From Candidatus Poseidoniales archaeon (GTDB lineage: Archaea; Thermoplasmatota; Poseidoniia; Poseidoniales; Poseidoniaceae), in contig QQSC01000024.1 of the NCBI GenBank assembly GCA_003602475.1, forward strand, positions 18,583 to 74,030: a stretch of 55,448 bases of DNA, given 5' to 3'. Each line of letters starts with the position of its first letter. Position 1 is the stretch's first letter. Made by a program: the position numbers and the translations under genes. Positions 1 through 55,448 of this stretch are shown piece after piece. The notes beneath the pieces were generated by a model, which worked only from the letters and a program-made list of their open reading frames with translations, did not search any database and was not told where the DNA came from.

Positions 1-551
1 AAGCCAGACATCCCTCGATAGCCTGCGTTTGGGTCGGTTTTAGCAAGAATAAAGAAGAAATCTGCGTAGCCCGCACCCGTAATCCACATTTTTGAACCGT
101 TCAGCACGTATTCATCACCGTCTTTGATGGCGGTGGTCTTGCAAGCCGCTACATCGGAACCTGCACCCGGCTCGGTTACACCGTAGGAGGCCAGAGCACC
201 ATCTTCAGCGACCTTTCGGAGCCAAATTTCTTTTTGCTCATCGGTGGCACCGGTAACAATTGGAGCGCAGGCCAGGGCGGTGGCGTATGCCGCAGTGGCA
301 AATCCCGGGTCACCCCATGCCAACTCCTCGTTGACCAGAACTTCTTCCATTGAACCCAGACCGGCACCGCCGTACGCTTCAGGGATGTGAAGGTTGAGCA
401 AACCCATCTCGTGAGCCATCTGAATGGTTTCTTTGGGGTACTGTGCGGCTTCATCCCAGTGTTCGGCATGAGGTCGAATCTCGTCCACGGCGAATTCGTG
501 AGCCAATTCCTTCAGCATGGTTTGCATCTCATCGAGTTGGAAGTCCACCAT
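1..551 (-). CDS. acyl-CoA dehydrogenase (N-terminal part; gene runs off the left edge)
   Basis: Reverse-strand translation from ATG at 551: MVDFQLDEMQTMLKELAHEFAVDEIRPHAEHWDEAAQYPKETIQMAHEMGLLNLHIPEAYGGAGLGSMEE...YGVTEPGAGSDVAACKTTA...; the GVTEPGAGSD motif is typical of the family. The listed ORF 176..469 is a wrong frame. Confidence 0.93.
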   Translation of the reverse strand, partial: MVDFQLDEMQTMLKELAHEFAVDEIRPHAEHWDEAAQYPKETIQMAHEMGLLNLHIPEAYGGAGLGSMEEVLVNEELAWGDPGFATAAYATALACAPIVTGATDEQKEIWLRKVAEDGALASYGVTEPGAGSDVAACKTTAIKDGDEYVLNGSKMWITGAGYADFFFILAKTDPNAGYRGMSG

Positions 552-608
552 GATGGGACGAAACGGCCCTCCCTTAAGAGCGATTAGATGCGGGGAAACG
601 CCAGCACC

Positions 609-1727
609 CTAGATGGTGATTTTGCCCATCTGTTCAGCGATAAGAATGCTCAGGAAAACAACATAGATCATGATCAAAATCAACCCTTCGTACCGTTTGA
701 ATTCATACTCCGAACGCATCATGAGCAAGGCAACTGCAGTGCCCAACAATGTGGCCGGAACGATGAGGTACATCGTCAGGCTGTAACTGGCGTCGGTCAG
801 GGCGATTGGGTTGACCATGGCTGCAAGTCCAATGGACAACAACGGATCGGTGATGTTTGAACCGATGAGGGTTCCAATGGCGACCCCTTGACTTCGCCGG
901 GCAGCCACCAGTGCAATGGTCAATTCAGGCAATGAAGTCCCAATACCTGACACGGTCGTACCGATGACGGCATGCGGGATCATCATTTGCACCGCAAGGT
1001 CGCTGGCAACCACCACCAGATGGTGAGCCGAAAACAGAGCCAAGAGCAAACCCAGGGTGACCATGAAGGCATAAGCCGCCGTTGTTTTGTCCAGTTTCCG
1101 CTCAACCTGTTCAGCATCGCCCAGTTCGTCCTCAAGGATATCGTCTCTTTTTGAAAGCAACCAGTAGATGTAGATCACGTAGAGCGAGGCGAGAATGAAC
1201 CCTTCGATTCGAGTTATTTCCCGCCCGGTGATGAGGAAAAGGGTCAGCAATACGATGGAAAGGAACATGATCATGCCGTCTCGTTTGAGCCATGACGGCC
1301 TGACTTTAACGCCTCTAAGGGCCACGACAACACCCAAGATCAGGGTGATTTGAACAAGCACGGATCCAAAAATGCCACCGATGGCGAGGTCCCCGATTTC
1401 AGGATTGGAGGGGATGTCTGCAGCCGCTGTGGAGGTGACCAGAATTTCCGGCAGCGATGTACCAATCGAAACAATGGTCAAGCCGATGACCACTTCGGGA
1501 AGTCCTGCACGATAGGCCAAGCCTTTGGCCCCTTCAACGAAGACGTCAGCGGATTTGATGAGCAACGCCAAGGCCAACGCCAGCAACAGAATCGGCAAAA
1601 GGTAGCCCTCAGACGAATCATTTGCCGCATGAAGGCCAAGAATCCCGAGGAAGAGCGCTCCGTTGAGCACCAACGTGTTGCTGAACACGAGTTGGGGGAT
1701 GCCAGACACTTGCTGTTCGGCCTCCAT
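609..1727 (-). CDS. CaCA-family Na+/Ca2+ (cation/Ca2+) exchanger
   Basis: Two internal repeats with the alpha-repeat motifs GLTIVSIGTSLPEILV and GTTVSGIGTSLPELTIAL, plus multiple TM segments. Start at 1727 (MEAEQQV) or 1826 (MCPADDD). Confidence 0.9.
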   Translation of the reverse strand: MEAEQQVSGIPQLVFSNTLVLNGALFLGILGLHAANDSSEGYLLPILLLALALALLIKSADVFVEGAKGLAYRAGLPEVVIGLTIVSIGTSLPEILVTSTAAADIPSNPEIGDLAIGGIFGSVLVQITLILGVVVALRGVKVRPSWLKRDGMIMFLSIVLLTLFLITGREITRIEGFILASLYVIYIYWLLSKRDDILEDELGDAEQVERKLDKTTAAYAFMVTLGLLLALFSAHHLVVVASDLAVQMMIPHAVIGTTVSGIGTSLPELTIALVAARRSQGVAIGTLIGSNITDPLLSIGLAAMVNPIALTDASYSLTMYLIVPATLLGTAVALLMMRSEYEFKRYEGLILIMIYVVFLSILIAEQMGKITI

Positions 1728-1824
1728 GGGGTTCGCACGAGGGAACCCCTCTTGACCGTTGTTGCCAAGGATGAACAAAAAACACGGAAGAAAGTGTTTC
1801 AACCCGTCGTCGTCTGCGGGACAC

Positions 1825-2451
1825 ATGCGATTCCACCCCGCATGGGCTGAGTTCATTGGAACCGCAGTGATGGTGGGCGTTGGATGCGGAAGTGTTGCTC
1901 TAGGTGCTTCCCATCCCGTTGTGTCGTTGAGTTTTGGTGCAGCGGTCACCCTCGTCATCCTGGTCGTGGGCGGTTGGAGCGGTGCTCACATCAATCCAGC
2001 GGTCTCCATTGCGTTCTGGAGAGACGGTAAGTTGGAAGGGGATATTCTCTACACCTACATCGTTGCCCAAGCATCTGGTGCGACGTTGGCGGCTTGGCTG
2101 TTGAATGGAGCAGCACCCACCGTTCCTGCCCCACAGGTGCACATGGTCAGCTTGATGGCCATTGAAGTGGCGATCACCTTCGCTTTGATGTTGAGTATTC
2201 TCGTGGTCGTTGATCGCACTGAGCGCCGGTCCGTCGTGGCGGTCGCTGTGGGAGCTGCCGTTGCGTTGTTGGCTCTTGTTGCGGGCCCATCAACGGGTGC
2301 AAGCATGAACCCTGCTCGCACCATTGGGCCCAACCTCGTAGCCGGTCATGCGGATTTAATCCCAGTCTACGTGCTTTCAACCGTGATTGGAGCCTGGATT
2401 GCGGTGGCCGTGAACCAGCGTTGGTTGAGACCAAAGATGCTTCAAGATTGA
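1825..2451 (+). CDS. MIP-family aquaporin / glycerol facilitator-like channel
   Basis: MRFHPAWAEFIGTAVMVGVGCGS... with the two NPA motifs (GAHINPAVSIAF and GASMNPARTIGP) and about 6 TM helices. Confidence 0.93.
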   Translation: MRFHPAWAEFIGTAVMVGVGCGSVALGASHPVVSLSFGAAVTLVILVVGGWSGAHINPAVSIAFWRDGKLEGDILYTYIVAQASGATLAAWLLNGAAPTVPAPQVHMVSLMAIEVAITFALMLSILVVVDRTERRSVVAVAVGAAVALLALVAGPSTGASMNPARTIGPNLVAGHADLIPVYVLSTVIGAWIAVAVNQRWLRPKMLQD

Positions 2452-5084
2452 ACCAAGGTGCGCAACATATCAATCGCGTGCTCCAACGATGGAATGGTGT
2501 GGTTCTCGAGGGGCGGTGAAAACGGAACAGGCGTGTCAAGGGCTCCGATCACCACAGGTGAAGCCTCAAGTTCGTAGAAGCACGATTCCATGATTCGCGA
2601 TTGAACGGTGTGACCCAATCCACCCGACCATTGGCCTTCCTGCAGGATTGCCAAGCGGCCGGTTCGTCGAACGGAGGCCACGCAGGTTTCGGCGTCAAAC
2701 GGCAAGAGGGTTCTGAGGTCGACAACCTCCACCTCAATCCCATCGCCAGACAGTGATTCAGCAGCCTCCAGTGCAATGTGGACCATCGCACCCCAGGTCA
2801 CAAGCGTGATGTCAGATCCACCTCGAATAACTTCAGCGCGTCCGACCTTGTAGCGTTCGCCTGCTGCGATGGCATCAGCGACAGATTGTGTGTCCACCGC
2901 CTGATTGATGTTCATGCCCCATCCAGTCAGGCCGCCACGAAGACCGTACAATCCAATGTGTTCCAACATCAACGTGGGGTCGGGCATGTGGGCGGACTCG
3001 TACAACAGGTCGTAGGCATCTTGTGGCGTCCCCGGTGCCATCACGATGAGACCGGGGTCGTTGGCGAACCACGATTCGATCATGTTGGCATGGAACGGTC
3101 CGGACCGTGTTCGTGCACCCAGGGGAATGCGAACGGTCATTGGGCAATCGGCGCCCCAACGCCACCTCAGCATGGCTGCATTGTTGAGCAGAGCGTTGTA
3201 ACCGAGGGCTGCAAAGCCTCCGAATTGAATTTCAACCATGGGGCGCATACCTGAAAGAGCAGCCCCAACACCGGTGTGCACGATAATGGCCTCACACAAC
3301 GGCATGTCCAGCAACTTGTCGCTGTGGCCAGCGTTCTTCAGAGCCATGTTCATGCCAAACGCTCCTGCGACTTCCATGTCCTCGCCAATGAAGACACAAT
3401 CGTCTCCGAACGCTGTGGCGATGTCAGCCATGGATTGTTGAATCGCTCTGGCATAGGTCCAGCCACCCTGTTCTGCATACGTCCATGCTCGTTGGCCTGC
3501 TTCCAACGGAGCTTCCTTCTGGATGGGTGTTCGTTCCCCGCTGACCCTGGCCAAATGATCGGCGTGAGTTTCAGCATCGTGGATGGAAGTCACCCCTTTT
3601 GTCACGGTGTGAGGTTCGGGCCACGCCATCGTCTCAAGGTCGGATTGCGCTTTGGCCACCATGCGTTCTTCTTCGGATTCCATTGCGGACAATTCATCCT
3701 CGCCTACACCCATGTTCACCAGCAGAGAGCGGTGTGTGGGCAGGGGGTCCTTTGCGGACCAATAATCAAGCAAATCCCTGTCAACATAACCCGCAGGGGT
3801 GCCAGAAGGGTTGCCGAGATAGAGGTCGTCGTGGTGATGGGCATGGCCGCATCCTCGCATGGTTTCGACGTGAATCAGGGTTGGACCACCGCCGTTGAGG
3901 GCAAACTCCCGCGCAACCGCCGTTGAGGCGTGCCACGCAGCGGGGTCGGAACCATCGATGGTCCACGCTGGGAAACCCATGGCCACGGCTTTGTCAGCCC
4001 AGAGTTCGACACCGGATTGTTTGTCTGGAGGAGTATCCAGAGCGATTTGATTGTTTTGAAGAATGTACGTGATGGGCAAACCCCGAGCCCCAGCGAAGTT
4101 CATCGCTTCCCAAAATTCTCCGCTTGAAGAGGCACCTTCACCAATGCAGGCCACGTGAAACCTGTCAAGCTGTTTTCGCCATGCAGCGAAGGCTAGGCCA
4201 GTCATTGTTGCGGCCGCAATGGGCAAGGGAGCGGTTGGGGGCAGGACACCAACGTGCCATGCGCCCACGTGAAGGTCGCGGCCACCGGCGTCTGGCCATC
4301 CCCCGTTTTGATTGGAACCGGCCTTGCCCAAGTTCGCTGCCATGACGTCAAGTGGGGTGTCGCCCATCGCCAACCCCAACCCGATGTCCCGAATCATCGG
4401 GGCGACCAGATCACCATCGTAGCCTTGCCCGGGACGGGCGTTGCGAGGAGCATCAGGTTGACGTTCCAACGCTGTAGCCACGGCGACGACGCCTTCTTGC
4501 CAGGTCGAACGGAAGCCTTTGCCACCAAACAGGTCCCCGTCTGGAGTGGGCATTCCATCGGTGTAGATCTTCTTCAGAGCCGAATCAAGCGATCGTGTCC
4601 GGGTCATCATGCGTTGCCATTCGCGGCGGTGGTCAAGCGTGACGGACATATAGAACGCAAGGCGGCGGAGCATCAATCGCAAATCGAGAAGAAAGTGCGT
4701 GCGACGACGAGTCAACATGAGTCGCATGCTTCGACGGGGAATCACTTCATGGTCGATGGAATCCCCAAGCGTCCGGTCCGCCTGTGCCGACATTCCGCGA
4801 GCCAAACCGTCAAGAAAACGCTCGCAAAAGGCGTGCCAGGATGCCCCATTAAAGGAGTCCTCAACCTCGGCGGTCAGATGGTCCCACACGTTGGCCACCA
4901 AGAACAGGTGAGCATCGTACCGTTGGCCCACAAACCGAAGCAATTCTGCCTTTGCGGTGTCAAGCGTGAGGGCCTGTGTGAACTCAAGCGGATGTTCAGG
5001 GCGCCATTCAGCACCAAAGATTTCGGGCAAATCTCCTTGAGTCACTTGACCGCCTCGGTACCCCCAAGGGGTGGTGGGTTTCAA
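2442..5084 (-). CDS. fused E1 alpha-beta subunit of a 2-oxoacid dehydrogenase complex (2-oxoisovalerate/pyruvate-like)
   Basis: 880 aa. The N-terminal half has a TPP-binding-like GEGASSSGEFWEAMNFAGARGLPITYILQNNQIALDT; the C-terminal half is E1-beta-like (FGDDCVFIGEDMEVAGAFGMN...LCEAIIVHTGVGAALSGMRPMVEIQFGGF). Confidence 0.9.
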   Translation of the reverse strand: MKPTTPWGYRGGQVTQGDLPEIFGAEWRPEHPLEFTQALTLDTAKAELLRFVGQRYDAHLFLVANVWDHLTAEVEDSFNGASWHAFCERFLDGLARGMSAQADRTLGDSIDHEVIPRRSMRLMLTRRRTHFLLDLRLMLRRLAFYMSVTLDHRREWQRMMTRTRSLDSALKKIYTDGMPTPDGDLFGGKGFRSTWQEGVVAVATALERQPDAPRNARPGQGYDGDLVAPMIRDIGLGLAMGDTPLDVMAANLGKAGSNQNGGWPDAGGRDLHVGAWHVGVLPPTAPLPIAAATMTGLAFAAWRKQLDRFHVACIGEGASSSGEFWEAMNFAGARGLPITYILQNNQIALDTPPDKQSGVELWADKAVAMGFPAWTIDGSDPAAWHASTAVAREFALNGGGPTLIHVETMRGCGHAHHHDDLYLGNPSGTPAGYVDRDLLDYWSAKDPLPTHRSLLVNMGVGEDELSAMESEEERMVAKAQSDLETMAWPEPHTVTKGVTSIHDAETHADHLARVSGERTPIQKEAPLEAGQRAWTYAEQGGWTYARAIQQSMADIATAFGDDCVFIGEDMEVAGAFGMNMALKNAGHSDKLLDMPLCEAIIVHTGVGAALSGMRPMVEIQFGGFAALGYNALLNNAAMLRWRWGADCPMTVRIPLGARTRSGPFHANMIESWFANDPGLIVMAPGTPQDAYDLLYESAHMPDPTLMLEHIGLYGLRGGLTGWGMNINQAVDTQSVADAIAAGERYKVGRAEVIRGGSDITLVTWGAMVHIALEAAESLSGDGIEVEVVDLRTLLPFDAETCVASVRRTGRLAILQEGQWSGGLGHTVQSRIMESCFYELEASPVVIGALDTPVPFSPPLENHTIPSLEHAIDMLRTLVQS

Positions 5085-6370
5085 TCCTCTCTTTGGGTCA
5101 ATACGGTCGTCATGGGGGGTCCAGTACGGCGGTTCATCTCCTCAAGATAACAGGATTCAATGTCTTGACGATAACGAACCGTCACCCACAGAGCCACAGA
5201 GGTCGGTATGGCCAATGCGCCGATGGCCAATGGCCACGAACCGGAAAGATCGAACATTGGACCAATGAGCAACGGTCCTACAATGGTCCCTGCTCCCCAT
5301 GCAGCACCAAACGCTCCGAACGCCAGTCCCAGGTGACCCGCACCCAAAGCGCGATGCGTAGCCGTGTCGATCACGGGGAGCATGGGGATTTGGGCAGCAG
5401 CGATTGAAAATTGAAACAACCCCAACAAGACAATCATGGCCAAGACAGCCGTCTGACCGGTAAACCACCAACCTGCTAGGGCAACGAACACCAACGACAA
5501 GACGGCCAACGCCCAACCGGACATCATGTAACGCGTTGGCCCGTGACGGTCCACAAGACGGCCCCACAGAACAGAACCCAGCCCTTGCATGAGAACCATG
5601 GACAACAACACACCTCCTATTTGGGCGGGGTTCAACCCCATTTCATCGTCCAAAAACAACGGGACACCTGCCTCGAGAGCCCCAGTGGCCACCGTGGTCA
5701 GTGCGACAAGCACACCAGCACGGAACAGCACAGGGTCGGACAGAAACACGCTCAAATCAACATTCACGGGAGATATGGTCGGTTGTGGGCCCAAGGAGGA
5801 GGCGTTCAGCAACAACACAGGCAGGGCGAGCAGGGGCATTACGGCAAGCACAACGAACGCCACGGTTTCGCTTTCGTTGAACAAAACGCCTCCCAAAACG
5901 GGCCCCAAAAGGCCACCAATGGCAGCCATACCGACCAATTTACCTGCCTGTTCCCCGAAATTGGTCGGCCAAAGCACCGAAGCCCCAGCCAATCCTGCCG
6001 TCATGACCGCAGCACCGGACATTCCGTGAAGCAAACGAGCGAGGACCAAGAGAGCAAACGGGTGCCCTATGGTTGAGGTGGTGGCAACGAGGTAAAGCAT
6101 CGAAGAGAGGGAAAGGAACACCAAACTGGTTCCGATGGTTTTGGCCGGACCATAGCGGTCCACCAAACGGCCAGTGAACGGACCCAAGAGGAACAAAGGA
6201 ACCGCCCACAACGACACCAGCATCGTTGCTTGAGTTGCATTGAGGTCGAATTGAGTCTGCCATGAGGGGAGGATTGGAACGATGAAGGCATACCCCAAGA
6301 AGTCCACGAAGAAGGCGGCCACCAACGCCGCAAACACACCGCGATGACGTTCTTGGGGGGAGCCATTCAC
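5081..6370 (-). CDS. MFS transporter
   Basis: 429 aa, 12-TM hydrophobic pattern; GPFTGRLVDRYGPAKTI and LWGRLVDRHGPTRYM match the MFS loop 2-3 motif. 4-bp overlap with the downstream E1 gene. Confidence 0.9.
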   Translation of the reverse strand: MNGSPQERHRGVFAALVAAFFVDFLGYAFIVPILPSWQTQFDLNATQATMLVSLWAVPLFLLGPFTGRLVDRYGPAKTIGTSLVFLSLSSMLYLVATTSTIGHPFALLVLARLLHGMSGAAVMTAGLAGASVLWPTNFGEQAGKLVGMAAIGGLLGPVLGGVLFNESETVAFVVLAVMPLLALPVLLLNASSLGPQPTISPVNVDLSVFLSDPVLFRAGVLVALTTVATGALEAGVPLFLDDEMGLNPAQIGGVLLSMVLMQGLGSVLWGRLVDRHGPTRYMMSGWALAVLSLVFVALAGWWFTGQTAVLAMIVLLGLFQFSIAAAQIPMLPVIDTATHRALGAGHLGLAFGAFGAAWGAGTIVGPLLIGPMFDLSGSWPLAIGALAIPTSVALWVTVRYRQDIESCYLEEMNRRTGPPMTTVLTQRED

Positions 6371-7536
6371 TCCTCTTCCCCCGTTGAGGGAAGAGCCTCA
6401 AGAACATCGCCCGTCAAGCCTTCAAGGTCCTCAACGGTGGTGAGCAGTGTCAAGTCGGAGAGGGCTCCACGACGGCGAAGGAGACCCATCAAGTCGTGCA
6501 CCATTTGCGTGGTCAACCGAACGAACTCAACCGTTTCAGGATCCACACCAACTTTTGCAGATTCAGGCAACAGTGCCACAAATTCAGGTGATTCTTCAAG
6601 GATACCCTCCATGGCCATTTCAACCTCCTCTGCGATGTTTTGAGCCTGCTTTTCGAGGATGTCTTCCATTGAATTGGTGTTGATGGTGGAGCCCAAAGAA
6701 GCCGCACCTTCGCTCAACTTCGTGCCCTTGTTGAGATCTTGAATGCGAGTTCCTTTTTTGGTGATCTTGGGCTCCGCCGCTGTTGGCGGTTCAGGAGCGA
6801 CTTGACTGGATTGCTTGGATGCTCCAACCAACCTGTTGAGGGCCACTCGAATCATGTCTTGCATGACATGAACGGGGACCTCGGGAATGTCCGCTTCATC
6901 GACACTCATCTCATGGCGCAAGGAGTTGATGAAGTCATCATCGATGTTGCCGGCCTCGACCAGTCGGCGGAGCATGGGCAAGGCCCATTGGCTATCGTTG
7001 ACTGAGGAACCCACATCAAATCGTGGAGCGCCACCAAACACACCACCGGGAGCCGATCCGGATTGCATGGCCCCAACTTCCGCTGGAGGAGGGACGAATT
7101 GTTTCGAAGCATGCCGTTGGAGTTGGGCGATGAGCATGTTCATGTCAACGGGTTTCCCAATGACTTCAGCAATCCCCGAACGAGCAGCTGCGAGCAGGAC
7201 TTCCGGTGATGTCGACCTTGACAACAACACCATCCGGGTGTTGGACTTCACTCGGGGTTCGTTTTGAAGGGCTGAGCACACATCCATGGGGTCCCCCTCA
7301 CCCCATTCCGCTTCAACGAGAAGAACATCAGGCACCACACCTCTCGTGGTCGCCAAGGCTTGCTGTAAGGTTCCAAGACGCGTCACGTCAAATCCATGAC
7401 GCTCAAACGTGTTGGCCATCAAATTCCGTCGGCCTTGATTTTCATCGGCGACGATTAACGTAGCGATGGCGGTCCCTCCAATCCAAGGGAGGCAAGCGCG
7501 CCTTTCAACCTCACCCTGAGAGCGACGGGCGTCCAC
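6367..7536 (-). CDS. receiver-like (CheY-fold) domain protein with long helical C-terminal extension
   Basis: TLIVADENQGRRNLMANTFERHGFDVTRLGTLQQAL...PDVLLVEAEWGEGDPMDV...MVLLSRSTS...VIGKPVDMNML. Overlaps the MFS gene start by 4 bp. Confidence 0.8.
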   Translation of the reverse strand: MDARRSQGEVERRACLPWIGGTAIATLIVADENQGRRNLMANTFERHGFDVTRLGTLQQALATTRGVVPDVLLVEAEWGEGDPMDVCSALQNEPRVKSNTRMVLLSRSTSPEVLLAAARSGIAEVIGKPVDMNMLIAQLQRHASKQFVPPPAEVGAMQSGSAPGGVFGGAPRFDVGSSVNDSQWALPMLRRLVEAGNIDDDFINSLRHEMSVDEADIPEVPVHVMQDMIRVALNRLVGASKQSSQVAPEPPTAAEPKITKKGTRIQDLNKGTKLSEGAASLGSTINTNSMEDILEKQAQNIAEEVEMAMEGILEESPEFVALLPESAKVGVDPETVEFVRLTTQMVHDLMGLLRRRGALSDLTLLTTVEDLEGLTGDVLEALPSTGEEE

Positions 7537-7611
7537 CTGTTTTCCCCAATTCCAGCAAAGTTTCGCCTCACAAGGGGAAGCCTCCTAAGTCCGACCGTCT
7601 CAACACGCATC

Positions 7612-8460
7612 ATGGAAGAGGCACAACCCGCTCTCAATCCGGTGACCAGAAAGAAACGGTTGCATCAAGTCATCTTTGAAGCCGACACAACATCGGGCAA
7701 AATCTTCGATGTGGGCCTGTTGCTGGTGATTTTGATTTCCATCCTTACCGTTTCATTGGAATCCATTGAATCGGTCAACGAACGGCACAGTGAGCTTCTT
7801 CGAGGCATTGAATGGACCATTACACTGTTGTTCACCGTTGAATACCTCCTGCGCCTTTACTGCACGGAAGATTCCAGAAAATACGCCCTCTCGTTCTATG
7901 GCGTAATCGACCTCGTGGCGATTGTACCAACCTACCTGAGTTTGGTCGTGCCAGGTGCTCAAGGGTTGTTGGTCATTCGTTCGCTGCGGTTGCTTCGTGT
8001 ATTTCGGGTGTTCAAACTCAACCGGTACATGGGTGAAGCCCAAACGTTGGGTTACGCCATCAGACGCTCCCAACGACGCATCGTGATCTTTTTGTTTTCC
8101 GTGACGGTGCTTGGTTTCATTTCGGGCGCGTTCATGTACCTGATCGAAGGCCCTGAACGCGGATTCACTTCCATTCCCCAAAGCGTGTATTGGGCCATCA
8201 CCACCATCACTGGCACCGGGTATGGTGACGCCGTACCAACCACCGGCATGGGCAAGGGCTTGGCGGTGCTCATCATGGTGCTGGGGTACAGTTTGATCAT
8301 CGTTCCAACGGGGATTTTGTCATCTGAACTGGTGAAATCCAAAGAAGTGAGCACTCGGGCATGCCAGACGTGTTCGAAGGAAGGACACGACGTGGACGCC
8401 GCTCATTGCAAGCACTGCGGTGCTATGTTGGGGGTTACTGAAGGATTTCATCAGGCTTGA
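7612..8460 (+). CDS. voltage-gated K+ channel-like ion transporter with C-terminal zinc ribbon
   Basis: S4-like VIRSLRLLRVFRVFKLNRYMG, filter-like TTITGTGYGDAVPTT, C-terminal CQTCSKEGHDVDAAHCKHCGAML. Confidence 0.9.
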   Translation: MEEAQPALNPVTRKKRLHQVIFEADTTSGKIFDVGLLLVILISILTVSLESIESVNERHSELLRGIEWTITLLFTVEYLLRLYCTEDSRKYALSFYGVIDLVAIVPTYLSLVVPGAQGLLVIRSLRLLRVFRVFKLNRYMGEAQTLGYAIRRSQRRIVIFLFSVTVLGFISGAFMYLIEGPERGFTSIPQSVYWAITTITGTGYGDAVPTTGMGKGLAVLIMVLGYSLIIVPTGILSSELVKSKEVSTRACQTCSKEGHDVDAAHCKHCGAMLGVTEGFHQA

Positions 8461-9604
8461 GGGAAGCCCATCCCATGATGCCATCGGACAGGTTGAACAA
8501 CCGCTCTGGGGCCACACCGCATTGGATCAACGTCATGATGGCGATTTGCGAACGCATTCCGCTTCGACAGTGAACCAGTATGTCGCCCTCTTTGGGCAGC
8601 ATGCCCAACGCATCACCAACCTCTGGGTGAGGCACGTGATGGTTACAAGAGGCCACACGAGCAGCTCGATGTTCTTCCTCTGACCGGACATCGAGCACAA
8701 AAGGCGTCCATCCATCGTTTCGTCGTCGAAGGAATTCTGCGGTTGAGACCGACTGCATCATAGGAGCCTTGGCGGCGACCGCAGGGTTTGGTTTTTGCGG
8801 CGAGGATGGAGCCGAAGGGCTCGCACACCAGTCAGGATCGTCAAGCATTGCTCGGGCATGGCTCAAATCCGTGATCTTAATTCGTTCAGGGTCCTCTTCA
8901 AACCTCAATTTCTGAAAGTTCATCGTCATCGTATCGATGACCAGCAAGGTTCCGCAAAGGGATGGTGGATGTCCCAACAAGAGCTTGATGGCCTCCGTGG
9001 CTTGCAATGTACCAACCAAACCGGGCAGAACGCCGAGAACGCCGGCTTCTGCGCAACTTGGAACGGCCTCGGAGGGGGGCGCCTCAGGGAACAGGTCCCT
9101 GTAAACGGGGCCGTTGTCGTGCCCAAACACAGAAACTTGGCCCTCAAAACGGTATATTGAACCATACACCCATGGAATGTTCAACAGAAAGCAAGCGTCG
9201 TCGATCAAATAACGCGTCGGAAGATTGTCCGTCCCGTCGATCACAACGTCCCAACCACGACTCAGCAGGTCCATCGCATTTTGAGGAGTGAGGCGGACAG
9301 CATGAACTTCCAACTCCAGATTTGGGTCCAAGGCCTGAAGGGTTTCTTTGGCAGAGTCAACTTTACGGCGGCCCACGTCTGAAGTGGTGTGCAACACTTG
9401 CCGCTGAAGATTGCTGATCTCAACAAGGTCGTCGTCAACGAGGCCAATTCTCCCTACACCCGCAGCAGCCAAGTACAAGGCGACTGGGGAGCCAAGTCCA
9501 CCGGCTCCAACGATGAGCACGCTGGAATTGGTGAGGCGTTGTTGACCTTCAACCCCCACCTCAGGCAACAACAGATGGCGGGCGTGCCGCTCCATGTTGA
9601 CCAT
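8435..9604 (-). CDS. ThiF/MoeB/HesA (E1-like) adenylyltransferase fused to a rhodanese domain
   Basis: RHLLLPEVGVEGQQRLTNSSVLIVGAGGLGSPVALYLAAAGVGRIGLVDDD; IDGTDNLPTRYLIDDACF; C-terminal rhodanese FVLDVRSEEEHRAARV...ILVHCRSGMRSQIA. Confidence 0.95.
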   Translation of the reverse strand: MVNMERHARHLLLPEVGVEGQQRLTNSSVLIVGAGGLGSPVALYLAAAGVGRIGLVDDDLVEISNLQRQVLHTTSDVGRRKVDSAKETLQALDPNLELEVHAVRLTPQNAMDLLSRGWDVVIDGTDNLPTRYLIDDACFLLNIPWVYGSIYRFEGQVSVFGHDNGPVYRDLFPEAPPSEAVPSCAEAGVLGVLPGLVGTLQATEAIKLLLGHPPSLCGTLLVIDTMTMNFQKLRFEEDPERIKITDLSHARAMLDDPDWCASPSAPSSPQKPNPAVAAKAPMMQSVSTAEFLRRRNDGWTPFVLDVRSEEEHRAARVASCNHHVPHPEVGDALGMLPKEGDILVHCRSGMRSQIAIMTLIQCGVAPERLFNLSDGIMGWASLKPDEILQ

Positions 9605-9643
9605 GGTTTCCCCAGCCGGCCCGAGGTCAAGAAGGCGACGGCG

Positions 9644-10573
9644 TCAATGGACGTTGTTCTCAAGCCACTTTTCCACATCGATAGCTGCTGCACATCCCAT
9701 GCCTGCTGCCGTGATGGCTTGCTTGTAACGCGTGTCCACAACATCGCCTGCTGCGAACACGCCAGGGACAGAGGTCATGGTGTGTTCAGATTGAACGATG
9801 TAGCCGTCCTTGTCGGTTTCAACCTGCCCGCCGAGGAAATCTGTGATGGGGGTGTGACCGATGGCGATGAACGCTCCAGTGGCTTCGATGGTCTCCGTGC
9901 TGCCGTCTCGAGTGTCTTCCAACACAGCCCCTGAGAGACCTTTGTCGTTGGACAGCCATTCTTTGATTTGGCGGAATGTTTTGATCTCTATCTTGGGATT
10001 GTTAACAACCCGGTCGTACATGATGGTGGAGGCCTTGAAGACGTCTCGTCGATGAATCAAGGTCACCTTGTCTGCGAATCGGGTCAGGAAGGTCGCTTCT
10101 TCACATGCTGAATCGCCTCCTCCAATCACCAAGACATGCTCGTTGCGGAAGAACGCCCCATCGCAGGTGGCACACGTTGAGATGCCTCGACCCTTCTGTT
10201 CTGCTTCACCTGGAGCGTTGAGCCATCTTGATTCAGCACCCGTGCACACAATGATGCTGTGGGTGAGGAAGGTTTCGCCTTCCACGGTGACTTTGTAAGG
10301 ACGTTCTGACAAATCAACATCCTCGACGTTTCGGTCTTGCACTTCGAGTCCAAACCGTTCAGCCTGTTCTCGCAATTGAGTCATCATTTCTGGGCCTCCA
10401 ATGCCCTCTGGGTACCCTGGGAAATTTTCGATGTCGCTGGTGAGCATCAGTTGCCCTCCCGACATGTACCCTGCAAACATCAAGGGGTTCATCATTGCCC
10501 GTCCGGTGTACAAACCTGCGGTGTATCCTGCCGGTCCTGAACCGATGATGATGACGTTTCGAACTTCAGACAT
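9644..10573 (-). CDS. trxB: thioredoxin-disulfide reductase
   Basis: MSEVRNVIIIGSGPAGYTAGLYTGRA...CATCDGAFFRNEHVLVIGGGDSACEEATFLTRFADKVTLIHRRD...GVFAAGDVVDTRYKQAITAAGMGCAAAIDVEKWL. Confidence 0.97.
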   Translation of the reverse strand: MSEVRNVIIIGSGPAGYTAGLYTGRAMMNPLMFAGYMSGGQLMLTSDIENFPGYPEGIGGPEMMTQLREQAERFGLEVQDRNVEDVDLSERPYKVTVEGETFLTHSIIVCTGAESRWLNAPGEAEQKGRGISTCATCDGAFFRNEHVLVIGGGDSACEEATFLTRFADKVTLIHRRDVFKASTIMYDRVVNNPKIEIKTFRQIKEWLSNDKGLSGAVLEDTRDGSTETIEATGAFIAIGHTPITDFLGGQVETDKDGYIVQSEHTMTSVPGVFAAGDVVDTRYKQAITAAGMGCAAAIDVEKWLENNVH

Positions 10574-10729
10574 GTCGGCCACGAATCTCTTGTCAGGAGG
10601 GGTGGTGTTTGAAGGTTACTCCGTTGCATTCAACGCAGTTTACGCCGACCATCATCAAGGTGATGGGTTGACTCACGAGGCTTTGACTCACCAAGGTTGA
10701 GAGCCGTACCAGCCCAAGGCATTGACGGT

Positions 10730-11122
10730 TCAGCGATGTTCCACAACAGCACGGATAGCGGCCCGTGCGTGAGGCTCTAGCCGTGGCTCGATGTGATGGT
10801 GTTCGGCACCGGGGCCGATGATGCCCAGGCCGATCGGTTTGTCGTGTTGGAGTTGAAGTTCAATCACAGTTTTGATCACCGCTTGTCCCATCGCCAAACC
10901 GTGCTGGGTTTCGCCTCGCTCAATGATGCCCAAACACACAGCAGCGTCGTGGTGTGGCAGCAATCTGCTCAGGGCTAACGGCACCTCCATGGAGCCGGGA
11001 ACCCACACAACTTCCCCAATGGTAAGGCCCAACAGACCTGCTTCTTCGTTCACATAATTCAGCATCCGTGTGACCTCTTCCCGATGGAAGGAGCCGCACA
11101 CTACAGCGACGTTGTTGCTCAT
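10730..11122 (-). CDS. ribH: 6,7-dimethyl-8-ribityllumazine synthase
   Basis: 130 aa: VAVVCGSFHREEVTRML...VWVPGSMEVPLALSRLLPHHDAAVCLGIIERGETQHGLAMGQAVIKTVIELQLQHDKPIGLGIIGPG; in an operon with ribE/ribL/ribB. Confidence 0.93.
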   Translation of the reverse strand: MSNNVAVVCGSFHREEVTRMLNYVNEEAGLLGLTIGEVVWVPGSMEVPLALSRLLPHHDAAVCLGIIERGETQHGLAMGQAVIKTVIELQLQHDKPIGLGIIGPGAEHHHIEPRLEPHARAAIRAVVEHR

Positions 11123-11727
11123 TGGTTCACCTCGTTCATCATCATCCGTTCCACCGTGTTGACGATGGTTTGAGTCATGGTGTCGATTTCAATGTTGACG
11201 GCCGACCCGGGGACAAGGTCACCAAGGTTGGTCAGCGCCAGGGTTTCGGGAATGAGGTGAAGTGAGAAGGATGGCCCTTCAACTCGACCAATGGTCAACG
11301 AACAACCATGCACACCGATGTAACCCTTTTCCATGACGAATTTCATCATCTCATCGGGCAAGCTGAGCTGGCAAACAGCTCCGTCGCCTTCACGGTCAAA
11401 CGAGGTCACCTCCGCCGTGCACATCACGTGCCCCGACAGCAAGTGACCGCCCAGTTCGTCCCCCATTTTCAACGACCGTTCAACGTTGACGTTATGGCCC
11501 ACCCGCAGGCCACCAAGTGTCGTTCGCTGAAGGGTTTCAGGGATGACGTCAAAGGCCACACGGCCTTCCAAGATGTCGGTGGCGGTCAAGCAAGCTCCGT
11601 TGATGGCCACACTGGCCCCTCGCATCAAGCCGGATGTGTCCGGAAGCTCGATGATGAGCGTGGTGACACCGTCACCGGGGAGAACTTCGGCCACGAGGCC
11701 ACAGCCTTGCACAATTCCGGTGAACAT
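11119..11727 (-). CDS. ribE: riboflavin synthase (bacterial lumazine-binding type)
   Basis: MFTGIVQGCGLVAEV...GASVAINGACLTATDI...RTTLGGLRVGHNVNVERSLKMGDELGGHLLSGHV...YIGVHGCSLTIGRV. Confidence 0.96.
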   Translation of the reverse strand: MFTGIVQGCGLVAEVLPGDGVTTLIIELPDTSGLMRGASVAINGACLTATDILEGRVAFDVIPETLQRTTLGGLRVGHNVNVERSLKMGDELGGHLLSGHVMCTAEVTSFDREGDGAVCQLSLPDEMMKFVMEKGYIGVHGCSLTIGRVEGPSFSLHLIPETLALTNLGDLVPGSAVNIEIDTMTQTIVNTVERMMMNEVNQ

Positions 11728-11728
11728 G

Positions 11729-12169
11729 TCAGCCCTCCTGCTGTTTTGCACGCTCTAAAATCCGAGCGATGATCTTCCGTGTCCCGTCCAAATCGTCAGA
11801 AAGTCCGGTCACACGGACGACTTTCATGCCATCGAACCCTCGTTCAGCAAGCGACGAACGAATGTGGCTTTCAGCGTGCTCCTGGTCGTAGCCAAGCGCA
11901 ATCACATCAGGTTTGATGGCGGGGAGAATGTCAAAAATTGGGACGTCGGGTGGGTTGCCAACAACGACATCGTCAACGGGTTTCAATCCGGCCACCATTC
12001 GACGCCGGAAATCCTGACTCGTCACGGGTTCATGCTTGCGCCGACGAACGGTGTCGTCGTGCGCCACCACCACGGTCAAGTGGTCGCCAAGAGATTTTGC
12101 CTGTTCGAGGTAGTGAAGATGTCCTGCATGGAGCAGGTCAAAAACGCCAACGGCCAGCACGCGCTTCAT
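11729..12169 (-). CDS. ribL: archaeal FAD synthetase / glycerol-3-phosphate cytidylyltransferase-like nucleotidyltransferase
   Basis: MKRVLAVGVFDLLHAGHLHYLEQAKSLGDHLTVVVAHDDTVRRRKHEPV (HxGH motif) within the riboflavin operon. Alternative start 12190. Confidence 0.9.
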   Translation of the reverse strand: MKRVLAVGVFDLLHAGHLHYLEQAKSLGDHLTVVVAHDDTVRRRKHEPVTSQDFRRRMVAGLKPVDDVVVGNPPDVPIFDILPAIKPDVIALGYDQEHAESHIRSSLAERGFDGMKVVRVTGLSDDLDGTRKIIARILERAKQQEG

Positions 12170-12201
12170 TGGTTCACCGTCTAGGGACATGGGTTGGGAC
12201 T

Positions 12202-12927
12202 TCATGAATCCAGCGATGGGGTCACGTTGAGTGCCTTCACCAAATCCGCACCTTCGAGGAATGGAATGTTGCGGGCCCTTGCCCACGCTCTTGCGGCCTC
12301 CACATCCAAGGCGAAGTCACCTTCGGACTGTAGCATCTCGGCTCCAATGACCACGGGTGTCATGCCTGCCAGCCGTGCCAACCCCACCGCCAACTCGGTG
12401 TGGCCTTGTCGGACCTCAAGGCCTCCGTTGGCCTCGCGGCACACCGGAATGTGGCCGGGCGTTCGGAATTCTTCTCCAAGATGCTTGATGGCGCTGTCCA
12501 GTTCCCAGCCTTCATTCAGACAGGCTTGAGCGAGTTCGGCAAACCTGCGTGTGGTGAGGGCACGGTCGTGGTCGGTGATCCCGGTGTATGTATCCCGGTG
12601 GTTGAGTGAAAGGGTGAAGGCTGAACGGGCATCGTAACGCAGATCGTTGGTGATGAGTTGGCCAAGGACGGGGGAGGTTGCCACGGCGGCGGGTGCGGTG
12701 TAAAGATCCTGTAGAAAAGGAAGACCGAACGCCTCACCAACATCGTGACCAATCGCTAGGAACAGCAAGCCACCACAGTCCTGGCGAAGTTGGCGCATCG
12801 TTGCTGCAACAGCATGACCTCCGGGAAACAACAGGTCCGTCTCCCCCTCTCGTTTTTCTGAGTCAAACAAACAAACAGGCTGACCCGATTGAAAGGCGCT
12901 TACGGCGGCTTGTACGTTGGGTTCCAT
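12202..12927 (-). CDS. ribB: 3,4-dihydroxy-2-butanone-4-phosphate synthase
   Basis: MEPNVQAAVSAFQSGQPVCLFDSEKREGETDLLFPGGH...DRALTTRRFAELAQ...FRTPGHIPVCREANGGLEVRQGHTELAVGLARLAGMTPVVIGAEML. Confidence 0.94.
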   Translation of the reverse strand: MEPNVQAAVSAFQSGQPVCLFDSEKREGETDLLFPGGHAVAATMRQLRQDCGGLLFLAIGHDVGEAFGLPFLQDLYTAPAAVATSPVLGQLITNDLRYDARSAFTLSLNHRDTYTGITDHDRALTTRRFAELAQACLNEGWELDSAIKHLGEEFRTPGHIPVCREANGGLEVRQGHTELAVGLARLAGMTPVVIGAEMLQSEGDFALDVEAARAWARARNIPFLEGADLVKALNVTPSLDS

Positions 12928-13094
12928 AGCAAACCGTGATGCCTCACCTTCATGAAGAGTCGTATGCCTGCGTTGTTGAAACAAAGCACAAACGGGGCGT
13001 TTAAGCACGATGGAAATCATCGCATGCGGCACACTCCCAACGGAAAGGGATTATCATAGGAAGTCCCTTGGCTTGGTTTCGGGGGAGGGAAGTT

Positions 13095-14243
13095 ATGCCA
13101 GTGAAACTAGGACCTGCAGGCGTTCCGCTTTCGTGCAAGGGACGTACCATCGTTGAAGGAATGGATGACATCATTTCGCTGGGCTTGGAGACCATGGAGG
13201 TCCAAACCGTCCGCATGGTCGCCCCTCAACACTTCGAACAGTATTGGCAGGCCGGAGTCTTGGCCAACAAAACCGATTTTGAGATGAACATTCACGGACC
13301 CTACTATTCCGAACTGCTCGGAGACAAGGTGGAACGTGGACGCTCACTTGCCAAAATCGAGGCCACCCTTCAAGCCGCAAAAACCGTGAACGCCCGCCAC
13401 ATCACGCTCCACACCGGCCATTACGGTGAGTTCAGCCGAGGTACGGCAGCCAACGAGCAAGTGGCCAATGTGTTCTCAGGCATCGTAGACCGAATCCATG
13501 AAATTTGGCACGACGATGAGGACCAGTTCCCCGTGTTCCCGTGGATGAAAGACGGCACACCCTCAAAGATTGGTGTAGAAACCTCAGGTCGCCAGGAACT
13601 CTGGGGCAGCCTTGAGGAAGTTCTTGAAGTCGTCAACCACGTTGAGGGCACCGTCCCGGTGCTCAACATCGCCCACATACACGCACGGGGCCACGGCCGA
13701 ATGCGAACGTCCGAGGATTACGGCGAATTGTTCGACCAGGTCAGGGAAACCATTGGAACCAAGGAATTCTACTGCCACTTCTCAGGCATCGAGCATCGAA
13801 CGGGCAACGCCATGCACTACACTCAAATCAAGAAGTCCGATTTGAACTTCGAGCCTCTTGCAGAATTCATCGTTGAAGACGGTGGCTGGCTGGACATCAC
13901 GTTGATTTCGGACTCGCCGCTTCTGGAACATGACGCCATGTACATGATGCAGAACATCGAGAAATCTCGCCATCGCCAATTGGAGCGCAAGGCTCGAGAA
14001 AACCGGCGTCGTGCCCTCGCCGTTCAGTCAGGCATGACCGAAGCCGAACTTCAAGCCAACGAGCAGGCCCAAGCCGATGCACGCAAGGGGCCATCCCCGA
14101 AAGAAGAAGCTCCTGTTGCCCCGAAGGAAACGAAGGCGCCTGCCAAAAAGGCAACACCTACGTCCTCCAAAACAACCGCTAAGGGCGGTAAGGATGACAA
14201 CGAAGCGTTTGATTTCGAAGAAGAGGACGACGATCTCTTCTGA
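13095..14243 (+). CDS. endonuclease IV-like (AP endonuclease, TIM-barrel) protein with charged C-terminal tail
   Basis: MPVKLGPAGVPLSCKGRTIVEGMDDIISLGLETMEVQTVRMV...FEMNIHGPYYSELL...HITLHTGHYGEFSRG...IGVETSGRQELWGSLEEVLEVV...PVLNIAHIHARGHG; tail ...KGGKDDNEAFDFEEEDDDLF. Confidence 0.85.
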   Translation: MPVKLGPAGVPLSCKGRTIVEGMDDIISLGLETMEVQTVRMVAPQHFEQYWQAGVLANKTDFEMNIHGPYYSELLGDKVERGRSLAKIEATLQAAKTVNARHITLHTGHYGEFSRGTAANEQVANVFSGIVDRIHEIWHDDEDQFPVFPWMKDGTPSKIGVETSGRQELWGSLEEVLEVVNHVEGTVPVLNIAHIHARGHGRMRTSEDYGELFDQVRETIGTKEFYCHFSGIEHRTGNAMHYTQIKKSDLNFEPLAEFIVEDGGWLDITLISDSPLLEHDAMYMMQNIEKSRHRQLERKARENRRRALAVQSGMTEAELQANEQAQADARKGPSPKEEAPVAPKETKAPAKKATPTSSKTTAKGGKDDNEAFDFEEEDDDLF

Positions 14244-14336
14244 TGGCGCCCGTCACATACCACCCAAACCGACGCATTGCCAGTCCCGTCCGCGGGAAAG
14301 GGTATAAGCAAACAGCAAGGGGGGAAAGCGATTGCC

Positions 14337-15335
14337 ATGGCCAACATCTCCGTGCTGGGTTTGGGGAACTGGGGAACAGCCATCGCCCGTTTGTGGCTTT
14401 TGGAAGGTCACAAAGTCAAGGGATGGACCATCGAGCAGGAGGTTTACGAGTCCATCACCATGGACGGCATCAATCGAAAATACCTTCCAAACCATTCTGT
14501 CGAAGGGTTGGATGTCACCATGCGAATTGAGGAAGCGATCGAAGAGTCCGAAATTCTCGTTCTTGCCGTTCCATCGTCCGTGATTCTTGAAGTGGTCAAG
14601 GACGTGCTCCCGCATCTTCATCCCGGCCACGTGCTGTTGGACCTCGCCAAGGGTCTTGCACCGGGAAATCAATTGATTTCAGAAGCCATTCACGCCATGT
14701 TGCAAGAACAAGGAATGGCCAATCCACTCGCAGTTCTCACCGGACCCACCATCGCACCTGAGGCAGCGGGTGGCGTCATGACCACGGCGTTGGTGGCAAG
14801 CGAAGACGACAGCGTGGCTCAACGCCTCGCTCAAACCTTGTCAACACCAACGTTCATCCTTCATCCGGCCAGTGACCCTGTGGGCGCAGAACTGTGGGGT
14901 GCGTTCAAGAACGTCGTTGCCCTTGCGTGTGGCTTGGTCGATGGACTCAAGCAGGTCGGCGACATGGGGGGTGACAACCTCAAGGCGGCCATCTTCATGG
15001 CCGGCTTCAAAGAAGGATGCTTGCTGCTGCCCGAACTTGGCGCTCGTGCTGAGGTAGCCTTCGGCCCGGCTGGGTTGGGCGACATGTACGTCACCGCAAC
15101 TTCGCCGCACGGTCGAAACCGTTCGATGGGAGAAAAATTGGGGACGGGGCTAAGTCTTGAACAGGCCTTGGAGGAAATGCACATGGTGGCCGAAGGGGTT
15201 CGTGCCACTCAGATGTTCAGCGACCGAGCCATTGACGACGACCTCAACATACCGTTCGTCAAAGCCCTGAATACGCTTCTTGAAGGCGACATTACCGCAG
15301 AAGAATGCTGCCGTAGAATGGTCGCCTTGGGCTAA
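14337..15335 (+). CDS. gpsA: NAD(P)-dependent glycerol-3-phosphate dehydrogenase (bacterial GpsA type)
   Basis: MANISVLGLGNWGTAIARLWLLEGHKVKGWTIEQ...ILVLAVPSSVILEVV...KGLAPGNQLISEAI...AVLTGPTIAPEAAGGVMTTALVAS...ELWGAFKNVVALACGLVDGL...GPAGLGDMYVTATSPHGRNRSMG. Confidence 0.96.
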   Translation: MANISVLGLGNWGTAIARLWLLEGHKVKGWTIEQEVYESITMDGINRKYLPNHSVEGLDVTMRIEEAIEESEILVLAVPSSVILEVVKDVLPHLHPGHVLLDLAKGLAPGNQLISEAIHAMLQEQGMANPLAVLTGPTIAPEAAGGVMTTALVASEDDSVAQRLAQTLSTPTFILHPASDPVGAELWGAFKNVVALACGLVDGLKQVGDMGGDNLKAAIFMAGFKEGCLLLPELGARAEVAFGPAGLGDMYVTATSPHGRNRSMGEKLGTGLSLEQALEEMHMVAEGVRATQMFSDRAIDDDLNIPFVKALNTLLEGDITAEECCRRMVALG

Positions 15336-15378
15336 GTCCAATCGGTGCTCTTTAGAGGTGAGGGGCCTTGCTTGAGGC

Positions 15379-15594
15379 ATGGCCGATGAGTTGACCGAGT
15401 TTGAAACCAAACTCCTGAAGTGGCTGGTCAAAAGCGACTTTCACATCGAACCTTGGTCCACGAAAGCCGCTGCAAAGGCCTTCAAGGTCAAGCAAGACGA
15501 AGTTTACGAAGCCGTGGCCGCTCTTACGAAAAAGGTCCCTGAAAGGATTCAAATCTTCTACAACGAAGGTGCTGTTCACATCGCTGCAGATTGA
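15379..15594 (+). CDS. small conserved-looking protein, possible winged-helix fold
   Basis: 71 aa: MADELTEFETKLLKWLVKSDFHIEPWSTKAAAKAFKVKQDEVYEAVAALTKKVPERIQIFYNEGAVHIAAD; sits cleanly between gpsA and phnE. Confidence 0.65.
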   Translation: MADELTEFETKLLKWLVKSDFHIEPWSTKAAAKAFKVKQDEVYEAVAALTKKVPERIQIFYNEGAVHIAAD

Positions 15595-15649
15595 GCAACA
15601 CCGTCACGGACCTGAGCTCAGCGGCTTACTGCTGGCACAGTCTCTTGGT

Positions 15650-16564
15650 TCACTCGCTCTCAGGCAATCCCTGGGTAGCTCCCATTGGGGTCGGATGCTG
15701 CACGGAGGAGATCGAAGCGGGAAGGAAAATCGATGACCACGTTGGACGTTCAACATCGCCTTCTTCGTTCACCGCTGAACGCAGAGCCATGGAAATAAAA
15801 TCAATCACGAGCACCACCAAAAACACCACGATGAGCAACGCCACCACCTTGTCGTACTGACCGAGTTTGAGGTAGGTGTTGATGTACAATCCAACCCCTC
15901 CGGCACCCACGAGCCCGATGACCGTGCCGTGGCGAACGTTGTACTCAAACATGAACAGGACGTGGCTGAGCAGTTGATTGGCGGATTCAGGAATGGCGAC
16001 CAACCAAGCCGTCTCCATTCGAGACATCCCCATGGCTTTGGCCGATTCCAATGGTGCGTTTTTGACGCCTTCCATGGATTCAAACTGCAACTTTCCAAGA
16101 TAACCCACCGTGTAGAAGGTCATGGCAAAAATTCCCGCCAAGGTACCAATGCTGAAGATGATGACAAACAACACGGCCCATATGATCGAAGGCAGACTTC
16201 GCATACCCGCAAGAAGGATACGGGAGGGTACGGCAAGGTAAGTTGGAGAGAGGTTGCCTGCTGCCATCACGGAAATTGGAAGCGCCACGACGAAACCCAG
16301 CATGGTGGCTACAAAAGCGATTTTCAAGGTCTCAATGACACCCAGCCAAGCCACGGAACAGGTGAATTCAAACCGAGCCTCGCATACAGGATAGGATTGT
16401 GCCTTGAGAACACTCCAATTGGGTGGCCACAAACTTTCCCTCACAAACACACCAAGGTTGGATACACCTCCTGAAACGCGTCCCCAATCTCCGACGAGGT
16501 CGAAAAACAAATGCACAGTAAGGGCGGCCAAACCTAAACCGACGATCACCGTTCTGCGATTCAT
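15650..16564 (-). CDS. phnE: phosphonate/phosphate-type ABC transporter permease
   Basis: MNRRTVIVGLGLAALTVHLFFDL...ETLKIAFVATMLGFVVALPISVMAAGNLSP...RSLPSIIWAVLFVIIFSIGTLAGIFAM...AMGMSRMETAWLVAIPESANQLLSHVLFMFEYNVRHGTVIGLVGAGGVGLYI. Confidence 0.93.
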   Translation of the reverse strand: MNRRTVIVGLGLAALTVHLFFDLVGDWGRVSGGVSNLGVFVRESLWPPNWSVLKAQSYPVCEARFEFTCSVAWLGVIETLKIAFVATMLGFVVALPISVMAAGNLSPTYLAVPSRILLAGMRSLPSIIWAVLFVIIFSIGTLAGIFAMTFYTVGYLGKLQFESMEGVKNAPLESAKAMGMSRMETAWLVAIPESANQLLSHVLFMFEYNVRHGTVIGLVGAGGVGLYINTYLKLGQYDKVVALLIVVFLVVLVIDFISMALRSAVNEEGDVERPTWSSIFLPASISSVQHPTPMGATQGLPESE

Positions 16565-17223
16565 CTGGTCAACTCCTCCACCAGTCGGTGGTCCTTGATT
16601 CGCCAAATTCTGTTGGCGACTTGAGTAGCCAATTCTTCGTGATGTTCAACCATGACCATCGCTGAATTTTGGCTTTCAATGGCATGGCGAACCGTTCGCA
16701 TCACGACATCGACGTTGTCGTCATCCAATTCACCGAGAAACTCATCCGCCAACACAAGTTTAGGGCGTTGAGCGACGGTTTTGGCTGTTGCCACACGGCG
16801 TTGTTGCCCTCCGGAGAGGATGCGTACTGGATGATCAGCCAGATGAGCGATACCCAGATCCTCCATGGCTTGCTGAGCGTACCCTTGGTGGTCCTTTGGC
16901 ACTCCGAGGAAAGGTGGGTACCATTTCGAGAGACTCACCCGAACTCCCATTTCGACGTTTGAGCGAACGCTGAGGTTGCTGACGAGTCCCAAGCGTTGTG
17001 GAATGTAGCCCACCCCACCGCGGGGGGCAACGCCGAGTTCCACATGACCCGACAAAGGTTTCACCAAACCGGCAATCGTTCGCAAGAGCGTGGTCTTGCC
17101 AATGCCGGATGGACCGAGGACAGCGATCACATCGCCCGCCTGGATTTCGACATCGACCTCTTCGATCAGGGGTTGGTCGTATCCAACCGCAACATCGTGG
17201 AGGTGGACCAAGGGTTCACTCAT
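16561..17223 (-). CDS. phnC: phosphonate-type ABC transporter ATP-binding protein
   Basis: Walker A GPSGIGKTTL, signature LSGGQQRRVATAKTVAQRPKLVLADEFLGELDDDN; adjacent to phnD and phnE. Confidence 0.92.
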   Translation of the reverse strand: MSEPLVHLHDVAVGYDQPLIEEVDVEIQAGDVIAVLGPSGIGKTTLLRTIAGLVKPLSGHVELGVAPRGGVGYIPQRLGLVSNLSVRSNVEMGVRVSLSKWYPPFLGVPKDHQGYAQQAMEDLGIAHLADHPVRILSGGQQRRVATAKTVAQRPKLVLADEFLGELDDDNVDVVMRTVRHAIESQNSAMVMVEHHEELATQVANRIWRIKDHRLVEELTR

Positions 17224-17224
17224 C

Positions 17225-18280
17225 TCAAGACCCGTCCTCACCGTATCGTTCATCGAGATAGGTCGAAATCCCTGGTACTTCTGAGATGAGGGAGCCGTAA
17301 CTGCCCAGATGGGCTTCTGTGGTGGTTGCCACAATACCGGGAGTGTTGAGGATGTTTTCCAGTATGGAGCGGCCGTCTTCAGTGTCGTTGAGCGCCACCA
17401 GTGCAGCGACAACGGCGTCTCTTGTTTCTGCATCGATGGTATCTGGCTGGTACATCAGTGGATGAGAGGGAGCTTGGCCAAACGTTGGCAACTTGACGTA
17501 GCGATTCATGTCGAGACACCAGTCCTCGTTTTCACTGGCGATTTCATCCCCGCAATAACTGTTGAGTGACGAATCCTTGGCAAAGGCAACGCCCCCAGCC
17601 TCCTCTGAGAGGCAGCGCAACGCACCGCCATAACCGTAGTACAGCGTTCCTGATTCTGGGATCGACGCGTTGTCTCCAAAGTGATTGTAGATGGTGTTTC
17701 GCAGGGATTCAATGTCCTCCGAATCACCGACAACTTCGGCATAACCCTGCCCGATGAAGAAACCCATGGGAATCAACATGCCCGCTGATTTCAACCAGCC
17801 CGTGTGACATGAGGCAACGCCGGTCAATTCTGCAAACGGGTCGGTGCTGTTGTCATCGTCGTTCAACGCTTGAGCTGCAGCACTGTCGTTCAAGACATAA
17901 GCATGGGCGTTGTAATATGTACGACCGTCGGATTTTTGATCAGCGGCCATGGCTTCCAATCCGTATTGTTGCCACCCCATCCATCCAGCGCCACCGTCCA
18001 TGAAGGCCATGTCGGCGCTGCCAAATCGGAGCGCTTGGAGAGCGAGGGCATCAGAGGTGATGGAATAAATTTCAACGTTGGCTCCCAACTCAGCGCTGAG
18101 GTAGTCGGCTAATTTTTGCGGATTCTCGTCAAATGAGGTGTAATCGTCCCGAACTGAAAACGCAATTCGTATCGTTTCTTCATCATCGGCATCTTGACCC
18201 AAGCAACCCACAAGTGTGGCGTTCATCAGAAGCAGCAGGGTCAAAAGGTAGGTTTTTGGGTTTTTTCGGTTGGTTCGCAT
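17225..18280 (-). CDS. phnD: phosphonate/phosphate-type ABC transporter substrate-binding lipoprotein
   Basis: Lipobox-like LLLLLMNATLVGCLGQ; IRIAFSVRDDYTSFDENPQKLADYLSAELGANVEIYSITSDALALQALRFGSADMAFMDGGAGWMGWQQYGLEAMA, a PhnD-like fold; operon context. Confidence 0.9.
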   Translation of the reverse strand: MRTNRKNPKTYLLTLLLLMNATLVGCLGQDADDEETIRIAFSVRDDYTSFDENPQKLADYLSAELGANVEIYSITSDALALQALRFGSADMAFMDGGAGWMGWQQYGLEAMAADQKSDGRTYYNAHAYVLNDSAAAQALNDDDNSTDPFAELTGVASCHTGWLKSAGMLIPMGFFIGQGYAEVVGDSEDIESLRNTIYNHFGDNASIPESGTLYYGYGGALRCLSEEAGGVAFAKDSSLNSYCGDEIASENEDWCLDMNRYVKLPTFGQAPSHPLMYQPDTIDAETRDAVVAALVALNDTEDGRSILENILNTPGIVATTTEAHLGSYGSLISEVPGISTYLDERYGEDGS

Positions 18281-18297
18281 GGTAATTCACGTACTGG

Positions 18298-18346
18298 TTT
18301 AGGGCACCCGAAAAGTCGGACGCATATAAGTTTAGGGTTCCCTAAA
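18298..18346 (-). promoter_or_regulatory. phnD promoter: TATA-like box flanked by two 16-bp palindromic operator-like sites
   Basis: TTTAGGGCACCCGAAA at 18298..18313 (imperfect palindrome) and TTTAGGGTTCCCTAAA at 18331..18346 (perfect 7+2+7), with catataag between them (TATA on minus strand ~18323-18330), upstream of ATG 18280. Confidence 0.7.
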
Positions 18347-18379
18347 AATTACGAATCCGAATGACAACTTGAGGAGCGG

Positions 18380-18455
18380 TGGTAGTCCCTCTCGGATTTG
18401 AACCGAGGTCGGAGGAACCAGAATCCTCCATGATGGACCGCTACACTAAGGGACT
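18380..18455 (-). tRNA. tRNA-Gln(CTG), CCA encoded
   Basis: Reverse complement AGTCCCT-TA-GTGTAGCGGTCCATCAT-G-GAGGA-TTCTGGT-TCCTC-CGAC-CTCGG-TTCAAAT-CCGAG-AGGGACT-ACCA; 7-bp acceptor stem, anticodon CTG. Confidence 0.95.
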
Positions 18456-18506
18456 GTAAGCCGGCGACGCTGGTCGCCTTCTTGAAATAAACGGTGGTTC
18501 TTGAAA

Positions 18507-18701
18507 TCACACCGTGGCGAACCGAAACATCACCTTCGAGACCCATGAGAGCATCATGATGATCATGAAAGAAGCCAGGGCGTATTTTGCCCACGGGCGC
18601 ACGGGCTTTGTTTCGGGCCAAATATCGATGCCCAATTTTTCTGCTTGGTCAACCAACTCAGCAAGTTCAGCCAAATGGGCTTCAACCGAATCGTGGGTCA
18701 T
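18507..18701 (-). CDS. small single-TM protein
   Basis: MTHDSVEAHLAELAELVDQAEKLGIDIWPETKPVRPWAKYALASFMIIMMLSWVSKVMFRFATV; one C-terminal TM helix. Confidence 0.6.
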   Translation of the reverse strand: MTHDSVEAHLAELAELVDQAEKLGIDIWPETKPVRPWAKYALASFMIIMMLSWVSKVMFRFATV

Positions 18702-18759
18702 CGTTTCTGTCTCCTGTGACAGGTATTTCAACCGTTTGCTCGCCTTTTTGCGTAGGAAA

Positions 18760-18770
18760 CCAATAAATAG
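18760..18770 (+). promoter_or_regulatory. TATA-like box suggesting a leaderless or near-leaderless transcript
   Basis: ccaataaatag, centre about 25 bp upstream of ATG 18791. Confidence 0.45.
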
Positions 18771-18790
18771 GGACCGTCAGACGGCGAAGC

Positions 18791-21667
18791 ATGAACAAAA
18801 TGCTTGCAATCGCTATGACCTCCATGCTCCTCCTCGCAGGATGCTTGGACGCAGAGGATGCTGTTGACCAAATTGACGACGTCATTGACATTGTTGTGCC
18901 GGGCTGTGACAACCCAGATGCCTACAATTACAACAACAGTTCTGACAATGAACTCGCATGCTTGAGCCAAGAAGTGCTCACTGAAGCTCTCTCCACCTTT
19001 GTTCTGTTCATGGACAATGGACCCCAGATGGGGGACACCGCAGGACTCACACAGCATGCCGTGTTCCAACAAACCGGTATGGATGGTGAAATGGTCGACA
19101 CTGAACTTACCTCCACCCTCATGGTCAGCCCCAACGGATCGGCCATGTCCACCACCATGGACTTCGGATCGATGGGCGAGTTTGCACAAACATGGTGGGC
19201 ATACCCAGGCGAAGCCAACACCACCTCCATCTTCGTGGACTACAACGGCGAGGAATTCATGATGACCAGCGCCATGACCTACACCGAGACCATGGCCGAT
19301 TTCATCGGCTCAGATGAGATGGACGACGGCATGGACAACGACAACACGGAGGCAGAAAACATGACCAATGAAACGGACTCCAGCACAGGGGATCTCGACG
19401 CACCAGAGGTTGACTTCAGCCTTTACGACTGGAACTCTACCAACTTCGCCATGGAGCTTGACCTCACCAACCCCGAAGCCATGTTCAGCTTCACTGCTGA
19501 CGTGAGTGTTGAAGGCACTACCCATGCCATCGATGTCAAGGTCAACGAAGCGTTTGGCGTGCGTGCCATCACGGTGCATTACCCTGATTTCAATGAAACC
19601 GTGACCATGACCCTCCACACCGAAGCAGAAGTAAGCTCCATGCTTGCTGAAGGAACGGTTGCTGGCCCTGCCATGGAAGCCCTCCCCTTCATGATTGAAG
19701 CGACCCTCGAAACGGACATGGAACCCATGGCCACCGATGCTGATGGCAATCCTCTGTTCATCACCCTTTACGAGTGCATCTACCTCGTTGGACAAACCAG
19801 TTTGGCCAACGCCTCCCACGAAGAGGTCGTGAACAGCAGCACCCTCAACGCCAGCATGTGCGGCACAGAGGCCGATGCCTACACCATGACCGCCAACGAA
19901 ACATTTGGCATTCCGTTCGACACCGTGTTCGTTCTCCCTGATATGGACATGGGCCTCATGTTCAACAACGACACCAGTGCTACCACCTACAGACTCATGC
20001 ACGAGGGGAACACCACCACCGAAGAAGATTGCAACATGTACGGCACTTGGGACAACACATCTTCGTTGTGCGTTGAAGGCACATGGGTTGTTGATGACTA
20101 CGACGCAGGAGCCATCCTCATGAACGACGAGATGGCTGAATACGCATGGGACGGCGTCAACAACGTCCTTCTGTTCGTGTTCACTGAGGACTCTTACGTC
20201 TGCGATAACGGTGATTACGTCCCTGCAGATTGGTATCACGATGGAGAGGAGGACTGCATGGACGGTTCTGACGAACCAGATTCTTCGTCCCACAACGGTG
20301 ACGGAAGCGTTGACTTCGTTGATGCATACGATTGCATCTTCTTCCTTGATACAGCAGCCCTCGTTGGGGAAAACTCAACCTTCTTTGAGTCGCTTGACAC
20401 GATGGGCGTGGACACCAGCATGTGCGGCACCTTGGTCAACGACCACAACCACACCTTTACTCAAACCAACGTAACCGTCCCGACCAACTTGATGTTCTTC
20501 GATGACGGGAACTTCGCCAACGTCACGCACGACGGGGTCAACTTGACCTTGCATTGGAACAACTGGAGCGTTCATGCCTCGGGCGCCACAGATTGTGCCG
20601 AATCCGGCGGAACATACCTCAACAGCACCGACATCTGTGAGGTGTTGTTCGACATCGTCAACGCCGATGGAAGTGCATTGGAATTGTACAACGCTCTGTC
20701 CAACGAAACGAACCATCTTCTGTACAACTACAACACCAGCACCATGAGTGGAGTGTTCATGATGATCCAATCAAAGTTCATGTGCGACGATGGACAGCTG
20801 ATTGATGATTACCAATTCGACGACATGTACACCGATTGCATCGACGGTAGCGACGAACCCGGCATGACCACATCACCCAGCGTAGACTGGAACTTTGTTC
20901 AACTCGAGATAGGCAGTGCCAACGAAGACGGCTTCGAAGTCGTGTTCTACAGTGGTGTCGAGCATGTGGACGCCGTTGAATTCATGATCTGGAACAATGA
21001 CGACGCATCCGAAATGGTCAACTGGACGGTCAGCACCTCCGACCTGGTGAACGGTCAGAACAACGAATCCTACATCACCATGACAATCCAGTCCCTCGTT
21101 GACACCTACATGCTATCCGACGGGTGCTACAGCATTGATGCCCGTATTGAATACGACAACTCGTCGGAGACCTACGGAACAAGTTTCTGTGTTGGAGACG
21201 TCGATCATGGCACGGGTGGAGACGACAACTCAAACGGTCATTGGACCATTTATGCCGGCAGTGAAATGTTTGCTTATTCCGGTGACTTTGCTGACTACAG
21301 CATCGTGTTGAGCGATTGCGATGACGTGATGACCGAAGACGATGAGATGACAATGGAATGCGGCGATGACGTCGTTTCTGTGACCATCGCCTCTGTGTTG
21401 ATGACCGCTGCCGAAGCCGAAGAGGCCATGATGGATCAGAACACCACCATCGTCTTCGTGGACTTTGACAACTCCGGCACCATTACCTCAGGCGACATGA
21501 TTGGCGTTCCCGGCGATGGCGGCACCACCGACGACTGGAACACCGTTCGACTTCACTCCACAAGCGCCGATGCTTACAGCGATGAGAACCCAACCTTGCC
21601 CGGTTTCACCGGCGTGTTGGCCACCCTCGCCCTTCTCGGAGCCGTCATGGTTCGCCGAGAGAACTGA
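18791..21667 (+). CDS. large secreted/surface acidic protein with lipobox, LDLa-like motifs and PGF-CTERM-like C-terminal anchor
   Basis: N-term MNKMLAIAMTSMLLLAGCLDAED; VPGCDNPDAYNYNNSSDNELAC; CDNGDYVPADWYHDGEEDCMDGSDE and CDDGQLIDDYQFDDMYTDCIDGSDE; C-term LPGFTGVLATLALLGAVMVRREN. Confidence 0.85.
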   Translation: MNKMLAIAMTSMLLLAGCLDAEDAVDQIDDVIDIVVPGCDNPDAYNYNNSSDNELACLSQEVLTEALSTFVLFMDNGPQMGDTAGLTQHAVFQQTGMDGEMVDTELTSTLMVSPNGSAMSTTMDFGSMGEFAQTWWAYPGEANTTSIFVDYNGEEFMMTSAMTYTETMADFIGSDEMDDGMDNDNTEAENMTNETDSSTGDLDAPEVDFSLYDWNSTNFAMELDLTNPEAMFSFTADVSVEGTTHAIDVKVNEAFGVRAITVHYPDFNETVTMTLHTEAEVSSMLAEGTVAGPAMEALPFMIEATLETDMEPMATDADGNPLFITLYECIYLVGQTSLANASHEEVVNSSTLNASMCGTEADAYTMTANETFGIPFDTVFVLPDMDMGLMFNNDTSATTYRLMHEGNTTTEEDCNMYGTWDNTSSLCVEGTWVVDDYDAGAILMNDEMAEYAWDGVNNVLLFVFTEDSYVCDNGDYVPADWYHDGEEDCMDGSDEPDSSSHNGDGSVDFVDAYDCIFFLDTAALVGENSTFFESLDTMGVDTSMCGTLVNDHNHTFTQTNVTVPTNLMFFDDGNFANVTHDGVNLTLHWNNWSVHASGATDCAESGGTYLNSTDICEVLFDIVNADGSALELYNALSNETNHLLYNYNTSTMSGVFMMIQSKFMCDDGQLIDDYQFDDMYTDCIDGSDEPGMTTSPSVDWNFVQLEIGSANEDGFEVVFYSGVEHVDAVEFMIWNNDDASEMVNWTVSTSDLVNGQNNESYITMTIQSLVDTYMLSDGCYSIDARIEYDNSSETYGTSFCVGDVDHGTGGDDNSNGHWTIYAGSEMFAYSGDFADYSIVLSDCDDVMTEDDEMTMECGDDVVSVTIASVLMTAAEAEEAMMDQNTTIVFVDFDNSGTITSGDMIGVPGDGGTTDDWNTVRLHSTSADAYSDENPTLPGFTGVLATLALLGAVMVRREN

Positions 21668-21712
21668 GCGGCGGACACAAGCCTTTGAATGGGCGGCGCC
21701 AAAGCCGTCAAC

Positions 21713-23224
21713 ATGAGTGAAGTGCCAGCAGGCCTGACGGTTCCCCTCAACGACAGAGGTCAACCCCGGCCTACTGCGACCATGACCTTGACGAGGGACG
21801 GCCCTGAAGGGGTTGAAGTCCTTCTTGGATTGAGGTCACCCACGATGCGCGCATTCCCCAGTTACTGGGCCTTCCCGGGCGGAGGTGTGTCTCGGGTGGA
21901 TCATGCTGCCGTGCAAGCCCTTGCTGAATTGGACGGCGATGAGTCAGCCACCGTTGCTTGCATTCTTCGTGAGATGAGTGAAGAACTCGGACTTGTACCT
22001 TCACAGCGAGGGTTGGTGCCGTTGCCCGAAGAGGCGCGCAGAGCCATTGTCAACGACAAAACGACCTGGTTGCCGCTCGCTCAAGCAGGAGCATTCGATG
22101 TTGACCGGTCTGGCTTAAACGTCCTTAGCCATCGGATTACACCTCCTTTTGGACCCGTCCAGTTTGATAATGCGTTCATGCACTTCCATGCTGGCAACCA
22201 CACCGGCGTTCCTGAAATTGACCTTGAACCGCAAACCGAATTCACCGAAATCATGTGGGCCATGCCATCCGACATTCTCCGACGCTGGAAAACGCACGAA
22301 ATCAAAGTCGCTCCCCCGGTCGTCACGCTTCTGATGGAAATTGAACGGACCCTTGAGCGGTGCGAGAGAAACATGGTCAATGCGGCCAACGACATCGCTC
22401 AACGGTTGCCGGGCCGGCGCTCAATTTTGTTTGCCCACGGGGTCGAAGTGGTTCCAATCAAGACCGCTACATTACCCCCTGCTGACCACACAAATTGCTA
22501 CCTCGTCGGCGACCCTGAAGGCTCGTTCGTACTCGTCGACCCCGCCATCAGGATGCGAGAGGACATGGAAGCACTCGCCACCGCTGTGGAACGGCATAAA
22601 GGCGAACTCAAAGCGGTGCTCTTTACCCACAGCCATGGGGACCATTTGGCCGACATGTCGCTCTTGCGCGAGGCCTTTGATGTCCCCGTTTGGGGCAGCG
22701 CACACACCCATCTCAGCGTGCCCTGTGACCGGATCTTGGTGGACGGAGAGGTGTTGGAACTCGGCGTTCAACAATGGGAAGTGCTGATCACACCCGGCCA
22801 TCATCCCGGCCACGTATGCCTTTTGAGCGAAGCCGGACTGATCGCAGGAGACATGGTCGCTGGATTCGGCACCATCCTTGTCCCGCCGCACACCGGTGAC
22901 ATGGGCGTGTACATCGAGCAGCTGCAGCGGTTGTCTGGGAGCAATCCGCATCTGATCTTCCCCAGCCACGGCCCTGTTGTGGCCCAACCTCAGCGTCTGT
23001 TGAACCGATACATCGACCATCGTTTGAAGCGACATGAACGGGTTCTCAACGCTGTGAAATCGGGGTTGAATGACCTCACTTCAATCGCCAAGGATGCTTA
23101 CGCAGACACACCAGAGGCGCATCCTGGCCTCGCAGAAGACCAAGCTCTGTCCCATCTGATGACGCTGGAACGGGAGGAACGTGTCCAGCAAGGCTCCAGT
23201 GGTTGGTCGCTCAAGGAGGCATGA
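21713..23224 (+). CDS. Nudix hydrolase - metallo-beta-lactamase-fold hydrolase fusion
   Basis: Nudix half: FPGGGVSRVD...ATVACILREMSEELGLV; MBL half: HTNCYLVGDPEGSFVLVDPA...AVLFTHSHGDHLADMSLL...TPGHHPGHVCLLSEAGLIAGDMVAG...IFPSHGPV. Confidence 0.9.
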   Translation: MSEVPAGLTVPLNDRGQPRPTATMTLTRDGPEGVEVLLGLRSPTMRAFPSYWAFPGGGVSRVDHAAVQALAELDGDESATVACILREMSEELGLVPSQRGLVPLPEEARRAIVNDKTTWLPLAQAGAFDVDRSGLNVLSHRITPPFGPVQFDNAFMHFHAGNHTGVPEIDLEPQTEFTEIMWAMPSDILRRWKTHEIKVAPPVVTLLMEIERTLERCERNMVNAANDIAQRLPGRRSILFAHGVEVVPIKTATLPPADHTNCYLVGDPEGSFVLVDPAIRMREDMEALATAVERHKGELKAVLFTHSHGDHLADMSLLREAFDVPVWGSAHTHLSVPCDRILVDGEVLELGVQQWEVLITPGHHPGHVCLLSEAGLIAGDMVAGFGTILVPPHTGDMGVYIEQLQRLSGSNPHLIFPSHGPVVAQPQRLLNRYIDHRLKRHERVLNAVKSGLNDLTSIAKDAYADTPEAHPGLAEDQALSHLMTLEREERVQQGSSGWSLKEA

Positions 23225-24255
23225 AGATGGACAAGCGTGTTGTCATCACCAAAGCAGGCGGTGTATCATCCGTCACCACCCAACCCATGGAAGTCCCCGT
23301 CCCTGGCCCCGGAGAAGTCCGGGTCAAAGTCGCCTATGCCGGCATCAACTTCGCAGACCTGTTGATGCGTCTTGGATTCTATCAACCACGACCTGCTTAT
23401 CCGTTCACACCTGGATACGAAGCAAGTGGGGTTGTGGATGCGATGGGAGAAGACGTTGAAGGAATGGCCGTAGGTCAACGCGTGGTTGCCGCCATGCGGA
23501 ACGGAGGTCAAGCGAGTTATGTTATCAGTCCCGTCGACCGAGTCATTCCACTCCCTGATGACATCAGCCTGAAAACCGCTGCAGCCACGCCGGTCACCTA
23601 CATGACAGCCCACCACATGCTCCATTACCTCGGTCACTTGAAGCCGAGCGACAGCGTCCTCATCCACGGAGGAGCAGGAGGCGTTGGAACCGCCGCCCTC
23701 CAATTGTGCGCATGGGCGGGCGTTGAGCAGGTTTGGGCCACGTCTTCGAAACCCAAACACAGCATCATCCAGCAATACGGTGGACGTCCAATCGACCGTC
23801 ACAACGAAGATTTCCAAAGCATTGTGTTAAGCGAGACCGACGGACGAGGTGCTGATCACATTCTCGACCCCATCGGTGGTGATCACTTGAAGCGAAGCCT
23901 CTCCACGTTGGCCGAAGGCGGACGCTTGTACACCTACGGACTCTCCTCTGCCGCCCCTTCGGGCAAACGGTCCCTGTTGAAGGCCATGTTTGCCCTTCGG
24001 AAAACCCCAAAATTCGACCCTTTGCGCCTGATGACCAGGAATCGAGCGGTGTTCGGCGTCCACATGGGCACATGGGAAAACGAAGCCGCGATGCATGAGC
24101 AATTGAATCGCATTGTAGAGGGCATCCAATCAGGTCACCTCGAGCCACTCATCGATTCGGTGTTTGAGGCCGATGAAGTTCAATCGGCACATCAACACCT
24201 TCACGACGCCAAAAACATCGGTAAAGTCTTGCTGAGGTTTGCGGACATAGAATGA
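23221..24255 (+). CDS. quinone oxidoreductase / VAT1-like MDR-family zinc-independent dehydrogenase
   Basis: VPVPGPGEVRVKVAYAGINFADLLMRLGFYQPRPAYPFTPGYEASGVVDAMGEDV...VLIHGGAGGVGTAALQLCAWAGVEQVWATSS...DHILDPIGGDHLKRSL. Confidence 0.92.
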   Translation: MKMDKRVVITKAGGVSSVTTQPMEVPVPGPGEVRVKVAYAGINFADLLMRLGFYQPRPAYPFTPGYEASGVVDAMGEDVEGMAVGQRVVAAMRNGGQASYVISPVDRVIPLPDDISLKTAAATPVTYMTAHHMLHYLGHLKPSDSVLIHGGAGGVGTAALQLCAWAGVEQVWATSSKPKHSIIQQYGGRPIDRHNEDFQSIVLSETDGRGADHILDPIGGDHLKRSLSTLAEGGRLYTYGLSSAAPSGKRSLLKAMFALRKTPKFDPLRLMTRNRAVFGVHMGTWENEAAMHEQLNRIVEGIQSGHLEPLIDSVFEADEVQSAHQHLHDAKNIGKVLLRFADIE

Positions 24256-24280
24256 AGACCCACCGAGGTTGCCACCCACC

Positions 24281-24697
24281 ATGCACTCGGTTCGCCTGTG
24301 GGTGATGCTCGCCTTGTTGTCGCCCGTATGGGGGCTTGCGGGCTGCACAAGCGAAGCGGAGAGTGAAGCCTGGCAACGCGTGGGAGCCGACGAATTTGCA
24401 GATGCCGTTGAGAATGAAACGGAGGCCTTCCTGCTCGACACGCGCACCCAGCCAGAGTGGGAACAAGACGGGCACCTCTCCAACGCCACCCTCATCCCCC
24501 ACGATGAACTTGAACAGCGGGACGATGAACTCCCTGAAGACAAAAGCATCACCATCCTCCTGTATTGCAGAAGTGGCAACCGCTCACAGCAAGCCGCTCA
24601 AACCTTGCTCGATCTTGGATTCACCAACATCATTGAATTGAACACCGGCATCAACGGTTGGAAAGACGCTGGTTATCCGGTTGAATACGGTTCATGA
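24281..24697 (+). CDS. secreted rhodanese-domain lipoprotein
   Basis: Lipobox WGLAGCTSEAE; FLLDTRTQPEWEQDGHLSNATLIPHDELEQR...ITILLYCRSGNRSQQAAQTLLDLGFTNIIELNTGINGWKDAGYPV. Confidence 0.93.
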   Translation: MHSVRLWVMLALLSPVWGLAGCTSEAESEAWQRVGADEFADAVENETEAFLLDTRTQPEWEQDGHLSNATLIPHDELEQRDDELPEDKSITILLYCRSGNRSQQAAQTLLDLGFTNIIELNTGINGWKDAGYPVEYGS

Positions 24698-24737
24698 AAC
24701 CCGGCTTATGTGGACGTGAAGAAAGGAGGGAAACTGC

Positions 24738-26906
24738 ATGAAGAAAGCCATGTCTGGGTTTGATTTGCGGGCTGTTGCTCGTGAACTGAACGAACTCTCC
24801 GGCGCTTATGTCAAGAAGGCCTACATGCCTCACTACGAACAAATCGTTCTCCGTCTCAATCCCAAGGAAGCCGAACAGCGAGACCTCGTGTTGGTGCGAG
24901 GTCAGCGCATTTACACCTCAAGACGAGACCGCCCCATGCCACAAACCCCTCCACCGTTCGCCATGATGCTGAGAAAGCATCTTCGAAACGCACGACTCAC
25001 CGGCGTTGAACAAATGGGCTTTGACCGGGTTTTGGTGTTTCATTTTGACACGAAAAACGGGGAACGGCACATGTATGTGGAGGTCTTTCGGGATGGAAAC
25101 ATCATTCTGGCAGATGAACACCACACCATCATTCAGCCGCTAACGCACGCATCCTATGCTGGTCGGACCCTCAAGAAAGGACTCCCTTACACGCCACCGC
25201 CGCCTGCCATTGACCCTTACACCATGACATCCCAAATCATGGAGGCCACCCTCAACGCTTCTGACCGTGATCTCGTCTCCACCCTTGGTGGGAAAGTCAA
25301 TCTCGGGGCTACCCACGCCAATGCCGTCTGCGCCCTTGCAGGCTACGACCCCAACATCGACCCTGATACCGCAGATGCAAGCAAGGTGTACCAAGCCCTA
25401 ACGGACCTGTTGAACCGGTTGGACAACGAGGCAAAAGGCCATTTGTTGCTCGCATTGGAAAAGGATGACGCTCCCGATTGGCCCACCCATCTGGGCAATT
25501 TGACTCAAGGTGCCCAGCATGCATGGCTTGCTCAACGAACCCGTGAAGCCTCACCCATTCTTCTCCCTCAACACGACAACATGCCCTTGTGGACGTACGA
25601 TTCAATGTGCGAGGCGGTTGATGTTTGGAAAGGCATCCACGATGCAGCAGCTTTGCGCCGTCGTGAAGAAGAACGAATGGAACAATCCACAGGACCTGGA
25701 CGAGGCGCCTCAACGCCCGTGGAACGACTTGAGCGAAGACAGGCACAACAAGACAAGGCCTTGGCGGGTTTTGCAAAGAAAATCGAAAAACAGCAACGCC
25801 TCGGTCACGCCATTCAAACCCATTGGAATCATGTGGAGGACCTGATGCAACAGGTCGCGAAGGCCGTGGAACGAGACGGATGGGATTTGGTCAAAAAGGC
25901 CTCGAAAAGTACACCGTGGATTGTTTCGGTAAACCCTGCCAATCGAACCGTTACGAGCATCCTTCCCGACGATGAAAACGAACCCAAGGGGGAACAAGTG
26001 GAACTTCATCTCGACCTCACCGTTCATCAAAACGCTCAACGCTACTTCGAAGCAGCACGCAAACAGAAAAACAAAACTCAAGGAGCCATTGATGCACTGG
26101 CGGACACCAAAACCCAATTGAAACGTGCTCAGAAAAAAGAGACCAAACAAAAAGCGACTGGGCGCTTGAACGCCTCAAAACGCAGCAAACGAATGTGGTT
26201 CGAACAGCACCGTTGGGGGATGGTGGAAGGAGGTCATCTTGTCGTTGGTGGCAAGGATGCAAAAGGCAACGATGCCATCGTCAAGAAGCATCTTTCGGGT
26301 GATGACATCTACTTCCACGCCGATCTTCACGGCGCCCCTTCATGCAGTTTGAGATCTCAAATGGGATTTGCTGAACTTGAGCATCAACCTGCCCATCTTC
26401 CGCCCGACATACCGGCATACAAACTGGTTGACAAGGTCGAAAACACCGCCTTAGGAGAGCCACAACATGATCAAGCAGCCCTCTTGGCACTGGCTTGGAG
26501 CAGGGCTTGGAACGGCGGCGGAGCCCACGGAACAGTGTACAGTGTGCGACCTGCCCAAGTATCAAAGACGGCACAAACGGGAGAATTCGTGGGTAAAGGA
26601 GCGTTTGTGATTCGAGGACAACGAACTTGGTACAAGGACATTGATGTTTGCATCGGCCTTGGTATTGCCGCCATCAACGGCGTTCCCTTGGTGCTCACCG
26701 GTGTTCCAGAGGTGATTCGCGCACGATGCCCAAGATACATCATCCTCCGGCCAGGCATCACAAAGAAAGAGCGATTGGCCAACCAGATTTACAAAACAAC
26801 CGGTTTGCCCACCGACGACCTGCTCGCCGTGCTCCCAGGGGCTTGCGATGTCGTTGAGGAACACGGCATGATGACCGCACCGCGCAGCACGGAGGAAGAA
26901 GAATGA
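24738..26906 (+). CDS. NFACT-family protein (Rqc2/RqcH homologue, ribosome-associated quality control)
   Basis: MKKAMSGFDLRAVARELNELSGAYVKKAYMPHYEQIVLRLN...; coiled-coil region; NFACT-R KRMWFEQHRWGMVEGGHLVVGGKDAKGNDAIVKKHLSGDDIYFHADLHGAPSCSLRS. Confidence 0.95.
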   Translation: MKKAMSGFDLRAVARELNELSGAYVKKAYMPHYEQIVLRLNPKEAEQRDLVLVRGQRIYTSRRDRPMPQTPPPFAMMLRKHLRNARLTGVEQMGFDRVLVFHFDTKNGERHMYVEVFRDGNIILADEHHTIIQPLTHASYAGRTLKKGLPYTPPPPAIDPYTMTSQIMEATLNASDRDLVSTLGGKVNLGATHANAVCALAGYDPNIDPDTADASKVYQALTDLLNRLDNEAKGHLLLALEKDDAPDWPTHLGNLTQGAQHAWLAQRTREASPILLPQHDNMPLWTYDSMCEAVDVWKGIHDAAALRRREEERMEQSTGPGRGASTPVERLERRQAQQDKALAGFAKKIEKQQRLGHAIQTHWNHVEDLMQQVAKAVERDGWDLVKKASKSTPWIVSVNPANRTVTSILPDDENEPKGEQVELHLDLTVHQNAQRYFEAARKQKNKTQGAIDALADTKTQLKRAQKKETKQKATGRLNASKRSKRMWFEQHRWGMVEGGHLVVGGKDAKGNDAIVKKHLSGDDIYFHADLHGAPSCSLRSQMGFAELEHQPAHLPPDIPAYKLVDKVENTALGEPQHDQAALLALAWSRAWNGGGAHGTVYSVRPAQVSKTAQTGEFVGKGAFVIRGQRTWYKDIDVCIGLGIAAINGVPLVLTGVPEVIRARCPRYIILRPGITKKERLANQIYKTTGLPTDDLLAVLPGACDVVEEHGMMTAPRSTEEEE

Positions 26907-27553
26907 ACCCCGATGCACGCTCGGATGCCAGCGGATGGGACCGGAGGTTTTCCTTGGAGGCGTATGCCTACGGGGAGGAGCCCAATGCATGGCTTGCGGA
27001 GCGAATCTTGGACCTGAAACCTCACGGACTGGCCTTGTTTCCAGCAGATGGAGAGGGGAGAAACGCCGTATGGGCCGCAGGCCTTGGTTGGCAAGCCAAC
27101 GTGTTCGATCTGTCTGTTGAAGGGAAAGGAAAGTGCGAACGTTTGGCGATGCGTCACGGTGTTTCGGTGAAGTATGAGGTGGACGACCTTGTTGCACGAG
27201 GGTTCGAGAATCCTGTTTACGACCTCATCGCATGCTCTTGGTTCCACACCCCATCTGCCATTCGAAAAAAGCACATGCCCCGGATGCTGAACGCTCTCAA
27301 ACCCAACGGACACTTCATCATGGAAGGCTACCATACAACCCAGATGCCGCTGACGAGCGGCGGACCAAAATCGTTGGATTTACTCTTTGACTTGGACGAA
27401 CTGATCGGTGAGTTGACTGGTCCTTTCGCTCCAAAAATGAAGGTGCTGGTAGCTGAAGTTGTCACCACAGTCCTGAATGAGTCGGATCTCCACAGAGGAG
27501 AAGCACGGGTGGTTCGAATCCATCTGGTACGAGCCGATGGGAATCAACGCTGA
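26903..27553 (+). CDS. class I SAM-dependent methyltransferase
   Basis: DRRFSLEAYAYGEEPNAWLAER...GLALFPADGEGRNAVWAAGLGWQANVFDLSVEGKGKCERLAMRHGVSVKYEVDD; overlaps NFACT stop by 4 bp. Confidence 0.85.
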   Translation: MNPDARSDASGWDRRFSLEAYAYGEEPNAWLAERILDLKPHGLALFPADGEGRNAVWAAGLGWQANVFDLSVEGKGKCERLAMRHGVSVKYEVDDLVARGFENPVYDLIACSWFHTPSAIRKKHMPRMLNALKPNGHFIMEGYHTTQMPLTSGGPKSLDLLFDLDELIGELTGPFAPKMKVLVAEVVTTVLNESDLHRGEARVVRIHLVRADGNQR

Positions 27554-29055
27554 CCACGGTTTGAACGGCCGCCACCGCGGCCTTGTCCACCGCCGCCGCC
27601 TCGACCTTGACCACCGCCTCGACCTTGACCACCGCCTCGGCCTTGACCGCCGCCTCGGCCTTGACCGCCGCCTCGGCCTTGACCGCCGCCGCGATACCCA
27701 CGGTTTCCACCGCCGCCGCCGCCACGTCCTTGACCGCCGCCGCGATAGCCACGATTTCCACCGCCGCCGCCGCCACGACCTTGACCGCCGCCGCGATAGC
27801 CACGGTTTCCACCGCCGCCACGACCTTGGCCCCCACCGAAGCGGTTGCCTTGTTGAGCACGATCTTTTCGATGGCGCTCACGTTGCTTCTTTGTGGTTCG
27901 TCGGGGTTCTGGAGGAATGTAGTCAACTTCGAACTCGGGAAGGGCCAAAAAGTCGGGAGGCACAAAATCCTCGTTGATGCCAACATCCCTCTGCATGCGG
28001 CTGTACATTTTTTTCTGTGGTTTCTGAACCAGTGCCACGACAACACCGCTGGCACCACCACGAGCGGTTCTCCCGCTTCGGTGTTTGTACGCTTTTCCAT
28101 TCTCGGGAGGATCGTAATGCACGACGCAGTTCACGCCCTCGACGTCGAGGCCACGCGCTGCCACATCCGTAGCCACGAGAGCCATGCATTCTCCGTGGAC
28201 AAACGTCTCCATGGCTCGGTCCCTTTGGCGCTGAGTCATGCCTCCATGGAGGGCTTGAATCGATATACCGTCTTCTTCCATCTCTTCTGCGACCCGGTCC
28301 ACGCCGGCACGGGTTCGGCAAAACACGACGCTACGGCCGCATTTGCGGACGAGTTCGGCTGAAATGGTGGATTTCTTGCTGTTTGGCATCAACCAGAAAT
28401 GATGATCCATGTGCGTGACTGAAACATCAGCATCGCCGATTTCCACAACAGCTGGATCGTGCTGATAGCGCTCAACAAATTGAGCCACATCGTCGTCAAG
28501 TGTGGCGCTAAAGAGCACCACATGGGCCTGTTCTGAACAACGGTCGAGGACATCGCTCACCGGCTCCATAAAGCCCATATCGGCCATGCGGTCGGCTTCG
28601 TCAATGACCACGTTCACGGTATCGCCAAGGACGATAACACCGCTGTCCATCAAATCCAACAACCGTCCGGGGCAAGCCACCAGCACATCCACGCCTCGTT
28701 CCATCATGCGATGTTGGTTCTTGTAGGACACACCGCCGTACACAGAACCAACAAACAAATTCATGGCTTTTGCCAAGGGCTTGAGAACATTGAGAATTTG
28801 TTCAGCCAACTCTCGGGTAGGGGTCAGTATGAGTCCGGTGGGTCGATGAGGTTCTGCTTGAGGCAGATTCTGCAACAAGGGGAGACCAAAGGCAAGGGTC
28901 TTACCGGAGCCTGTTGGGGCACGACAAGCCACGTCCACGCCGTCCAACAGCATGGGAATGCACTCGGTTTGCACCTCAAAAGGTTCGGTGATTCCTTGGC
29001 GGCCGAGGGCCTCAACCAGTTCGCCATTTAGGCCCAAATCCGAAAACGATGCCAT
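27544..29055 (-). CDS. DEAD-box RNA helicase with C-terminal RGG/GGQGR repeat tail
   Basis: MASFSDLGLNGELVEALGRQGITEPFEVQTECIPMLLDGVDVACRAPTGSGKTLAF...TPTRELAEQ...VIDEADRMADMGF...FSATL...HRSGRTARGG; Gly/Arg-rich C-terminus. Confidence 0.97.
   Translation of the reverse strand: MASFSDLGLNGELVEALGRQGITEPFEVQTECIPMLLDGVDVACRAPTGSGKTLAFGLPLLQNLPQAEPHRPTGLILTPTRELAEQILNVLKPLAKAMNLFVGSVYGGVSYKNQHRMMERGVDVLVACPGRLLDLMDSGVIVLGDTVNVVIDEADRMADMGFMEPVSDVLDRCSEQAHVVLFSATLDDDVAQFVERYQHDPAVVEIGDADVSVTHMDHHFWLMPNSKKSTISAELVRKCGRSVVFCRTRAGVDRVAEEMEEDGISIQALHGGMTQRQRDRAMETFVHGECMALVATDVAARGLDVEGVNCVVHYDPPENGKAYKHRSGRTARGGASGVVVALVQKPQKKMYSRMQRDVGINEDFVPPDFLALPEFEVDYIPPEPRRTTKKQRERHRKDRAQQGNRFGGGQGRGGGGNRGYRGGGQGRGGGGGGNRGYRGGGQGRGGGGGGNRGYRGGGQGRGGGQGRGGGQGRGGGQGRGGGQGRGGGGGQGRGGGRSNRGQR
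27594..27829. repeat. tandem coding repeats: five 18-bp units, then two 51-bp units and a partial third
   Basis: (c/c)(g/a)ccgcctcg(g/a)ccttgac x5 (27594-27683), then cgccgccgcgata(c/g)ccacg(g/a)tttccaccgccgccgccgccacg(t/a)ccttgac (27684-27734, 27735-27785) and a partial copy; encodes GGGQGR and GQGRGGGGGGNRGYRGG. Confidence 0.9.
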
Positions 29056-29189
29056 GAGACTCGTCTTGACGCGCTGACGCACCCTATTTCAAATGACCCT
29101 ATCAAAACCCGTTTGAAACCATTTCACGACCCAAAGGGGCCATCAGCGGCGAGTTCCTTGCTCGACACCTGTTGGCCCGCTTGGAAACC

Positions 29190-30383
29190 TCAAGTCGTCC
29201 GAACAAGCATAGCGACAGCGTTGCCGCCGCCCAGACACAATGTAACGATGCCGCTGGAGGCCTCGAGGCGCCTCATCACACCCAGCAGGGTGATCAAACA
29301 TCGGGTGCCGCTGGCTCCCAGCGGGTGGCCAAGGCTGACAGCTCCCCCGTGCAGGTTAAAGCGGTCGTCGGGTATGCCAACTTCTTGAGCCACAGCGCAA
29401 GAAGCGGAAGCAAAGGCTTCGTTGTGCTCGTAAACATCAACGTCCAAGACAGAGAGGTTGTTTCGTTCCAGCAACATCTTGACGGCTGGAATGGGGGCGC
29501 TCATCACACGAGCCGGCTCGACACCGGAGGTGCAGTAGTCTTCAATGAACGCAATGATGTCCCAACCCTGTTCTTTGGCAAATGATTCTTCAGCGACCAA
29601 CACGGCGCTTGCTCCATCGTTGAGGGTGCTGGCATTGCCTGCAGTTACGGCACCTGTGCGGTCAAAGACAGGACGCAGATTGGCGAGTGACTCGGTTGTG
29701 GTGCCCGCACGTACGCCCTCGTCTGAATGGACGATGGCAGGTTCACCACGCCGTTTGGGGACGGCAACATCGAAGGTTTCCCAATCAAACCAGCCGCTCG
29801 CCCACGCATGCGCCGCTCGTTCTTGACTTCGGGCGGCGAAAGCATCCATGGCTTCCCGACTAATGTTGCATTCCTTGGCCACGGTTTCACCGGTGGTGCC
29901 CATGTGGACGTCGTTGTAGACGTCCCACAATCCATCGTGAATCATGGAGTCCACAAGGGTGGAATTGCCCATTTTGGCACCTTTACGCTGCCCCATGAGG
30001 AGTTGGGGGGCGTTGCTCATGCTTTCCATTCCACCGGCCACAATGGCTTTGAATTCACCTGCTCGAATGCTGTTGGCGGCCATCATAGCTGCCTTGAGGG
30101 ATGAACCGCAGACTTTGTTGATGGTCACGGATGGTGTGCTCACCGGCAAGCCTGCACCCAAGGCGACCTGGCGAGCAGGGTTTTGCCCTGCACCCGCTTG
30201 AAGCACTTGTCCAAACATCACTTCATCAATCACACCCGATGCAGGGTCTATGTTGCACCTGGAAAGCAGTTCCTTGACCGTTGCAACCCCGAGATCGACG
30301 GCACTCATGGTGGCAAAAGCACCCATGAACTTGGCAATTGGAGTTCGGGCAACGCCGCAAATAACCGCACGTGGTTGGCTCAT
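29190..30383 (-). CDS. acetyl-CoA acetyltransferase (thiolase)
   Basis: AVICGVARTPIAKFMGAFATMSAVDLG...ITINKVCGSSLKAAMMAANSIRAGEFKAIVAGGMESMSNAP...HGGAVSLGHPLGASGTRCLITLL...TLCLGGGNAVAMLV. Confidence 0.96.
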   Translation of the reverse strand: MSQPRAVICGVARTPIAKFMGAFATMSAVDLGVATVKELLSRCNIDPASGVIDEVMFGQVLQAGAGQNPARQVALGAGLPVSTPSVTINKVCGSSLKAAMMAANSIRAGEFKAIVAGGMESMSNAPQLLMGQRKGAKMGNSTLVDSMIHDGLWDVYNDVHMGTTGETVAKECNISREAMDAFAARSQERAAHAWASGWFDWETFDVAVPKRRGEPAIVHSDEGVRAGTTTESLANLRPVFDRTGAVTAGNASTLNDGASAVLVAEESFAKEQGWDIIAFIEDYCTSGVEPARVMSAPIPAVKMLLERNNLSVLDVDVYEHNEAFASASCAVAQEVGIPDDRFNLHGGAVSLGHPLGASGTRCLITLLGVMRRLEASSGIVTLCLGGGNAVAMLVRTT

Positions 30384-30478
30384 GCGCTCACCAAAGAGGG
30401 GTGGCCTTTCAAGATGTCCTCGGGCGGTTCTGGAAAGAGATGGAGAAGGCTTGATGAAGCCGAGCCCTTGGGAGTGGC

Positions 30479-31294
30479 ATGGCCAAATTCAAGACCGACC
30501 TGAACCTAACACGAGACGCCAATGAACTGCGCGACGTTGAGGTGACCCTGGACTTCACCCCAAATGCGCTGGCATCGGTTCTTTACCGCCAAGGCGAAAC
30601 GATGGTTCTCGTTTGCTGCACCAAAGAAGCCAGCCTGCCCCGCTGGTTCCCCCGAGACGCCACCAAAGGCTGGGTTCATGCAGAATATTCCCTCCTTCCC
30701 GGTTCGACCAACTCGAGGTTTCGCCGTGAGCGAAACGGTGCAAAAGGACGAACTCAAGAAATTGAACGCTTGATCGCTCGCTCGCTGCGCGCTGCGGTTG
30801 ACCTTGAAGCCCTGGGACCTGTGGCATTGAACCTCGATTGTGACGTGTTGAACGCTGATGGTGGCACACGTTGCGCTGCCATCACAGCCGCCAACATTGC
30901 CCTCCGCTTGGCTGTTCGCCGCCTTATTGCCCGGGGTGATTGCCTTCCCACGAGCATGCGCCCAACATACGAGGAGCGCAAGGACGGATGGACGCCTCCC
31001 CACCTTACTGCAGAACAACAAGCGGAGCATGAAGCAGCGGTGTTGCCTCATGACTTGGCTGCTGTTTCCGTAGGGGTCGTCAACGGTGAAGTCTATCTGG
31101 ACTTGGATTATGTGTTGGACTCAAATGCAGACGTTGACATGAACGTTATCAAGACCAGCGATGGGCGCTATGTTGAGGTTCAAGGCACCGGTGAAGAATC
31201 CACGTTTTCTGCGGAAGAATTGACCCAGCTCTTGGCGTGTGCCGACGGCGGGTTGACCTCGTTGTTTGCACTTCAAACCAACGCCTTGTCCTGA
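30479..31294 (+). CDS. rph: RNase PH (bacterial type)
   Basis: RTQEIERLIARSLRAAVDLEALGPVALNLDCDVLNADGGTRCAAITAANIALRLAVRRLI...LAAVSVGVVNGEVYLDLDYVLDSNADVDMNVIKTSDGRYVEVQGTGEESTFSAEELTQLL. Confidence 0.94.
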   Translation: MAKFKTDLNLTRDANELRDVEVTLDFTPNALASVLYRQGETMVLVCCTKEASLPRWFPRDATKGWVHAEYSLLPGSTNSRFRRERNGAKGRTQEIERLIARSLRAAVDLEALGPVALNLDCDVLNADGGTRCAAITAANIALRLAVRRLIARGDCLPTSMRPTYEERKDGWTPPHLTAEQQAEHEAAVLPHDLAAVSVGVVNGEVYLDLDYVLDSNADVDMNVIKTSDGRYVEVQGTGEESTFSAEELTQLLACADGGLTSLFALQTNALS

Positions 31295-31378
31295 GTAGGC
31301 CAACGAGCGTGGGGGATTGGTCTTCACCATCCAGCAACGGAAGCCTTGAAATGGCGAGCCCACTCGCAGACTTTGCAC

Positions 31379-31454
31379 GGGTCAGTAGCTTAGTTGGGAG
31401 AGCGCGGCACTGAAGATGCCGAGGTCGCTGGTTCAAGTCCGGCCTGACCCACCA
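31379..31454 (+). tRNA. tRNA-Phe(GAA), CCA encoded
   Basis: GGGTCAG-TA-GCTTAGTTGGGAGAGC-G-CGGCA-CTGAAGA-TGCCG-AGGTC-GCTGG-TTCAAGT-CCGGC-CTGACCC-ACCA; anticodon GAA. Confidence 0.96.
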
Positions 31455-31578
31455 CCGTGTCCATGCGTCTGCGCCGTGCGCTACGAGCCATTCAGCACAT
31501 CGCTCTATAGAATGCCAAGGACGAGTCTAAACCAAGTGCAGAAGAAGACTTCATGTGCTGGACCACTCTTCGCAAATC

Positions 31579-33699
31579 ATGACGCGGGACGAGGTTGACA
31601 ATCCCGTGTCTTCTGACGCGCAAGAAGAAGGCGGAAGGTCCCGAGACCGTGAAGCGAGGGAATTGGCCGAAATACGACAGCGAAGAATGGGCGGCGGGCG
31701 CATGTTCCTGTCCAACATTGAAGACTATTTTCTCCTCGGCGGCTTGCTGTATGGAGTGGTGTTTGGTCTGTTGCTGACCGCCATGTCCTCGGGCGTGTTC
31801 GGGGCTTCCACGGAACTCGACCATTTCGCTTCAACCACCGTTCTTGACATCGGAGACGAATGCGAGCAGATCACCGATGAGCCATGGCTCGTGGCGTATC
31901 CGGACCCTGACCACGAACAGTTCAAATTGGAAGCTCACAACCTCCCCAATGGCGTAGCATACCTCCAGTACACCGTTTTCGAGGTACATGATGGTAGCAC
32001 TTCACTCGTTGAAGGCGGCAATGACGAAACCACCACCGTCATCAATGAGACCTCCGGATCACAAAAAGCCACCATTCTCTCCCCATACGACACGCTCCCT
32101 GAAGGGCATTTTGAATTGATGTTCACCGTTGATGTTTACGTGGATGAGAACCGTTCCAGTCAACGCGCCATGGGCTTGAATTCGTCCCTCACCGAAACCA
32201 TCACCTTTGAGCATACGATCTCCAGCGAGACCTTGGCGTTCCTTCCTTTTGTTGACGATGAAGAGCATTCCGAGGTACGGGTGGAGGATTCAGGACCTCG
32301 TTCGTGTTGGTCTGTTCAGGACCTTGGCGAATGGGGGTACATTCTCATGGGAGCTGAAATGGGCGGTGGTCGAGAAACCGCCATGCTGGCCGGCGGTGCT
32401 GCTGGCATTCCGGCTTGGTGGATGGCATACATATCCCTCTCGTTGTCGGTGATTTCACTGCTCGTCATTTACCCTGTGATGTACAAAGTGTACCATCAAG
32501 ACACCGACGACATCCTGTCTCGCAACCACATCGTTCGACTGGTTGAAGACACCGTCGATGACATTGCCCACAAGCACAACATTCTGGTGGACAAGGAGTT
32601 GTTCAAAACAGAAGTACGTGACCTTTCCATCGACATCATGGTGGCCTACAAAAACACCGAAAACACACTTTCGGACTCAAAGGAAATCCGCTCTGAAGTC
32701 CTACGCGTCTTGCTGGAAGAGTTTGCCATATTCCGCGTGTTCAAACCGGTCCAACTCAACGTTCGCGTGATTGGCGCTGGTCAGGTGATTGATTTTGACA
32801 GCGGTGTGGGTTTGGGGCTTCAAGAAGCACCTGAATCCGACGAAGACGTTGAGCAACACGATTACTCCTCCTTCTTCTCTGAACTTCACTCTCTGTCCCG
32901 GATTGAGGACGATGTACGCGACAGCCTTGACCTGTTTTTCACCCGTCGAACCGATGTGAACATGAAGGGAGCGGTGGTCACCAGCGACGACCGTGTGGTG
33001 TTCGTCTCGGTCATCTACAGGCCAACTCAACGCCTCGCCTTCTTCCGCTTCAGCAAAACCACGGCTGAAATCACCGATGAACTCCATGCGTTCATTCATC
33101 AGCGAAATGCAGAACACCTTGGGTCACAAGAGTTGATCATCAAGACTCGAAATGAAGTCTCCACGCTTTCTGACCGCTCGGGTGCTGGCCGGGTGGAACG
33201 CAAGGATGCGAAAAACGATGAACGTATCGTTGCCGTGGCGCGCCAAGACGGGCTTGGTGGACGGGTCCTGCAGACGAAACTCCTCGGCGACACGCTCTCA
33301 ACGGTTGAATTCATGGCCAATGAAAAGCGTGAAATGATCAACAAATGGGGTTTCTGGGGCCTCATCGTCTTCGTCTGGATTCCTTTCATGGCCTCCGGGG
33401 TTTTGGTGGGTGCCATGTTGGGTTTACTCTCACGAATGCAGTTCATGCGAGTTCTTTTGGCCACCTTGATCGGTGGCAGCATCGCATCCGTGACGTGGGC
33501 CTATACTGCAGAAGGCATTGTGAAAATCATGCACCAGTACAAATTGGAGGTGTTCATCCCTATGATCATCATTTTGTTCATCCTCATGGCTGTGTTGCAC
33601 ATTCGGTCCACGAAAATGCGCCGCCAAACCGAACTGTTTGAGGACACGCTGTTGGACAACTTCCATGCCGACATCATGGCCAAATACGGCGACCAATGA
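31579..33699 (+). CDS. multi-TM membrane protein with extracellular domain and a C-terminal domain resembling the small-multidrug-export (PF06695-like) family
   Basis: N-terminal TM YFLLGGLLYGVVFGLLLTAM, predicted exoplasmic region, central TM WMAYISLSLSVISLLVIYPVM, cytoplasmic region, C-terminal TMs WGFWGLIVFVWIPFMASGVLVGAMLGLLSRMQFMRVLLATLIGGSIAS. Confidence 0.7.
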   Translation: MTRDEVDNPVSSDAQEEGGRSRDREARELAEIRQRRMGGGRMFLSNIEDYFLLGGLLYGVVFGLLLTAMSSGVFGASTELDHFASTTVLDIGDECEQITDEPWLVAYPDPDHEQFKLEAHNLPNGVAYLQYTVFEVHDGSTSLVEGGNDETTTVINETSGSQKATILSPYDTLPEGHFELMFTVDVYVDENRSSQRAMGLNSSLTETITFEHTISSETLAFLPFVDDEEHSEVRVEDSGPRSCWSVQDLGEWGYILMGAEMGGGRETAMLAGGAAGIPAWWMAYISLSLSVISLLVIYPVMYKVYHQDTDDILSRNHIVRLVEDTVDDIAHKHNILVDKELFKTEVRDLSIDIMVAYKNTENTLSDSKEIRSEVLRVLLEEFAIFRVFKPVQLNVRVIGAGQVIDFDSGVGLGLQEAPESDEDVEQHDYSSFFSELHSLSRIEDDVRDSLDLFFTRRTDVNMKGAVVTSDDRVVFVSVIYRPTQRLAFFRFSKTTAEITDELHAFIHQRNAEHLGSQELIIKTRNEVSTLSDRSGAGRVERKDAKNDERIVAVARQDGLGGRVLQTKLLGDTLSTVEFMANEKREMINKWGFWGLIVFVWIPFMASGVLVGAMLGLLSRMQFMRVLLATLIGGSIASVTWAYTAEGIVKIMHQYKLEVFIPMIIILFILMAVLHIRSTKMRRQTELFEDTLLDNFHADIMAKYGDQ

Positions 33700-33708
33700 G
33701 GCTCGGGC

Positions 33709-34293
33709 ATGAACGAACGGACCGAACACCATGGCCGTGAAGGCCACGTTGGCGAGCACGTTCACATTGGTGTTGTTACGGTGAGTGATAGAGCCAGCAG
33801 CGGAACGTACACCGATGAAGGCGGTCCGGCTATCCTTGACTTCCTTCGAGAAGGCATCTCCAGTCCCTTCACCGCCCTATATCGATGCATTCCAGACGAT
33901 CAATCCCTCATCGAAGCAACACTGGTTGAGTTGGTTGACGACCACCATTGCAGCGTGGTGGTCACAACCGGTGGCACTGGCCCAGCCGCACGGGATGTGA
34001 CACCTGAAGCCACTGAAGCCGTCTGCCACAAGATGTTGCCAGGTTTTGGAGAACAGATGCGTGCTCTTTCTCTGAAGTTTGTCCCAACGGCCATTCTCTC
34101 GAGGCAGGTGGGGGGCATTCGAAACAACGCCTTGGTGTTCAACCTCCCAGGTCGGCCGAAAGCCATTCGTGAAACCATCGATGAACTGTGGAAGGCCGTC
34201 CCTTATTGTGTGGATTTGATCGGTGGGCCTTACATGGACATGAACGACGAGGTGTGCAAGAGCTTTCGCCCTCCTTCGGAGCGACGCCGTTGA
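33709..34293 (+). CDS. MoaB/Mog-family molybdopterin adenylyltransferase-like protein
   Basis: IGVVTVSDRASSGTYTDEGGPAILDFL...CSVVVTTGGTGPAARDVTPEATEAVCHKMLPGFGEQMRALSLKFVPTAILSRQVGGIRNNALVFNLPGRPKAIRE. Confidence 0.95.
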   Translation: MNERTEHHGREGHVGEHVHIGVVTVSDRASSGTYTDEGGPAILDFLREGISSPFTALYRCIPDDQSLIEATLVELVDDHHCSVVVTTGGTGPAARDVTPEATEAVCHKMLPGFGEQMRALSLKFVPTAILSRQVGGIRNNALVFNLPGRPKAIRETIDELWKAVPYCVDLIGGPYMDMNDEVCKSFRPPSERRR

Positions 34294-34360
34294 ACGCCAC
34301 CCTAGAAGGCCACCATGTTCATGTGCCTTATCCGACGAGAAAAAACACGGAGACTTGCCC

Positions 34361-35767
34361 ATGAAAGGAAACGTGCTCGTTCGCAACGCCACCATGATCT
34401 TGCCTGATGCTGAACTTGTCGGTGACCTCCGAATACGAGATGGGGTCATCCACTCCATCTCCCGGGGAGCCTTAGAGCCGCTTGACGATGAATTGCTTAT
34501 TGACGGCACTGGACTTCATTTGTTGCCCGGAGCAATCGATCCGCAGTGTCACTTCCGTGACCCCGGTCAGCCGGAAAAAGAAGACCTCGGTTCGGGGTCA
34601 GCGGCCGCTGTGAGTGGCGGAGTCACATCCTTCCTCGACATGCCCAACAACAAACCCTCAATCACCAACATGGAAGGCATGCAAATGAAACTTGACACAG
34701 CAGCCGCAAAATGCGTCAACAACTACGGGTTCTTCATCGGTGCAACCCCCAACAACGTTTCAGACTTGCAGGAAGCCGTTGGGACACCGGACAAGCCCAT
34801 TGGCATACCTGGAATCTGTGGAATCAAGGTCTTCATGGGCTCGTCCACTGGGACACTTCTGGTCAATGAGCGTGAAGCTCTGGACGAGATCTTCTCGAAA
34901 ACGGGAGGGTTGATCGCCGTGCATGCCGAAGATGAAAAACGCCTCATTGAGCGTTTTGAACACCACAAGGACCGAACAGACATGGCGGCGCATGCTGAAT
35001 GGCGCGACGATGTCACGGCCCTTCTCGCCACCCAACTGGCTGTGGAATTGGCGCAGGAACACGGCCACAGACTGCACGTGTTGCACTTGACCAGCGGCAT
35101 CGAAGCTGAATGGCTCAACGGCATCACCTCTCTTCCCTCCCAACACGAAGGCCAGGGCGCTGTGATCACGACCGAAACGCTCCCACAACACCTCAGTTTC
35201 AACGAGGACGATGTCAGTCGGGTTGGAACCCGTCTCAAAATGAACCCACCCATCAGGTACGAACTTGACCGAACAACGCTTTGGAGTGAATTGAAAGCAG
35301 GCACCATTCAGTGCATCGCAACCGACCACGCCCCGCACACCCTCGAAGCAAAATCCCTCGGATTTCCCAACGCTCCAAGCGGGATGCCGGGTGTAGAAAC
35401 ATCGCTGGCAGTCATGCTTACTCACGCAAAGAACGGCGAGTGTACCGTCCATGACGTGGTCAAGTGGATGTCAACCAACGTAGCGGATTGCTTCAACATG
35501 ATTGGAAAAGGCCGTCTTGAGGAAGGATACGATGGTGACGTCGTGCTTGTCGACATGAACACTGAACGGTCGGTCGAGGACCAAAACACATGGACAAGGG
35601 TCGGTTGGAGTCCTTTCGCCGACCGCTCACTGGTGGGCTGGGCCCAAGTGACCATCGTTGGCGGGGTGCCGGTGTTTGAGCGAACAGAATCAACAGGGCC
35701 GAAAGGTCGGTTGTTGGTGGAACCGGGAGAAGTCGGTGAACCCATCCTGATGACCCCTTGGATTTGA
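34361..35767 (+). CDS. pyrC: dihydroorotase (amidohydrolase family)
   Basis: LLPGAIDPQCHFRDPGQPEKEDLGSGSAAAVSGGVTSFLDMPNNKPSI...HVLHLTSG...CIATDHAPHTLEAK...MPGVETSLAVML. Confidence 0.9.
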   Translation: MKGNVLVRNATMILPDAELVGDLRIRDGVIHSISRGALEPLDDELLIDGTGLHLLPGAIDPQCHFRDPGQPEKEDLGSGSAAAVSGGVTSFLDMPNNKPSITNMEGMQMKLDTAAAKCVNNYGFFIGATPNNVSDLQEAVGTPDKPIGIPGICGIKVFMGSSTGTLLVNEREALDEIFSKTGGLIAVHAEDEKRLIERFEHHKDRTDMAAHAEWRDDVTALLATQLAVELAQEHGHRLHVLHLTSGIEAEWLNGITSLPSQHEGQGAVITTETLPQHLSFNEDDVSRVGTRLKMNPPIRYELDRTTLWSELKAGTIQCIATDHAPHTLEAKSLGFPNAPSGMPGVETSLAVMLTHAKNGECTVHDVVKWMSTNVADCFNMIGKGRLEEGYDGDVVLVDMNTERSVEDQNTWTRVGWSPFADRSLVGWAQVTIVGGVPVFERTESTGPKGRLLVEPGEVGEPILMTPWI

Positions 35768-37318
35768 TCATCCAAGGTTGTACAGTGACCTGTACTTGGA
35801 TTCAACATAGTCGAGGAACGGTTCGGGAGTCGGAGGCGATCCCGTGGCGTCTTCGATCAACTCAGCTGGAGAGACCACGCTACCTCGTTGATGGATTCGG
35901 GGTCGGAGCCACGCCAGCATGGGCGACCAATCTCCTGAAGCGACGATTTCGTCAACATCACCCAAGTCTTGCCTCATCGATTCCAGCAATTGAGCAGCGT
36001 ACAGGTTGCCCAAGGTGTAGGTTGGGAAATAACCGAACGCTCCCATCGACCAGTGGATGTCTTGGAGGCAACCCACATCGTCACTGGGCACGTCTACACC
36101 AAACCACGATTGAAACATAGCGTTCCATGTGTCGGGAATGTCTTCTGCGGGCAGGCCTTCATTGAAGATTTTCTTCTCCATTTCGTACCGTAGCATGACA
36201 TGCAAGTTGTAAGTTACTTCGTCTGCTTCGACACGAATAAATCCTTTTTCGACTCGATTGGCCACACGGTTGAGGGTGTGTTCATCGAAGTCAGGGGCGT
36301 TGGGGAACGCGTCCCGGAACCAAGGCAAGGTCACGTTCCAGAACGCCACCGTTCGTCCGATTTGATTTTCCCAAAACCGACTTTGTGATTCATGAACACC
36401 GAGCGAAACGGCGTTTCCACGAGGTGTGAATCGGTGCGCATGATCCAACCCCTGTTCGTAGAGTGCGTGGCCCGTTTCGTGCATCACTGCGTAGAGGCAA
36501 GAAAAGGGGTCAGATTCGTCAAACCTGGTGGTGAATCGTGTGTCTCCGGGCCACAATCCTGCTGAAAAGGGATGGGTCGAGGCGTCCATTCGGCCGGCTG
36601 AAAAGTCAAATCCCATCGCTTCGGACACTCGGGTGCAAAACGCCTTTTGGGCATCGATTGGAAACAGCACCCCATCCAGCGTCGCATGAGGAGGGCTGGA
36701 ATCTTGTGCCGCAACAATGTCGTTGAGTAGCGGTACCAATCGCTCCTTTAGACCAGCAAAGAGGGGATCGTAATCGCTCACCTTCATTCCAACCTCGTAT
36801 TCGTCCAACAACACGTCATAGGGTGTGGTCTTCACGCCGAGATGGCTGATTTTCTGCTTGGTCATGTCTATGAGTGCTTCAAGAGCGGGCTGGAATTGTC
36901 CAAAGTCGGAGGCCGAGCGAGCGTTTTGCCATGCCACAAGCGCCGAAGAACGAACTTGGGCAAATTCCTCAACGAACGATTGTGGAAGCAGGACGGCTTG
37001 ATCGTAAGCACGACGCATCTCGCGGACATTGGCTGATTGGTCAGCATCCAATGGTTGGGCTTCCAAAATATCAAGCAATTCGCCCATTCGAGGCGAGGTG
37101 AGTCGTTGGTGCCGTTGCCCAGCCAACCAAGCCAGCATTTCTCCTCGTGCTTCGCCACCTTTTGCAGGCATCAGCACCTCTTGGTCCCAACCCAAATGGC
37201 CTTGTAAGGCTCCCAAACGGTGTATGTCGTTGACTTGGCCCAGAAATTCTTCGTATTCGCCCATGCCTTCACCAGTCCCTTGATGTTCTTCAACTCGCCC
37301 ATGCCAATTCATGTTCAT
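35768..37318 (-). CDS. M32-family metallocarboxypeptidase (carboxypeptidase Taq-like)
   Basis: MHETGHALYEQGLDHAHRFTPRGNAVSLGVHESQSRFWENQIGR; HPFSAGLWPGDTRFTTRFDESDPFSCLYAVMHE; DVGCLQDIHWSMGAFGYFPTYTLGNLYAAQL. Confidence 0.96.
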   Translation of the reverse strand: MNMNWHGRVEEHQGTGEGMGEYEEFLGQVNDIHRLGALQGHLGWDQEVLMPAKGGEARGEMLAWLAGQRHQRLTSPRMGELLDILEAQPLDADQSANVREMRRAYDQAVLLPQSFVEEFAQVRSSALVAWQNARSASDFGQFQPALEALIDMTKQKISHLGVKTTPYDVLLDEYEVGMKVSDYDPLFAGLKERLVPLLNDIVAAQDSSPPHATLDGVLFPIDAQKAFCTRVSEAMGFDFSAGRMDASTHPFSAGLWPGDTRFTTRFDESDPFSCLYAVMHETGHALYEQGLDHAHRFTPRGNAVSLGVHESQSRFWENQIGRTVAFWNVTLPWFRDAFPNAPDFDEHTLNRVANRVEKGFIRVEADEVTYNLHVMLRYEMEKKIFNEGLPAEDIPDTWNAMFQSWFGVDVPSDDVGCLQDIHWSMGAFGYFPTYTLGNLYAAQLLESMRQDLGDVDEIVASGDWSPMLAWLRPRIHQRGSVVSPAELIEDATGSPPTPEPFLDYVESKYRSLYNLG

Positions 37319-37383
37319 TTCTTCCAGCACCGTTCGATGTTTGAATGCGCACATTGAAGAAGAACTTCAACCACCGCCTACAC

Positions 37384-38523
37384 ATGGCTCCGCCCTTCCG
37401 AAAGAAAGGCGTAGACAACACCGCATCTGTTCCCGTAGACTCGGACATTGAAGCGCTTCTTGACGAAGAAGAAGGCATGCCTGCGCCGGTTGAAGCCAAC
37501 GGCGCCCATGAAACAAACGAAGAGCCAAGGGAATTGTCCCCTGAAGAAGCCATGACTGCCAGCGCAACAATGGTCATTGAAACGTGCATGGACATCCGTC
37601 GAGGCGAGAACCTCCTCATCGTTTGCGACCCCACAACGACCGACATTGGGAAAGCTCTCCACGATGCAGCAAGCGAACGGTCCGACCGCGTGCTCCTCAT
37701 CGTCATGCCGAAAGGACGTCATCATGGAGATGAACCCCCCACACCCGTCGCTCAATTGATGCGGCAGCAGCAGGTTGTCATCGCGCCAACGAAGTATTCC
37801 CTCACCCATACCCGAGCGGTCCGCCAAGCCACCAACGAAGGAGCGAGGGTGGCAACGATGCCCGGCATGACGACCGAGATGTTCACACACGGTGGTATGT
37901 CAGCCGATTTTAAAGCGGTCAAGAAGGCCATTAGCGACATGAATCCCGTGATGCGTCGAAAACGGTTTGTCAATGTCAAATCAGAAAGCGGAACCAACGT
38001 GACCTTTGAGGTCAACTGGCGCGAATGGAAAACCGAAGACAACGGTATTTGCAACCGCCCGAAAGCAGTGATGAATCTCCCTGCTGGGAAAATATTCGCC
38101 ATGCCCACCAAAGGTACGATGAACGGCACCATCGTCATTGACGGTTCATGGGATTCTGACCTCGTGGACGAACCGGTGACTCTTGCCATTGAAAGTGGGT
38201 TGGTCATCGACGTCAAAGGCGGAGCTACTGCAGGAAAGATTCGTCAGGCCTTTGGTGAAGCAGCTAAGCGGCTGAAAGCCAAAGATCAAGAAAACGTGTG
38301 GACAATCGCCGAATTTGGTTTTGGCATGAACCCTCAGGCCCGGTTGATTGGAAACGTCTTGGAAGATGAAAAACGATTGGGGAGTGCCTATTTTTCCATC
38401 GGAGACAATTCGAGATTGGGTGGAACCGCCTCGGTGGGCATCAACATATCGGGCGTGCTGGCTCAGCCCAGCATTTGGCTTGATGATACCCTCATCATTG
38501 AGAACGGGACCAAGGTCGTTTGA
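37384..38523 (+). CDS. M29-like aminopeptidase (leucyl aminopeptidase / aminopeptidase T-like)
   Basis: MVIETCMDIRRGENLLIVCDPTTTDIGKALHDAA...IWREWKTEDNGICNRPKAVMNLPAGKIFAMPTKGTMNGTIVIDGS...IAEFGFGMNPQARLIGNVLEDEKRLGSAYFSIGDN. Confidence 0.85.
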   Translation: MAPPFRKKGVDNTASVPVDSDIEALLDEEEGMPAPVEANGAHETNEEPRELSPEEAMTASATMVIETCMDIRRGENLLIVCDPTTTDIGKALHDAASERSDRVLLIVMPKGRHHGDEPPTPVAQLMRQQQVVIAPTKYSLTHTRAVRQATNEGARVATMPGMTTEMFTHGGMSADFKAVKKAISDMNPVMRRKRFVNVKSESGTNVTFEVNWREWKTEDNGICNRPKAVMNLPAGKIFAMPTKGTMNGTIVIDGSWDSDLVDEPVTLAIESGLVIDVKGGATAGKIRQAFGEAAKRLKAKDQENVWTIAEFGFGMNPQARLIGNVLEDEKRLGSAYFSIGDNSRLGGTASVGINISGVLAQPSIWLDDTLIIENGTKVV

Positions 38524-38525
38524 CC

Positions 38526-40049
38526 TCAGTAGCCAAGGTTTTGTTGCCCGCAAATGGGGCAGAAACGCCAGTATGGGTCCAACCCGATACCGCAACCTCG
38601 GCAGTGAACACCTGAGCGAATCGTGGGCTGTACCAAGGGCGCTTGTGGTTGTTGCCAGCCTTGTTGTGGTTGCTGCCAGCCTTGTTGTGGTTGCTGCCAA
38701 CCCTGTGCGGGTTGTTGGGGTTGTTGAGGCTGCTGAGGCTGCGGTGGGGCTTGCCAACCCTGTGCGGGTTGTTGGTTCCATGGCTGTTGTTGTGATCCGG
38801 GAGTGGTCGGTGGTTGAGGAGGAGACGGCTGAGGGGCTGCACTTCCAAGCGGTTTTCGAACCGGAGCCACCGGTCGTGGAAGACCGTCGGTTTTCTTAGC
38901 AGCAGGTGATGCCATGAATTCGGACAACGAGACGGTACCGTCACCGTCAACATCGGCTTCTGCGTGAAGTTGCGTGGCTTCTTCAATGGTCGTAGCCGTC
39001 GCCTGAGCCAATTCCTCAACCGACAACTCACCGCTTCCGTCGCCGTCTGCAGCAATGAAATGTTCGGCTGCGCTGACGAACTCGTCCTCAGGCGCTTCTT
39101 CAACAGAAGTCTCAACGGCTTGATCGTCCATCGGAGGTGCAGATTGACCCATGGTGATGTCAAACGCTCCTGCGAACGCATTTTGAGCAGCACGTTGGAC
39201 CTGCTTTTCGTTCTCAACATTGACTTCACGAACGGCTTCTACCGCCTCAGGGACGCTTGGTAGAGCCACAGAGGGGAGAGAATCAACCGCTGCCAGTGGC
39301 GCGGAGACCGGTTGCTGAGGGGCTGCAGAACCGGGGAGTGGGACAGGATTTTCGAGAATTGGAGGTGCTTTCGTCGGTGTTGCGCTGACTGGGGGCGTGT
39401 CGACAACCGGAGGAGAAGGCGTTGATGAAGCGACGGAGTTGGGCAAGGTTTCGATGGTGGCAGCGGCGGCTTCACCGCTTGCAAGGGTTGGGATGGGAAG
39501 GACGTGTCCTTCAACGTCCATGGAGGCCGCCAATTCGCTGTTCACCAACGCCAACGATGATGCGTTTCCACCAACGTTGGACATCATGGATTCAAGGTTG
39601 TGGAGGTAGCGAAGCACCTCGGCCTGGCCGCCAGTAAGGTGAGCAACAGCGAAAATTTTCATCATTCGCATGGGGTCGGCCAGTTCTTGAAGTGCCTGAG
39701 TTTCTCCTTCCGTGAGGTTTGATGAGGGAGTCCCTACAACCTCGCCTGCTGAATTGGGTTGGCCCAAGGCGTTGAGCAAGGGATCGGGCATGCTCATCAG
39801 TCCGAGGTGCCCCGCAACAAGGTAGTAGATTTCTCCCCCTTCGCAGGCCATTCGTTCACTGGCGGCTTCGAAGTTGAAGTCGCCGGGCTGCAAGACAATA
39901 TCGGACAAGAAATCAAAAAACTTGACCATGGCGTTGTCCCGACTCATCGCCATCATGTTGTGCAGCACGTCAGAGGATTCTGTTACGCCAAAATAGGCTG
40001 CTGCATCGTCCACGTCGATGCTGTTGGAGGTGCTTGGTTCATCAGCCAT
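38526..40049 (-). CDS. EF-hand pair protein with Q/P/W-rich repeat linker and C-terminal zinc ribbon
   Basis: EF-hand loops DGDGSGELSVEE and DVDGDGTVSLSE; PAQGWQQPQQGWQQPQQGWQQPQ; C-term CRGCGIGLDPYWRFCPICGQQ. Confidence 0.85.
   Translation of the reverse strand: MADEPSTSNSIDVDDAAAYFGVTESSDVLHNMMAMSRDNAMVKFFDFLSDIVLQPGDFNFEAASERMACEGGEIYYLVAGHLGLMSMPDPLLNALGQPNSAGEVVGTPSSNLTEGETQALQELADPMRMMKIFAVAHLTGGQAEVLRYLHNLESMMSNVGGNASSLALVNSELAASMDVEGHVLPIPTLASGEAAAATIETLPNSVASSTPSPPVVDTPPVSATPTKAPPILENPVPLPGSAAPQQPVSAPLAAVDSLPSVALPSVPEAVEAVREVNVENEKQVQRAAQNAFAGAFDITMGQSAPPMDDQAVETSVEEAPEDEFVSAAEHFIAADGDGSGELSVEELAQATATTIEEATQLHAEADVDGDGTVSLSEFMASPAAKKTDGLPRPVAPVRKPLGSAAPQPSPPQPPTTPGSQQQPWNQQPAQGWQAPPQPQQPQQPQQPAQGWQQPQQGWQQPQQGWQQPQAPLVQPTIRSGVHCRGCGIGLDPYWRFCPICGQQNLGY
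38640..38780. repeat. 21-bp-period coding tandem repeat (QGWQQPQ)
   Basis: ttgtggttg(t/c)tgccagccttg units, encoding QGWQQPQ x3 plus degenerate PQQ units. Confidence 0.8.
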
Positions 40050-40110
40050 TCATTCACCTCGCTTTGCCGAGCCAAGTCCCCCATTTAAGCCCTCATGAAG
40101 TCATCCCGGT

Positions 40111-43100
40111 TCATTGGTTCTTAGCCAGGTCACAAATGGCACGACTTTGTTCTGCAGACCACCCGGTTTCTTGCAGTTGCATCAACATCGTGCGCTCGTC
40201 CTCTCCATCAGCAAAAGCATCGGCCACCCAGTCAACTGCTGCTTCTCGGTCATCGGTTTGCCAAGCTTCGAAAACACTCATGTCAACATGGATTTTGGCT
40301 TTCCGAACCTTTGTCGTTGGCTCATCTATAGTTGAGACAGATTTCTTCTTGGCCACTTTTTGCGCCGGAGCTGGCGTGCTTGCTTTCTTTGGTGGGCCAC
40401 CCGTACGCACCGGCGTTGAAGGGCCGGAGGTTTTCGGTGGTCCACTCCTTGAATGCGGACCGCGGGCGTTTGAAGCACCAGGGGGCCCGGCGCGAGTTGA
40501 TTTGGTGGTTGATGGACCGCCGGAAGGTCCGCCTCGAGAGGACGATACCTGAGGAGGAGATTGTGCACCAGCGCCCGTATCTCTGCGTGAACGGCTGGTG
40601 TTTCGAGCTCTTGGCTCATCGTCATCGAACTCGTCGTCGAAGTCGTCATCTTCGTAATCGTCGTCTTCTTCGTTGCTTCGCATGACACGGAACATCACAC
40701 CCAGCAGGACAAGAACGGCCAACGCAGCACCGCCATAAACCAAGGTTTGACCGGCAGTTCCAGACAAGAAACCTGTTTCTGAATCATCGCCTGATGTTGC
40801 TTTTGGACATCCGTCATCGAATCCATCTGTTCCTCGCGAGACGAATGGACAGGTGTCACGATCATCCATGACACCGTCGTTATCGCTGTCTCTTTCGGAG
40901 GGGTGGCAGCCATCTTCGTCAACGTTGGCTCTCAAATCATCAGGTGTGTGCGGGCAAAGGTCGGCGTTCATGGCTCCAAGGATGAATTGACCCGGATCGG
41001 CAACGTCGCCTCCGTTTGCATTCAAGCGCAGATGGTACGCTGCCCGACTTTCGTTCCAAGTGGAATCGCCCCAGTTGTCGCCAAAACCGTCGTAATCGGT
41101 GTCCCTCCATTGTGTGGGGTCGTTGCGAAGGGAGACATCCTCGGAGGAATCTCGCCAACCGTCACCGTCGTCGAGGCATCCGAAGTCGTCCCTAAAGGAG
41201 GTCCCGTTTTCCTCCGGACAAACGTCGCCCTGCGTACCGCTGGAATTGTCTCCGTACGTGTCTCCGTCCGTGTCCCACCACTGTGAGGCATCGCTGGGCC
41301 ACGCATCACCGGTTTGGTTGATGCGCAATCCAGTGGAAGCATCGACCTCATACGCATACAGGCCGGCATATCCATCCCCGTCCACGTCAACATCCAACGC
41401 CGATTCATCCACGCAACCCGTGCTGTCAATGAATTGAATCAATGCTTCAGGCGTGTCAACGCACGTGTCCTGAGCGTCCACCAAACCGTCCCCGTCGCTG
41501 TCTCTCTGGTCGTCTGCGCAACCGTTGCTGTCCGTCTCAGCTCCCGAAGACGTGCCGGGACAAACATCCAACGGGTCATTGACACCGTCGTTGTCCGTGT
41601 CGACGTTTCGTTGCGCTGATGTGCAACCTTGGTCGTCAACGGATGAGGCTGGGCTGTTGGGGCAGAGGTCAGCATCGTTTGTCACACCGTCCGAATCGTC
41701 GTCCAGTTGCGCATCGGCGCATCCGTTGGCATCAACTGAGGCACCCTGAGGTGAGTCTGGACAAGTGTCGTCGTCGTTGACGACCCCATCACCATCGTTG
41801 TCGGAAAGGTCCACAAGTCGGCATCCAATGCCCGAACTGGCGCCATTGGGAGCCGTGCCGTTGAGAACCCCAACTTGTTGTGGGCATCGGTCCCCGTTTC
41901 GACCTGCGAGTTGATCACCAAATCCGTCCCCGTCTTCATCCGACCATTGTGTTGGGTCGTCTGGGAACGCATCGCCTTGTTGGTTGATTCTCAACCCGGT
42001 CTCACCATCTAAACTGAACGTGAAGATGTCCCTGAATCCATCACCGTCAGAATCGATGCACCCTGGAACAGGACTGGTTGAATTGCCCCATTCATCAAGG
42101 CAGCCATCCAAGACCAAACCGTTGTTGTTTGTCCCGTTGTACAATTCCGTCCACTCGTCCGGATAGCCGTCAAGATCGTTGTCGGTGGCCACGGCATCAA
42201 GGAAGGGGAACTGGTCTGGATTGGTCGCATTCAACGAGTTGTTGTCCCCGTATCCATCGCCATCGGTATCGGACCATTGGGTGCCATCGAATGGCCACAC
42301 GTCTGCTCCGTGCGCTGAGGCGTTCCAAGCGTCGAAATCGCCGTCTTCACCTGAAGGGTCACTTGACCCGTCGCCATCGCTGTCCAGACAGCCGTTGCGG
42401 TCACGGAACGATGTCCCGTAGTCCCACGGGCAGAAATCCCCGTTGACGATGTCGGTGTCGTTGTCGCCAAACCCATCACCGTCGTAATCGCTGTATTGCG
42501 ATGCGAGATAGGGGAACAAATCGCCACTGTTGGCATTTTGATCCAACGGAACGGCACAGCAGTCCACACCGTGGTTGTCACCAAATCCATCACCGTCGGT
42601 GTCGAGGGCTTGTTTCCAATTTGACAAATAACGGTCACCACCGATGTAGCTGCCCAGGTTATCGGACCATCCGTCTTGATCGTAATCGGTGCATCCGTAG
42701 CGGTCAATCCACGAGGTCCCGCCTGAGTCGGTACAGCTATCCAAGGAATCGGCCCATCCATCGGCGTCAAAGTCAGGGCATCCCATGGAGATGTAGGACG
42801 ACGTCCCCGTTTCATCGAGGCATGCGTCCGCCAAGGGACCATTGGGGTTGTCACCGTAGCCGTCTCCATCGGTGTTTTTCCATTGGTCACCAGCAAATGG
42901 GAGGCCATCAATCAAATCGAAAATAAGGTCTCGATCTGTATCAACGTACAACCTCAGCACCTCAACATCACCATCGATTGCATCCCAGTAAGCCATGTGG
43001 ACGGTTCCGTTGGCATCGGTCTGAGGATTCATGTCACCGGTAGGCACGGTTCCTGTCAACGGAGCAGTGGTCCATAGAGGCTGGTGTCCAGATTCACCGC

Positions 43101-46100
43101 CCGTCAGTGAATGAATCCGGAGTTCTTGTGTTTGGGGGTCACTTGAAACAACCGTGCGGTAACCGTCGTGCTCGTACGAGTCAAAAGGACCGTTGGCATG
43201 GGCAGGAGACGGAGCTGAACGTGCTGTCCAGTTGGCGTCAACAAGGCGGAAATGCACTGCATGTTGTGCGTTGGCGGCAAGAACCGTTGACCCTTCACAA
43301 ATCAGGTGATGTTTCACGGGGGAGCCGGGCAGTGTGGTGATGTCGTGATTGAGCCACTCCGTTGAACCGTTTTGGACGTGAAGAGTCATCAATCCGGTGG
43401 AGTCCACGGTGCAAATCATCATCGAGCCGTTGGCAGCTTGAGCCAACCCAATTGAAAGGTCAGCAGCTTGGATGCCCGTTGTGACCTCGGTTTTGCTCAA
43501 GTTGCTGCCGTTGAGCATCCAGAACTCCAAATCGCTGCCGCTTTGAGAGGTGTTTTCCGTCGCCAAGGCAACGACCAAAGTACCGTTTGAGAGCAGCATC
43601 GAAGGATGGTCGGTCGACAGCACTTCGCCTTCATCACCCAACGTCGTCAACGACCATCCACCGTTCTTCACAGCGAGTTCGAGTTGTTGATTGCCGTACC
43701 TGTACAGAAGGTGAGGGATGTCGGCTGAATTTGCCATCACCTCGATGGGACCGGCAACAGCGGCCGACTGCCGAACCAGCCCGGTGGACCAACTCCCTGT
43801 CGTTTCTTCGCTGAAGTAGATTTGCTGCCCTGCCCCTGAGGTGTAGGCAAGCCATTGGTCGCCATCGTTGTCCAAGGTGGACCCGAGATGCTGGCCCATG
43901 GTACCTTGGCTGACGATGGTTTGTTCCAAGGCGGTGTACGAGTGTTCTGTGGTCGAGACGATGAATTGACCGCTGTTGTTGCTGGTGTCAACAGCCACCA
44001 CCAAAGGTTGACCCGAAGCGGTGACGTCCAAGGCCAACCCGGGTAGAGCGGAGGGCAATCGAGCGAGCAGGGTGGTGACCCATCGACCCGTTGGTGCGTT
44101 GTCGTCCATGTGTTCCAATTTGGAAAGGTGATGCTGCCCGTCGTGTTGATGAGCGTAAACAAGGGTGGTTTCACCCCTCCCAGCGGTGGCCAAAGCCATG
44201 TGGTTGAGCGTACCGTCGATGGTGAAGGTGATGGCTTCCCAATCGCGCTCGGACAACACCAGCAGTTCCAACTCGTGGTCGTCAGCGGTGTTGTCAGGAG
44301 CTGCCCGAATCGAATACACAAGTTCACCAAGCCCGTCCCCGTTGACATCACCCATGGAAGCCGCAATGGCACCGACCCTCTGGCCGTTTGTACCGGTCGC
44401 TATGAGTTCTGATTCGGATTGGATTCCATCGGTTGAGCCGAAGTACAAGCGGAGAGCTCCGTTTGATCCGCCCCCCACTGTGCTGATGTAGACATCGTTG
44501 AACCCGTCCTCGTTGACGTCGCCTGCAGGTACGATGGCTTGGCCGATTCGGGCGTTGGCTTGACCGGAGCCAGGTTGAAGGGTCCAGTCCGGCATCGAGG
44601 TCATTGGACCCGTGGTTCCGTTGTAGAGCCACAATTTTCCGCCTCCAAAGACAGCCGTACCGTTGAACGGTTCAGTGATGATGTGGTCCTCTAACCCGTC
44701 ACCGTGGATGTCGCCAAGACATGCGATGTTGTGGCCGAAAAGCCGGTTTTGGACGAGCGATTCAACGGTGTGAGTCGGGGTTCCGTTGAACCCTGTCGAA
44801 GCTGCGGTGAAGTACTCAACAGAAGAAAAGGTGAGTGCGTTTGAGAACGTTCCCGTGTTCCCGATGATGAGGTCGTCCAATCCGTCGCCGTTGATGTCGC
44901 AGGACGACAACGAACGGCCAAACATGTCTCCTGCTTCGGTTTGTGTGAGATTTCGCATAGCCACCAGCTGCGACCCGTTCGTGGTGTAGATGTTGACCTT
45001 GCCTTGGTGGGTGGTGCTGCTGTCAACAACTTGGGAAAAGTTGTGAGCAGAAACGGCCATTGCATTGGCCCCGTTGCGCTCAAGGACAACCACAACCGAA
45101 CCAAGTCGTTCACCGCTGAATCCGACCGCACCGGCGCTGACGGTGGTTGAGAGTCCGTCGTTGGAACCGTGATGAACTTGCACTCTGCCGTGGTCCAGAG
45201 ATGCGTTGTCGGTCCGATAACCAGGTACGCCAAGAATCACGTCCGCTATGTTGTCGTCGTTAACGTCCCCAACCGCTAGCCCTGCCCCCAGATGAGCCTC
45301 GTTCATGCCGCCTTCAACGGTGAGGTTTGGTGATGTTGCCACTCCATGTGGAGACCCGTAATAGACATCCAAACGGCCGTTTTGGGTGAATCCATTGGTT
45401 GATGCGGTGGGCGTCGACATGAGCACATCATCAAAACCATCGTTGTTCACATCCGCCAACATCACATGGCCTTCACTTGCATTGACCAGTCCCGCTGAGA
45501 GTTCAGCCGTGGGCGTGGGGTCGACTCTGCCGGTGTTTTGTCCGGCAAGGGACCGGATAAGGTCAATCGAAAACTGTTGACCTGACTGTGTGGCTGTTGC
45601 CACCTGTTCGATGTTGTTGCTGTCGAGGTCCATGCCAAGGGTGTCAACGGTGTTGGCGTTGTTGGAGAGCAGGCGACGGTCTCGGTCGGTTCCGTCAACT
45701 CGGAGGAGAACAACCTCATCACCCAGGGTATAGAGCACGTGAGCAACACCGTCCTCGTCCATGTGGAGGACAATATCACGCCCAACAGGACCTTGCTCCA
45801 GCACCGAATGAGACCAGTAGGCTCCGCTGAAATTGACTTGATGCAGTCGGCCGTCGGCCGTGCGCATCAAGCCCCATTCAACACCATCCGGGTGAATGGC
45901 GAGTTCCAAATCGGTGGCGTTGACGTTTTCCATGATGGTCCGGGTGTGCCATCGAGGACCGTCCCAGTAGGTTTGGCTTTCCAGAGCGTAACGCCCCATT
46001 TTGAGATCCGGGCCGTCGGCATAGAGAACCCGTTGCATTTCGTTCGCCGTGACCGCAATTGCGCAGTCCACGAGTTCCGTGGCGTTGGCTGGAGCGACGC

Positions 46101-46512
46101 TGTCGACCAGAGAGGTGTTGAGATCTGAGGAGGTGGACCATGTGCGCACGTTCCCTTCTTGTGTGCTCCAGCACCAATGTTGCTTGGCGTACCGAGTCAA
46201 TTTTACATCGGGGGTCCCGGGGTGTTCGGATGTGTTGAACATCGTCAGGTCCAAACTGAACTGGTCGATGACGGATTCTTGACGAACCATCGCTTGGTCC
46301 AAGCCGTCGTAATTGACGGTCATGCCGCCAAAGTCGTGCCCATAGCCGCTTTCAGCGGTAAACGGTGATGAGAACTGTACCGAACGGGCCTTGTCCAATA
46401 CCGGTGCTTCTTGGTGTACAGGGCCCACCATCGGCGAACATATACTGAGCAGGAAGAAGCCGACAAGCACGATGCTTTGACTGAGCAAACGGGAGTCGCG
46501 TGGCGGCGTCAT
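40111..46512 (-). CDS. giant cell-surface protein: signal peptide, FG-GAP (integrin-alpha-like) repeats, thrombospondin type 3-like calcium repeats, TM helix, cytoplasmic tail
   Basis: 2.1 kaa; N-term MTPPRDSRLLSQSIVLVGFFLLSICSPMVG; FG-GAP ADVNNDGFDDVLMSTP, GDVNDDNIADVILGVPG, CDINGDGLDDLIIGNTG, GDVNEDGFNDVYIST; TSP3 DSDGDGLVDAQDTC, DNDGDGVVNDDDTCPDSP; TM TLVYGGAALAVLVLLGVMFRVMR. Confidence 0.9.
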   Translation of the reverse strand: MTPPRDSRLLSQSIVLVGFFLLSICSPMVGPVHQEAPVLDKARSVQFSSPFTAESGYGHDFGGMTVNYDGLDQAMVRQESVIDQFSLDLTMFNTSEHPGTPDVKLTRYAKQHWCWSTQEGNVRTWSTSSDLNTSLVDSVAPANATELVDCAIAVTANEMQRVLYADGPDLKMGRYALESQTYWDGPRWHTRTIMENVNATDLELAIHPDGVEWGLMRTADGRLHQVNFSGAYWSHSVLEQGPVGRDIVLHMDEDGVAHVLYTLGDEVVLLRVDGTDRDRRLLSNNANTVDTLGMDLDSNNIEQVATATQSGQQFSIDLIRSLAGQNTGRVDPTPTAELSAGLVNASEGHVMLADVNNDGFDDVLMSTPTASTNGFTQNGRLDVYYGSPHGVATSPNLTVEGGMNEAHLGAGLAVGDVNDDNIADVILGVPGYRTDNASLDHGRVQVHHGSNDGLSTTVSAGAVGFSGERLGSVVVVLERNGANAMAVSAHNFSQVVDSSTTHQGKVNIYTTNGSQLVAMRNLTQTEAGDMFGRSLSSCDINGDGLDDLIIGNTGTFSNALTFSSVEYFTAASTGFNGTPTHTVESLVQNRLFGHNIACLGDIHGDGLEDHIITEPFNGTAVFGGGKLWLYNGTTGPMTSMPDWTLQPGSGQANARIGQAIVPAGDVNEDGFNDVYISTVGGGSNGALRLYFGSTDGIQSESELIATGTNGQRVGAIAASMGDVNGDGLGELVYSIRAAPDNTADDHELELLVLSERDWEAITFTIDGTLNHMALATAGRGETTLVYAHQHDGQHHLSKLEHMDDNAPTGRWVTTLLARLPSALPGLALDVTASGQPLVVAVDTSNNSGQFIVSTTEHSYTALEQTIVSQGTMGQHLGSTLDNDGDQWLAYTSGAGQQIYFSEETTGSWSTGLVRQSAAVAGPIEVMANSADIPHLLYRYGNQQLELAVKNGGWSLTTLGDEGEVLSTDHPSMLLSNGTLVVALATENTSQSGSDLEFWMLNGSNLSKTEVTTGIQAADLSIGLAQAANGSMMICTVDSTGLMTLHVQNGSTEWLNHDITTLPGSPVKHHLICEGSTVLAANAQHAVHFRLVDANWTARSAPSPAHANGPFDSYEHDGYRTVVSSDPQTQELRIHSLTGGESGHQPLWTTAPLTGTVPTGDMNPQTDANGTVHMAYWDAIDGDVEVLRLYVDTDRDLIFDLIDGLPFAGDQWKNTDGDGYGDNPNGPLADACLDETGTSSYISMGCPDFDADGWADSLDSCTDSGGTSWIDRYGCTDYDQDGWSDNLGSYIGGDRYLSNWKQALDTDGDGFGDNHGVDCCAVPLDQNANSGDLFPYLASQYSDYDGDGFGDNDTDIVNGDFCPWDYGTSFRDRNGCLDSDGDGSSDPSGEDGDFDAWNASAHGADVWPFDGTQWSDTDGDGYGDNNSLNATNPDQFPFLDAVATDNDLDGYPDEWTELYNGTNNNGLVLDGCLDEWGNSTSPVPGCIDSDGDGFRDIFTFSLDGETGLRINQQGDAFPDDPTQWSDEDGDGFGDQLAGRNGDRCPQQVGVLNGTAPNGASSGIGCRLVDLSDNDGDGVVNDDDTCPDSPQGASVDANGCADAQLDDDSDGVTNDADLCPNSPASSVDDQGCTSAQRNVDTDNDGVNDPLDVCPGTSSGAETDSNGCADDQRDSDGDGLVDAQDTCVDTPEALIQFIDSTGCVDESALDVDVDGDGYAGLYAYEVDASTGLRINQTGDAWPSDASQWWDTDGDTYGDNSSGTQGDVCPEENGTSFRDDFGCLDDGDGWRDSSEDVSLRNDPTQWRDTDYDGFGDNWGDSTWNESRAAYHLRLNANGGDVADPGQFILGAMNADLCPHTPDDLRANVDEDGCHPSERDSDNDGVMDDRDTCPFVSRGTDGFDDGCPKATSGDDSETGFLSGTAGQTLVYGGAALAVLVLLGVMFRVMRSNEEDDDYEDDDFDDEFDDDEPRARNTSRSRRDTGAGAQSPPQVSSSRGGPSGGPSTTKSTRAGPPGASNARGPHSRSGPPKTSGPSTPVRTGGPPKKASTPAPAQKVAKKKSVSTIDEPTTKVRKAKIHVDMSVFEAWQTDDREAAVDWVADAFADGEDERTMLMQLQETGWSAEQSRAICDLAKNQ
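40850..42930. repeat. degenerate coding repeats for thrombospondin type 3-like Asp-rich calcium-binding units
   Basis: Repeated D(T/S)DGDG(F/Y)GDN and D(N/S)DGDGVxDxxDxCP units read on the minus strand. Confidence 0.8.
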
Positions 46513-46560
46513 ACGGCAAGCACACACCCGGATGTTGAAAATGGTTGTTCACCGTTGAGT

Positions 46561-46579
46561 TGACCCCCTAAGGGGGTCA
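46561..46579. promoter_or_regulatory. perfect 19-bp palindrome in the divergent intergenic region
   Basis: TGACCCCCT-A-AGGGGGTCA, 9-bp arms with 1-nt centre, between the giant surface protein start (46512, -) and the thiN-like start (46604 or 46631, +). Confidence 0.65.
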
Positions 46580-46603
46580 GGTGTTGAAGCAAGAGGAAGG
46601 CCT

Positions 46604-47254
46604 TTGATGCCTTTCGCCCTCAGAACAACCATGGAGGAACCAACGTGTTTGGTCGTGTGCAACGGGCCTTGGCCCATGCCGAGCATTCTTGCGATGGCCT
46701 TGGACGGACCGAACATCGTGGTAGCCTGCGACGGAGCAGTCGTATCGTGCATGGAGCACGGTGTGCAAGTGAATGCCGTCATTGGCGACTTTGACAGTCT
46801 GAATCAAGACATTCTTTCGTCGCTTCAGGACATGGAGGTTCTTGAGCGGCCCGAGCAAGAATCCAACGATCTGTCAAAAGCCCTGACCTACGCCGTGGAA
46901 CAAGGACACACAAGCGTGCGGGTTGTCGGGGCCACAGGCGGAGACATGGAGCACGAATGGGCGAACATGCTGGAGTGCGCTCATCACGCCATCGACATTG
47001 AGGTGGTTGACGAACGCGGACGGTTTTGTTTTTTGGCCCCGAATGTCAGCCATGCCATCCGGGTTGTTCCACAACAATCGTTTTCGCTGATGGCCCTCGT
47101 GTCGGTTGACGGCCTCAACCTCACAGGCGCATCCTATCCACTCACAAACGACCAACTGGACATGGGGTCACGAGGGCTCCACAACATGGCCACAAGCGAC
47201 ACGGTCAAGCTGGACTACGGTTCTGGCCGGCTGATGTTGGTTCTTCCTCACTGA
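46604..47254 (+). CDS. thiamin pyrophosphokinase-like protein
   Basis: VVACDGAVVSCMEHGVQVNAVIGDFDSLNQDIL...EQESNDLSKALTYAVEQGHTSVRVVGATGGDMEHEWANM...YPLTNDQLDMGSRGLHNMA. Alternative start 46631. Confidence 0.9.
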   Translation: MMPFALRTTMEEPTCLVVCNGPWPMPSILAMALDGPNIVVACDGAVVSCMEHGVQVNAVIGDFDSLNQDILSSLQDMEVLERPEQESNDLSKALTYAVEQGHTSVRVVGATGGDMEHEWANMLECAHHAIDIEVVDERGRFCFLAPNVSHAIRVVPQQSFSLMALVSVDGLNLTGASYPLTNDQLDMGSRGLHNMATSDTVKLDYGSGRLMLVLPH

Positions 47255-48116
47255 ACTTCTGTTTGGACGGAAGGTGGGCGCGAAGCATGGCCGAGTAATC
47301 CCCGTCACCCGACCACTGTTGGGCCACTTCGTCCACGCGAGCCGCTTCCAACGTGCCCTCCAAACCACCCCAATCCTCAACCAATTTCAGACGAAGAGCC
47401 GCCTTTGGGGTATAGCCCGGCAGGAAATTTCTCCAGAGGAATGGAATTCGACCGGGTGTAATTTGGTTCACGATGTTCACGATGGACGTGTTGCACGTGG
47501 TCAAAAGCGAATGGTACCATTCGGGTTGAACAGCCAGCTTGTTCAATTTTGCAACCATGGCCAGCAACAACTCCCGGTCTTTGCCTGGAGGGGTCATGGC
47601 TCTCAGCATGTAATCGCGGTTCTTTCGAGCGGTTGTTCTCAAGCCTGTGACGTCACGTTCATGCCCGACCAGCAGGTACAGTTCGTAGGCTCGCCAAAGT
47701 CCGTCCCATGGATGGTAGCGTTCGTTTCGTTCCCGCCGAGTCTCAAATGAAAAGGAGAGGCATGTGCCGCAGGCAAAGTCGAACGTGAGGTAGGTATGGG
47801 CCATACCGTGAAGGGAATGGAAGTGATCCACAACGAACCAAACATCGGTCAGTTCATCGATCTTGACCTTGACTTCATCGTCCCAACGCTCGTCCCTGTC
47901 CCTGGTCGTTCTCCAATGGAAATCGCGCACGTTGCGAAACACCAAGTCGTTCCCGTCCACTGTTGCGGTGGTCAAGTGCTCACAATCCGCAGCCCATTCG
48001 AGATCCAACGAAGGTTGGAGCGGACGAATGCGCGTGTACCAAACAAAGCCAACCCGGAGGATGACAACACCCATCAAACTCACGAACACCCATGCTGCAG
48101 CGCTGGAGCCGTCCAT
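47205..48116 (-). CDS. DUF4105-like membrane-anchored protein
   Basis: MDGSSAAAWVFVSLMGVVILRVGFVW (TM); FRNVRDFHWRTTRDRDERWDDEVKVKIDELTDVWFVVDHFHSLHGMAHTYLTFDFACGTCLSFSFETRRERNERYHPWDGLWRAYELYLLVGHERDVTGLRTTARKNRDYMLRAM, matching the DUF4105 pattern as I recall it. Confidence 0.75.
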   Translation of the reverse strand: MDGSSAAAWVFVSLMGVVILRVGFVWYTRIRPLQPSLDLEWAADCEHLTTATVDGNDLVFRNVRDFHWRTTRDRDERWDDEVKVKIDELTDVWFVVDHFHSLHGMAHTYLTFDFACGTCLSFSFETRRERNERYHPWDGLWRAYELYLLVGHERDVTGLRTTARKNRDYMLRAMTPPGKDRELLLAMVAKLNKLAVQPEWYHSLLTTCNTSIVNIVNQITPGRIPFLWRNFLPGYTPKAALRLKLVEDWGGLEGTLEAARVDEVAQQWSGDGDYSAMLRAHLPSKQKFSEEEPTSAGQNRSPA

Positions 48117-48339
48117 CAAGCCATCTCCAAGTGAGTTTTTCTGAGATTTATGCAGGGCGCATGACTCGTTTGAATGGGTTCACCCGGAACGGGTATTGTT
48201 TCATGCGGAACGGGTGATGGGGTCGTTCCAGCATGACACGTCGGTTGATTGATGTGAGCAACGGTGTGGCTCCACAGCTCTCGGCCCGCCATAATCCAGC
48301 GAAGAGCAGTCCGGCTTAGAAGGGCTTCCCCGGAAGGCA

Positions 48340-49731
48340 TCATCGCTGTCGCCCAAGACATTGACGAAGACACGATTCAAGGTCGCGATGTTGGAAGGTG
48401 TAACCGCTTTCCTCCAAGCGTGTAGGCAACACCTTTTGACCGTCCAACACCAGTCCCTTGGCCATTTCACCCAACATGATCTTCAGGACAAATCCCGGGA
48501 GTGGCATGAAGGCTGGACGGCGCAACACCTTACCCAGCACTTTTGCAAACCGCTTTTGCGTCAGTGGCTCAGGCCCCGTGATGTTGTAATGACCTTCGCA
48601 CTCTGGCGACATCAACAAATGATGAATGCTGTAAATTTGATCGTCAAGAGAAACCCAGGAGTAGTATTGCCGTCCGTTGCCAACAGGACCACCGCCGCCC
48701 AGTTTTGCTGGCAGCAGCAACTTTTGCAAGACGCCACCCATGGGCGTGATGACCAAACCGGTGCGAAGCCAAATGGTACGAATACCCGCATCAACCGCAG
48801 GTTGCGCCGATGCTTCCCATGCTTGACAGACATCAGCGAGGTAATTGTCACCTGGTGCAGATGATTCGTGAAGTGTTTCTTCACCACGGTTGCCGTAAAA
48901 ACCGATGGCTGAGCCACAGAGGAACGTTGACGGAGGCTTGTCCAAGCCAGCGAGAAGGGTCGTCAAATTTCGAGTCGGTACGGTTCGGCTTTCTCGAATA
49001 AGCGTTTTTCGTTTTGCGGACCAACGCTTGTCCCCAATCCCAGCTCCTGCAAGGTGAATCACCGTGTCGAATCCGTTCAAATCCCCGCTGATCAGTTCAC
49101 CTGTTTGGTCGTTCCACTCAACAACATCATCACCGTTGGCGTCCGCTGGCAGCTTGCTGGAAGGGCGAACCAAGCGGGTAATGCTGTGACCAGCTGCAGA
49201 CAAGAAGGCACAGAGTTGGAGCCCGATCAGACCCGTTGATCCGCTGACCAAAATCCGTTGGCGGGGCAGATGAGCGAATCCAGCGATGCGATCGAGGTCG
49301 TTGCGTACCCGGGTTGTCCGGAATTTGAACATTTGGTCAACCCTGCCTTTCACGGTGAACGGGGCCGTCCAAAACGTGAGCGGATGGAGCGGGAGGCGCC
49401 ACTCAACGGTATCGTGAATCGCTGAGGTCGAGGCTGAGGTGGTGACAAATTTGTGTTCGTGGTCCCATGCGCCGAAGGGTCCCTTTTCCATGACATCGTT
49501 GAACACCTCACCTTTGGTAACACCGTAATGGCGAGCCACCCACATTTGTTTGATGGGTCCAAGGCTGACTTTGAATTTCGTTCGTTCACCGTCCACAAGT
49601 GCTCCGGCTTGTATGGGCGTGATTCCTTCCCATTCTGGCATGATTCTGCGGAAGGCACCCGAACTGTCGTACCACGACCAAACGTCTTCGCGGGGATGGT
49701 CGTAGTCAGCGACATGGGTGTACGTGGGCAT
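48340..49731 (-). CDS. SRPBCC domain - TIGR01777-like NAD(P)-dependent epimerase fusion
   Basis: N-term MPTYTHVADYDHPREDVWSWYDSSGAFRRIMPEWEG...; C-term ILVSGSTGLIGLQLCAFLSAAGHSITRLVR...VIHLAGAGIGDKRWSAKRKTLIRESRTVPTRNL...FLCGSAIGFYGNRGEETLHESS. Confidence 0.92.
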   Translation of the reverse strand: MPTYTHVADYDHPREDVWSWYDSSGAFRRIMPEWEGITPIQAGALVDGERTKFKVSLGPIKQMWVARHYGVTKGEVFNDVMEKGPFGAWDHEHKFVTTSASTSAIHDTVEWRLPLHPLTFWTAPFTVKGRVDQMFKFRTTRVRNDLDRIAGFAHLPRQRILVSGSTGLIGLQLCAFLSAAGHSITRLVRPSSKLPADANGDDVVEWNDQTGELISGDLNGFDTVIHLAGAGIGDKRWSAKRKTLIRESRTVPTRNLTTLLAGLDKPPSTFLCGSAIGFYGNRGEETLHESSAPGDNYLADVCQAWEASAQPAVDAGIRTIWLRTGLVITPMGGVLQKLLLPAKLGGGGPVGNGRQYYSWVSLDDQIYSIHHLLMSPECEGHYNITGPEPLTQKRFAKVLGKVLRRPAFMPLPGFVLKIMLGEMAKGLVLDGQKVLPTRLEESGYTFQHRDLESCLRQCLGRQR

Positions 49732-49740
49732 GAGCATCCC

Positions 49741-51285
49741 TCATTGGTGGGTCGAATACAAGCCGGGTCCGGAACCGAGCACGGTTTGAACACTCATGGG
49801 TGACTTGTACTTCTCAATGTAACCCGAGGTTCGGTACTTTCGTTTTGTTGACGGCGTGGTCATGCAGCGAACCTTTCCGTAAACGGCCCGTTCGGTCCAT
49901 CCACGGTCGAACTTGCCCATGACCCACCCCACGCCCGTGTAGGAGTTCGGATCGCGTCCGTCCAAGGCCCATCGGTCGTTGAGGTCGATCATCCACTGCA
50001 TGGCGGTTTCGGGGTCAGGTGACCATTCGAGAATTTTCTTCCCCCACAGCATGCGGAGGTAATTCTGAATCATGCCGTCCTGGCGGAGTTGGTTTTGGGC
50101 AGCGTTCCAGAGGTCGTCGTGTGTTCTCGCCTGTTCAAGTTGTTCAAAGGAGTACACAACAGGTCGGGGGTCGTTGCGATGTTGTTCAAGGGTTAGCTTC
50201 GCCCATTCTGGCAATGAATCGTAGGTTGTGTGGTTCTCGACCATCGCACAGTGAATGAAGCCGATGTCACGCCACGTGATGATTTGGTCAAGGAAAGCTT
50301 CCACGGGTTGCGGCAGTCCCCACCAACCTTCTCGTCGGCCGTTGTGGGGAGGGTTGACCAAGGTCACATCCCATTTGTGTTCAGCAAAGAGTTCGTGGAG
50401 GATTTGGTGGACGCTGATGTGCCCAAAGTGAAGCCAGGGGGACAACCCGCTGGCACCTTCTTGTTCTGGGTGGTTTCTCGCCTCGTGATAAGCGGAGAGG
50501 CCTCGTTTGGCAAAAGTTCGCCAACGACGTTTGGCTTCGGCGTGCCCACCTTTTTTGCTGAGAACGGGGGCAACATCGTGGTCAATGGCAAGGGAGGAGA
50601 GTGCACCACGTCCAATGTCGCCACCTTCTCCGACACGCCACAGGAATTCGTAGGGCGTCATCGGTGTGTTGGTTTCGGTGAAAATTGTCTGAACGGCTTC
50701 TTTTGAAATCATTGGCAACCCAACGGCTCGTTCAAGGGGTGAGGCGTGAGGGAATTCATGCATGTGTTCGGTGATGGTTTTGTGAAGGTGCCTGCGAAGA
50801 GAATGGGCCGTTTTGAAGTCCCTGCCTTGTGCCCTCATGGCCATGAACCCATTGGAATCAACCGCATGAATCTCGCAGGGTTTGATGCTCAGTGCTGTGT
50901 TGAGGACATGAAGTGGGTAGTATGTTGGGAAATCGTCGATGACGCACGCGGTGGCGTTTTTCAACCAGCCCTTGAGCAACCCCGAGGCTTCTTTGCGCTT
51001 GGTTTCAACGTAGGGAATATAGGTCACGTACGTCCCTTGGAACGCACTTCGGTTGTCGATCATGCCTTGGAGAACGAATGTCGAGATTCGGTCGTTGGCC
51101 CATTTGTGCTGAAGGGCCAAACATTCGATCACCACCAACGGTTTCTGATGTTCTTGAGCGAGGTTGATGGCGTGGTCGAGCGCATGGTTCCAGGTGGGCC
51201 GGCGAGCAGCCGTCATCCAATAGAGGATGTAATCTCCGTTTGCGTTCAAATCCCCGTGGAGTCGGAGCCGGGAAGCGGGAATCAT
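49741..51285 (-). CDS. phr: class II (type 2) deoxyribodipyrimidine photolyase
   Basis: DYILYWMTAARRPTWNHALDHAINLAQEHQKPLVVIECLALQHKWANDRISTFVLQGMIDN...LSPWLHFGHISVHQIL...LRMLWGKKILEWSPDPETAMQWMIDLNDRWALDGRDPNSYTGVGWVMGKFDRGW. Confidence 0.95.
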   Translation of the reverse strand: MIPASRLRLHGDLNANGDYILYWMTAARRPTWNHALDHAINLAQEHQKPLVVIECLALQHKWANDRISTFVLQGMIDNRSAFQGTYVTYIPYVETKRKEASGLLKGWLKNATACVIDDFPTYYPLHVLNTALSIKPCEIHAVDSNGFMAMRAQGRDFKTAHSLRRHLHKTITEHMHEFPHASPLERAVGLPMISKEAVQTIFTETNTPMTPYEFLWRVGEGGDIGRGALSSLAIDHDVAPVLSKKGGHAEAKRRWRTFAKRGLSAYHEARNHPEQEGASGLSPWLHFGHISVHQILHELFAEHKWDVTLVNPPHNGRREGWWGLPQPVEAFLDQIITWRDIGFIHCAMVENHTTYDSLPEWAKLTLEQHRNDPRPVVYSFEQLEQARTHDDLWNAAQNQLRQDGMIQNYLRMLWGKKILEWSPDPETAMQWMIDLNDRWALDGRDPNSYTGVGWVMGKFDRGWTERAVYGKVRCMTTPSTKRKYRTSGYIEKYKSPMSVQTVLGSGPGLYSTHQ

Positions 51286-51776
51286 GCTTGTGTCCCCCTG
51301 CCAACGGCGTTGGCTGACGTGTAGACGGCGTAGGGGTGGCTGCGCGGCGTGAGGTTGTGCCGGACGGGCATGGACACGGGTCGAGTGAGGGCTTCAATGC
51401 CCAACTGTTGCATGGTTTCGGAGACCCATTGCAGTTCAGCGATCTCGTTGATGTTAACCCAGCGCACATTGGCGATTTCGTTTTCATCGGCATGAGCGTC
51501 CGTGCTGCTGACCGTCACGTCGTAGCAGAGGAAAATGCTGGGTGTGCTGCTTCGCACGGTTGTGCGAACGCCGGTGAGACCACCAACCGCACCCAACAGT
51601 CCGGTTTCTTCTCGGAGTTCCCTCAGCACGGCTTCCTCTGGCAACTCGCCATCGTCCACACGTCCTTTTGGAAGGCCCCATTGACCCTGGAACCGGCCCT
51701 GGGCTTCTTGAACGACCAATAAGCGGTGGTTTTGAACCACCCTTGCTGCGACGCCTAAGTCGCACAGTATACCGTT
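51282..51776 (-). CDS. Nudix hydrolase
   Basis: WGLPKGRVDDGELPEEAVLRELREETGLLGAVG matches the Nudix box GX5EX7REUXEEXGU; 4-bp overlap with photolyase. Confidence 0.93.
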   Translation of the reverse strand, partial: NGILCDLGVAARVVQNHRLLVVQEAQGRFQGQWGLPKGRVDDGELPEEAVLRELREETGLLGAVGGLTGVRTTVRSSTPSIFLCYDVTVSSTDAHADENEIANVRWVNINEIAELQWVSETMQQLGIEALTRPVSMPVRHNLTPRSHPYAVYTSANAVGRGTQA

Positions 51777-51802
51777 CATGGTCCCCAAGTGGAGTGATTC
51801 AG

Positions 51803-51857
51803 TATATGAAGGGGGGTTTGTCCCCCCACAAGAAAAAGACGAGAGTTCATATATGAA
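51803..51857. promoter_or_regulatory. divergent promoter region with G6/C6 hairpin and TTCATATATGAA palindrome
   Basis: TATATGAA (51803-51810), GGGGGGTTTGTCCCCCC (51811-51827), TTCATATATGAA (51846-51857), between the Nudix/photolyase operon (-) and ribA (+). Confidence 0.6.
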
Positions 51858-51875
51858 TTCACGAGATTATCTAAC

Positions 51876-52487
51876 ATGATGATAGAGCCATCAATCCTAC
51901 AACACGCTACACCTCTGGCCGATGCCATCCTCCCAACCGAACACGGGGAGTTCCGAATTCGAGCGTTCAAGGAATCGTCCACCGGCAAAGAGCACTGTGT
52001 TGTGTACGTCGGCGACCTCACCTCAGGCTCACCACTCGTCAGGATACACTCCGAGTGCCTTACGGGTGATGCTTTTGGATCGCTTCGTTGCGACTGTGGA
52101 CCCCAGCTGCAAGCCTCCCTCAAGGCCATACAAGAGCGGGGCGCAGGAGCCATCGTCTACATGCGGCAGGAAGGCCGAGGTATCGGGCTGTATGCCAAAA
52201 TGCAAGCCTATGCCCTTCAAGATACGGGCATGGACACCCTCGACGCCAACCTTGCACTTGGATTGCCAGGAGACGGCCGGACATACGAGTTTGCGGCCGA
52301 CATGCTCCACTGCATGGGCGTTAAGGGCGTGGAACTCATCACGAACAACCCCCACAAGAAAGAACAACTTATCCAGCACGGTATCCGAGTCAAAGAGCGC
52401 GTCCCCATCATCGTGGGGCAGTGTGCCCAAAACCGTTCATACATGGCAACCAAAGCCGCTAGGATGGGCCACATCCTTCCAATGTGA
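51876..52487 (+). CDS. ribA: GTP cyclohydrolase II
   Basis: VRIHSECLTGDAFGSLRCDCGPQLQASLKAIQERGAGAIVYMRQEGRGIGLYAKMQAYALQDTGMDTLDANLALGLPGDGRTYEFAADML...ELITNNPHKKEQLIQHGI. Confidence 0.97.
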   Translation: MMIEPSILQHATPLADAILPTEHGEFRIRAFKESSTGKEHCVVYVGDLTSGSPLVRIHSECLTGDAFGSLRCDCGPQLQASLKAIQERGAGAIVYMRQEGRGIGLYAKMQAYALQDTGMDTLDANLALGLPGDGRTYEFAADMLHCMGVKGVELITNNPHKKEQLIQHGIRVKERVPIIVGQCAQNRSYMATKAARMGHILPM

Positions 52488-52963
52488 GTGGTGGTATCGT
52501 GGACAACTTGGTCGGCCAACTCGCACCTTCGTTCTCATTGGTTATGGAGAACGGAGAAACCTTCGAAAGTGCCTCGCTTGACGGCACATGGCGAATCGTC
52601 TTCTTTTACTCGAGGCACAACTCCCCGACGTGCAAGCGCGGTTGCTTGACGTTCAAGGAACAACATGACCTCTTCAAATCCGCCGGATGTTCCATTGTAG
52701 GCATTGGTCCCGGTACGCTCGATGAACAAGCAAAGTTTCGCCAGGTTCTCGGCGAGTTGCCGTTCCCGCTTCTGGCCGACCCCGGTCGAGAAGTAGGGAA
52801 GAGGTTCCAGGTGCCCATGCACTTGGGCCAGTTCCCTGCAAAATCCTCGTTCCTCATCGGACCGGACAACACCGTTCGCTACGTCTACGATTGGTTGTTT
52901 AGACCCCGACGCCACGTTGCCAAAATTCTTGGTGACATTTCCGTCGTTCAGGGGGACAACTGA
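52484..52963 (+). CDS. peroxiredoxin (AhpC/TSA, Bcp-like)
   Basis: GQLAPSFSLVMENGETFESASLDGTWRIVFFYSRHNSPTCKRGCLTFKEQHDLFKSAGCSIVGIGPGTLDEQAKFRQVLGELPFPLLADPGREVGKRFQV; 4-bp overlap with ribA. Confidence 0.92.
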   Translation: MSGGIVDNLVGQLAPSFSLVMENGETFESASLDGTWRIVFFYSRHNSPTCKRGCLTFKEQHDLFKSAGCSIVGIGPGTLDEQAKFRQVLGELPFPLLADPGREVGKRFQVPMHLGQFPAKSSFLIGPDNTVRYVYDWLFRPRRHVAKILGDISVVQGDN

Positions 52964-54364
52964 ATGTGGGACGAACTGTTGCTGGAGGCAGGCCTCAACG
53001 AACGCGAGGTCCGTTCCATCATGATTCTCGGATCTCGGCCTAAAATGAAGGCATCCGAACTGGCCAAAGAACTCAACACGACCCGTCTTGACGCCTACAA
53101 CAGCCTTTCGCGGCTTCAAGAAATGGGCATCGTTACGGCCACCGCTGACCGGCCGATGTTGTTTTCCAGCCTGCGTGTCAACGAAGCCATGGAGCACATC
53201 ATCCAATCGCGTAAATCTCAACTGGATCGATTGGTCGGCGGGTTCGATGAACTGTCCAAGGGCATCACGGAAACCGACGCATCGTATGAGAAGAAGCGAA
53301 GGGACATTGACGACCCCCGTTTCGCCGTCCTCAAGGAACGAGGTCACATCTACAACCGGTTGCAAAAAATGGCCAACGACGCTGAAGAACGCCTCATTCT
53401 GCTCCTCGGCCAGTTTGGTATTCTCCATCTGTGTCGAAACCCGGATGCGCTTGAAGCTGTCAACACGGCAGCTGTTCGTGGTGTCGTGGTCCAAATCATC
53501 ACCCACTTGGACGGTCGAACCCTTCGTTTCTTCGACAACCTGCACGAGAGCATCGAAGTGCGTCACTCAGATGAATTGGATTCTTTGGGCTTTGTCCAAG
53601 ACCACGCCGAAGTTATTCAGTACCTCAACATCGAAGACAATCCCGTCGGGCGAGGCAAGGAAGATGCAGCACTGATCATCGAATCCGGCCCGTTCGCCGG
53701 AGCCCACCTCCACCTCATCGACGCCATTTGGGAGGGAGCTGTTCACCTCAACGTGGCCAGAGCTCGCTTCACGGAAAACCAGATCAACGACCCGCTACGG
53801 CTGACCATTGGTGAAGGATCGTTCCTCAAGAACGTCTCCGTCGCCCTCGGGTTTGATGGCCAACTCCCCGAGGAGGATACGCCGTTCGACCCCGACGCCT
53901 TTTTCGCTGCAGGCAACGAAGTAAACGACGCAAGAATGCGTTTGACGGAAGGAAAATTGTCCAACTTGAAGGTGCTTGGCATCGACATCGGACGCATGCT
54001 GCGTCAAATTGGTTGCCGGGTTGGCCAAGAAATTGCCTTTTCACTCCGCTCGCTGGAAAACGACATTGAATTTCTTGATGAAATGATGGATTGGTGGGAG
54101 CACGCCGGTCTAGGACTCCTTCAATACCACGTCGACCCGCAGTTCCACGTCAGCGTGGGGCTCAACCATCCACCTGTGGACGACCCGGATGCGTTGCCCA
54201 TGTGGGAAATGGACGATGGCATCATCGAAGGTGCCCTCTCGACAAGGTTTGCGAAAGATTCGACCGTTGTGATTCAACGAACCGACGGGTCGGGGACTCC
54301 AGACGACCTCTGGCACTACATCATTCACCGTCACGAGTACAACACCATCGAACTCGAAGACTGA
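52964..54364 (+). CDS. TrmB-family transcriptional regulator
   Basis: AGLNEREVRSIMILGSRPKMKASELAKELNTTRLDAYNSLSRLQEMGIVTATADRPMLFSSLRVNEAMEHIIQSRKSQLDRL: N-terminal TrmB wHTH and coiled coil, long C-terminal sensor-like region. Confidence 0.85.
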   Translation: MWDELLLEAGLNEREVRSIMILGSRPKMKASELAKELNTTRLDAYNSLSRLQEMGIVTATADRPMLFSSLRVNEAMEHIIQSRKSQLDRLVGGFDELSKGITETDASYEKKRRDIDDPRFAVLKERGHIYNRLQKMANDAEERLILLLGQFGILHLCRNPDALEAVNTAAVRGVVVQIITHLDGRTLRFFDNLHESIEVRHSDELDSLGFVQDHAEVIQYLNIEDNPVGRGKEDAALIIESGPFAGAHLHLIDAIWEGAVHLNVARARFTENQINDPLRLTIGEGSFLKNVSVALGFDGQLPEEDTPFDPDAFFAAGNEVNDARMRLTEGKLSNLKVLGIDIGRMLRQIGCRVGQEIAFSLRSLENDIEFLDEMMDWWEHAGLGLLQYHVDPQFHVSVGLNHPPVDDPDALPMWEMDDGIIEGALSTRFAKDSTVVIQRTDGSGTPDDLWHYIIHRHEYNTIELED

Positions 54365-54375
54365 GAGGTGAGAAC

Positions 54376-55448
54376 ATGAAACTCGTAACGTTCCTCCGGT
54401 TCTTCCGGCAGATTCGAGGCAAGAAGCCGGTGAACATTGACAAGATTCAATCCATGGGCCTCCTGGCGGTAAAACTCGGTCAGATTTTCGCTCTTCGCCC
54501 CGATCTGATCGACCCAGAACGGTGCATTGAGCTCCAAAAATTGTACAGCCGAGCTGCAACGATTCCTGAAGAAAACTCACAACGCCTGCTGGACAAATTT
54601 GCTCCGTCGGGGTTCATGGACAACTTCAATCACATCGACCCCACACCCTTCGCTGCGGCCAGCATCGGACAAATTCACCGAGCCGAACTGAAGGACGGAA
54701 CCAAGGTTGTAGTGAAAATCATCAAATCGGATTTCGAAGCGTCTTTCCGCCGAGACGTACGCCGTATGAAACGCTGGATCCGGATGGGGTTGTTTTTCAA
54801 TCCAAAACTCCGTAAGGTGGGCAACCCCATTGGATTGTTGGCCCACATTGAAGATTACACGCTGCGGGAGCTGAACCTCCTCAACGAGATTCAAGGCCGA
54901 GAAGACCTGTTGGCACAAGCCGCTGAAGTCGAGAAGCACTTCCCGATGCCGAAATTGAAGTTCCCGACGATGTGGAGAGAAATGTCAAACGAACACGTGC
55001 TGGTGATGGAAGAGATCACCCATCCAACGCTGGAAAATCACCTGGAAGCAGGGACATTCACTTGGCCAGACATGCTGGAGTTGTTCCGAATTCACGGGGC
55101 GTTCATGTTCGGCCTTGGCACTTTTCACGGCGATCTTCACCCCGGCAACGCCATGATGGGCGACAACGGAGACTTCTACTTCATCGATACTGGCGCCATC
55201 TGCAACGCACCACCCCACGTGAGAAGTGCCCTGTTCGGGTTCTTCTTTTTCCTCGCCAAAGGGGAACTGCGGCACGCCTACGATTCCATGCTCACCATGG
55301 CAGCCGTCCAACCTGAGGGCGAAACCTTAGCAACGTATTACGCTTCAATGGATGAACTCTACAACGGCTTCGTGGGCACATCGGTCAGCGAGGTGTCGCT
55401 TACCGAACAGATGATGAAGACCGTGAAGGCAGCGGTTTTGGCAGGCTG
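54376..55448 (+). CDS. AarF/ABC1/UbiB-family kinase-like protein (partial, runs off the right edge)
   Basis: From ATG 54376: MKLVTFLRFFRQIRGKKPVNIDKIQSMGLLAVKLGQIFALRPDLIDPERCIELQKLYS...FAAASIGQIHRAELKDGTKVVVKI...LGTFHGDLHPGNAMMGDNGDFYFIDTGAI. Confidence 0.93.
   Translation, partial: MKLVTFLRFFRQIRGKKPVNIDKIQSMGLLAVKLGQIFALRPDLIDPERCIELQKLYSRAATIPEENSQRLLDKFAPSGFMDNFNHIDPTPFAAASIGQIHRAELKDGTKVVVKIIKSDFEASFRRDVRRMKRWIRMGLFFNPKLRKVGNPIGLLAHIEDYTLRELNLLNEIQGREDLLAQAAEVEKHFPMPKLKFPTMWREMSNEHVLVMEEITHPTLENHLEAGTFTWPDMLELFRIHGAFMFGLGTFHGDLHPGNAMMGDNGDFYFIDTGAICNAPPHVRSALFGFFFFLAKGELRHAYDSMLTMAAVQPEGETLATYYASMDELYNGFVGTSVSEVSLTEQMMKTVKAAVLAG

Follow-up and report, generated by a model that had tools for sequence, protein, structure and literature searches.

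Which signal controls the operon usually labelled phnDCE in the window (i.e., the whole 55,448-nt stretch of Candidatus Poseidoniales DNA analysed here), and what does this operon transport? The question is raised by two palindromes in the promoter of the phnD-labelled gene. The answer favoured here, which is quite probable as judged from sequence comparisons, is that the operon encodes a transferrin-type ABC iron importer that would be repressed by an iron-loaded DtxR/IdeR-like protein at the TBP/TFB and the start sites. The features of the locus are collected in Table 1.

Table 1. Features at and around the paired operators (positions are those of the window).
Feature	Position	Strand	Remarks
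Operator 1	18331..18346	-	perfect 16-bp palindrome; adjoins the TATA-like element on the BRE/TATA side
TATA-like element	18324..18329	-	TTATAT; read from the sequence
Operator 2	18298..18313	-	near-palindrome, 6/8 pairs
Binding protein (usual label PhnD)	17225..18280	-	transferrin-type lipoprotein, 351 aa, lipobox LVGC
PhnC-like ABC ATPase	16561..17223	-	PF00005; ATG 17223 is the likely start, with a longer frame opening at 17433
PhnE-like ABC permease	15650..16564	-	PF00528; ATG overlaps the ATPase stop
Glycerol-3-phosphate dehydrogenase	14277-15335	+	NAD-dependent; also matches the C-terminal domain of bacterial type; relevant to the lipid divide between archaea and bacteria
Secreted protein	18791-21667	+	958 aa; LDL-receptor class A domain; PGF-type sorting tail at the C-terminus

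Promoter layout and its conservation

Read towards the operon on the minus strand, the promoter is composed of operator 1 (TTTAGGGAACCCTAAA), a single C, the TATA-like element, GCGTCCGACT, operator 2 (TTTCGGGTGCCCTAAA), in which one half-site is the variant TTTCGG, and 17 nt preceding ATG 18280. From centre to centre the operators are 33 bp apart, corresponding to three helical turns, and the arrangement given in the preliminary description, i.e., a palindrome and a TATA element followed by a near-copy 33 bp further on and just before the start codon, is borne out by the sequence. In archaea the distance from the TATA box to the transcription start usually is about 25 nt, and the start of this operon is therefore expected inside operator 2. 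A tRNA-Gln(CTG) gene is located 33 bp upstream on the same strand, and the secreted protein of Table 1 is encoded divergently from it.

Searching the window for TTTMGGGNNCCCKAAA with up to two mismatches resulted in the two operators as sole matches, shuffled sequences giving an expectation of 0.51. The genome-wide background check proposed earlier likewise leaves the finding standing, the operators being the only exact motif matches in the draft genome of the window (1.95 Mb, 89% complete; Poseidoniaceae, Marine Group II). The single place with one mismatch (C17:12031) was rejected as it lies within a membrane-protein ORF, and laxer matches were rejected as they are intragenic or have no iron gene near.

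Orthologous loci were collected by a GTDB contig scan and stem from Candidatus Poseidoniales (Poseidoniaceae, Thalassarchaeaceae) and from Marine Group III, with orthologues of the binding protein being present in 46/58 family genomes. The palindromes are conserved upstream of these orthologues, as the preliminary description had asked to be checked: 78 of the 80 promoters contain an exact TTTMGGNNNNCCKAAA and 74 contain two sites with at most one mismatch each, counts which are not independent because the genomes are related, although the protein identity to the copy in the window goes down to ~47-55%. In the controls the corresponding counts were 0 to 0.1 for base shuffles and ~2 for 200-nt windows drawn at random from these loci, some of these windows overlapping the promoter itself. 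The consensus over the 80 promoters is TTTAGG-N4-CCTAAA, usually occurring twice per promoter, with the outer bases fixed and the central bases variable. The last two sites are 33-35 bp apart in 48 promoters, 43-45 bp apart in 15 and 32 bp apart in one, next to six promoters with 15 bp and four with 79 bp; the spacings of 33-35 and 43-45 bp are whole helical turns.

Moreover, overlap with the core promoter and the predicted start, a trait of DtxR/IdeR-type operators, is found: in 52/52 distinct pairs spaced 32-35 bp the TATA-like element begins 0-3 nt past operator 1, and the end of operator 2 mostly precedes the ATG by 11-18 nt in the orthologues. The conserved operators flanking the TATA-like element give good support to the earlier proposal that a repressor would cover both the TBP/TFB site and the transcription start. 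A pair of sites 34 bp apart also occurs in a member of another family of the same phylum, outside the class (L218). The same archaeal locus was encountered in two assemblies titled Deltaproteobacteria (L158, JAOMAZ010000020.1) and Flavobacteriaceae (L205, NZUH01000006.1), which probably are mislabelled or contaminated.

Genes behind the motif and the candidate regulator

As the draft genome of the window has strict sites at one operon only, the regulon was deduced from the relatives. An exact TTTMGGNNNNCCTAAA is present in 50/56 family genomes, with 251 strand-matches compared to 54 for the reversed control pattern. Counted in loci, some of which overlap and which do not represent independent genomes, the motif precedes the transferrin-type gene (20 loci), a FEA1-related lipoprotein (12; Pfam Fea1, described as 'low iron-inducible periplasmic protein', and NCBIfam FEA1_rel_lipo with 330 bits), flavodoxin (9), NuoA (8), an M28 peptidase membrane protein with a C-terminal match to ZIP metal transporters (6), an FTR1/EfeU-like permease (3-5), a 4Fe-4S ferredoxin (3) and an ABC ATPase (2), for which SufC-like is a reading of the ABC_tran match. 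The motif thus stands before iron uptake and iron-sparing genes in the relatives, and the target set, as predicted from these matches, resembles an iron regulon comprising ferric uptake, replacement of ferredoxin by flavodoxin, Fe-S assembly and the respiratory complex I, which is rich in iron. The earlier suggestion that the transporter is tied to metal status is thereby supported, the metal probably being iron. FEA1 was not found in the draft genome of the window at its completeness of 89%.

Several loci behind the motif are of interest in themselves. FEA1-related lipoproteins at L077, L078, L100, L103 and L121 carry it, several with a pair 34 bp apart; two copies 19 bp apart precede nuoA of complex I at L061, L063, L085 and L094; the M28/ZIP membrane protein is encoded at L083 (1-2016, minus strand), L043, L049, L066, L091 and L123; and a small zinc-ribbon-like Cys-rich protein follows the motif at L092, L119, L120 and L127.

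The half-sites were initially described as resembling DtxR/MntR/IdeR-type operators more than a known phosphate regulator, and TTAGG-N4-CCTAA indeed corresponds to the published IdeR half-site for a single dimer, which consists of two CCTAA repeats with a 4-bp spacer, one of these half-sites being known at a nuo promoter (PMC10317159). A DtxR-family regulator is encoded in 55/56 family genomes, with one clear member in the genome of the window (G000:C6; L036:1033-1701, minus strand, 222 aa). In an alignment with IdeR, its Cys105, Glu108 and His109 are invariant (31/31), and the position of IdeR Met10 is occupied by Glu in 28/31 sequences, as in MntR-like proteins. The sulfur ligands of IdeR favour Fe(II), while the corresponding positions of MntR are occupied by Asp or Asn and by Glu (PMC10317159). 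Combining the IdeR-type Cys with the MntR-type Glu, the predicted metal site is a hybrid. This Glu, together with the best NCBIfam model being an MntR, if far under its cut-off, would fit a Mn-responsive, MntR-like repressor, or one sensing both metals, with the operon answering mainly to Mn. This is unlikely: the invariant Cys stands at the position of IdeR Cys102, where MntR has Glu (PMC10317159), the targets of the motif are iron genes (FTR1, FEA1, flavodoxin, Fe-S proteins), and the recurrent targets examined include no NRAMP- or TroA-type Mn transporter.

Likewise improbable is that another protein, Fur or a lineage-specific regulator, occupies the operators in an equally iron-responsive manner. 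The DtxR-family protein is a putative binder, and autoregulation of its gene was rejected, the motif being absent at 31/31 loci; moreover, a Fur homologue is present in the genome of the window. However, the half-site sequence and its 4-bp spacer agree with IdeR and the DtxR-family protein is nearly universal, whereas Fur-family proteins occur in only 9/56 family genomes and thus cannot account for a motif that is present in 50/56, so that Fur was rejected as its regulator. Those genomes of genus g3 that are without the motif (G002, G013) still encode the DtxR-family regulator, which may therefore have other targets.

The binding protein and its partners

The binding protein matches PF12974 (Phosphonate-bd) with 69 bits and PF00405 (Transferrin) with 59 bits, the cut-off of the latter being 20.3. 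By sequence its closest solved relatives are lactoferrin and transferrin (PDB E-value 8e-25 alone and 1.5e-37 with the family profile). The residues aligned with the iron ligands of lactoferrin are conserved in a set of 40 sequences of the family that includes second lobes: D95 in 39/40 and Y123, Y217 and H273 in 40/40. At the carbonate site Thr160 is found in 40/40 and the position of the Arg is taken by Lys164 in 38/40; furthermore, four cysteines are invariant (C158, C223, C243, C255). Two lobes in tandem, making up a protein of ~700 aa, are found in many orthologues, and in those of L011, L012, L017, L019, L025, L029, L031, L032 and L034 the iron ligands are found in both lobes. Across the phylum, PF00405 was detected in 44/194 sampled genomes, 41 of them in the same class, and in 0/14 control genomes.

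The PhnD and Ptx models, on the other hand, score far below their cut-offs (TIGR03431 for PhnD: 32.5 bits, cut-off 261.1; TIGR01098 for the phosphate/phosphite/phosphonate family: 45 bits, cut-off 112), and the Phosphonate-bd profile is matched at positions 14-102 and 189-238 with its middle unmatched. The label "PhnD" is probably wrong. An AlphaFold2 model (mean pLDDT 82) has a fold resembling PtxB/PhnD and transferrins alike; the fold comparison was dropped as a discriminator since both match, and the ligands decide. With ligands for Fe(III) and carbonate and a poor match to PhnD, the operon most likely is an iron transporter under iron control rather than a phosphonate importer with an odd link to metals. 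The preliminary name phnDCE agrees with two of the three genes: a PhnC/PhnE-like ATPase and permease follow the binding protein in 63/64 loci long enough to judge, the ATPase scoring below the cut-off of TIGR02315 and the permease reaching 214.9 bits with TIGR01097, slightly under 216.7. For the binding protein itself the name probably does not hold.

It is very improbable that the operon encodes a true phosphonate or phosphite importer and that the palindromes are operators of a phosphorus regulator. The PhnC/PhnE-like partners, the Phosphonate-bd match and PtxB/PhnD among the top fold matches would agree with it, and phosphonate transport in Marine Group II has been annotated in print (PMC6336850). 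Against this stand the profile scores and the conserved transferrin ligands; moreover, PhnJ of the C-P lyase was detected in 0/56 family genomes with a positive E. coli control, and no phosphorus gene is among the recurrent motif targets, and on these last two grounds the reading was rejected. No further Phosphonate-bd protein was detected in the draft genome of the window. Finally, it is scarcely credible that the palindromes are RNA hairpins, e.g., a terminator of the tRNA-Gln upstream, as the paired sites persist at loci with no tRNA and a different upstream sequence (L009, L012, L033), for which this reading was rejected, the pair recurs with the same spacing before several FEA1 genes, which are unrelated to the transferrin-type gene, and fixed outer bases are combined with variable central ones.

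Proposed mechanism and comparison with known systems

The relationship of the binding protein to transferrins and the recurrence of the sites at iron genes together point to an iron importer that would be off when iron is plentiful. Under iron sufficiency one metal-loaded repressor dimer would bind per TTAGG-N4-CCTAA site. The dimer on operator 1 would block TFB and TBP at the BRE and the TATA box, and the dimer on operator 2, on the same helix face three turns downstream, would block the start site and thereby polymerase; with both operators occupied the operon would be off. Under iron limitation the repressor would lose its metal and leave the DNA, allowing expression of the operon, and the lipid-anchored transferrin-type protein would bind Fe(III) together with carbonate as the anion and pass it on to the PhnC/PhnE-like ABC importer. 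Here we infer the identity of the binder, iron as the effector, repression by binding and Fe(III) as the substrate. Counted against this reading as a whole were the Glu at the Met10 position, MntR as the best model, Lys in place of the carbonate Arg, the regulator gene without a motif, the fold match to PtxB/PhnD, the g3 genomes and the restriction of strict sites to one operon in the draft genome of the window.

Among uncultured plankton, Marine Group II archaea are one of the most abundant groups, and much of the ocean is iron-limited. Phosphonate transport was assigned to the Marine Group II core genome (Tully, 2019; PMC6336850), an annotation whose source probably is the transferrin-type operon. 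A search of open-licence papers gave neither a description of iron sensing or acquisition in Marine Group II nor a publication that deals with transferrins of archaea or with an iron regulon in this group. More generally, we lean towards the view that Marine Group II and Marine Group III import iron via genuine transferrins, bilobal ones included, together with PhnCE-type ABC subunits and under control of a DtxR-family iron-sensing repressor acting at paired half-sites around the TATA box, that the core trait 'phosphonate transport' is iron transport, and that the binding protein stands, as a natural intermediate, between the PhnD-type binders and the transferrins of animals. If so, a 'core' phosphorus trait (PMC6336850) would have to be reinterpreted as an iron trait, archaeal metatranscriptomes could be examined for iron stress with the promoter motif as the sequence marker, and the biology of transferrins would extend into the Archaea, giving a handle on the origin of transferrins.

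Several known systems resemble parts of this operon. With the phosphonate/phosphite importers PhnDCE and PtxABC, the operon shares a related ATPase and permease, the order binding protein, ATPase and permease, and a similar fold of the binding protein, whereas this protein is far under the cut-offs of the PhnD and phosphate/phosphonate families, leaves the central part of the phosphonate profile unmatched and contains a transferrin-type CHTGxxKSAG loop. As regards regulation, Leyn and Rodionov reportedly described in 2015 archaeal DtxR-family iron regulons, in which, as here, a regulator of this family is combined with a palindromic motif at metal uptake genes; Marine Group II is said not to be covered and transferrin-type and FEA1-type targets not to be described. 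The IdeR/DtxR boxes have in common with the archaeal sites the TTAGG/CCTAA half-site, the 4-bp spacer and the overlap with promoter elements (PMC10317159), and similar to the IdeR half-site at nuo the archaeal motif also precedes nuoA in relatives. However, the archaeal sites are separate half-sites three or four turns apart around the TATA box, whereas the full IdeR/DtxR box comprises 19 bp with four CCTAA repeats (PMC10317159); this full box is absent here, some relatives having overlapping sites 15 bp apart, and unlike IdeR the archaeal regulator has the Glu at the Met10 position. The algal FEA1/phytotransferrins (PF07692) are represented in the relatives by the FEA1-related lipoproteins sharing the motif, often paired at 34 bp, but they belong to a protein family different from the binding protein of the operon and were not found in the draft genome of the window. 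Finally, animal transferrin and lactoferrin (PF00405) share with the archaeal protein the Asp-Tyr-Tyr-His ligands, the carbonate Thr, conserved Cys residues and two-lobe forms; unlike these, the archaeal protein is a lipoprotein encoded beside ABC subunits, has Lys in the position of the carbonate Arg and matches Phosphonate-bd with its N-terminal half as well.
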